From Candidatus Muproteobacteria bacterium RBG_16_65_34 (lineage in GTDB: Bacteria; Pseudomonadota; Gammaproteobacteria; Acidiferrobacterales; Sulfurifustaceae), in assembly GCA_001785115.1 (NCBI GenBank), contig MFSU01000028.1:1-32282 (forward strand): a stretch of DNA of 32,282 nt, written 5' to 3'. This document shows, piece after piece, positions 1 through 32,282 of the stretch. The notes beneath the pieces are model-generated. The model was not told the origin of the DNA. It saw only the letters and a program-made list of their open reading frames with translations, and did no database searches. The position numbers and the translations under genes are program-made. Each line of letters opens with the position of its first letter. Within the stretch, counting starts at the first letter, position 1.

Positions 1-160
1 CAAACCAGGCGAGCGCCACGACCACGATCGGCGCCGCCACCATGGCCGCGACCGCAAAGCTCGCCACGCGCCACAGCCGCACATCGACGTCGAGCCAAGC
101 GGAGATGCCCGCTTCGCGAGCAGGACCGCTTTCGTCGGACGAAACAGCCGTGGTGTTCAT
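1..160 (-). CDS. Fe(III) ABC transporter permease, N-terminal fragment
   Basis: The minus-strand reading frame from the ATG at 160 runs off the left edge and gives 53 codons. After a polar N-terminus it reads WLDVDVRLWRVASFAVAAMV and continues into AAPIVVVALAWF, the start of a first membrane helix. This arrangement is typical of FbpB/SfuB-type iron permeases (binding-protein-dependent transport, inner membrane). The assignment rests mainly on the neighbour: the gene directly upstream on the same strand (222-1232) is an iron-binding periplasmic protein, and FbpA-FbpB order is usual. No Shine-Dalgarno sequence is visible, because the heptamer repeat at 161-221 abuts the start codon. Only the first tenth or so of the gene is present, so another permease family cannot be excluded. 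Confidence 0.6.
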   Translation of the reverse strand, partial: MNTTAVSSDESGPAREAGISAWLDVDVRLWRVASFAVAAMVAAPIVVVALAWF

Positions 161-221
161 TGGGTTCAGGGTTCAGGGTTCAGGGTTTTAACTTGAAACT
201 TTGAACTTTGAACTTGGAACT
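161..221. repeat. Heptamer repeat arrays between the two iron-transport genes
   Basis: On the plus strand GGGTTCA occurs three times in register, followed by GGGTTTT. A second array of AACTTGA, AACTTTG, AACTTTG, AACTTGG follows, also with a strict 7-nt period. The block fills the whole gap between the stop of the binding-protein gene (222) and the start of the permease (160). It belongs to the class 1 (7-nt) repeat family described in the summary. Here no inverted partner array is evident. Confidence 0.85.
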
Positions 222-1232
222 CTATTTATACCCCGCCCGATCCATGAGCTTCACCGCCTGCACCTGCAACCGGCCGGCCTCGGAGACGTTGATCGTGTCC
301 TGCTTGAAGCTGCCCCAGGCGGCCACGTTCGGATGCGGCTTGACCTTGCGGTTGGCCGGGTACTCGAGGTTCTCGTCGGCGAAGAGGTTCTGCGCCTTTT
401 CAGACGACAGCCACTCGAGGAACTTGATCGCCGCGGCCTTGTGCTTGGCGTGGGCGGTGATGCCGGCACCCGAGACGTTGACGTGCACTCCGCGGTCCTG
501 CTGGTTCGGCCAGAAGAGCGCGAGCTTGAGATCCGGGCGCTTCTTCATGAGTCGCCCGTAGTAATAGGTGTTCACGATACCGACGTCGCACTGGCCGGCG
601 GCGATCGCCTCCATGACCTTGGTGTCGTCCGGCAGCGGCTCCGTGGCAAGGTTGGCGACCCAGCCCTTCACGATCTCCTCGGTCTTGGCCTCGCCCTGGC
701 GCGCGATCATCATCGCCACCAGCGACTGGTTATAGACCTTTTTCGAGGTGCGCAGGCAGAGCCGGCCCTTCCATTTGGGGCTCGCCAGATCCTCGTAGGT
801 GGACAGTTCCGCGGGCTTCGCCCTGCCGGTGTGATAGACGATCGTGCGTGCGCGCACCGACAGGCCGAACCAGTAGCCGTCCGGGTCGCGCAGGTGCGCC
901 GGGATATTCGCCTCGAGTGTCTTCGACTGCACGTTCGCGAGCACGCCCTCCTTCGCCGCGAGCCAGAGGTTGCCGGCGTCCACGGTGATCAGCAGATCGG
1001 CCGGGGTCGCAGCGCCTTCGGTCTTCAGCTTCTCGAGCAACGGGCCTTCGCTGTCGGTCAGAAACTTGATCTGCGTACCGGTCTCCTGCGTGTAGGCGTC
1101 GAACAACGGCTTGATGAGCTGCTCGTTGCGCGCCGAATACACCACGATCTCTTCCGCGGCGAGACCGAGACCGGGCAGGCCGAACAGCATCGCGGCCACC
1201 CACCGCCGCGCGGATTTCGAAAACTGCGACAT
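222..1232 (-). CDS. Fe(III) ABC transporter substrate-binding protein (FbpA/FutA type)
   Basis: A 336-residue periplasmic ferric-iron-binding protein that delivers iron to an ABC permease. The N-terminus is a signal peptide (RR at 9-10, hydrophobic core, cleavage near LAA-EE at about residue 26). The mature protein begins [10 protein letters not shown], typical of the family. The triple tyrosine NTYYYGRL near residue 220 corresponds to the tyrosines that bind iron in FbpA proteins. The ORF track starts at a GTG at 1238; I prefer the ATG at 1232, which has AAGGAG five bases upstream, whereas the GTG overlaps that site. The permease lies 61 bp downstream, so the two probably form an operon. A Fur box at 1481-1499 suggests iron repression, although it lies about 250 bp upstream. 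Confidence 0.92.
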
Positions 1233-1480
1233 AGGCACTCCTTGGTTGTTTCGATGAGAACGATTGTTTGGACGGCGATCAGTACCGGCCTTGCCCCGTG
1301 CCGATCATAACCCGGCCGGGATACCGCGCGCCCCCGATGCACGCGGGCCGGAGGCCGCGCGCGATACCTCTCATTGCTAATGAATCGTGCGTTTTTGCTT
1401 TTGCGGGGGGATCGGGCGCGGACGCACTCCGCGGCGCGCACCCGGTCAGCCATTTCAACGATGACCCGCGTCAAACCACC

Positions 1481-1499
1481 AATGAGAATCATTATCATT
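1481..1499. promoter_or_regulatory. Fur box
   Basis: AATGAGAATCATTATCATT. The core TGAGAATCATTATCA matches the 7-1-7 Fur consensus TGATAATnATTATCA with one mismatch. It lies upstream of the iron-binding protein gene and is the best Fur site in the window. A weaker half-like match, TGAGAACGATTGTTT, sits at about 1254-1268, immediately upstream of the same gene. Confidence 0.75.
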
Positions 1500-1612
1500 C
1501 GCACATAGACCCAGGTCAAGCAGGGCATAAGGCCGGCGCCGCGGCGCGTGCCCGCAGGCCCAGGCGGGAGCGGAAATATTCGGGGGTTCCGGGAAGGCAC
1601 GGCGGATGCGCG

Positions 1613-1868
1613 TTATGCCCGCATCCGGTCGAATTCGGCGATCACCGGCACATGGTCGGACGGCCGAGCTGCCGGCGCGGGGCGGCATCGATGCGGCGCG
1701 TAGCGCCTGGAGCCAGACGAGCTTGTGGGAGAATTTCTCCGCGCCGGCCGCTTCGCGGTTCGGGACATCTACGTTCACCATCCGCACGCCGCCAATACCC
1801 GCAGCCGGCAGCCGTTTCTGGGATTCGTCCGTCCCCGGCAATGAGAGCTCGACCGCCTCCGCCGGGCC
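1613..1868 (-). pseudogene. Truncated, frameshifted copy of xthA
   Basis: Reading leftward, one frame gives IGGVRMVNVDVPNREAAGAE, continuing to KLVWLQALR. This aligns to [20 protein letters not shown]...KLGWLKALT of the intact XthA at 2776-3543. In a different frame the piece ends RPSDHVPVIAEFDRMRA-stop, matching the XthA C-terminus [14 protein letters not shown]. About 90 codons between the two segments are missing (including the GDFN catalytic segment), as is the whole N-terminal third. The essential Tyr of VNVY is Asp here. The resemblance also holds at DNA level. This is a remnant of an xthA paralogue with an internal deletion and a frameshift. The surrounding 1233-1948 gap otherwise holds only the Fur site and, presumably, promoters. 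Confidence 0.85.
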
Positions 1869-1948
1869 AGGTTGGCACAAGACAATAATCTGTAATTGGC
1901 ATGCCGATTGCGCCAAATTTAGCCACTCCTACCTTTTAAAGGTGTGTC

Positions 1949-2779
1949 ATGCCTCACAAAGACCTGCTCAAAGGGGCCGCCGCTGTCCTGGCGTTGATGG
2001 TTGCAACCAGCGCATCGGCCGACCTGGTCCTCAGCACTCAACCGCGCGGCCCGCATTCGGAGGTCGACAAGCCCTTCGAGGAACTCGCGGCCTACCTGAG
2101 CCAAGCCACCGGCACCACGGTCACCTACAAGTACATCGACACCTGGCTCGCCTACGCGATCGAGATGCAGAAGGGGCGGTTCGATATCGTGTTCGACGGT
2201 CCGGCGTTCGTCTCCTGGCGCATGCTGCACCGCGACCACGAGGTGCTGGTCAAGGTGGCCGGTGCGCCCGGACGCCACGTGGTGGCCGTGAGAAAGGAGA
2301 ACGCCAAGTTCAAGACGATCCACGACCTCGCCGGTCACAGGATCTGCGGCCGCCCCACGCCGAATCTTTCGAGCCTCGTCATGCTCAATGAATTTCCCAA
2401 CCCGAGCCGCCAGCCGCTGATCGTTCCGGCCGAGTCCTACGACGATGCCTTCGAGAAGATGATGGAAAACCGGTGCGCGGGCGCGGTGGTGAGCGAGTCC
2501 AAGTTTAAGAAGCTGAATGAAAAGGACGTGGCCAGGGCCGTGATCGTTACCGAGCCGCTGCCCAAGCAGGCGATCTCGGCCGGACCGAACGTGACGCCGG
2601 AGCAAAAGCGCAAGATCCACGAGGCGCTCGCCGCACCCGACGCCGAAAAGTACCTCGGCACATTCCTCAAGAAGTACGCCGACGGCAAACCGTTCGAGGC
2701 CGCGGACCCCGCCGCCTACCGCGACCACCATATCCTGCTCAAGAACGAGTGGGGCTTCGGCGAAAAAGCGAGCCGCTAA
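1949..2779 (+). CDS. PhnD-like phosphate/phosphite/phosphonate-type ABC substrate-binding protein
   Basis: A 276-residue periplasmic binding protein of the PhnD-like family (PF12974). A signal peptide with cleavage near SASA-DL (about residue 24) leads into [21 protein letters not shown]. The family hallmarks are [36 protein letters not shown] and [13 protein letters not shown]. The start has AAAGGTG four bases upstream of the ATG. No permease or ATPase gene is next to it, so it is either an orphan receptor, as many PhnD-like proteins are, or serves a transporter encoded elsewhere. Substrate cannot be read from sequence; phosphonate, phosphite or another small anion are possible. Its stop (2777-2779) overlaps the stop of convergent xthA (2776-2778), so there is no room for a terminator between them. 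Confidence 0.85.
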
Positions 2780-3543
2780 GGCGCGAATTCCGCCACCACC
2801 GGCGCATGGTCGGACGGCCGCTCGGCACGGCGCGGCTCGACGTCGATCGTGCAGGCCGTGCACCGCTCGGCGAGCGCGGCGCCGCATAGAATATGGTCGA
2901 TGCGCAGGCCGTGGTTTTGGCGAAACGCCTGCATGCGGTAATCCCACCAGGTAAAGCTTTGCTCCGGCTGCCCGAACAGACGAAACACATCGATCAGCCC
3001 AAGCTCCAGCAGCACGCGAAACGCCTCGCGCTCCCTGTCGCTGACAAGCACCTGCCCCGCCCAGAGTTTTGAATCGTGCACGTCGCGCTCCTCGGGAGCG
3101 ATGTTGAAGTCGCCGACGAGCACAACCCTCGGGTGGCTCCCGAGCTCGTCTCGGAGGTGGCGCGTGAGCGCCTTCAGCCAGCCGAGCTTGTAGGCGTACT
3201 TGTCGCAGCCCACGGCCTCGCCGTTCGGGACATACACGTTGACCACGCGCACGCCGCCGATGTCCGCCGCGATCAGGCGCCTCTGCTCGCCGTCCGCGCC
3301 CGTAAGGACGGTGACGACCGCCTGCGCCGGCGCGCGTGAGAGCGTCGCCACGCCGTTATAGGTTTTCTGTCCCGCAAAGACCGCGTGGTAACCGGCCTCG
3401 CGGAATTCCCCGGCGGGAAACCCATCGTCCGGAACCTTGGTCTCTTGCAGGCAGAGGATGTCAGGCTTGTGTCGCTCGAGCCACGCGAGCGCCTGCGGCA
3501 AGCGCACGCGAATGGAATTGACATTCCAGGTGGCGATTTTCAT
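2776..3543 (-). CDS. xthA: Exodeoxyribonuclease III (AP endonuclease)
   Basis: A 255-residue Mg2+-dependent exonuclease/AP endonuclease of base-excision repair. It begins [15 protein letters not shown], as the family does, so the true start is 3543 and not the 4218 of the ORF track. Catalytic residues are visible: N7, E34 (LQETK), Y104 (VNVYVPNGE), D145 and N147 (GDFNIAP), and the terminal D245/H246 pair (RPSDHAP). Length matches the usual 250-270. No good Shine-Dalgarno precedes the ATG (a run of C). It is the last gene of the minus-strand run from prlC, 53 bp after the glutaredoxin-like gene. A decayed relative lies at 1613-1868. Confidence 0.97.
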
Positions 3544-3596
3544 GGGGGGGCGCGGCCTCGTCTCGTCCGCCGCCGGCCGCGCGCTGGCGCGGAAAC

Positions 3597-4100
3597 TTAG
3601 GGCTTGGCTTCCTTGTCCTTTTCCGCGGCCTCGGGATTGGGGTAGCCCGCCTGATCGAGCTCGCCGTCGAGCAGCGACTCCATGAAGCCGCGCATCACCT
3701 TCGTCCCGATCAGGATCGTCGGCACGGAGTACCCGCCCGATTTTTGCTTGAGCTCGTCCTGGCTCGTTACGTCCGACTCGACACTCTTTTCGGTGAACGG
3801 GAGCTTGCGCTTCTGAAAGTACATGCGCGCGAGGTCGCAGCCCGAGCACTTGGGAATGGTGTAGAGCACGATGGGGTTCTTCGCGGCGATCTCCTCGAGA
3901 TTGCCCTTGGGCGCGGGCTTCTCGCTCCCGCGGATCGCCTTCTCCTCCACGCGGTATCCCGGCTCGGAGGGCAGGGGCGGCTGGTCGTGATACGACACGT
4001 TGCCGTCCTTGTCCACCCACTTGTAGAGCTTCCCCCCGTGCGCAGCCGGCACGGCGAGCGCCCACAGCGCCGCAACCAGAAATACCGTTTTGCCGCTCAT
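3597..4100 (-). CDS. DUF4124-glutaredoxin-like envelope protein
   Basis: A 167-residue predicted exported protein. Residues 1-22 form a signal peptide ([10 protein letters not shown]). A DUF4124 domain follows ([19 protein letters not shown], about 24-42). The C-terminal half is glutaredoxin-like: [19 protein letters not shown] with the redox pair C85-x-x-C88, then the cis-proline signature VPTILIG and a helix [10 protein letters not shown] thiol-disulfide role in the periplasm is likely from the CxxC and the signal peptide; the partner is unknown. The gene starts three bases after the stop of the SH3 protein gene (TGA-GAC-ATG), so translation is probably coupled. The acidic/lysine tail after residue 155 is outside the fold. 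Confidence 0.88.
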
Positions 4101-4103
4101 GTC

Positions 4104-4694
4104 TCAGACCCTCAGGTACATCCCGCCGAGCTTCCTGCGGGTGCGCTCGCGTAACCACACGATCCCCGCCCAGAACCCTGCTCCCAGCATAGCAAAGGAA
4201 AACACGAGCCAGCCCCAACTGAAACCCGATGCGCCCTCCTCCTGCACTTCCGGCGCCGGGCCGGCGGGCGGGTTCGCCTCCGTCGCCGCGGGCTTTTCGT
4301 TCGGCTTTTTGGCGAGCTCGCCGGCGCGCGCGGTCGCCTGCGCCGCCGCGGCCTCCGCCTTCTTGAGTTGCGCCTGCGTCTCGGCGAGCTGGGCTTTGGC
4401 CTTGTTCAATTCATCCTGAAGCCGCGCAACTTGGATGCGCGCCGGCACTTCCGCGGAGATGAATCGCGTCTCGACCCAACCTTCGACGCCGGCCTTGTCG
4501 CGCACGCGCGCCCACGCCCCGACGCGCTCGAGCACCTCGAGCGGCGCGGCCGGATCGAGCGGCTTCACGACGGTGCCGCCCTCACCTTGGGCGCTTTTGA
4601 GCGCCACATTCGGCTGCTCGGCGACATAGCCGGTTTCCGCGTAGGCCGCCGGCACGAACCCAACGAGCGACAGCAACAGCACGATTTTCTTCAT
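4104..4694 (-). CDS. SH3 domain, coiled-coil, C-terminally anchored membrane protein (TIGR04211-like)
   Basis: A 196-residue protein with a signal peptide ([20 protein letters not shown]). A bacterial SH3-like domain follows (about 20-80: [35 protein letters not shown]). An Ala/Gln/Lys-rich coiled coil spans about 88-125, then a Pro/Ala linker. One transmembrane helix ([21 protein letters not shown]) is followed by a basic tail [10 protein letters not shown]. This order matches TIGR04211 proteins, thought to be periplasmic proteins anchored by the C-terminus. Their function is poorly known, though SH3 domains of this type often contact peptidoglycan. The start is 13 bp downstream of prlC, and its GAGGG ribosome site overlaps the prlC stop, which supports co-transcription. 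Confidence 0.85.
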
Positions 4695-4707
4695 TGTCGT
4701 GTTTCCC

Positions 4708-6759
4708 TCAGGCGCTGAGCCCGGAATGACGCAGCAAGGCGTCGATCGTCGGCCTGCGGCCGCGGAACGCGACGAACAGCTCCATCGGCTCGCGCACGCC
4801 CCCCTGCTCCAGAATATGTCCCAGAAATTCGAGCCCGGTCGCGCGATCGAAGATGCCGTTCTCCTCGAACTTCGAGAACGCGTCCGCCGACAGCACCTCG
4901 GCCCACTTGTAGCTATAGTAACCGGCGGCATAGCCGCCGGCGAAGACATGCGTGAAGCTGTGCTGGAAGCGATTATACGCAGGCGGAAACACCACCGCGA
5001 CCTCGCGCCGCACTTGATCGAGCACCTCCTGCACGGACTTTTCCGAGTCCGGGTCGTAGTCCGCGTGCAGGCGCATGTCGAAGAGCGAGAATTCGAGCTG
5101 GCGGACGAACTGCATGCCCGATTGGAAGTTCTTGGCGGCGTACATCTTCCGGTACAGGTCATCCGGGATCGGCGCGCCGTTCTGGTAATGTCCGGAGACC
5201 AGGTTCAGCGCCGCGCGCTCCCAGCACCAGTTCTCCATGAACTGCGAGGGTAACTCGACGGCGTCCCAGGCCACGCCACTGATGCCGGCGACGCCGGTGA
5301 AATCCACGCGCGTGAGCAGGTGGTGCAGTCCGTGGCCGAACTCGTGAAACAGCGTGATCGCCTCATCGTGCGTAAAGAGCGCGGGCCTGCCGTTAACCGG
5401 CGGCGAGAAGTTGCAGGTGAGGTAGGCGACCGGCACCTGCACGCCTTGTTGCGTGCGCTTGCGCGCGATGCAGTCGTCCATCCACGCTCCGTCGCGCTTG
5501 TTGGCGCGCGCGTAGAGGTCCAGGTAGAAGCGCCCGCGCACCTCGCCGGCGTTGTCGCGGATCTCGTAGAACCGCACGTCGGGATGCCAGGTCTCGACGC
5601 CCTTCACCTCGGCGATTGTCAGGCCGTAAAGCCGCTCCACCACCGCGAACATGCCGGGCACGACCCTGGTCTCGGGAAGATACGGCCGCACGTCCTCTTG
5701 CGAAAAGCGGTACTTTGCCTGCTGGAGTTTTTCCGAGTAGTACGCAAGATCCCAGGCCTCCAGTCGCTCGACGCCGTGGGTCTCGCGCGCGAAACGTTCG
5801 AGCTCCTCGTAGTCCTTCCGGCCCGCGGGCCGGGCGCGCGCGGCGAGGTCGTTCAGGAAGTCCGTCACCTCCGACACGGTCTTGGCCATGCGCGTCTGCA
5901 ACGCGTACTCGGCATAGTTTGCGAACCCGAGCAGACCCGCGGCCTCCCGGCGCAGCCTGAGAATCCGCGCCATCAACTCGCTGTTGTCCCATTTGCCCGC
6001 ATTCGGTCCTTGGTCACTCGCGCGCGTGACATAGGCCTGGTACATGCTCTGGCGCAGGTCGCGGCGGTCGGCATAGGTCATGAAGGCGATAAACGACGGG
6101 CCTTCCAGCGTGAAGCGCCAGCCGCCGAGGTTTTTTTCCTGCGCCGCCTGGCGCGCCATGGCGCGCGCGGTCTCGGGCAGGCCCGCGAGGTCGTTCTCAT
6201 CCGAGAGACGCAGGTCCCAGGCCTGGGTCGCGTCGAGCACGTTCTCCGAGAACTTGCTCGTGAGCGTCACAAGCTCCTTCTGGAGCTCCTTGAAGCGTGC
6301 CTTTTTATCCGGCGGCAGCTCGGCGCCGGCGAGGCGGAAATCGCGCAGGGTGTTCGCGATGATCTTCTTCTGCGCCGGTGTGAGGCCGGCAAACCCGGGG
6401 CTTTCGGCGATGCGCTTGTATCCTGCAACCAGGCGCTCGTCCTGGGCGAGCTCCGTGTGGTACTCAGAGAGCCTGGGGAGGTTCTCGTTGTACGCCTGGC
6501 GCAGGGCGTCGTTATTCATGACGGCGTTCAGGTGCGACACCGGCGACCACAGGCGCGATAAGCGCTCGTTCATGTCCTCGAGCGGCTGGGCGAAGCTATC
6601 CCAGGCGTATGCGGCCTGCGTGAGCAGCGATTCTTTGAGCGCGCGGTTCTCCGCCAGGACCTGATCGAGCGCCGGGGTGACATGCTCCGGGCGGATGGCG
6701 CCAAAGCGCGGCAGGCCGGCAAAATCGAGCAGGGGATTCTGTGTTTGAGTTTCGGTCAT
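4708..6759 (-). CDS. prlC: Oligopeptidase A (M3 family zinc metallopeptidase)
   Basis: A 683-residue cytoplasmic thimet-type oligopeptidase that cleaves short peptides, including cleaved signal peptides. The zinc motif HEFGH is at residues 472-476 (FHEFGHGLHHLL), with the downstream glutamate in DAVELPSQFMENW. The beginning NPLLDFAGLPRFGAIRPEHV and the end LEFLGHILEQGGVREPMELF are characteristic of PrlC. Length fits the family (about 680). It heads a minus-strand run with the SH3, glutaredoxin-like and xthA genes and is divergent from srkA, with 69 bp between start codons. In E. coli prlC is co-transcribed with rsmJ, so the downstream set here differs. Confidence 0.96.
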   Translation of the reverse strand: MTETQTQNPLLDFAGLPRFGAIRPEHVTPALDQVLAENRALKESLLTQAAYAWDSFAQPLEDMNERLSRLWSPVSHLNAVMNNDALRQAYNENLPRLSEYHTELAQDERLVAGYKRIAESPGFAGLTPAQKKIIANTLRDFRLAGAELPPDKKARFKELQKELVTLTSKFSENVLDATQAWDLRLSDENDLAGLPETARAMARQAAQEKNLGGWRFTLEGPSFIAFMTYADRRDLRQSMYQAYVTRASDQGPNAGKWDNSELMARILRLRREAAGLLGFANYAEYALQTRMAKTVSEVTDFLNDLAARARPAGRKDYEELERFARETHGVERLEAWDLAYYSEKLQQAKYRFSQEDVRPYLPETRVVPGMFAVVERLYGLTIAEVKGVETWHPDVRFYEIRDNAGEVRGRFYLDLYARANKRDGAWMDDCIARKRTQQGVQVPVAYLTCNFSPPVNGRPALFTHDEAITLFHEFGHGLHHLLTRVDFTGVAGISGVAWDAVELPSQFMENWCWERAALNLVSGHYQNGAPIPDDLYRKMYAAKNFQSGMQFVRQLEFSLFDMRLHADYDPDSEKSVQEVLDQVRREVAVVFPPAYNRFQHSFTHVFAGGYAAGYYSYKWAEVLSADAFSKFEENGIFDRATGLEFLGHILEQGGVREPMELFVAFRGRRPTIDALLRHSGLSA

Positions 6760-6779
6760 GCAAAACCTGTGATGTCGTG

Positions 6780-6810
6780 TTACAAAGTCGGGGCCGAACC
6801 GGATTATATA
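6780..6810 (+). promoter_or_regulatory. Possible sigma-70 promoter for srkA
   Basis: TTACAA (6780-6785) and TTATAT (6804-6809) are separated by 18 bp in the 69-bp gap between divergent prlC and srkA. If used, the leader would be only about a dozen bases. This rests on motif match only. Confidence 0.3.
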
Positions 6811-6828
6811 GGAGCTCTACCGCAGCCC

Positions 6829-7824
6829 ATGCACCGCGCCCACCCCTATGACGCCCTCACGCCCGAGGCGATCCTCGATGCGGTCGAAACCTGCGGCGTG
6901 CGCTGCACCGGCCGGTTCATGGCGCTCAACAGCTACGAAAACCGCGTGTATCGCGTAGAGACCGAGGAACACGGCCTGCTGGTCGCCAAGTTCTACCGCC
7001 CGGGCCGCTGGAGCGAACCCGAGATCCTCGAAGAGCACGCCTTCACGCAGTTGCTGGCGGAGCAGGAGATCCCCGCCGTGGTTCCGCGCATCTGCGTTGA
7101 CAGTACCCTCAGGCATCACGCGGGATTCTTCTTCGCCGTGTTCCCGTGGCAGCCCGGCCGCGCACCGGAATTGAACACCGCGGAAGACCGCAAGCTCCTC
7201 GGCCGCTTCCTCGGCCGGCTGCACCGTGCCGGCGCCGCCGAACCCTTCCGCCACCGCCCGCGGCTGAACGTCGCGGACTTCGGCCATCGGTCGGTGCAGT
7301 TCCTGCTCGCGAGTCACTTCATCCCGGATGAGCTGCGCGCGTCCTTCCGCGCGATCGCAGAGATAGTTCTCGGGTCGGTCGAGACCGCATTCAAGGCCGC
7401 GGAGGACATCGCCTGGATCCGGCTTCACGGCGACTGCCATCTCGGAAATATTCTCTGGAGCGCGCAGGGCCCTTACTTTGTCGACTTCGACGACTGCCTC
7501 ACGGGCCCGGCGGCGCAGGATCTGTGGATGCTGCTCTCGGGCGACCGCGAGGACATGGAGCGCCAGCTCGCCGACACCCTCGCCGGCTACACCGAATTCA
7601 TGGACTTCGATCCGGCGGAGCTCGCCCTCATCGAGCCGCTGCGGGCGCTGCGGCTGCTGCGTTACAACGCCTGGATCGGACAGCGCTGGGACGACCCGGC
7701 GTTCCCGCGCGCCTTTCCCTGGTTCGACGGCCGCCGCTTCTGGGAGGAGCAGATCCTCACGCTGCGACAACAAGCCGCCGTGCTCGACGAACCGCCGCTT
7801 GCCTGGCGGCCTCAGTATGAATAA
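6829..7824 (+). CDS. srkA: Stress response kinase A (SrkA/YihE, Ser/Thr protein kinase)
   Basis: A 331-residue kinase of the APH/choline-kinase fold. E. coli SrkA (YihE/RdoA) phosphorylates protein Ser/Thr and counteracts MazEF-linked death under stress. Diagnostic segments are LNSYENRVY, VAKFYRPGRWS, HHAGFFFAVFPW, the catalytic loop HGDCHLGNILW (H200, D202), VDFDDC (metal-binding D219) and EPLRALRLLRY. Length matches the E. coli protein (328). I start at the ATG at 6829, which aligns with the family; GGAG lies rather far upstream (14 bases). The ORF track start at 6682 lies inside prlC. Downstream is a large hairpin-forming repeat that may end the transcript. Confidence 0.94.
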   Translation: MHRAHPYDALTPEAILDAVETCGVRCTGRFMALNSYENRVYRVETEEHGLLVAKFYRPGRWSEPEILEEHAFTQLLAEQEIPAVVPRICVDSTLRHHAGFFFAVFPWQPGRAPELNTAEDRKLLGRFLGRLHRAGAAEPFRHRPRLNVADFGHRSVQFLLASHFIPDELRASFRAIAEIVLGSVETAFKAAEDIAWIRLHGDCHLGNILWSAQGPYFVDFDDCLTGPAAQDLWMLLSGDREDMERQLADTLAGYTEFMDFDPAELALIEPLRALRLLRYNAWIGQRWDDPAFPRAFPWFDGRRFWEEQILTLRQQAAVLDEPPLAWRPQYE

Positions 7825-7831
7825 CAACAAA

Positions 7832-7945
7832 AAGAATGGACAGGATTTACAGGATTAAGCAGGATTAACAAGATTAAAAAATCGAAAACAGTTTTTGGAG
7901 TAATCCTGTAAATCCTGAGAAATCCTGTTAATCCTGTCTATTCTT
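7832..7945. repeat. CAGGATT-type inverted repeat element (class 2)
   Basis: The left arm starts AAGAATGGACAGGATTTACA and continues with more CAGGATTAA-like 9-10-nt units. The right arm is an imperfect reverse complement ending in the complement of the same terminus (CCTGTCTATTCTT). The arms could pair over most of the element around a short A/T-rich loop. A second member with the same termini lies at 27763-27894. It fills the gap between srkA and the carbonic anhydrase gene. Confidence 0.9.
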
Positions 7946-7957
7946 GAGAATGTCATC

Positions 7958-8485
7958 ATGGCCATTCGATCTTACAAAGACATACTGCCGAAGATCGCCG
8001 CGAGCGCCTACGTCGACGTGCAGGCCGCCGTGATCGGCGATGTCGAGATCGGCGCGGACTCCTCGGTCTGGCCCATGTGCTCGGTGCGCGGGGACGTGAA
8101 CATCGTCCGCATCGGCAGCCGCACCAACGTCCAGGACGGCACCGTGATCCACGTCACCCACCCGCACGAAAGCACCACCGGCGGCCATCCGGTCCTCATC
8201 GGCGACGACGTCACCATCGGCCATCAATGCATCATCCACGGCTGCACCATCAAGTCGCGCTGCCTGATCGGCATGGGCTCGGCTCTTTTGGACGGCGCGG
8301 TTTTGCGTGAAGGTGTTTTCCTCGGCGCCGGCAGCCTCGTCACCGAGGGCAAGGATCTCGAAGGCGGCTACCTCTGGCTCGGCCGCCCGGCGAAAAAGGT
8401 GCGCCCGCTCACCGAACAGGAAAAGGCCTGGTTCGAATACTCGGCCCGGCATTACGTAAAGTTGAAGGACGATTACCTGAAATAG
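7958..8485 (+). CDS. Gamma-class carbonic anhydrase-family protein (YrdA-like)
   Basis: A 175-residue protein of the left-handed beta-helix (hexapeptide repeat) family that includes gamma-carbonic anhydrases, PaaY/CaiE and YrdA. It is trimeric and metal-binding in known members. Repeats such as AAVIGDVEIGADSSVWP, VRIGSRTNVQDGTVIH and IGDDVTIGHQCIIHGC are visible. The three metal-ligand histidine positions fall at VIHVTH and the two histidines of GHQCIIHG. The C-terminal helix is AKKVRPLTEQEKAWFEYSA. Length is normal. The ribosome site is weak (GAGAA) and lies next to the upstream repeat, suggesting that the element replaced the original leader. True carbonic anhydrase activity is unproven for many YrdA-type proteins. 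Confidence 0.92.
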   Translation: MAIRSYKDILPKIAASAYVDVQAAVIGDVEIGADSSVWPMCSVRGDVNIVRIGSRTNVQDGTVIHVTHPHESTTGGHPVLIGDDVTIGHQCIIHGCTIKSRCLIGMGSALLDGAVLREGVFLGAGSLVTEGKDLEGGYLWLGRPAKKVRPLTEQEKAWFEYSARHYVKLKDDYLK

Positions 8486-8626
8486 CCCGAAATCGCGGAA
8501 CTCAAAAGAGAGTCGGCTTGACCCGGGGACCCAGGTGACCCAGCGCGTCATTTGCGCGTTCGGCTTGATGTCGAAATCGGCTTAACTTGTAGATTTTTCC
8601 GTTTGCAGGAGTAAACTTGAAATATT

Positions 8627-8640
8627 CGGGGATGTCCCCG
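8627..8640. other. Short hairpin CGGGGATGTCCCCG
   Basis: Six-base arms CGGGGA/TCCCCG with a two-base loop, in the 180-bp gap between the carbonic anhydrase and toxin-antitoxin genes. The surrounding gap also repeats TCGGCTTGA. I have seen similar GGGGACATCCCCG strings beside REP-associated transposases, but no transposase gene is present here. Confidence 0.5.
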
Positions 8641-8665
8641 TGTCACCGCAGCGAGTTTGTCGGCC

Positions 8666-8857
8666 ATGGATAAAAAACTCCTTATCAACGAAATCGAAAA
8701 GATTCCGGAACCGTTCATTGAGGAAATTTACGATTTTGTAAGTTACCTGAAGGCCCGGATCATCAGGGAAAAGTCGGAAACGGCGATCGCCAGCGAGTCG
8801 TCCCTGGGGAAGGATTGGCTCGATGCCAGGGAAGACAGTGCATGGCAAAATTTGTAA
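8666..8857 (+). CDS. DUF2281-like antitoxin
   Basis: A 63-residue acidic protein, MDKKLLINEIEKIPEPFIEE followed by IYDFVSYLKARI. This resembles small DUF2281-type antitoxins: an N-terminal helix pair that ends in YDFVSYLK, then a charged tail with DWL and AWQNL that would wrap the toxin. The ATG at 8666 is preferred over the TTG at 8657; neither has a strong ribosome site. Its end overlaps the start of the downstream PemK/MazF-like gene by 16 bases, the common arrangement for type II toxin-antitoxin operons. It would neutralise that toxin and repress the operon, by analogy. Confidence 0.8.
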   Translation: MDKKLLINEIEKIPEPFIEEIYDFVSYLKARIIREKSETAIASESSLGKDWLDAREDSAWQNL

Positions 8858-9177
8858 GGGGCGATGTTGTCGTTGTTCCTTTTCCGTTTTCCGACCTGAG
8901 TCAGTCCAAGCGACGCCCGGCGCTGGTGGTGGTCGAGTTGGCCGGCGATGACCTTATCCTGTGCCAGATCACCAGCCAACCCATCAAGGATTCCTACGCC
9001 CTCGCCCTCGACGACGCCGACTTTTCCGAGGGCGGCCTCAAGCAACCGAGCAACATTCGCCCCAACCGCCTGTTCACCGCTGACAGCCATATCGTTCTGT
9101 ACCGTACCGGGAAGCTCGGGGCGGATAAGTTCAATCAGGTGGTCGAAAAAATCATCGGGATTGTCCGCGGGAAATAG
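8842..9177 (+). CDS. PemK/MazF-family toxin (endoribonuclease)
   Basis: A 111-residue protein with the MazF/PemK fold signature: RGDVVVVPFPFSDLSQSKRR followed by PALVVV, then DLILCQITSQP and PSNIRPNRLFTADSHIV. Family members cleave mRNA and are held in check by the co-encoded antitoxin. The start at 8842 has AGGGAAG eight bases upstream, inside the antitoxin gene; the ORF track start at 8815 would lack the family alignment. No frameshift or stop is seen, so the toxin looks intact. It sits at the left edge of the accessory island. The presence of srkA (in E. coli an antagonist of MazEF killing) two genes away is probably chance. Confidence 0.88.
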   Translation: MAKFVRGDVVVVPFPFSDLSQSKRRPALVVVELAGDDLILCQITSQPIKDSYALALDDADFSEGGLKQPSNIRPNRLFTADSHIVLYRTGKLGADKFNQVVEKIIGIVRGK

Positions 9178-9500
9178 CGTCTATCGGGCGCTGCAAGACC
9201 CTCGCCGAAGCCCGGGCGCAAGGCCGAGGCCATCTGGGCATCGAGGTCTGACTCGCAAGCCTGACCCTCGTTTTCAGCGATGAGTTTCTAGGTCGCTGCG
9301 GCAACCGCCACGGCAGCACCACGCTCATCGCGGCGTGTGAACCTCGATAAGTGTTTGGTGCAGACACGTTGGTCTGACACCCCAAGATGAGAAACGAAGT
9401 CAGGTCACGAACCGCTTCGGCTGGCGCGCGTGCGACGCGGATGACGGAGTGCCTTCGTCAGGGGTTTTTGTTGCCCTTGACGAGCGGGGGCCTCATAAGT
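9178..9500. other. Gene-free stretch with coding remnants and inverted repeats
   Basis: No intact gene is supported. Two short open stretches look like decayed coding ends (TLAEARAQGRGHLGIEV-stop, and FLGRCGNRHGSTTLIAACEP soon followed by a stop). I cannot assign them. Inverted repeats are present: GCGATGAG/CTCATCGC at 9277/9324, GGTGCAGAC/GGTCTGACACC at 9357-9381, and a 10-bp stem TCGTCAGGGG/CCCTTGACGA at 9455-9483. The last lies just beyond the 3' end of the leftmost cassette gene and may be a degenerate attC stem or a terminator without a clear T tract. Confidence 0.4.
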
Positions 9501-9507
9501 GTTATGC

Positions 9508-10152
9508 CTAGTCCACCCCAATTGGTAGTTTGTAGTTTGCGTTAATTCCAGCAATTCGACGCTTCATCTCTTTAATGCTAAGTGTAGCTGATTCATATTC
9601 CAGTCGATCCGCCCACATTTTCCACAGTCTGAGTAGATTGCTGTGATTAATAGTTGTTGATGACTGCATTTCGATATGCCATGGCAAAATCAATTCTGCG
9701 CATTGGCAATAAGCGCTTCCGGAACCGGAATAACCTACGGATTCGTCCGCGACTCCAGAAACAAAATATAAAGAATACTTTTCAAGCGCATTGATAAATG
9801 GAATTAGTACATCGTAGTGTTCCGCGAGTCGCTCACATTCATTTACACGTTGCTCTTCAGGTAAGTTGACGTGAATTTTGATTGAGTCGTGGGACCTCTC
9901 GTATTCAATAGAATCGAATATGGCCAACCCCTCATCTTCAGCAATCTTCAGCAGTTGGCTGTGTAACGGTATAATTTCCTGAGCAAAGAATTCACTCTGT
10001 TCGACCGCAAGTCGCAATGCATCTCGCTGGGAAGTTATTTTGATATTCTTTTTGGCAACACGGATTTGGATAAGAACAAACATCCCTACTAAGACAAGCA
10101 AAGGTCCTGAAGCAAAATATATAAGCTCAAGAATTTGGCGTATATCATTCAT
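9508..10152 (-). CDS. Cassette-borne membrane-anchored protein of unknown function
   Basis: A 214-residue protein I do not recognise beyond its shape. One N-terminal transmembrane helix (IYFASGPLLVLVGMFVLIQI, about residues 11-30) is followed by a basic segment RVAKKNIKITSQRDALRLAV and a long, mostly helical cytoplasmic part ending in WADRLEYESATLSIKEMKRR. The layout resembles DUF4760-like single-pass proteins, often found near defence genes or in integron cassettes, but this is weak. GGAG six bases before the ATG is a good ribosome site. The stop TAG is immediately followed by GCATAAC. Codon use is far more AT-rich than the neighbours, which supports transfer. Confidence 0.7.
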   Translation of the reverse strand: MNDIRQILELIYFASGPLLVLVGMFVLIQIRVAKKNIKITSQRDALRLAVEQSEFFAQEIIPLHSQLLKIAEDEGLAIFDSIEYERSHDSIKIHVNLPEEQRVNECERLAEHYDVLIPFINALEKYSLYFVSGVADESVGYSGSGSAYCQCAELILPWHIEMQSSTTINHSNLLRLWKMWADRLEYESATLSIKEMKRRIAGINANYKLPIGVD

Positions 10153-10164
10153 TATTTACTCCGG

Positions 10165-10231
10165 GCATAACGTTCCGGTTCAGGCGCGGCGGCGCGTCAG
10201 CGACGACGTCGCCTGGAACCGGGGGTTAGGC
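10165..10231 (-). other. attC recombination site
   Basis: On the minus strand the 67-bp site runs from GCCTAAC (R'') to GTTATGC (R'). The inner arms CCGGTTCCAGGCG and CGCCTGAACCGG pair except for one extra base, the extrahelical base expected of attC bottom strands. A variable GC-rich tip lies between them. R'' supplies the stop codon TAA of the upstream cassette gene (10226-10726). Confidence 0.85.
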
Positions 10232-10726
10232 ATCTTCTGTACCGGGGTATGGGATGCCAAGATCGTTAGCAATGATTTCAAACCCACGCTCATTCTTGTA
10301 TTTCTCCATATCTTTCCCTTTCGTCAAAACCCTCTCCCAGCCCGACACAGCCTTCTGATGGTTTTCTTGGATGAATTTGACGGGAAGCGTGTAGAACTCC
10401 GGTTCAGCAAAACCTTCACGAATTGGTTTTTTCTTGTAGTAATAACCGTTATTCAAGAAAACAACAATGACGTAATCGAAAGCCGAGAACGATTTTTCTT
10501 TAACGGGAAAAGCACGGTCACTATCAGTTTGGTACCGGCTTTTAACTTGCACTCGAATTTGCTCTGCACTCTTTCTGGGGTCTGGATGTATACAGATAAG
10601 ATCATAGCCTTCATTGTTCGGTGGAGCCTTGTACGCAAGGATATTGCGACGCATAAGATGACCAATGACAAGGTGCTCGGCACCAAGCGAGACAACAGGG
10701 TATCGGCGTGCGTCTTTGTTTCCCAT
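10226..10726 (-). CDS. Cassette-borne PD-(D/E)XK-like protein of unknown function
   Basis: A 166-residue protein. The segment NNEGYDLICIHPDP...IRVQVKSRYQ places D42 before a Q60-V-K62 motif, the layout of PD-(D/E)XK nuclease-fold proteins that use Gln at the second position. The N-terminal helix GAEHLVIGHLMRRNI resembles the helix preceding this core in intron-associated and restriction-like members of the fold. The C-terminus (GWERVLTKGKDMEKY, then ERGFEIIANDLGIP) is not recognised. Nuclease activity is an inference from the motif. The stop codon lies inside the attC core (GCCTAAC), so the gene and site form a compact cassette. AT-rich composition marks it as foreign. Confidence 0.72.
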   Translation of the reverse strand: MGNKDARRYPVVSLGAEHLVIGHLMRRNILAYKAPPNNEGYDLICIHPDPRKSAEQIRVQVKSRYQTDSDRAFPVKEKSFSAFDYVIVVFLNNGYYYKKKPIREGFAEPEFYTLPVKFIQENHQKAVSGWERVLTKGKDMEKYKNERGFEIIANDLGIPYPGTEDA

Positions 10727-10742
10727 GCGATATCTTTAAGAT

Positions 10743-10749
10743 GCCTAAC
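10743..10749 (-). other. Cassette junction GTTAGGC
   Basis: On the minus strand GTTAGGC stands 17 bases before the start codon of the 166-residue cassette gene, the expected position of the R' half-site left by the preceding attC or attI. No partner R'' site or attC stem is found within 150 bp to the right, so the array may have entered a secondary site or lost its neighbour. Confidence 0.5.
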
Positions 10750-10784
10750 TTATTAGACCGCGTAGAAACTCATGGAAACCGTTG

Positions 10785-10814
10785 CCAGATATAGCACCAG
10801 GTTTCTATATCTGG
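10785..10814. repeat. Perfect 10-bp inverted repeat CCAGATATAG/CTATATCTGG
   Basis: CCAGATATAG at 10785-10794 and CTATATCTGG at 10805-10814 with a 10-base loop. GGTTTC/GAAACC pairs overlap it. It lies between the cassette junction and the decayed gene at 10838-11204. Confidence 0.7.
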
Positions 10815-10837
10815 AAACCAGATTCCACATATGTAAC

Positions 10838-11204
10838 CCTCGTCGCTTCACGATGCGGTAGCCAAGCCCGAGGGCGCGCACCCTTTCGTGAGGCAGCCGC
10901 CAGAGCTTTTCCGCGGGCGACCACTGCCCGCCGCAGCCGTGCGAACTTTCTCGCGCAGCTCGCGCTCGCGATAGAAGACGCGGACGCCGACCGTGCGCGG
11001 AGTTTTTTGGCGCCGGTACTTCCTCGACGGCGGGCTCGGGCGGCGGACTTGAGCTCGTTTCCTCGACGATCAGCTCGACGGTCTTGTAGCGCTTCTTCGC
11101 CTCGGTATCGCAGCGGTAACGGACGCACCGAGTCGCGAGCCGTAGGGTTGCAGCAGTCGCTGCGTGCCCTTCTGACCCGGACGGCGGACGGCCAAGTCGT
11201 GCAT
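10838..11204 (-). pseudogene. Frameshifted conserved hypothetical gene (MHDLxVRRPGQKGT family)
   Basis: On the minus strand the piece starts MHDLAVRRPGQKGTQRLLQP and reads to YGSRL. It then shifts frame to CVRYRCDTEAKKRYKTVELI-VEE, shifts again for VGVRVFYRERELREKVRTAA, returns for GGQWSPAEKLWRLPHERVRA-LGL, and shifts once more for GYRIVKRRG. Put together this is a small conserved hypothetical protein that I recall from many environmental proteobacterial genomes, often near mobile elements. Its function is unknown. At least three frameshifts make it a pseudogene. The 10750-11622 gap contains no intact gene. Confidence 0.75.
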
Positions 11205-11522
11205 GACGCTCCCTCGCTTGTTGTTGTTCGCTCGGCGCGTGTCAGCTTACGCCTGGGGGCCGGATTTCGGCAAGCTTGAGGGTCGTGCCGCCGGCGCCTC
11301 GTAGGCGAGCAGGACACCGAGGGCGGCCGAAGCGGGAGTGAGGTTTTGTTTTTCCGGTCCCCGTAGCGCACGCCGAGTATCGCAGCCCCACCGGGAGCAT
11401 TTAAGCGAGTATTGATCGAGCCCGAGGCGCGTTGTTGAGCGCCCGGCGAGTTACGCAGCGCCCGATGGGGCGAGAAACGCAGGACACCGCGCTGAAAGCG
11501 CGGCGCGCGCTCCGGGGCGGAT

Positions 11523-11588
11523 TTCTTTTGGTGACTTTTCTTTCGGCCGAACAAAGAAAAGTCGCCTGCCGCGGGTCAGCCACCCGCA
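11523..11588 (-). repeat. Dispersed palindromic repeat (TTTTCTTT / AAAGAAAA type), copy 1
   Basis: The core stem pairs GGTGACTTTTCTTT with AAAGAAAAGTCGCC (11530-11566). The flank reads TTGCGGGTGGCTGACCCGCG on the minus strand. The same flank and palindrome recur in inverted orientation at 32219-32282. The frame across it reads GRKKSHQKKS, a phrase common in spurious ORFs of many proteobacterial genomes. The repeat may extend further left, to about 11230, but I have no second copy in the window to check this. Confidence 0.8.
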
Positions 11589-11622
11589 ATTACAAAGCGC
11601 GGCCGCGGGCCGCCCGAAAAAC

Positions 11623-12462
11623 TTATCCTCCTTTCCGCAACGCCGCGATCACCGACTTCGTCTCCGGCCGCACGCCGTGCCAGACGAGATACGACTCGGC
11701 GGCCTGCTCGACGAGCATCCCGAGGCCGTCGGCGATGCGCTCCGCGCCGTGGAGCGCGGCCCAGTCCATGAACGGCGTGGCCTTGTCGCCGTACATCATG
11801 TCATAGGCGAGCGCGTGGTTGGCGAAGAGGTTTTCGGGCAGCGGCGGGACCTCGCCCTTCAGGCTCGCCGCGGTGCCGTTGATGACGATATCGAAGCGCT
11901 TGCCTTTGAGCTCGTTGAAGCCGCAGGCCTCGATCCTGCCGAAGTGCGCGAACTCCTCGGCCAGTTCCTTGCCCTTAGACACCGTGCGGTTGGCGATTAC
12001 GAGCAGCGCCGGGTGGTGTTTGAGAAGCGGCGCGAGCACGCCGCGCACCGCCCCGCCGGCGCCGAGCACGAGCACCTTCTTGTCCTTGATCGCGACTTCC
12101 AGATTCTTGGTGAGGTCGTGCACCAGCCCGGCGCCGTCGGTGTTGTCGCCGAAGACCGTGCCGTCGGGCTCGAAGCGGATGGTGTTGACTGCGCCGGCGA
12201 GCTTGGCGCGGTCGCTCAGGTGATCGGCGAGCCGGAAAGCGTCGAGCTTGAACGGCACGGTGACGTTCAAACCGCGCCCGCCCGCGGCGCGGAACTGCGC
12301 GAGGGCCTGGGCAAATCCGCCCGGATCGACCTCGATCGCGGTGTATTCGATGCGGTGCTTGAACTGATGGGCGAAGAGCGTGTGGATGCGCGGCGACTTG
12401 CTGTGGGCCACCGGGCTGCCCATCACGGCGAACTGAAGCGACGCAGATTCGATATCGGCCAT
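11623..12462 (-). CDS. aroE: Shikimate dehydrogenase
   Basis: A 279-residue NADP-dependent enzyme reducing 3-dehydroshikimate to shikimate in aromatic amino acid biosynthesis. The N-terminal substrate domain reads FAVMGSPVAHSKSPRIHTLF. Catalytic residues are K72 (NVTVPFK) and D106 (GDNTDG). The dinucleotide fold follows with LVLGAGGAVRGVLAPL and NRTVSKG (NRTxxK for NADP). The C-terminus has DMMYGDKATPF and GLGMLVEQAAESYLVWHG. Length is typical. The gene lies 46 bp downstream of an alpha/beta hydrolase on the same strand and may be co-transcribed with it. Confidence 0.96.
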   Translation of the reverse strand: MADIESASLQFAVMGSPVAHSKSPRIHTLFAHQFKHRIEYTAIEVDPGGFAQALAQFRAAGGRGLNVTVPFKLDAFRLADHLSDRAKLAGAVNTIRFEPDGTVFGDNTDGAGLVHDLTKNLEVAIKDKKVLVLGAGGAVRGVLAPLLKHHPALLVIANRTVSKGKELAEEFAHFGRIEACGFNELKGKRFDIVINGTAASLKGEVPPLPENLFANHALAYDMMYGDKATPFMDWAALHGAERIADGLGMLVEQAAESYLVWHGVRPETKSVIAALRKGG

Positions 12463-12508
12463 GACGTAATCTTACGCGGAGTCCCGGGCCGGTGAGAACA
12501 GCGCCATT

Positions 12509-13192
12509 TCAGGCGTGCGGCCGATGGGGCGCGAGGTGCGCGAGAACGATATCGTACAGCTCGTTCAGCCGCCGATGGAAGAAGTGTCCCGCGCCGGGAA
12601 GGCTCACAAGCTGCGGCGCGGGTTGGAGCCCCTGCGCCCACTCCCGCACCGCAGGCGCGGGCACCACCTCGTCGGCCGCGCCCTGGACGATGAGCGCCGG
12701 CGCACGCGGCGCAAGCGCGGCAAAATCGTAAAGCGGCACGGGCGGCGCGACCAGCACGAGCCGCGCGACCGGGAAGCGCGCCGCCGCGCGCAGCGCCACG
12801 TACGCCCCGAAGGAAAACCCGGCGAGCCAGAGTTCGTCCCGCGGACGTCGTGCGCGCACCCATTCGAGCACGGCGAGGAGATCTTCGGTCTCGCCGACCC
12901 CGAGATCGTACGCGCCTTCGCTTTTTCCGACGCCGCGGAAATTGAAGCGCAGCGTGCGCGCCCCAAGCGCGCCGAACGCGCGCGCGAGCGTGTGCACCAC
13001 CTTGTTGTGCAGGGTGCCGCCGTGCAGCGAGTGCGGGTGGCAGATCACCGCGGTCGCCGCGCCCGCCCGGTCTTCCTCCCTGCCTGTGCGATGCACGCAG
13101 ACAGGCGGGCACGCCGTGAGCGCCTCGAGCCTACCGGCCGGGCCGGCCAGGCTCACGGCGGCATCGCAGGGAAAATCCTCGTGGCCGGTCAT
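12509..13192 (-). CDS. Alpha/beta hydrolase (COG2945-like)
   Basis: A 227-residue serine hydrolase of the small alpha/beta family. Visible are the oxyanion segment CHPHSLHGGTLHNKVVHTLA, the strand/turn TLRFNFRGVGKSEGAYD, the nucleophile elbow GFSFG, the acid region VQGAADEVVPA and the catalytic His in GAGHFFH. Substrate is unknown. About a dozen residues (CPPVCVHRTGREED) between the first strand and CHPHS look like an in-frame insertion: the DNA there (TGCCTGTGCG-atgca-CGCAGACAGGCG, 13081-13107) can fold on itself. The start codon abuts the end of the repeat element at 13194, whose terminal AGGAT serves as the ribosome site. Confidence 0.88.
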   Translation of the reverse strand: MTGHEDFPCDAAVSLAGPAGRLEALTACPPVCVHRTGREEDRAGAATAVICHPHSLHGGTLHNKVVHTLARAFGALGARTLRFNFRGVGKSEGAYDLGVGETEDLLAVLEWVRARRPRDELWLAGFSFGAYVALRAAARFPVARLVLVAPPVPLYDFAALAPRAPALIVQGAADEVVPAPAVREWAQGLQPAPQLVSLPGAGHFFHRRLNELYDIVLAHLAPHRPHA

Positions 13193-13193
13193 G

Positions 13194-13349
13194 ATCCTAA
13201 AAATGGCGATTGCATCCGCAGATTACGCAGATTTCCGCAGATTTTAAGAATGGGATTGACGCTCCTTACTCTCGCCCGGGTGCGCCAGGCAGTCATTCGA
13301 ACCAAATGATTCATCTGCGAAATCTGCGGACAACTGCTTTTTCCAGGAT
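13194..13349. repeat. CGCAGATT-type palindromic element with terminal inverted repeats, copy 1
   Basis: Starts ATCCTAAAAATGGCGATTGC, then CGCAGATTA/CGCAGATTTC units. The right side has TCTGCGAAATCTGCGG and ends CTGCTTTTTCCAGGAT, so the ends are inverted repeats. The whole element aligns with 17523-17681, including a non-repetitive centre with GGTGCGyCAGGCAGTCATTC. It lies between the hydrolase start and the exchanger gene. Confidence 0.9.
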
Positions 13350-13383
13350 GATCCACCCATTGCCGGGGACGCGGCCGCCGCGG

Positions 13384-14397
13384 CTAAGCGAGCACGATGG
13401 CGAGATAGGCCAGATAGCAGAGCCCGTTCACGACCATGTGATAGGGCTTGAGCGCGCCGCGGCGCAACTGAACGAGCAGATAGGCGCTCGCGGCGAGCGT
13501 GAGCACCAGGCCCGCGATGACCTCCGGCCGCGGCTCCCAGGGGGTGAGCAGGATGCCGAGCGCCGGCAGGAGCGAGCCCTGGAACACCATCGCGCCCGTG
13601 ACATTGCCGAAGGCGAGCGTATCGCGCCCGCGGCGTATCCACAGGATGCTGTTCACCTTCTCGGGCAGCTCCGTCGCCACCGGGACAATGAGGAGCGCGA
13701 GCGTAAGCGCCGAGATGCCGAGCAGAAGCGAGAGCTCCTCCACGCCTTGCACGAAGCCGTGCGCGCCGGCGATGATCAGGGCCAGACCGGTCCCGAGCTG
13801 CGCCAGCACCACGAACATATTCTCGCGCAACCCGAAGCGCCCGAGGAGGTGCGTGAGATACAGCGGATTGTCCGCCGCCGTGGCGTGGCCGTCGGCCACG
13901 AGCCGCGCGGAGGCACGGATGGTGAGCATCAGATACACGAAATACAGCACGACCAGCGTGAGCGCGATCACGCCGCGCGCGAGCGCGAGCTCGTGCGGTA
14001 TGAATATCGCGACCGTGCCGAGCGCGAACGCCGCCAGGAACCAGGAAAGATCGCGCTTGAGCCCGCTGCGCTCCGGGTGAAAATGCCCGCTCCACCCGCG
14101 CTTGTGCGCGGCGAACGCGGCCATGAGAAACAGGGTGAGGGTCGAGAGCATGAGCGGCGCGCCGAGGATCGCGCCCACGCCGACCTCCTCGCGCACCTGC
14201 TGGGTCGCCGCGCTGGAGAGGACCGCAACGATCGGCACCATGGTTTCGGGCAGCGCCGTGCCCACGGCGGCGAAGATGGAGCCGGTAACGCCTTCGGAAA
14301 TTTTGAGACGCTGGCCCATGTGCTCCAGGGCGTTGGTGAAGGTTTCGGCCCCGACGAGAATAATGAGCAGGGCGATCAGGAGAAGGATGAGGGTCAT
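13384..14397 (-). CDS. Sodium/calcium exchanger-family membrane protein
   Basis: A 337-residue integral membrane protein with about ten hydrophobic helices, of the Ca2+:cation antiporter family (PF01699). The two inverted alpha repeats are visible: ISEGVTGSIFAAVGTALPET near residue 45, and VATELPEKVNSILWIRRGRD followed by NVTGAMVFQGSLLPA near residue 250. Conserved Glu residues in ALPET and TELPE are the expected cation ligands. This type resembles YrbG. The transported ions are inferred from family. No clear ribosome site precedes the ATG at 14397; a heptamer repeat begins about 30 bases upstream of the gene. Confidence 0.9.
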   Translation of the reverse strand: MTLILLLIALLIILVGAETFTNALEHMGQRLKISEGVTGSIFAAVGTALPETMVPIVAVLSSAATQQVREEVGVGAILGAPLMLSTLTLFLMAAFAAHKRGWSGHFHPERSGLKRDLSWFLAAFALGTVAIFIPHELALARGVIALTLVVLYFVYLMLTIRASARLVADGHATAADNPLYLTHLLGRFGLRENMFVVLAQLGTGLALIIAGAHGFVQGVEELSLLLGISALTLALLIVPVATELPEKVNSILWIRRGRDTLAFGNVTGAMVFQGSLLPALGILLTPWEPRPEVIAGLVLTLAASAYLLVQLRRGALKPYHMVVNGLCYLAYLAIVLA

Positions 14398-14406
14398 ATT
14401 TAGGCA

Positions 14407-14477
14407 GTTTCGAGTGTCAAGTTTCGAGTTGCGAGTTTAACTGCTCGGAAAAATCTTTCTTGCTACTTGCTACTTTT
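14407..14477. repeat. Heptamer arrays (GTTTCGA and CTTGCTA)
   Basis: GTTTCGA GTGTCAA GTTTCGA GTTGCGA in exact 7-nt register, then after about 20 bases CTTGCTA CTTGCTA CTTTT. The second array overlaps the stop codon of the glutathione S-transferase gene (14470-14472), and its last codons are written in repeat sequence. Confidence 0.8.
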
Positions 14478-15168
14478 GCGGCGGGCGGGTTTCGATGAGC
14501 GAGGGACGCGCGCTGATGCCGGCGAGCCAGCGCGCCAGGCGCGGATGGCGCGCGCGCCAGTCGTGGGGGTAGCGGAAATCGATGTACTCGAGCGCCACGC
14601 CGAGCGCGAGATCCGCCACGCTGAGGCGCTCCGGTACGAGCCAGGGTCCGTCCTTGAGCCGCCGCTCGGCATAGTCCAGGGCACGCGCGATCTTTTCTTC
14701 CTGGCGCGCGATCTCCGGCGCCGACTGCTGCGCCGCGGGCCGGCGTGTCTCCATGACGCGCGCGACGGTGGCATCGAGAATGCCGTCCGCCAGCGCCTCC
14801 CAACGCAACATCTCCCAGCGCGCCGCGCCGGATGCAGCGAGCAGCGGCGGGGACGCGAGCGTATCGAGATACTCGACGATCACCGGCGAATCGAACAACG
14901 TGTCGCCGATGGGATCGAGGAGAGGGCCGCGCGCCGAGACGGAAGCCCTACGCGCTTCGCTCGTTCGTCCTGTCATTTGATGAGGCGCGTCTGCGGTTTC
15001 GCCGTCGAGTGCGAGCACCGGCACCTTGCCGAGCGGATTGAGCGCCGGCACCGGGCTCCCCGGATCGCCGGGTCCGGCGACGACGAACTCGACCGGGAGG
15101 TTCTTCTCCCTGATGAGCACGCGCACCTTGCGCACGTAGGGCGATGTCAACGAGCCGTAAAGTTTCAT
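14470..15168 (-). CDS. Glutathione S-transferase family protein with an internal insertion
   Basis: A 232-residue protein. The thioredoxin-like domain begins MKLYGSLTSPYVRKVRVLIR and ends SPVIVEYLD; the helical domain includes EKIARALDYAERRLKDGPWL and LSVADLALGVALEYIDFRYP. The usual SxxV SNAIL/TRAIL region is present (FDSPVIVEYLD). Between PVLALDG and DTLFDSP about 30 extra residues (ETADAPHQMTGRTSEARRAS and onward) interrupt a turn that is normally two or three residues long. This raises length above the usual ~200. The insert is rich in Arg/Ser/Ala and reads like a repeat translated in frame. A glutathione-dependent role is likely but the substrate is unknown. Confidence 0.9.
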   Translation of the reverse strand: MKLYGSLTSPYVRKVRVLIREKNLPVEFVVAGPGDPGSPVPALNPLGKVPVLALDGETADAPHQMTGRTSEARRASVSARGPLLDPIGDTLFDSPVIVEYLDTLASPPLLAASGAARWEMLRWEALADGILDATVARVMETRRPAAQQSAPEIARQEEKIARALDYAERRLKDGPWLVPERLSVADLALGVALEYIDFRYPHDWRARHPRLARWLAGISARPSLIETRPPQK

Positions 15169-15189
15169 GACGATACCCGAAATATTTTT

Positions 15190-15285
15190 GGAACCGCAGA
15201 TAAACGCAGATGAACGCGAATAAAAACGCGTGCGAACCGGTGCATCTCTTTTGATCTGCGTTTATCTGCGTTCATCTGCGGTTTC
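15190..15285. repeat. CGCAGATGAA-type inverted repeat element (class 2)
   Basis: The left arm GGAACCGCAGATAAACGCAG and the right arm ending TCATCTGCGGTTTC are reverse complements over about 30 bp, built of 10-nt units CGCAGATAAA/CGCAGATGAA. A 30-bp non-repetitive centre separates them. It fills the gap between ubiA and the glutathione S-transferase gene. Confidence 0.9.
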
Positions 15286-15290
15286 AGAAA

Positions 15291-16148
15291 TCATAAATAG
15301 TCCGCCAACAACCCCGTGAACACCGCCGCGCCGAAGCGGTTGTTGTTCAAGAACGCCTGGAAGCAGCCCTCGCGCGAGCGCTCGCGGATGAGGCGCTGCT
15401 GATACGCGGCGAGTCCCGCCGCAACCGCGAGCCCGAAATAGTACGCCATCCCGCGACCGGCGACAGCTCCGATCAGCACGAGCAGCCCGAGCGCCGCCGT
15501 GTGGCTCAATCCTACCATCAGGCGATCGTAGGTCCCGAACAAAATGGCGGTGGATTTGATGCCGATGCGGAGGTCGTCGTCGCGGTCGACCATGGCATAG
15601 GCCGTATCGTAGGCGATGACCCAGAGAACATTCGCGGCGAACAGCACCCAGGCGAGCGGCGGCACCGCCCCGGTCTGCGCCGCGAACGCCATCGGGATCG
15701 ACCAGCCGAAGGCCACGCCCAGATAGAGCTGCGGCAGGTGCGTGTAGCGCTTGGTGAACGGATAGCTCGCCCCAAGCAGCACCGCGACCGCGGACAGCGC
15801 GATCGTGAGTGGGTTCATGAACAGCACCAGACCGAAAGCAGCCACGCAGAGAATGACGAACAGCACGAGCGCCTCCCTGGGCGAAACGCGCCCGGCGGCG
15901 ATGGGGCGCTCGCGCGTGCGCTCAACGTGCGGATCGAAGTCGCGGTCGGCGTAGTCGTTGATGACACAGCCCGCCGAGCGCATGAGCACCACGCCGAGCA
16001 CGAACACGATAAGCACCTTGAGGTCGGGCCGCCCCTGCCCCGCGATCCACAGCGCCCACAGCGTCGGCCACAACAGAAGCAAAATGCCGATCGGCCGGTG
16101 CAGACGCATGAGCAGGGCGTACTCTCTGAGGCGCAGCGCAAACGTCAT
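15291..16148 (-). CDS. ubiA: 4-hydroxybenzoate octaprenyltransferase
   Basis: A 285-residue inner-membrane prenyltransferase that attaches the polyprenyl chain to 4-hydroxybenzoate in ubiquinone synthesis. The first Asp-rich motif is [19 protein letters not shown] and the second is [18 protein letters not shown]; multiple hydrophobic helices and [16 protein letters not shown] are also characteristic. The ORF track begins far upstream; the true start is the ATG at 16148, giving [20 protein letters not shown]. It overlaps the ubiC stop by four bases (ATGA), so the two are translationally coupled as an operon. Confidence 0.97.
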
Positions 16149-16729
16149 GACGGGAAGGCCCCCAACTCCGGCAGAAAGAATTCGCTTACCAACAGCGGCC
16201 GATCGCCGAGATAAAACAGCGAGCGCCGGCCCCAGATCGCCCGCGGCGGGCGCGGGAGCCGCGCCGCAACGAGGCCGAACAGACGGTCGCGCGGCGTGAG
16301 GCACGTCACCTCGAGCTCGCCGCGGCGCACCGAGTGCTCGGCGAAGAGCAGCGCACCGAGCGAACGCGCGCGCAGGTGCTTGAGCCGGCGCCAGCGACCG
16401 GTGAGCGTGGCGTCGGGAACCACGGTGCGGGCGTACACCCACGGCGCGGCGCCGCAATAGAGATGCACCTGCCGCACCAGCACCATGGTCTCGGGACGCA
16501 GACCCAACGCCCGGGACTCATTGCGCAGCGGGCGCTCGCGCCGCTGGCACAGCACTTCGACCCGAAAGGCGCCGCGACAGGACGACTGGATGCGCCGCGT
16601 GAGCGAGTCGGCGTCGAGCAGCCAGGGCAGCCGATCGCCGGGCACGCCGGAGCGCAGCAGCCGCCGCGCCGGAATCCACAGCGGTTCCGCGTGCGGGTCC
16701 GAGGCAACGGAAGCGGCGGCAGGCGTCAT
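16145..16729 (-). CDS. ubiC: Chorismate pyruvate-lyase
   Basis: About 194 residues. It converts chorismate to 4-hydroxybenzoate, the substrate of UbiA encoded next. Family segments are [32 protein letters not shown] and [20 protein letters not shown] followed by FLP. The start is uncertain: ATG 16729 (MTPAAASV) aligns with E. coli UbiC; ATG 16756 and GTG 16804 would add low-complexity residues. None has a good ribosome site. The 4-base overlap with ubiA confirms the operon. Confidence 0.92.
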
Positions 16730-16892
16730 CGAGTCTGCGGATGAAAAAAGAGGCATCCTAGCAGAATGCGCCGCAGCGGTCAGCGCAACGCGCGCCGTTT
16801 CCACGATCCAAAAAAAACGCCGGCACGCATTCCCGAAATCGCGCCATTCTCGTTATCATCGCTCTGTAACGATGCACGGGGTGACAAGAACC

Positions 16893-17381
16893 ATGAGGGC
16901 TTATTTGGGTTTCACCGTTTTGGCGTTTCTGATATCGCTGGAAACCGCCGCCGCGGACCAGCTCGCGGCGGAAGCGGGATATGGCTTCGGCAACTCCTAC
17001 CGCGCGGAGGGTCTTTTTCTGCGGTACCAGAAGGACGCGCCGCCGTTATGGGATCGGAAGAGTTTTTACGATGTCGCGCTGGCCCGGTGGAACGGCAAGA
17101 ACTGGAACAACGCGATCAGCGTCGCGCGCGGCCTGCAATGGGATCTGCACGAGAACAGTTATGTCAGCGCGAGTTTCGGTCTGGCCTATGCCGACCGCGT
17201 CACCGGCAATTTCGGCACGCGCGCGCAGTTTATATTACGCCTCGCCGCGGGTCGCTCGTTCGGGGACTATGACCTGTCCGTCGGCGTCATCCATTACTCG
17301 AACGGACATATACTGGTCGGCTGGGACGGTCCCAACAGCGGCGAGAACTACCTGACCGTCCTGCTCGCGCGCCACCTCTAA
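16893..17381 (+). CDS. pagL: Outer-membrane acyloxyacyl hydrolase, PagL-like lipid A 3-O-deacylase
   Basis: A 162-residue protein with a signal peptide (MRAYLGFTVLAFLISLETAA, cleavage near AAA-DQ) and alternating beta-strand pattern ending in aromatic-leucine (YLTVLLARHL), as in outer-membrane barrels. The segment SVGVIHYSNGHI carries the H-x-S pair of PagL enzymes, followed by GPNSGENYL. These enzymes remove a 3-O acyl chain from lipid A and so modify the outer surface. Starting at ATG 16893 rather than 16872 gives a clean signal peptide and uses GGGTGA eight bases upstream. It stands alone, divergent from ubiC, and is followed by repeat elements. Confidence 0.8.
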   Translation: MRAYLGFTVLAFLISLETAAADQLAAEAGYGFGNSYRAEGLFLRYQKDAPPLWDRKSFYDVALARWNGKNWNNAISVARGLQWDLHENSYVSASFGLAYADRVTGNFGTRAQFILRLAAGRSFGDYDLSVGVIHYSNGHILVGWDGPNSGENYLTVLLARHL

Positions 17382-17403
17382 AAATACCTGAAAAGATATT
17401 TTT

Positions 17404-17480
17404 CACCGCAGAGAGCGCAGAGCACGCAGAGAAAATCCATTTCTGTTTCAGTAGCTTCGTGCCTCTACAGCGCTGCGGTG
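17404..17480. repeat. CGCAGAGAG-type 9-mer repeat, right arm decayed
   Basis: CACCGCAGAGAGCGCAGAGC and one more CGCAGAGAA unit have a 9-nt period. About 25 bases on, TTCGTGCCTCTACAGCGCTG-CGGTG is a poor reverse complement that keeps CGGTG. This looks like an older class 2 element with an eroded right arm. The 17382-17691 gap holds this and the next element only. Confidence 0.7.
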
Positions 17481-17522
17481 GGCCGGATGTACCGTGAATA
17501 ACGGGAATTTGTGGTTCCCTTG

Positions 17523-17681
17523 ATCCTAAAAACGGCGATTGCATCCGCAGATTACGCAGATTTCCGCAGATTTTAAGAATGTTATCGACTCTTCTTCTCT
17601 CACCCTATGGGTGCGTCAGGCAGTCATTCAAACCAGTTGATTCATCTGCGTTCATCTGCGGTTAACTGCTTTTTCTAGGAT
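17523..17681. repeat. CGCAGATT-type palindromic element with terminal inverted repeats, copy 2
   Basis: Near-identical to 13194-13349 over its whole length. It starts ATCCTAAAAACGGCGATTGC and ends CTGCTTTTTCTAGGAT. The right arm has TCATCTGCGTTCATCTGCGG, a better complement of the left arm than in copy 1. It ends 11 bp from the recG stop codon. Confidence 0.9.
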
Positions 17682-17691
17682 GGGCGGCTTG

Positions 17692-19824
17692 CTAGACCTC
17701 GCCGTAGCTTTCCTTCGTCCCGAGCCAGCGGCGGACAATCGGCGCGACGTGCCGGGGGTATCGCTCGAGCAGCACGGCGGCGGCGCGCTCGATGTGCGGC
17801 AGCAGCGCCTGATCGCGCAGGAGATCGGCGATGTGAAACTGCCGCTCGCCGGTCTGGCGCGTGCCGAGCACCTCGCCCGGGCCCCGCATCTCGAGATCGC
17901 GGCGCGCGATCTCGAAGCCATCGTTCGTCGTGCGCATGGCCGTGAGCCGCGCGCGCGCCGCCTCCGAGAGCGGCGCGGCGTACATGAGCACGCAGGCGCT
18001 TTGCTGTGCGCCGCGCCCGACCCGCCCACGCAACTGGTGCAACTGCGACAACCCCAGGCGCTCGGCATTCTCGACGATCATGAGAGTGGCGTTCGGCACG
18101 TCGACGCCGACCTCGATCACCGTGGTGGCGACCAGCAGGTGCACGCCGCCCTCCTTGAACGCCGCCATGATTTGCGCTTTCTGCTGCGGTTTCAGGCGCC
18201 CGTGCACGAGCGCCACCTTGAGCTCCGGCAGCGCCTGGGAAAGCGCGGCGGCGGTATCGGTGGCGGTCTGCAATTCGAGCGCCTCCGACTCCTCGATGAG
18301 CGGGCAGACCCAGTAGGCCTGACGGCCGGCGAGACAGGCCGCGCGCACGCGCGCCACGACTTCGGCGCGGCGCGCCTCCGGCAGCACGACGGTGTCCACC
18401 GGCTTTCGGCCCGGCGGCAGCTCGTCGATCACCGAGACATCGAGATCGGCGTAGACCGACTGCGCCAGCGTGCGCGGGATCGGTGTCGCGGTCATGATGA
18501 GCTGATGCGGGAGCATCCCGTCGCGGCCGCCCTTCTCGCGCAGCAGCAGCCGCTGATGCACGCCGAAACGGTGCTGCTCGTCCACGACGATCAGGCCGAG
18601 CTTCTCGAATTCGACCTCGTCCTGAAACAGCGCGTGCGTGCCGACCGCGAGCCGCGCCCGACCCTCACGCACGCCCGCGAGCGCGGCGCGGCGCGAGCGC
18701 GCGTTGAGCTTGCCGGAGAGCAGCGCCGCCTCGATCCCGAGCGGCGCAAGCCATCGGGTGAAGTTGTGCCGGTGCTGCTCGGCCAGCAGCTCGGTGGGCG
18801 CCATCACCGCCGCCTGGAAGCCCGACTCGATCGCCGTGAGACAGGCCGCGGCCGCCACCAGCGTCTTGCCCGAGCCCACGTCGCCCTGCACCAGGCGCTG
18901 CATCGGATACGGCTGCCCGAGATCGCGCGCGATCTCGCCGATCACGCGCCGCTGCGCGCCCGTGGGCGCGAACGGCAGACTGTGCAACAGCGCCTGCGTG
19001 AGTTTGCCCGCGCCGTCGAGTTTCGGGGCGGCGTGGCGCTGCATGCGCGCGCGCAGGCGCTTCAGGCTCAGGTGAAACGCCAGCATCTCCTCGAAGGCGA
19101 GCCGCTGTTGCGCGGGATGCGTTCCCGCTTCGAGCGTCTGAACCGGCGCGCCCGGCGGCGGGCGGTGCACGTAGGCGAGCGCCTCCTGAAGCGTCGGGAG
19201 CTTAAGCGGCGCGAGTATTTCCTGCGGCAGCCATTCCGGGATGTGCTCGAGGTAGCCGTCGAGCGCCTTTTGCGTGAGCTTGCGCAGGCTCAGCTGATGC
19301 AACCCCGTGGTCGCGGGATAGACCGGCGTCAGATGCTCGTCGGCTTTGGGCGACGCGCCTTCCCCGATGAGCTCGTACTCGGGATGCACGATCTCAAGCC
19401 CCATCGGGCCTTCGCGCGCCTCGCCGAAGAGCTTGAGCGTCCGGCCGCGCGTGAGATTCTCTTTCTGCGCGGCGCTGAAATGAAAGAACCGCAGGATCAG
19501 ATGGCCGGTGCCGTCGGCCACGCGCACGACGAGGCTGCGCCGGCCGCGGTAGACGATATCGGCGAGCTCCACCTGCGCGACGACGACGGCTTCCTGACCC
19601 GGCACGAGACCGCCGATGGGCCTCAGGCGCGTGCGATCCTGGTAGCGGAACGGCAGGTGGAACAGCACGTCCTGGACGGTGTCGAGCCCGAGACGCGCGA
19701 GCTTGTCCTTGAGCTTGGGACCTACTCCTTTAAGCGCGGTGATCGAGAGCGCGGCGATGTCCGTCTCAAATGCGGAGTGCGGAATTCGGAATGCGGAATC
19801 AAGTCCGCGGATTCTCTTTTCCAT
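17692..19824 (-). CDS. recG: ATP-dependent DNA helicase RecG
   Basis: A 710-residue superfamily 2 helicase that remodels stalled forks and Holliday junctions. It has the helix-hairpin segment ITALKGVGPKLKDKLARLGL, the OB-fold wedge (LRFFHFSAAQKENLTRG), Walker A QGDVGSGKT, DEQH box VVDEQHRFG, motif III TATPIPRT, and the C-terminal helicase part HGRLKPQQKAQIM and QLRGRVGRGAQQS. Length is normal. Odd feature: residues ~9-21 (DSAFRIPHSAFET) are encoded by a heptamer repeat array, so the native N-terminus was replaced or extended. The ATG at 19824 lies between two inverted arrays and its GGAATGAAAG leader is also repeat sequence. It is the last gene of the yicC-to-recG minus-strand block. Confidence 0.96.
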   Translation of the reverse strand: MEKRIRGLDSAFRIPHSAFETDIAALSITALKGVGPKLKDKLARLGLDTVQDVLFHLPFRYQDRTRLRPIGGLVPGQEAVVVAQVELADIVYRGRRSLVVRVADGTGHLILRFFHFSAAQKENLTRGRTLKLFGEAREGPMGLEIVHPEYELIGEGASPKADEHLTPVYPATTGLHQLSLRKLTQKALDGYLEHIPEWLPQEILAPLKLPTLQEALAYVHRPPPGAPVQTLEAGTHPAQQRLAFEEMLAFHLSLKRLRARMQRHAAPKLDGAGKLTQALLHSLPFAPTGAQRRVIGEIARDLGQPYPMQRLVQGDVGSGKTLVAAAACLTAIESGFQAAVMAPTELLAEQHRHNFTRWLAPLGIEAALLSGKLNARSRRAALAGVREGRARLAVGTHALFQDEVEFEKLGLIVVDEQHRFGVHQRLLLREKGGRDGMLPHQLIMTATPIPRTLAQSVYADLDVSVIDELPPGRKPVDTVVLPEARRAEVVARVRAACLAGRQAYWVCPLIEESEALELQTATDTAAALSQALPELKVALVHGRLKPQQKAQIMAAFKEGGVHLLVATTVIEVGVDVPNATLMIVENAERLGLSQLHQLRGRVGRGAQQSACVLMYAAPLSEAARARLTAMRTTNDGFEIARRDLEMRGPGEVLGTRQTGERQFHIADLLRDQALLPHIERAAAVLLERYPRHVAPIVRRWLGTKESYGEV

Positions 19825-19860
19825 CTTTCATTCCGCATTCCGCACTCGCCATTCCGCATT
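19769..19860. repeat. Inverted heptamer arrays flanking the recG start
   Basis: Left array (19769-19800, inside recG): ATGCGGA GTGCGGA ATTCGGA ATGCGGA. Right array (19829-19860): CATTCCG CATTCCG CACTCGC CATTCCG. They are inverted copies separated by 28 bases that hold the recG ATG, so the recG mRNA can fold with its start codon in the loop. The right array begins within the ridA stop codon. Confidence 0.9.
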
Positions 19861-20302
19861 AGCGACGGCGCCTCGAAGCCTTCTTCTTTCCCCTCTTGGC
19901 GACCTTGACGGAGCCCTTCTTGCCGAGTACCAGAATGGCGTCCATCTCGACCCGCGCCCCCTTGGGCAGGGCGGCGACGCCCACCGCGGCGCGCGCCGGG
20001 TACGGCTCCTTGAAGTACCGGGCCATCGCCTCGTTCACGAACTGAAAGTCGGCGAGGTCGGTGAGGTAAACATTGAGCTTCACCGTATCCGCGAGCGAGC
20101 CGCCGGCGGCGGCGGCGACGGCCTTCAGGTTCTCGAACACGCGCGCGATCTGCGCGCGCGGGCCGCCGGCGGCGGGCCGCATGGACACCGGGTCGAGCGG
20201 GATCTGGCCGGAGAGATAAACGGTGTCGCCGACCTTCACGGCCTGCGAATAGGTTCCGATCGCCTCGGGGGCGCTGTTTGTGCTGATTATCTGGCGTTTC
20301 AT
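19859..20302 (-). CDS. ridA: RidA family enamine/imine deaminase with basic tail
   Basis: A 147-residue protein of the RidA/YjgF/YER057c family, which hydrolyses reactive 2-aminoacrylate-type enamines released by PLP enzymes. Typical segments are [53 protein letters not shown] and [20 protein letters not shown] (with the catalytic-type Arg in PARAAV). The last ~16 residues, [15 protein letters not shown], are a strongly basic extension not found in ordinary RidA proteins. AGGAAG directly before the ATG is a good ribosome site. It sits between spoT and recG, where E. coli has trmH. Confidence 0.94.
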
Positions 20303-20315
20303 TGCTTCCTCGATC

Positions 20316-20414
20316 GGGTAATGGGTGATGGGTAATGGGTGATGGGTAATGGGTAATGGGTGATGGGTGATGGGTCAGCGTCGTTGCCCATCACCCATTA
20401 CACATCGCTCATCA
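20316..20414. repeat. Inverted heptamer arrays GGGTRAT / CCCATYA between spoT and ridA
   Basis: Eight tandem GGGTAAT or GGGTGAT units in perfect 7-nt register from 20316, then GGGTCAG, and after a short spacer the inverted units CCCATCA CCCATTA CACATCG CTCATCA CTATCCC up to the spoT stop. Arms near the centre pair perfectly; outer units have diverged. Confidence 0.92.
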
Positions 20415-22685
20415 CTATCCCTTTTTTCGATTGATCCGCACCACCGATTCGAGCGCCCGCAGGCGGCGCAGGATACGCGCCAGGTGCACGCGGTCGCGCA
20501 CCTCGACGGTGAAATCCATGGCGGTGTACTGGCCGTCGCGGTCGTCGAAGTTCACGGTGTCGATATTGGCCTCCTGCTCCGCGATGATGGCGGCCACGGA
20601 GGCGAGCACGCCCCGCTGGTTCTTGACCTCCACGCGGATATTCACCGGGAAGACGCCCGCGATCTCCGATTCCCACTGCACGTCGATCCACTGCTGCGGA
20701 TGCTTGCGGTACTTCGCGAGGTTGGGGCAGTCCTCGGTGTGCACCACGATCCCGCGGCCGGAGGAGAGCACGCCGAGGATCGGATCGCCCGGGATCGGGC
20801 GACAGCAGCGCGCATAGGTCACCACCACCCCTTCGGTGCCGCGAATCGCGAGGCTCGGCGTCTTGGTTTTCTCCTTCGTCCCCTCCGCGGGCGCGCCCGG
20901 CGCTGCGGGCGCGAGTTGGCGCGTCACGACCGCCGCCAGGCGGTTGCCCAGGCCGATCTCGGCGAGCAGCGCATTCCAGCTCCCAAGCTTCAGGTTGGCG
21001 GCGAGCGCCTCGCCCATCGCGTCGGTAATCTGTCCCGGCTCCACGCCCAGGTCCTTGAACGCGCGCTCGAGCAGCCTGCGCCCGAGCTTCGCCGCCTCGC
21101 CGAATTTCTGGTTTTTGAGAAAACCGCGGATGTGGGCGCGCGCCTTGCCGGTCACGACGTAATCGAGCCAGCCCGGGTTGGGCCGGGCCCACTCGGCGGT
21201 GATGACCTCGACGTGGTCGCCGTTGCGCAGCACGGTGCGCAGCGGCGCCAGCTCGTGGTTCACCTTGGCGCCGACGCAGCGGTTGCCGAGATCGGTGTGC
21301 ACGTCGTAGGCGAAGTCGATCACGGTCGCCCCGCGCGGCAGCTTCTTGATCTCGCCGTTGGGGGTGAACACGTAGACCTCGTCCGGGAAGAGATCGACCT
21401 TCAGGTGCTCCAGGAACTCGCGCGGGTTGCCCGCCTGCTGCTGGGTTTCGAGCAGGTCCTTGAGCCACTGGAGCGCGCGCTGCTGCATGTGGTTGGGGCT
21501 CGCGTCGCCGCTCTTGTAGAGCCAGTGGGAGGCGACCCCGGCCTCGGCCACGCGGTGCATCTCGCGCGTGCGGATCTGCACCTCGATCGAGACGCCGAAC
21601 GGCCCGAACACCACCGTGTGCAGCGACTGGTAGCCGTTGGCCTTGGGGATGGCGATGTAGTCCTTGAAGCGCCCGGGGATCGGTTTGTAGAGGTTGTGGA
21701 TCACGCCGAGCGCGCGGTAGCAGGTGTCCACCTTGTCCACGATGACGCGGAAGCCGTAGACGTCGTACACCTGCTCGAACGTGAGGCGTTTGGCGTGCAT
21801 CTTCCTGTAGATGCTGTAGAGGTTCTTCTCGCGCCCCTGCACCTCGGCCTCGAGGCCTTCCTGCCCGATCTGACCCACGACGGCGTTGCGGATTTTTTCC
21901 AGGATCGCCTTGCGGTTGCCGTGGCGCTTGCGCACGGCCTCCGCGACGATGCGGTAGCGCATCGGATAAAGCGCCTGGAACGCCAGGTCCTCGAGGTCGA
22001 GCGCCCACTGGCGCACGCCGAGGCGGTTGGCGATCGGGGCGTAGATGTCGATCGTCTCGCGGGCGATGGCACGGCGGCGCGCGAGCGGCAGCGCCTCGAG
22101 GGTGCGCATGTTGTGGAGCCGATCGGCAAGCTTGATGAGAATCACACGGATGTCGCTCGCCATCGCGAGCAACATCTTGCGGAAGTTCTCCGCCTGCGCC
22201 TCCTCCTGGGACTGGAACTCGATGCGCGTGATCTTGGAGACGCCGTCCACGAGCTCGGCGACGTCACGCCCGAACTCGTGCGCGAGTTTTTCCTTGGCGG
22301 TCGCCGTGTCCTCGATTACATCGTGCAGGATGGCGGCCGCGATGCTCTTGGCGTCGAGGCGCATCCCGGCCAGGATGCGCGCCACCTCGAGCGGATGGAA
22401 GATGTAGGGCTCGCCGCTGATGCGGCGCTGGCCCTCGTGGGCCGCGGCGCTGAACAGGTAGGCGCGATAGACGTCGGCGACGTCCTGGGGCTCGAGATAG
22501 GCCTCAAGAACGGCGCAGAGATCCGCGATCTGAAACCGCTGCGCGCCGACAGGGGAATCGGCGGCAGATTTCGGCTGCGGGCCCTGCGCCGCGTGCGCCG
22601 TCGGGTCAGACCCCGAGTCCGCTCCCCGCGTCTTCGACTGCGGGACCGGGTCCGGCCAGCGTGGTTTGGTTGGCTGCGTCTTCAT
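20415..22685 (-). CDS. spoT: Bifunctional (p)ppGpp synthetase/hydrolase
   Basis: About 756 residues; sets the level of the stringent-response alarmone. In order: HD hydrolase domain ([16 protein letters not shown], then the intact HDVIEDT motif), synthetase domain ([60 protein letters not shown]), TGS ([20 protein letters not shown]), the CC-containing linker [13 protein letters not shown], and a C-terminal ACT domain. The intact HDxxED motif supports hydrolase activity, as in SpoT rather than RelA. The start is inside rpoZ: ATG 22685 (GAGG three bases upstream) or ATG 22718, overlapping rpoZ by 80 or 113 bases. No in-frame start lies beyond the overlap before the HD domain. Confidence 0.96.
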
Positions 22686-22908
22686 CTGCCTCGGTTCCGG
22701 CCGGCGGCGCCTCTTCATCCAGGATCGCGTTGGTGACGAATCCGCCGGCGATCTCGCGTAGCGAGATCACCGTGGGCTTGTCGTTTTCCCGCGCCACGCA
22801 GGGCTCCGCGCCCAGCATCAGCTGCCGCGCGCGCCGGCTTGCCACCAGCACGAGCTGGAAGCGGTTTTCCACATTTGCAAGACAATCCTCTACCGTGATG
22901 CGGGCCAT
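22606..22908 (-). CDS. rpoZ: RNA polymerase omega subunit
   Basis: A 100-residue subunit that aids RNA polymerase assembly and, in E. coli, forms part of a ppGpp-binding site. The start [20 protein letters not shown] and [10 protein letters not shown] are diagnostic; [12 protein letters not shown] follows. AGAGGT stands six bases before the ATG at 22908; the ORF track start (23019) is too far upstream. The last ~30 residues are acidic/Ala-Gly-rich and partly encode, in another frame, the SpoT N-terminus. Co-location with spoT fits its role in the ppGpp response. Confidence 0.96.
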
Positions 22909-23055
22909 GCCAGTACCTCTAATGATCGTTTGAATGGGACAGAAACAGCGCGCCAGCCGTGGCCGGGTGCGTCGCCCGTGGGGCACCCTCTGGGGGAGTG
23001 GATGTGCGCCGGTTTTCATCTTAGCCGATAACCGCCGCCCGTTTCCAGCATCCTG

Positions 23056-23661
23056 TCAGTCGCGCAGCAGCTCGGCGGGGTCCAGGGTCGGGGGTCGGGG
23101 CGCGCCCCGCCCGAGGATAATGGCCCGGAGATCGCTTAAAGCGGCGTCGAAGTCGTCGTTCACCACGACGTAGTCGAACTCGGGGTAGTGACGCATCTCG
23201 GACACCGCCTCGGCCATGCGCCGGGCGATCGTCGCCGGGCTGTCCTGGCCGCGCTTGATGAGCCGCTCCTCGAGCGCGGCGCGCGAGGGCGGCAAGATGA
23301 AGATACTCACCGCCTCGGGCAGCAGGCGCTTGACCGTGCGCGCGCCCTGCCAGTCGATGTCGAGAACCACGCTCTCGCCCCGCCCGAGCCTCTGCTCGAC
23401 CTCGGCGCGCGCGGTGCCGTAGGAGTTGCCGAAGACGGTGGCGTGCTCGAGGAACTCGCCGCGCGCGACCATGGCGTCGAACTCCGCGCGGCGGACGAAG
23501 TAGTAATGCGCACCGTGGCGCTCGCCCGGGCGCGGGGCGCGCGTGGTGTGCGACACGGAAAACTCCAGATCCGGCAGGCCCTCGACGAGCGCATTCGCCA
23601 GGCTCGTCTTGCCGGTGCCGGAGGCGGCGGAAAGAATGAAAAGCTTCCCTTTACTATTCAT
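23056..23661 (-). CDS. gmk: Guanylate kinase
   Basis: A 201-residue enzyme phosphorylating GMP to GDP. P-loop ILSAASGTGKTSLANALV; GMP-binding region SVSHTTRAPRPGERHGAHYY; EFLEHATVFGNSYGT; VVLDIDWQGARTVK; lid RLIKRGQDSPATIARRM. Length is typical (about 205). It starts the gmk-rpoZ-spoT order known from E. coli. A 147-bp gap with no other gene separates it from rpoZ. No strong ribosome site is seen; the composite repeat at 23668 begins six bases upstream of the start codon. Confidence 0.97.
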   Translation of the reverse strand: MNSKGKLFILSAASGTGKTSLANALVEGLPDLEFSVSHTTRAPRPGERHGAHYYFVRRAEFDAMVARGEFLEHATVFGNSYGTARAEVEQRLGRGESVVLDIDWQGARTVKRLLPEAVSIFILPPSRAALEERLIKRGQDSPATIARRMAEAVSEMRHYPEFDYVVVNDDFDAALSDLRAIILGRGAPRPPTLDPAELLRD

Positions 23662-23686
23662 AAAATCGGAACCGCAGATGAACGCG

Positions 23687-23779
23687 GATTATTGCGGCGG
23701 CACGAATCTATTTAAACATTTCCGGCCGACTGTTGTTTCCCCGGCCCGGGATCGAAGCCCTCGCGCCGCCGCAATAATC
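23687..23779. repeat. Inner inverted repeat GATTATTGCGGCGGC
   Basis: GATTATTGCGGCGGC at 23687-23701 and its exact reverse complement at 23765-23779, with 63 bases between, inside the outer CGCAGATGAA element. Confidence 0.85.
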
Positions 23780-23799
23780 GAAAATTCTTAAGGACTTTC

Positions 23800-23893
23800 G
23801 TCATTGACCCGGCATGTCCGTGCCATTAGGAATGCCCGGAGATGCCCATCGCGGCCTGTCTTCGTTCAAGTGCAATCGTGCCGGGTCAATGAC
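23800..23893. repeat. Inner inverted repeat GTCATTGACCCGGCA
   Basis: GTCATTGACCCGGCA at 23800-23814 and its exact reverse complement at 23879-23893, bounding a 94-bp block. It may be a miniature element inserted into the older repeat; I did not identify a target duplication. Confidence 0.85.
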
Positions 23894-23968
23894 GCAGATA
23901 GAAAATCCAAAATGGGTTTTTGTTTCCAAAATCCGCGTTCATCTGCGTTTATCTGCGGTTACAAGATC

Positions 23969-24835
23969 TTATTCGATGTTTTGGACCTGCTCGCGCATCT
24001 GCTCGATCAGCACCTTCAATTCCACCGCGGCGTTGGTCATGCGGATGTCCACGGACTTCGACCCGAGCGTGTTGGCCTCGCGATTGAACTCCTGCATCAG
24101 GAAATCCAGCCGCCGGCCGATCTGGCCGCCGGCCGCGAGGCTGCGCCGGGTCTCGGCGAGGTGCGCGGTGAGTCGATCGAGCTCTTCGGCCACGTCGCTT
24201 TTCTGGACGAAGAGCACGATCTCCTGCTCGAGGCGGTTCGGATCGAGGCTTTGTTTCACCTCGCTCAAGCGCGCGCGCAAGCGCTCGCGGAAGGCGGCGA
24301 CGGTCTCGGGCATCAGCCGGCGCACCTCGGCGACGATTTTCTCCATGGCGTCGAGGCGCTGGGCGAGAACCTCCGCGAGCCGCCCGCCTTCGCGCGCGCG
24401 GCCCGCCACCAGCTCATCGAGCGTCTGGGCGAGCAACTCCAGGGCGCGGGCGTTCAGGTCATCGACGTTCAGAGCCGCGACCTGGAGCACCCCGGGCCAG
24501 CGCAGCAGTTCGAGGGCCGAGGGCGCGAGGGCCTCGCCCGCGCGCCCGCGGATCGCCTGAAGTGTATCGAGCAGGCGCGCGAGCTGCGGCTCGTCCACCT
24601 CGAACGCCTGGGCCGAGGCCTCCCTGGGCTGGAAGCGCAGCGTGCCGTCCACTTTGCCGCGCGTGAGGCGCCGGCCGATCTCCTCGCGCACGCGCGGCTC
24701 GAGCCCGCGCAGCTCCTCCGGCAGCCGCAGCGCGGTCTCGAGGTAGCGGTGATTGACGGAGCGCAGCTCCCAGGTGAGGCTGCCCGCGGCGGTGCCGGCC
24801 TCGCGCCGGGCGAAGGCGGTCATGCTGAGTATCAT
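23969..24835 (-). CDS. yicC: YicC/YloC family endoribonuclease
   Basis: A 288-residue protein of the YicC family (RNase involved in small-RNA decay in E. coli). It begins MILSMTAFARREAGTAAGSL then TWELRSVNHRYLE, aligning with E. coli MIRSMTAYARRE. The C-terminal DUF1732 signature is GRRLDFLMQEFNREANTLGS-KS. Middle coiled region EGGRLAEVLAQRLDAMEKIV. Length matches. It leads the minus-strand block toward gmk and is divergent from the kinase gene. In many proteobacteria it neighbours rph and gmk, as here (rph is 2.2 kb away). Confidence 0.95.
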   Translation of the reverse strand: MILSMTAFARREAGTAAGSLTWELRSVNHRYLETALRLPEELRGLEPRVREEIGRRLTRGKVDGTLRFQPREASAQAFEVDEPQLARLLDTLQAIRGRAGEALAPSALELLRWPGVLQVAALNVDDLNARALELLAQTLDELVAGRAREGGRLAEVLAQRLDAMEKIVAEVRRLMPETVAAFRERLRARLSEVKQSLDPNRLEQEIVLFVQKSDVAEELDRLTAHLAETRRSLAAGGQIGRRLDFLMQEFNREANTLGSKSVDIRMTNAAVELKVLIEQMREQVQNIE

Positions 24836-24990
24836 GCGCGGGGATTGCCGGATTGCATGGCTGCGGATGGTAAACTGAAAGCCCCGTGGGCGAAACCCGC
24901 TTCGGGCCGCCGTCCCGCCGGTGGTGCGCTATGGTATATATAAGTGGAGGCCGGCGCTCCCGCGCCCCGCCGCATCGTCGAAGGTATCGC

Positions 24991-25947
24991 GTGGCCGTAA
25001 CGATTAAAAACGCCCTCCCTCCGGGCTACCTGCTGCACCATTACCGCATCGCCAAGACCCTGGGCGGCGGCGGCTTCAGCATTGTCTACCTCGCCTACGA
25101 TATCGAAGCCCGCAAACCGGTGGTGATCAAGGAGTACTTGCCGAGCGAGAAGGCGACGCGCCGCGAGAACGAGTCCGTCGAGAGCCTCTCGGCCGGCAGC
25201 TCGCCGAGCTTCCGCCAGGGGATGAAGCGCTTCTTCGACGAGGCCGCGGTGCTCGCCAAAATCAACCACCCCAACATCGTGCGCGTGACCGACTTCTTCC
25301 GCGAAAACAACACCGTGTACATGGTCATGGAGCACGAGCGGGGCAAGGACCTGCGCTGGTACGTCAAGCGCCGCGCGCCCGAGGTGAGCGAGAAATTCAT
25401 GCGCACCGTGTTCCCGCAACTGCTCGATGGCCTGCGCGAGCTGCACCGCAACAACCTGCTGCACCTCGACATCAAGCCCGCGAACATCTTCCTGCGTCCC
25501 GGGGGCCGGCCGCTGCTGCTCGATTTCGGCGCGGCCGCCGCGGCGTTCGTCGACAACCGGCGCGCCGGGCCGCACACCCTCACCCCGGGCTTCGCCCCCC
25601 TCGAGCAACACCTGCGCGGCCACATCGGCCCGTGGACCGACCTCTACGCCATCGGCGCCACGATGTGGGCCTGCCTGAGCGGCAAAGCGCCGCCGCCCGC
25701 CACCGAGCGCGCGGAGCACGACGCCTACAAACCCGCGGTGCGCGAGTTCGCGCGGCGCTACTCGCGCGAGCTGCTGGAGGCCGTGGACTGGTGTCTGCAG
25801 ATGAATCAGGTCGAGCGGCCGCAAAGCGTGGACGAGCTGCTCGCGGCGTTCGATCGGCCCCACACGCCGCCGGGGGAGGCCGGGTCCGAGTCGCTGCTCG
25901 GACGGCTGGGTCTCAGGCTGCCGTGGCGCAAGGACGAGTCCACGTGA
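24991..25947 (+). CDS. Hanks-type Ser/Thr protein kinase
   Basis: A 318-residue cytoplasmic kinase. Gly loop LGGGGFSIVY (25-34), ATP-binding Lys K47 (VVIKEYLP), catalytic HLDIKPANIF with D160, metal-binding D178 in DFGAA, and the peptide-binding segment GFAPLEQHLRGHIGPWTDLY. No transmembrane helix follows the catalytic domain, so it is soluble. The GTG at 24991 with AAGGT upstream is preferred over the ORF track start at 24886. TATATATAAG at about 24935 could be a -10 region. It overlaps the PP2C phosphatase gene by four bases (GTGA), forming a reversible phosphorylation pair like PpkA/PppA or Stk/Stp; no type VI secretion genes are nearby. Confidence 0.93.
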   Translation: MAVTIKNALPPGYLLHHYRIAKTLGGGGFSIVYLAYDIEARKPVVIKEYLPSEKATRRENESVESLSAGSSPSFRQGMKRFFDEAAVLAKINHPNIVRVTDFFRENNTVYMVMEHERGKDLRWYVKRRAPEVSEKFMRTVFPQLLDGLRELHRNNLLHLDIKPANIFLRPGGRPLLLDFGAAAAAFVDNRRAGPHTLTPGFAPLEQHLRGHIGPWTDLYAIGATMWACLSGKAPPPATERAEHDAYKPAVREFARRYSRELLEAVDWCLQMNQVERPQSVDELLAAFDRPHTPPGEAGSESLLGRLGLRLPWRKDEST

Positions 25948-26807
25948 ACTATCAGCTCGCGCACTACAGCCTGCGCGGCTCGCGGCCCACGAACGAGGAC
26001 CGCGCGGCGGTGGCCGAGCGCGACAACGCCGTGCTCATGGTGCTCGCCGACGGCCTGGGGGGCCACCGCGGCGGCGAGATCGCGGCCGAGATCCTCACGC
26101 AGGCGCTCGTGCGCGCCTTCCGCAGCGTGCGCGCGGCCGTTATCACCCGGCCCTCGGCGTTCTTGGCGCTGGCGATCCTGCAGGCGCACACCGCCATCGG
26201 CCGGCACGCCGCCGCGAGCCGCCCGCGGCTCGAGCCGCGCACGACCTGCGTCGCCTGCCTGGTGCAGGACGGCTACGCCTACTGGGCGCACGTGGGCGAC
26301 TCGCGCCTGTATCACTTCCGGGGCAAGCGCCTGATGCGGCGCACCCAGGACCACTCCACCATCGAGCAGATGCGCCAGGACGGACTGCTCACCGAGGAGG
26401 AGATGCAGAGCCATCCCCAGAAGGGGCGGCTCACGAAATGCGTCGGGGGGCCGAACAAGCCCACCATCAGCCTCGGGGAGGAGACCGCGCTCCAGCGCGA
26501 CGATGTGCTGCTGCTGTGTACCGACGGGGTGTGGGAGGCGCACGCGCCGGAGGCGCTGCGCCACTACCTCGAGCAGCCGTCGATCGAGGAGGCGGTGGAG
26601 GACATGCTGCACGGTGCGGAGCGGAAAATGAAGGGCTCCAGCGACAATCTGAGCGCCGTCTGCCTGCGCTGGCAGGAGGACAAACCCGCCGGAGTGCCGC
26701 TTCAGGGCAACGCCGAGACGGTCGTGGACGAGAAGACCCTGTGGGACACCGCCGCGCACGTCAGCGCCACGCTGAAGCACGGAAACAGAAAAAACCGTGA
26801 CTCGTGA
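25944..26807 (+). CDS. PP2C-family Ser/Thr protein phosphatase
   Basis: A 287-residue metal-dependent phosphatase. Motifs: GSRPTNEDR (motif 1), VLADGLGGHRGGEIAAE (metal-binding D36, G37), WAHVGDSRLYHFR, RRTQDHSTIEQMRQDG, LTKCVGG, LLLCTDGVWE and SSDNLSAVCLRW (D234). All metal ligands are present, so it should be active, probably reversing the adjacent kinase. The start is GTG 25944, overlapping the kinase stop by four bases; the ORF track start (25632) is inside the kinase gene. The last codons and the stop lie at the edge of a heptamer repeat array. Confidence 0.94.
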   Translation: MNYQLAHYSLRGSRPTNEDRAAVAERDNAVLMVLADGLGGHRGGEIAAEILTQALVRAFRSVRAAVITRPSAFLALAILQAHTAIGRHAAASRPRLEPRTTCVACLVQDGYAYWAHVGDSRLYHFRGKRLMRRTQDHSTIEQMRQDGLLTEEEMQSHPQKGRLTKCVGGPNKPTISLGEETALQRDDVLLLCTDGVWEAHAPEALRHYLEQPSIEEAVEDMLHGAERKMKGSSDNLSAVCLRWQEDKPAGVPLQGNAETVVDEKTLWDTAAHVSATLKHGNRKNRDS

Positions 26808-27036
26808 TTCGTGACCGTGATCGGTGAACGGTGATCCGTGAGCCGTGATGGGTGATGGGTGAACTGAGGTCGTGGCATTTGATGTTCCATTCCGCATTCC
26901 CCATTCCGCATTCCGCACTTTCAATGACCCCTGATCCCAGATTGGAGGTACGAGGGGGCGCCGGCAGTCCGGCTTTCCTTCTGATCCTCTATCTTGTATC
27001 TTGCCGCTCGTACCTTTTCCCTCGCACCTCGTACCT
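26796..27036. repeat. Three successive heptamer arrays between the phosphatase gene and rph
   Basis: Array 1 (26796-26864): GTGAnnC-type units (CGTGACT CGTGATT CGTGACC GTGATCG GTGAACG ...), overlapping the phosphatase stop. Array 2 (26887-26918): CATTCCG CATTCCC CATTCCG CATTCCG. Array 3 (26944-27036): GGTACGAGG faces TCGTACC TTTTCCC TCGCACC TCGTACC, with TATCTTG TATCTTG between. All keep 7-nt spacing. A small GCCGG-cagt-CCGGC stem followed by TTTCCTT (26960-26980) might act as a terminator. Confidence 0.88.
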
Positions 27037-27042
27037 GATGCT

Positions 27043-27762
27043 ATGAGACCCAGCGGACGCACGCCGGACCAACTGCGCGACATCAAAATCACCCGCGATT
27101 ACACCAAGCACGCCGAGGGCTCGGTGTTGATCGAGTTCGGCGACACCCGCGTCATCTGCACCGCCAGCGTCGACGAGCGGGTGCCGCCGTTTCTCAAGGG
27201 CAAGGGTCAGGGCTGGGTGACAGCGGAATACGGGATGCTCCCGCGCTCGACCGGCAGCCGCATGCCGCGCGAGGCCGCCGCCGGTAAACAGGGCGGTCGC
27301 ACCCAGGAGATCCAGCGCCTGATCGGGCGCAGCCTGCGCGCCGCGGTGGACCTGAAGCGCCTCGGCGAGCGCACCGTCACCGTGGACTGCGACGTGATCC
27401 AGGCCGACGGCGGCACGCGCACGGCCTCCATCACCGGCGGCTGCGTCGCGCTCGCCGACGCCATCCGGCACCTGCGCGCGCAGAAACTCATCGCGAACGA
27501 TCCGCTCCGGCATCTGGTGGCGTCGGTATCGGCCGGCATCTACCGGGGCGCGGCGATCCTCGATCTCGACTATGCCGAGGATTCGAGCGCCGAGACCGAC
27601 ATGAACTTCGTGATGGATGATGGAGAGGGTTTCATCGAGATCCAGGGCACGGCCGAGGGCCAGCCGTTCACGAAAGCGCAGATGCTCGCCATGACCGGGC
27701 TCGCCGAGGCCGGCATCCGGCAGCTCATCGCGCGCCAAAAACAGGCGCTCGAAATGAAATGA
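27043..27762 (+). CDS. rph: Ribonuclease PH
   Basis: A 239-residue phosphorolytic 3'-5' exoribonuclease trimming tRNA 3' ends. Typical start [93 protein letters not shown] and [18 protein letters not shown] (metal-binding Asp residues). Length equals the E. coli intact form (238). The ATG at 27043 follows the heptamer array by six bases and has no Shine-Dalgarno, so translation may be weak or depend on upstream context. It precedes rdgB, a common pairing. Confidence 0.97.
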
Positions 27763-27894
27763 AGAATGGACAGGATTAACAGGATTTCTCAGGATTAACA
27801 GGATTACTTCAAAAAAATCTTTAATCTTGTTAATCCTGTTTTAATGCTTTAATCCTGTTAATCCTGAGAAATCCTGTTAATCCTGTCTATTTTT
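27763..27894. repeat. CAGGATT-type inverted repeat element (class 2), second copy
   Basis: Begins AGAATGGACAGGATTAACAG and ends in the complement CCTGTCTATTTTTG. A 38-bp stretch of the left arm is matched exactly, in reverse complement, by the right arm. Additional TAATCCTGTTTTAATG-type units lie near the loop. It shares termini with 7832-7945 and fills the gap between the rph stop and rdgB. Confidence 0.93.
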
Positions 27895-27905
27895 GTTTGC
27901 AACTG

Positions 27906-28508
27906 ATGAGTAGACAGATCGTTCTGGCGAGCGGCAACCCCGGCAAGGTGCGCGAGATCAACCAGATGCTCGCGGGGCTCGATTTGACCGTCGTGCCGCA
28001 GTCGGACTTCGGCGTGCCGGAGATCGAGGAGACGGGCCTCACCTTCGTCGAGAACGCGATCCTCAAGGCGCGCGCCGCCTCCCGCCACACGGACCTGCCC
28101 GCGATCGCCGACGACTCGGGCCTCGAGGTGGATGCGCTGAACGGCGCACCGGGAATTTACTCCGCGCGCTACGCCGGGCACGGGGCGAGCGACGAACAGA
28201 ACTTGAGGAAACTGCTTGCCGATCTCATCGGCGTCCCGGAGGCCGAGCGCACGGCGCGCTTCCAGTGCCTCTTGGTCTACCTGCGCCACGAGTTCGACCC
28301 CACCCCCCTCATCTGCCAGGGCACCTGGGAAGGGCGCATTCTCTTCGAGCCGCGCGGCACAAACGGCTTCGGCTACGACCCTGTTTTCTTTGTGTCTACC
28401 CATGACTGCTCCTCCGCCGAATTGCCGCCGGAGACGAAGAACCAACTCTCCCACCGCGGCCAGGCGCTGCAAAAACTCGTGGCCGCCCTGAAGCGCCGCG
28501 CGCACTGA
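27906..28508 (+). CDS. rdgB: XTP/dITP pyrophosphatase (RdgB/HAM1)
   Basis: A 200-residue house-cleaning enzyme hydrolysing dITP, XTP and other non-canonical purine nucleotides. Start [20 protein letters not shown] with the SGNPGK nucleotide-binding loop, [20 protein letters not shown] (catalytic acidic residues), [16 protein letters not shown] and [13 protein letters not shown]. Length is typical. The ATG at 27906 fits the family; the TTG in the ORF track adds three residues. No ribosome site is evident, since the repeat element ends 11 bases upstream. Likely read from the rph transcript if the hairpin is passed. Confidence 0.96.
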
Positions 28509-28757
28509 GCCTTGGTGGTCCGCATCGCCTGTTTCCCAGGCTTTTCCTAAACTTTCATGGCCTTAGGCCGATAACCGTCCTGAGAATCGGCGCGGAGAGG
28601 CGAATTTCAGCTTCCGGCGGCGGTCGCTTTTGTTTTGTCTGCAAAATATAGTGGTCTGGCTTTTGCAGCGTGAACCTGGGAAAGACCGACAGCGCCGCAC
28701 CGGATAAAAAGGAGCCTGCGCGCCAATTTCCCCACGACCCGGCCCGGCAAGGAGCGT

Positions 28758-31700
28758 ATGCGTACTGAACGTCGAACCGACTCGCCCGGCGGCGCCGCGA
28801 TCCGGCAGCGCCTGCTCCAGACGCTCGGCCTGCACAGCCTGCTCGGGCGCTATCTCCATGTCGTGGGGATCACCGTGCTGCTGCTCGCCGCCGCCGCCTG
28901 GATCACCGATCGCCACGTCGGCGATGCCGTGCGCGAAAACACCGCCAACCAGTCCGAGCACAGGCAACTGAGCGACCAAATCCGCGACCTGGGAAACGAT
29001 CTGGAGGATTGCCAGCTCACCTTCCAGAGCTATCTCCTCGCCCCCGACGGGCGGCAGCGGCGTGCGATCCAGGACCTGCTGGGGCGCCTGGTCGCGGACG
29101 CCCGCACCCTCGCCGGCAACGAACGGCTTCGGCGATCCGCCTACTCGCGCGAGGTCGCCGCGCAACTGCACCAGGACTTGACCAAACTTTCCGCCGAAGT
29201 GCGCCGCGCCTTGGACATCCGCGGCGACCCGCAGCGGCTGTTCCCGACAATGGCGATCCTGACCACGCGGATGGCGCCTGCGGCCGCGGAGTTCTACGAC
29301 GCCGCCACCCGCGCCCTGGACGAGGCGCGGGGCGCGCGCGCCGACGGGGAGCGGCTCGGAGTCACCGAGCGCTTCTCCGAGGCACGCCACGTCCTGACCC
29401 TCATGACCAATGCCAACCGCCTGTGGGTCGCCAAGGGTTTCGTCGCGCTCGATGACGCGAAGCACGCCGCCCGCGCCCGGGCCGACGAGGTCAAACCCCA
29501 CGCCGAGCTGCTGGGCAACCACCTCGAGGCCCTGGCGTCCCTCGAGCGGCAAGGGCGGTTGAGCCCGCGGCAGGGCGAATCGCTCAGGATCATGCAGCGG
29601 GCATATCGCGACTGGCTCCAGCGCTACCGGGAGCTGCGCGCGATCGACGCCTCGGGCGGCGGGCGCGCGGACCAGGCCTTGCTGCGGGGCACCATTCAGC
29701 CGCTGTTCATGCGCGCCTCGCAGGCGCTGCGCGTATTCGAGCGCGACACCGAGACCGACTCGGCGCGGAACATCGAGACGCTCGAGCGCGTGGCCGAGCG
29801 CGTGTCAGACAACCTCTGGGTGTTCGTGCTGCTCGTGCTCCTGGGGTCGGCCGGCGGGGCGGCGGTGTTTGCGTTCCATATTCGCCGTCCGCTCGCGCGC
29901 GTGGCGCAGGCGCTCAAGTCCGAGGCCGAAAGCGCGCAGGACCTCCCGGTGTTGGCCACGCCCACGGTGGAGATACGAGATCTGGTCGAGGCCTTCCGGC
30001 ACATGCGCGAGCAGGTGCGCACGCGCCAGGAACGGCTCGCGGCGGTGCTCACCTACGCGGCCGACGCCATCGTCACAATCGACGAGGACGGGCTGATCGA
30101 GGGCTTCAACCCCGCCGCGGAAAAACTCTTCGGCTATCCGGCCTCCGAAGTCCTGGGGCAAAACGTCAAGCTCCTGATGCCCGAGCCGCACCGCAGTCAG
30201 CACGACGGCTATATCGGCCGCTACCTCGAAACCGGAAAAAAATGCCTCCTCGGCCAGGAGCGCGAGGTGGTCGGCCTGCGCAAGGACGGGATCCCGCTCC
30301 CCATCGGGCTGCGCGTGACGGAGATGCACGTGAACGGGCGGCGCCTGTTCCTCGGCATGATCGCCGACATCAGCGAGCGCAAGGCGCTGCTCCAAAACGT
30401 CCAGATGCGCGAGCAGCGGATGCGGACCATTCTCGACACCACCGCCGAGGGCATCGTCACCTTCAACGAACGCGGTCAAATCGAGACCTGGAACAAGGCC
30501 GCCGAGCGGCTCTTCGGCTGGACCGAGGCCGAGATCATCGGCACCTCGATCGCGCGGATCGTTTCGCCCGAATCGCGCGAGAACCGCGGCGACTATGTGG
30601 AGCACTTCATGCGCTCGGAGATCCAGCGCCTGGTCGGCCACGAGGGCGAGGTCATCGGCTTGCACCAGAACGGCTCGACCTTCGCGCTCGCGCTCAAGAT
30701 CGGCCGCATGGAGTTCGAGGGCAAGACCAAGTACACCGCGCTGCTCGCCAACATCACCGAGCGCAAGTCGATGATGGAGAACCTGCGCCGGATGGCGGAA
30801 CACGACGGCCTCACAGGACTCTATAACCGCACCTACTTCCTGGCGGAACTCGAGCGGCTCGTGGAGCGGGTGAAACGCAACGAAAAGAACACCTGCGCAC
30901 TGCTCTACCTCGACCTCGACAACTTCAAATACGTCAACGACACCCTGGGCCACGCGGCCGGGGATCAGCTGCTCATCGAGGTCGCCGGCGTGCTCAGCCG
31001 CCGGGGGCGCAAGAGCGATCTCGTGGCGCGCCTGGGGGGCGATGAGTTCATCATACTCGTCTACGATATCGCCCCGGACCTCGTGGACAAGGTCGCGGAG
31101 TCGTTCCGCCACCACCTCGCCGACTACGCCTTTCAGCACGAGGGCAAGGCGGTGGCCATCGGCTGCTCTATCGGGGTGGCCGTGATGGACGCCCGCACGC
31201 AGTCGCCCACCGAGGCGATGTCGCAGGCGGATCTCGCCTGCCACCTCGCCAAGCGCGCCGGGCGCAACAGCGTGCACGTCTTCTCCGCGGCGGACGCCAA
31301 GGACGTGCAGATCATGTCGCTCGACATGGGCTGGTCGCGCCGCATCCGCGAGGCGATCGAGAAGGACCGCTTCGTGCTCGCCACCCAGCCGGTGGTGCAC
31401 ACGCGCACGCGCGCCGTCGCCTGCCACGAGATCCTCGTGCGCCTGCGCGAGGACGACGGCGCGCTCATCATGCCCGGGGGGTTTCTCCCCACCGCGGAGC
31501 GCTTCGGACTTTCGGTGGAGATCGACCGCTGGGTCATCCGCCACGCGATCGCGCTCCTGACGGAGCGACGCCGGCGCGACCCCACGATGCGCTTCGCGAT
31601 CAACCTCTCCGCGCAGTCGCTCGGCGCGCCCGCGGTCGCCGACCTTGTCACGCAGTGCATCGCCGAAAACGGCGTCGATGCCGCGGCGCTGACCTTCGAG

Positions 31701-32096
31701 GTCACCGAGACCGCGGCGATCGCCGACATGAACACGGCCACGGCCTTCCTCATGCGGCTGCGCACGCTCGGCTGCCTGGTAGCGCTCGATGATTTCGGAA
31801 GCGGCATGGCCTCGTTCGCCTATCTCCGGGAGCTGCCGGTCGATTACGTCAAGATCGACGGCCGCTTCGTGCGCAACCTGATCGCGAGCCCCGTAGATCA
31901 GGCGATGGTACGGGCCATGAACGACATCGCCCACGCGCTCGGCAAGGAAACCATCGCCGAGTTCGTCGAAAGCGAAGAGGACTTCCGGTTGCTCGGCGAG
32001 ATCGGCGTCGATTACGGCCAGGGCTATCACCTCGGGAAGCCGGCGCTCACCGAGCCCGAGGCCGCCCGCGCGGCGCCGATGCGCGAGGTATCCTGA
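28758..32096 (+). CDS. Membrane sensor with PAS-PAS-GGDEF-EAL (c-di-GMP turnover)
   Basis: A 1112-residue inner-membrane protein. Helix 1 (about 32-52), a long helical periplasmic sensor (about 55-350), helix 2 (about 354-376), a HAMP-like linker, PAS1 (about 425-540, AADAIVTIDEDGLIEGFNPA), PAS2 (about 553-665, EGIVTFNERGQIETWNKAAE), GGDEF (about 680-845) and EAL (about 860-1100). The cyclase motif GGDEF is intact (760-764), with the inhibitory RxxD site RKSD five residues before it. The EAL motif is EIL (E891), and downstream INLS, EVTET, ALDDFGSG, KIDG, AEFVE and GQGYHLGKP keep the metal and substrate residues, so both activities are possible. AAGGAG lies before the ATG. The 249-bp gap upstream contains the palindrome GGCCTTAGGCC but no gene. 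Confidence 0.93.
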   Translation: MRTERRTDSPGGAAIRQRLLQTLGLHSLLGRYLHVVGITVLLLAAAAWITDRHVGDAVRENTANQSEHRQLSDQIRDLGNDLEDCQLTFQSYLLAPDGRQRRAIQDLLGRLVADARTLAGNERLRRSAYSREVAAQLHQDLTKLSAEVRRALDIRGDPQRLFPTMAILTTRMAPAAAEFYDAATRALDEARGARADGERLGVTERFSEARHVLTLMTNANRLWVAKGFVALDDAKHAARARADEVKPHAELLGNHLEALASLERQGRLSPRQGESLRIMQRAYRDWLQRYRELRAIDASGGGRADQALLRGTIQPLFMRASQALRVFERDTETDSARNIETLERVAERVSDNLWVFVLLVLLGSAGGAAVFAFHIRRPLARVAQALKSEAESAQDLPVLATPTVEIRDLVEAFRHMREQVRTRQERLAAVLTYAADAIVTIDEDGLIEGFNPAAEKLFGYPASEVLGQNVKLLMPEPHRSQHDGYIGRYLETGKKCLLGQEREVVGLRKDGIPLPIGLRVTEMHVNGRRLFLGMIADISERKALLQNVQMREQRMRTILDTTAEGIVTFNERGQIETWNKAAERLFGWTEAEIIGTSIARIVSPESRENRGDYVEHFMRSEIQRLVGHEGEVIGLHQNGSTFALALKIGRMEFEGKTKYTALLANITERKSMMENLRRMAEHDGLTGLYNRTYFLAELERLVERVKRNEKNTCALLYLDLDNFKYVNDTLGHAAGDQLLIEVAGVLSRRGRKSDLVARLGGDEFIILVYDIAPDLVDKVAESFRHHLADYAFQHEGKAVAIGCSIGVAVMDARTQSPTEAMSQADLACHLAKRAGRNSVHVFSAADAKDVQIMSLDMGWSRRIREAIEKDRFVLATQPVVHTRTRAVACHEILVRLREDDGALIMPGGFLPTAERFGLSVEIDRWVIRHAIALLTERRRRDPTMRFAINLSAQSLGAPAVADLVTQCIAENGVDAAALTFEVTETAAIADMNTATAFLMRLRTLGCLVALDDFGSGMASFAYLRELPVDYVKIDGRFVRNLIASPVDQAMVRAMNDIAHALGKETIAEFVESEEDFRLLGEIGVDYGQGYHLGKPALTEPEAARAAPMREVS

Positions 32097-32218
32097 AACG
32101 GGCTCTTTGCGCCAGCGCATGAGTGATTTGATGTGGCCCGGCTGCGTTTCACCGGTTGCGCTTTGTCGGGTTTATGTCGATGTTGAATCGCCTTCGGCGA
32201 TGATCTGAAAAGCTACTT

Positions 32219-32282
32219 GTGGGTGGCTGACCCACGGCAGGTAGCTTTTCTTTGCTCGTGCAAAGAAAAGCTACCAAAAGAA
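32219..32282 (+). repeat. Dispersed palindromic repeat (TTTTCTTT / AAAGAAAA type), copy 2, cut by the window end
   Basis: TTGTGGGTGGCTGACCCACG precedes a perfect 15-bp stem GGTAGCTTTTCTTTG / CAAAGAAAAGCTACC (32240-32275), then AAAAGAA at the edge. It is the inverted counterpart of 11523-11588. It lies 120 bp after the GGDEF-EAL gene stop; a small ATCGCC-ttc-GGCGAT stem at 32187-32201 lies between. Confidence 0.85.

Follow-up and report, generated by a model that had tools for sequence, protein, structure and literature searches.

Mrr-type restriction enzymes carry a QxK variant of the PD-(D/E)XK nuclease motif, and the archaeal Holliday junction resolvase Hjc has a glutamate on its N-terminal helix. 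In the DREN domain, the catalytic residues are D41 on strand β2 and Q60 and K62 on strand β3 (PMC12205087), and another DUF4365 protein has Q62 and K64 (PMC10810196). Integrons, for their part, are recognised stores of phage-defence genes (PMC12409362). We analyzed a 32,282-nt stretch of DNA from Candidatus Muproteobacteria bacterium RBG_16_65_34 (hereafter, the window), in which a gene cassette encodes a small protein with a comparable active site. The most likely role of this protein, which we regard as a free-standing, metal-dependent PD-(D/E)XK nuclease, horizontally mobile as a single gene and cassette-borne in this genome, is anti-phage or anti-plasmid defence; the reading as a whole is assigned a rough probability of 0.52. 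The fold and the motif are well supported, whereas the role in defence is inferred, as are the activity as a nuclease, the target and the oligomeric state. The relevant features of the window are as follows.

10226–10726, minus strand: cassette gene for a 166-aa PD-(D/E)XK-type nuclease (E17, D42, Q60, K62), based on the ORF, the homologue alignment and the predicted fold
10165–10231, minus strand: attC of the nuclease cassette, 67 nt, with boxes R″ (GCCTAAC) and R′ (GTTATGC), from attC search and folding
10171–10748, minus strand: probable extent of the mobile cassette, read from the sequence with a canonical G^TT crossover assumed
10743–10749, minus strand: putative upstream core-site box GTTAGGC, the other boundary of the cassette
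9508–10152, minus strand: second cassette ORF, 214 aa, co-oriented with the nuclease cassette, without a family match
9501–9507, minus strand: GCATAAC box directly 3′ of the stop codon of the second ORF, a putative truncated attC

The nuclease gene is an intact ORF running from ATG to TAA, and the span and residue numbering given in the sequence-only reading (NNEGYD42LI followed by VQ60VK62SR) were exact. A longer ORF on the plus strand that spans the cassette gene (10040–10756, TTG start) is an unsupported overlap, because the alignment with 21 full-length homologues is in the frame of the minus strand. The GC content at third codon positions is 46% in the cassette gene vs 85% and 90% in the neighboring core genes, identified by eye as a gamma-carbonic-anhydrase-like gene and aroE, which indicates a recent foreign origin. 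The protein is under purifying selection, with dN of 0.12 and saturated dS between the cassette gene and its Nitrospira homologue L001, and dN of 0.06 and dS of 0.36 between L001 and L002.

The word “cassette” in the sequence-only reading is borne out by the attC located directly at the 3′ end of the gene, such that the stop codon TAA sits within the left box R″. Either strand of the site can fold, with energies between −33.0 and −36.8 kcal/mol, and the site is the sole match in the window at the thresholds used; when the surrounding 1.7 kb was dinucleotide-shuffled 200 times, a single shuffle yielded any match. The locus thereby combines a single ORF with an attC carrying both boxes, the hallmark of integron gene cassettes. 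The ends of the cassette were placed at the crossover points in the upstream GTTAGGC box and in the R′ box of the attC. No R″ partner was found for the upstream box, which would therefore represent an attI- or attG-like junction or the remainder of a lost attC. An attC-like fold upstream of the cassette was rejected because its sequence, judged by eye, is the end of the coding region of a decayed gene. A 10-bp perfect inverted repeat, CCAGATATAG...CTATATCTGG (10740–10870, minus strand), is found immediately upstream of the boundary of the cassette. The segment 10860–11225 (minus strand), ending just upstream of the cassettes, appears to be the frame-disrupted remnant of a small gene, which we take to resemble a short protein often encoded close to insertion elements.

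The product of the second ORF has an apparent N-terminal membrane segment, as judged by eye, and searches of family libraries and plasmids returned no convincing match to it; the mirror half of the putative attC behind this ORF is absent. Also beside the cassettes, on the plus strand (8657–9177), is an overlapping gene pair with the appearance, by eye, of an antitoxin and a MazF/PemK-like toxin. No intI was found near the cassettes; the genome, which is 75% complete, has integrase_gron matches on different contigs only, and these score far short of the cut-off. Given that no integron integrase in this genome exceeds the curated cut-off, the cassettes would constitute a short remnant lacking an integrase, or else would have been inserted apart from any integron. 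No convincing attC was detected beside any of the homologues scanned; thus, among these loci, the cassette status is peculiar to the copy in the window.

Searches of Pfam, NCBIfam, PHROG and PADLOC produced no model above the cut-off. In the PDB, the single sequence retrieved nothing above the cut-off, and the profile retrieved only chance matches to cytochrome b5. The sole near miss in Pfam was PDDEXK_5 (PF11645; 15.3 bits vs a cut-off of 26.1, E = 0.022), which was also sub-threshold in 7 of 22 family members; there was no match to Mrr_N or Mrr_cat. The protein displays the D...QxKS active site of DUF4365/DREN, with the catalytic D at the second strand and QxK on the third strand of the same core fold and with nearly coincident numbering (D41/Q60/K62 in DREN vs D42/Q60/K62 here). 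However, DREN forms part of a fusion with APAZ and cooperates with a short Argonaute, whereas the cassette nuclease is a 166-aa single protein with neither an APAZ fusion nor an adjacent short Argonaute. Membership in DUF4365 (PF14280), for which there is no Pfam call either, was rejected by profile-profile comparison: alignment with eight DUF4365 sequences using hhalign fell short of significance, covered 13 columns (E = 0.079) and encompassed the VQxKS stretch alone. The suggestion of a new subfamily made from the sequence therefore stands in one part, namely that no curated model claims the protein, but the glutamine at this position was already known: since DREN and DUF4365 proteins likewise use Gln and Lys, Gln is an established variant. 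This is ordinary biology in kind, from an uncatalogued family whose members, for want of a curated model, remain annotated as hypothetical proteins.

The AlphaFold2 model, built from an alignment of 22 sequences, has a mean pLDDT of 82.7 and a pTM of 0.80. The predicted N-terminal half comprises, in order, a helix (residues 13–26), three strands (30–33, 43–46 and 57–65), a helix (77–82) and a strand (85–91), and the C-terminal half comprises a strand (110–115), a helix (116–121), two short strands and a helix (145–155). E17 lies on the first helix, in a position which we take to correspond to that of the helix glutamate of Hjc-type enzymes, D42 just ahead of the second strand, and Q60 and K62 on the third, in keeping with the superfamily, in which the second strand bears a conserved acidic residue and the third bears (D/E/Q)xK. 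Structural comparison with the PDB using Foldseek retrieved, in order, Eco15I/NhoI, I-Ssp6803I, Hjc, the DREN domain of SPARDA and EcoRV; all leading matches are PD-(D/E)XK nucleases. The PD-(D/E)XK-like core originally proposed, along with a structure prediction as the means to check it, is thus supported by the nuclease fold that the prediction returned, its pTM, the top matches and the conserved D42, Q60 and K62, whose secondary-structure positions would fit a shared site. With TM-scores of approximately 0.5 and identities of 10–20%, the kinship with these enzymes is at the level of fold rather than family.

E17, D42 and Q60 are invariant in the 21 full-length homologues (56–84% identity), and 21 of the 22 sequences retain K62. 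In a wider set reaching down to 34% identity, E17, D42, Q60, V61, K62, S63 and R64 are invariant. Outside the catalytic motif, D84, N92, G94, W130 and L156 do not vary. Conservation of this kind makes it very improbable that the family consists of catalytically dead DNA-binding or regulatory proteins on the same fold, an interpretation for which the Arg found at the position of K62 in L002 would speak. This homologue (3656–4162), with VQVRSR in place of the catalytic Lys motif, may well be a naturally inactive variant.

Each of the leading structural relatives resembles the cassette protein in part. The methylation-dependent restriction enzyme domain of NhoI/Eco15I, the best match (PDB 8q5o, E = 1.6e-4), is small and of similar length, but identity is at most 20% and the cassette protein has no recognised methyl-reader domain. 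Hjc shares the fold at 10–16% identity, and its presence among the top matches could be taken to mean that the protein is an accessory DNA repair or recombination enzyme, either an Hjc-like junction resolvase or a mismatch nicking enzyme; one homologue (L005) is indeed near a UmuC-type polymerase gene. We consider this rather improbable, given that the cassette family is accessory, rare and patchy in every group examined, unlike repair genes, and is not consistently associated with recombination genes. I-Ssp6803I (PDB 2ost), a homing endonuclease of the same fold and size, is the second-best match, and it is due to this proximity in fold that the main rival to a defence role is a selfish, free-standing homing endonuclease, which would cleave a specific site in empty alleles and be copied in by repair. 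The near-hit to PDDEXK_5, the only one in Pfam, points in the same direction. Nevertheless, identity to I-Ssp6803I is 14% at a TM-score of approximately 0.5, the cassette protein has an additional conserved C-terminal half (residues 110–155), and it is not associated with an intron: an Rfam search of positions 8500–11700 revealed neither a group I intron nor any other match.

The distribution of the family bears on the same question. A contig scan of genomes identified 23 loci with relatives, the nearest being two Nitrospira-related metagenome-assembled genomes (MAGs; 85 and 80% identity), whereas most others are 55–69% identical and come from MAGs labeled Thiohalocapsa, Verrucomicrobiales/Limisphaerales, Victivallales, Leptospirales, Deltaproteobacteria, Saprospiraceae, Planctomycetota, Zixiibacteriota, Bryobacteraceae and Chloroflexi. 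Homologues with 55–85% identity thus occur sporadically in about ten phyla, with one copy per genome except for G1063, which has an additional C-terminal fragment 3 kb away. The gene is present in 2 of 60 relatives (counting its own genome and one weak match), in 3 of 399 genomes of the same phylum, two of these hits being remote or fragmentary, and, in two further whole-phylum samples, in 5 of 294 genomes and in 3 of 301. No match was found among phage records, and plasmids provided two distant matches only. The distant and shorter relatives L029, on a Pseudoalteromonas megaplasmid, and L065, between sucB- and lpd-like genes, share 34% identity with the cassette protein and retain E17, D42, Q60, K62, S63, R64, N92, G94 and W130; relatives of the L029 type possibly form a wider sister family. 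L029 (5968–6402; 34–37% identity) is located among small hypothetical genes, near a TniB-like transposition gene. On a viral contig, the match to an 85% identical homologue (L032, 2443–2781) stops at about residue 101, and genes resembling those for phage lysis come next; it looks as though the end of a prophage were located inside the homologue gene. Two Pirellula MAGs (L020 and L023, near 5000–5540) share one locus where the homologue is next to genes of type I restriction; it is intact in one but truncated after approximately 57 residues in the other.

A single gene inserted at many different intergenic places is what homing might produce, as is the pattern in Nitrospira, where two species carry the gene at the same place beside hemD whereas most close relatives are empty. 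Specifically, the hemD-type gene (identified by eye) was recovered from most Nitrospira genomes sampled, the insert adjoins it in only 2 of the loci recovered, and it is missing from species with a 92–93% identical hemD-type gene. However, the insertion places differ between phyla, the gene is not nested within conserved genes, and a search of the insertion points revealed neither target-site repeats nor a common flanking motif. The cassette provides an alternative vehicle that requires no homing, and defence neighbors are frequent. On balance, homing appears unlikely, and the neighborhood evidence favours defence over a selfish function.

In at least 6 of about 30 loci, the surroundings include defence genes, among them genes of DISARM, type I and type IV systems, and in three the spacing is within 5 bp or the genes overlap. 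The homologue is followed directly downstream by DrmD and DrmMI (L003), has DrmB nearby (L007), adjoins the type I methylase gene hsdM (L020) or overlaps the gene for ZacA (DUF6361; L070). In another locus (L009), PDC-S11 is upstream and an SRA-domain protein matching type IV restriction is encoded 3 bp downstream. Further neighbors include an Mrr gene 4 bp away (L076), an HNH_2 restriction-type gene 41 bp away (L072) and a TIR protein (L015). As a control, 217 ORFs were taken from the starts of about 47 arbitrarily chosen contigs, which belong almost entirely to these same genomes; genes of DISARM, restriction-modification and type IV systems were absent from their strong matches. Because the controls did contain other defence-library matches (SspF/G/H, MzaA, AbiEii and ShosA), the enrichment is modest and suggestive. 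Counting against the defence interpretation, several loci have housekeeping neighbors only (hemD, sucB-lpd, fabF-deoA), and the copy in the window adjoins an uncharacterised cassette.

Each defence locus has a different partner, so that no defined system emerges, and no neighbor is conserved across the 27 loci inspected; the gene is therefore a unit by itself. Accordingly, we deem it highly doubtful that the nuclease forms a two-gene unit, as its effector or toxin, with the product of 9508–10152 or another unrecognised protein, even though the two cassettes are adjacent and co-oriented and DREN-type nucleases are activated effectors in larger systems; the gene usually occurs alone. Rather, its occurrence as single copies in unrelated bacteria, often beside anti-phage genes, suggests that it is probably a solo defence nuclease.

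As a defence nuclease, the enzyme, probably a dimer or tetramer, might cut incoming DNA or become active during infection, with D42 and Q60 holding Mg2+ and K62 serving catalysis. It would add the cutting power of a lone restriction-like nuclease to a host defence locus or act alone. More specifically, albeit tentatively, the family might be a self-sufficient one-gene defence family with a DREN-like active site and its own C-terminal half as a sensor or oligomerisation module, which joins loci of the DISARM, type I, type IV or ZacA kind and is also carried by itself on integron cassettes across many phyla; that all these attributes hold together is unlikely. If protective, the nuclease cassette would be an environmental example of defence functions being stored in integron cassettes, as already found elsewhere. 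If protective alone, the gene would represent a compact, portable anti-phage gene, and D84, N92, G94, W130 and L156 would point to how a lone nuclease discriminates self from foreign DNA.
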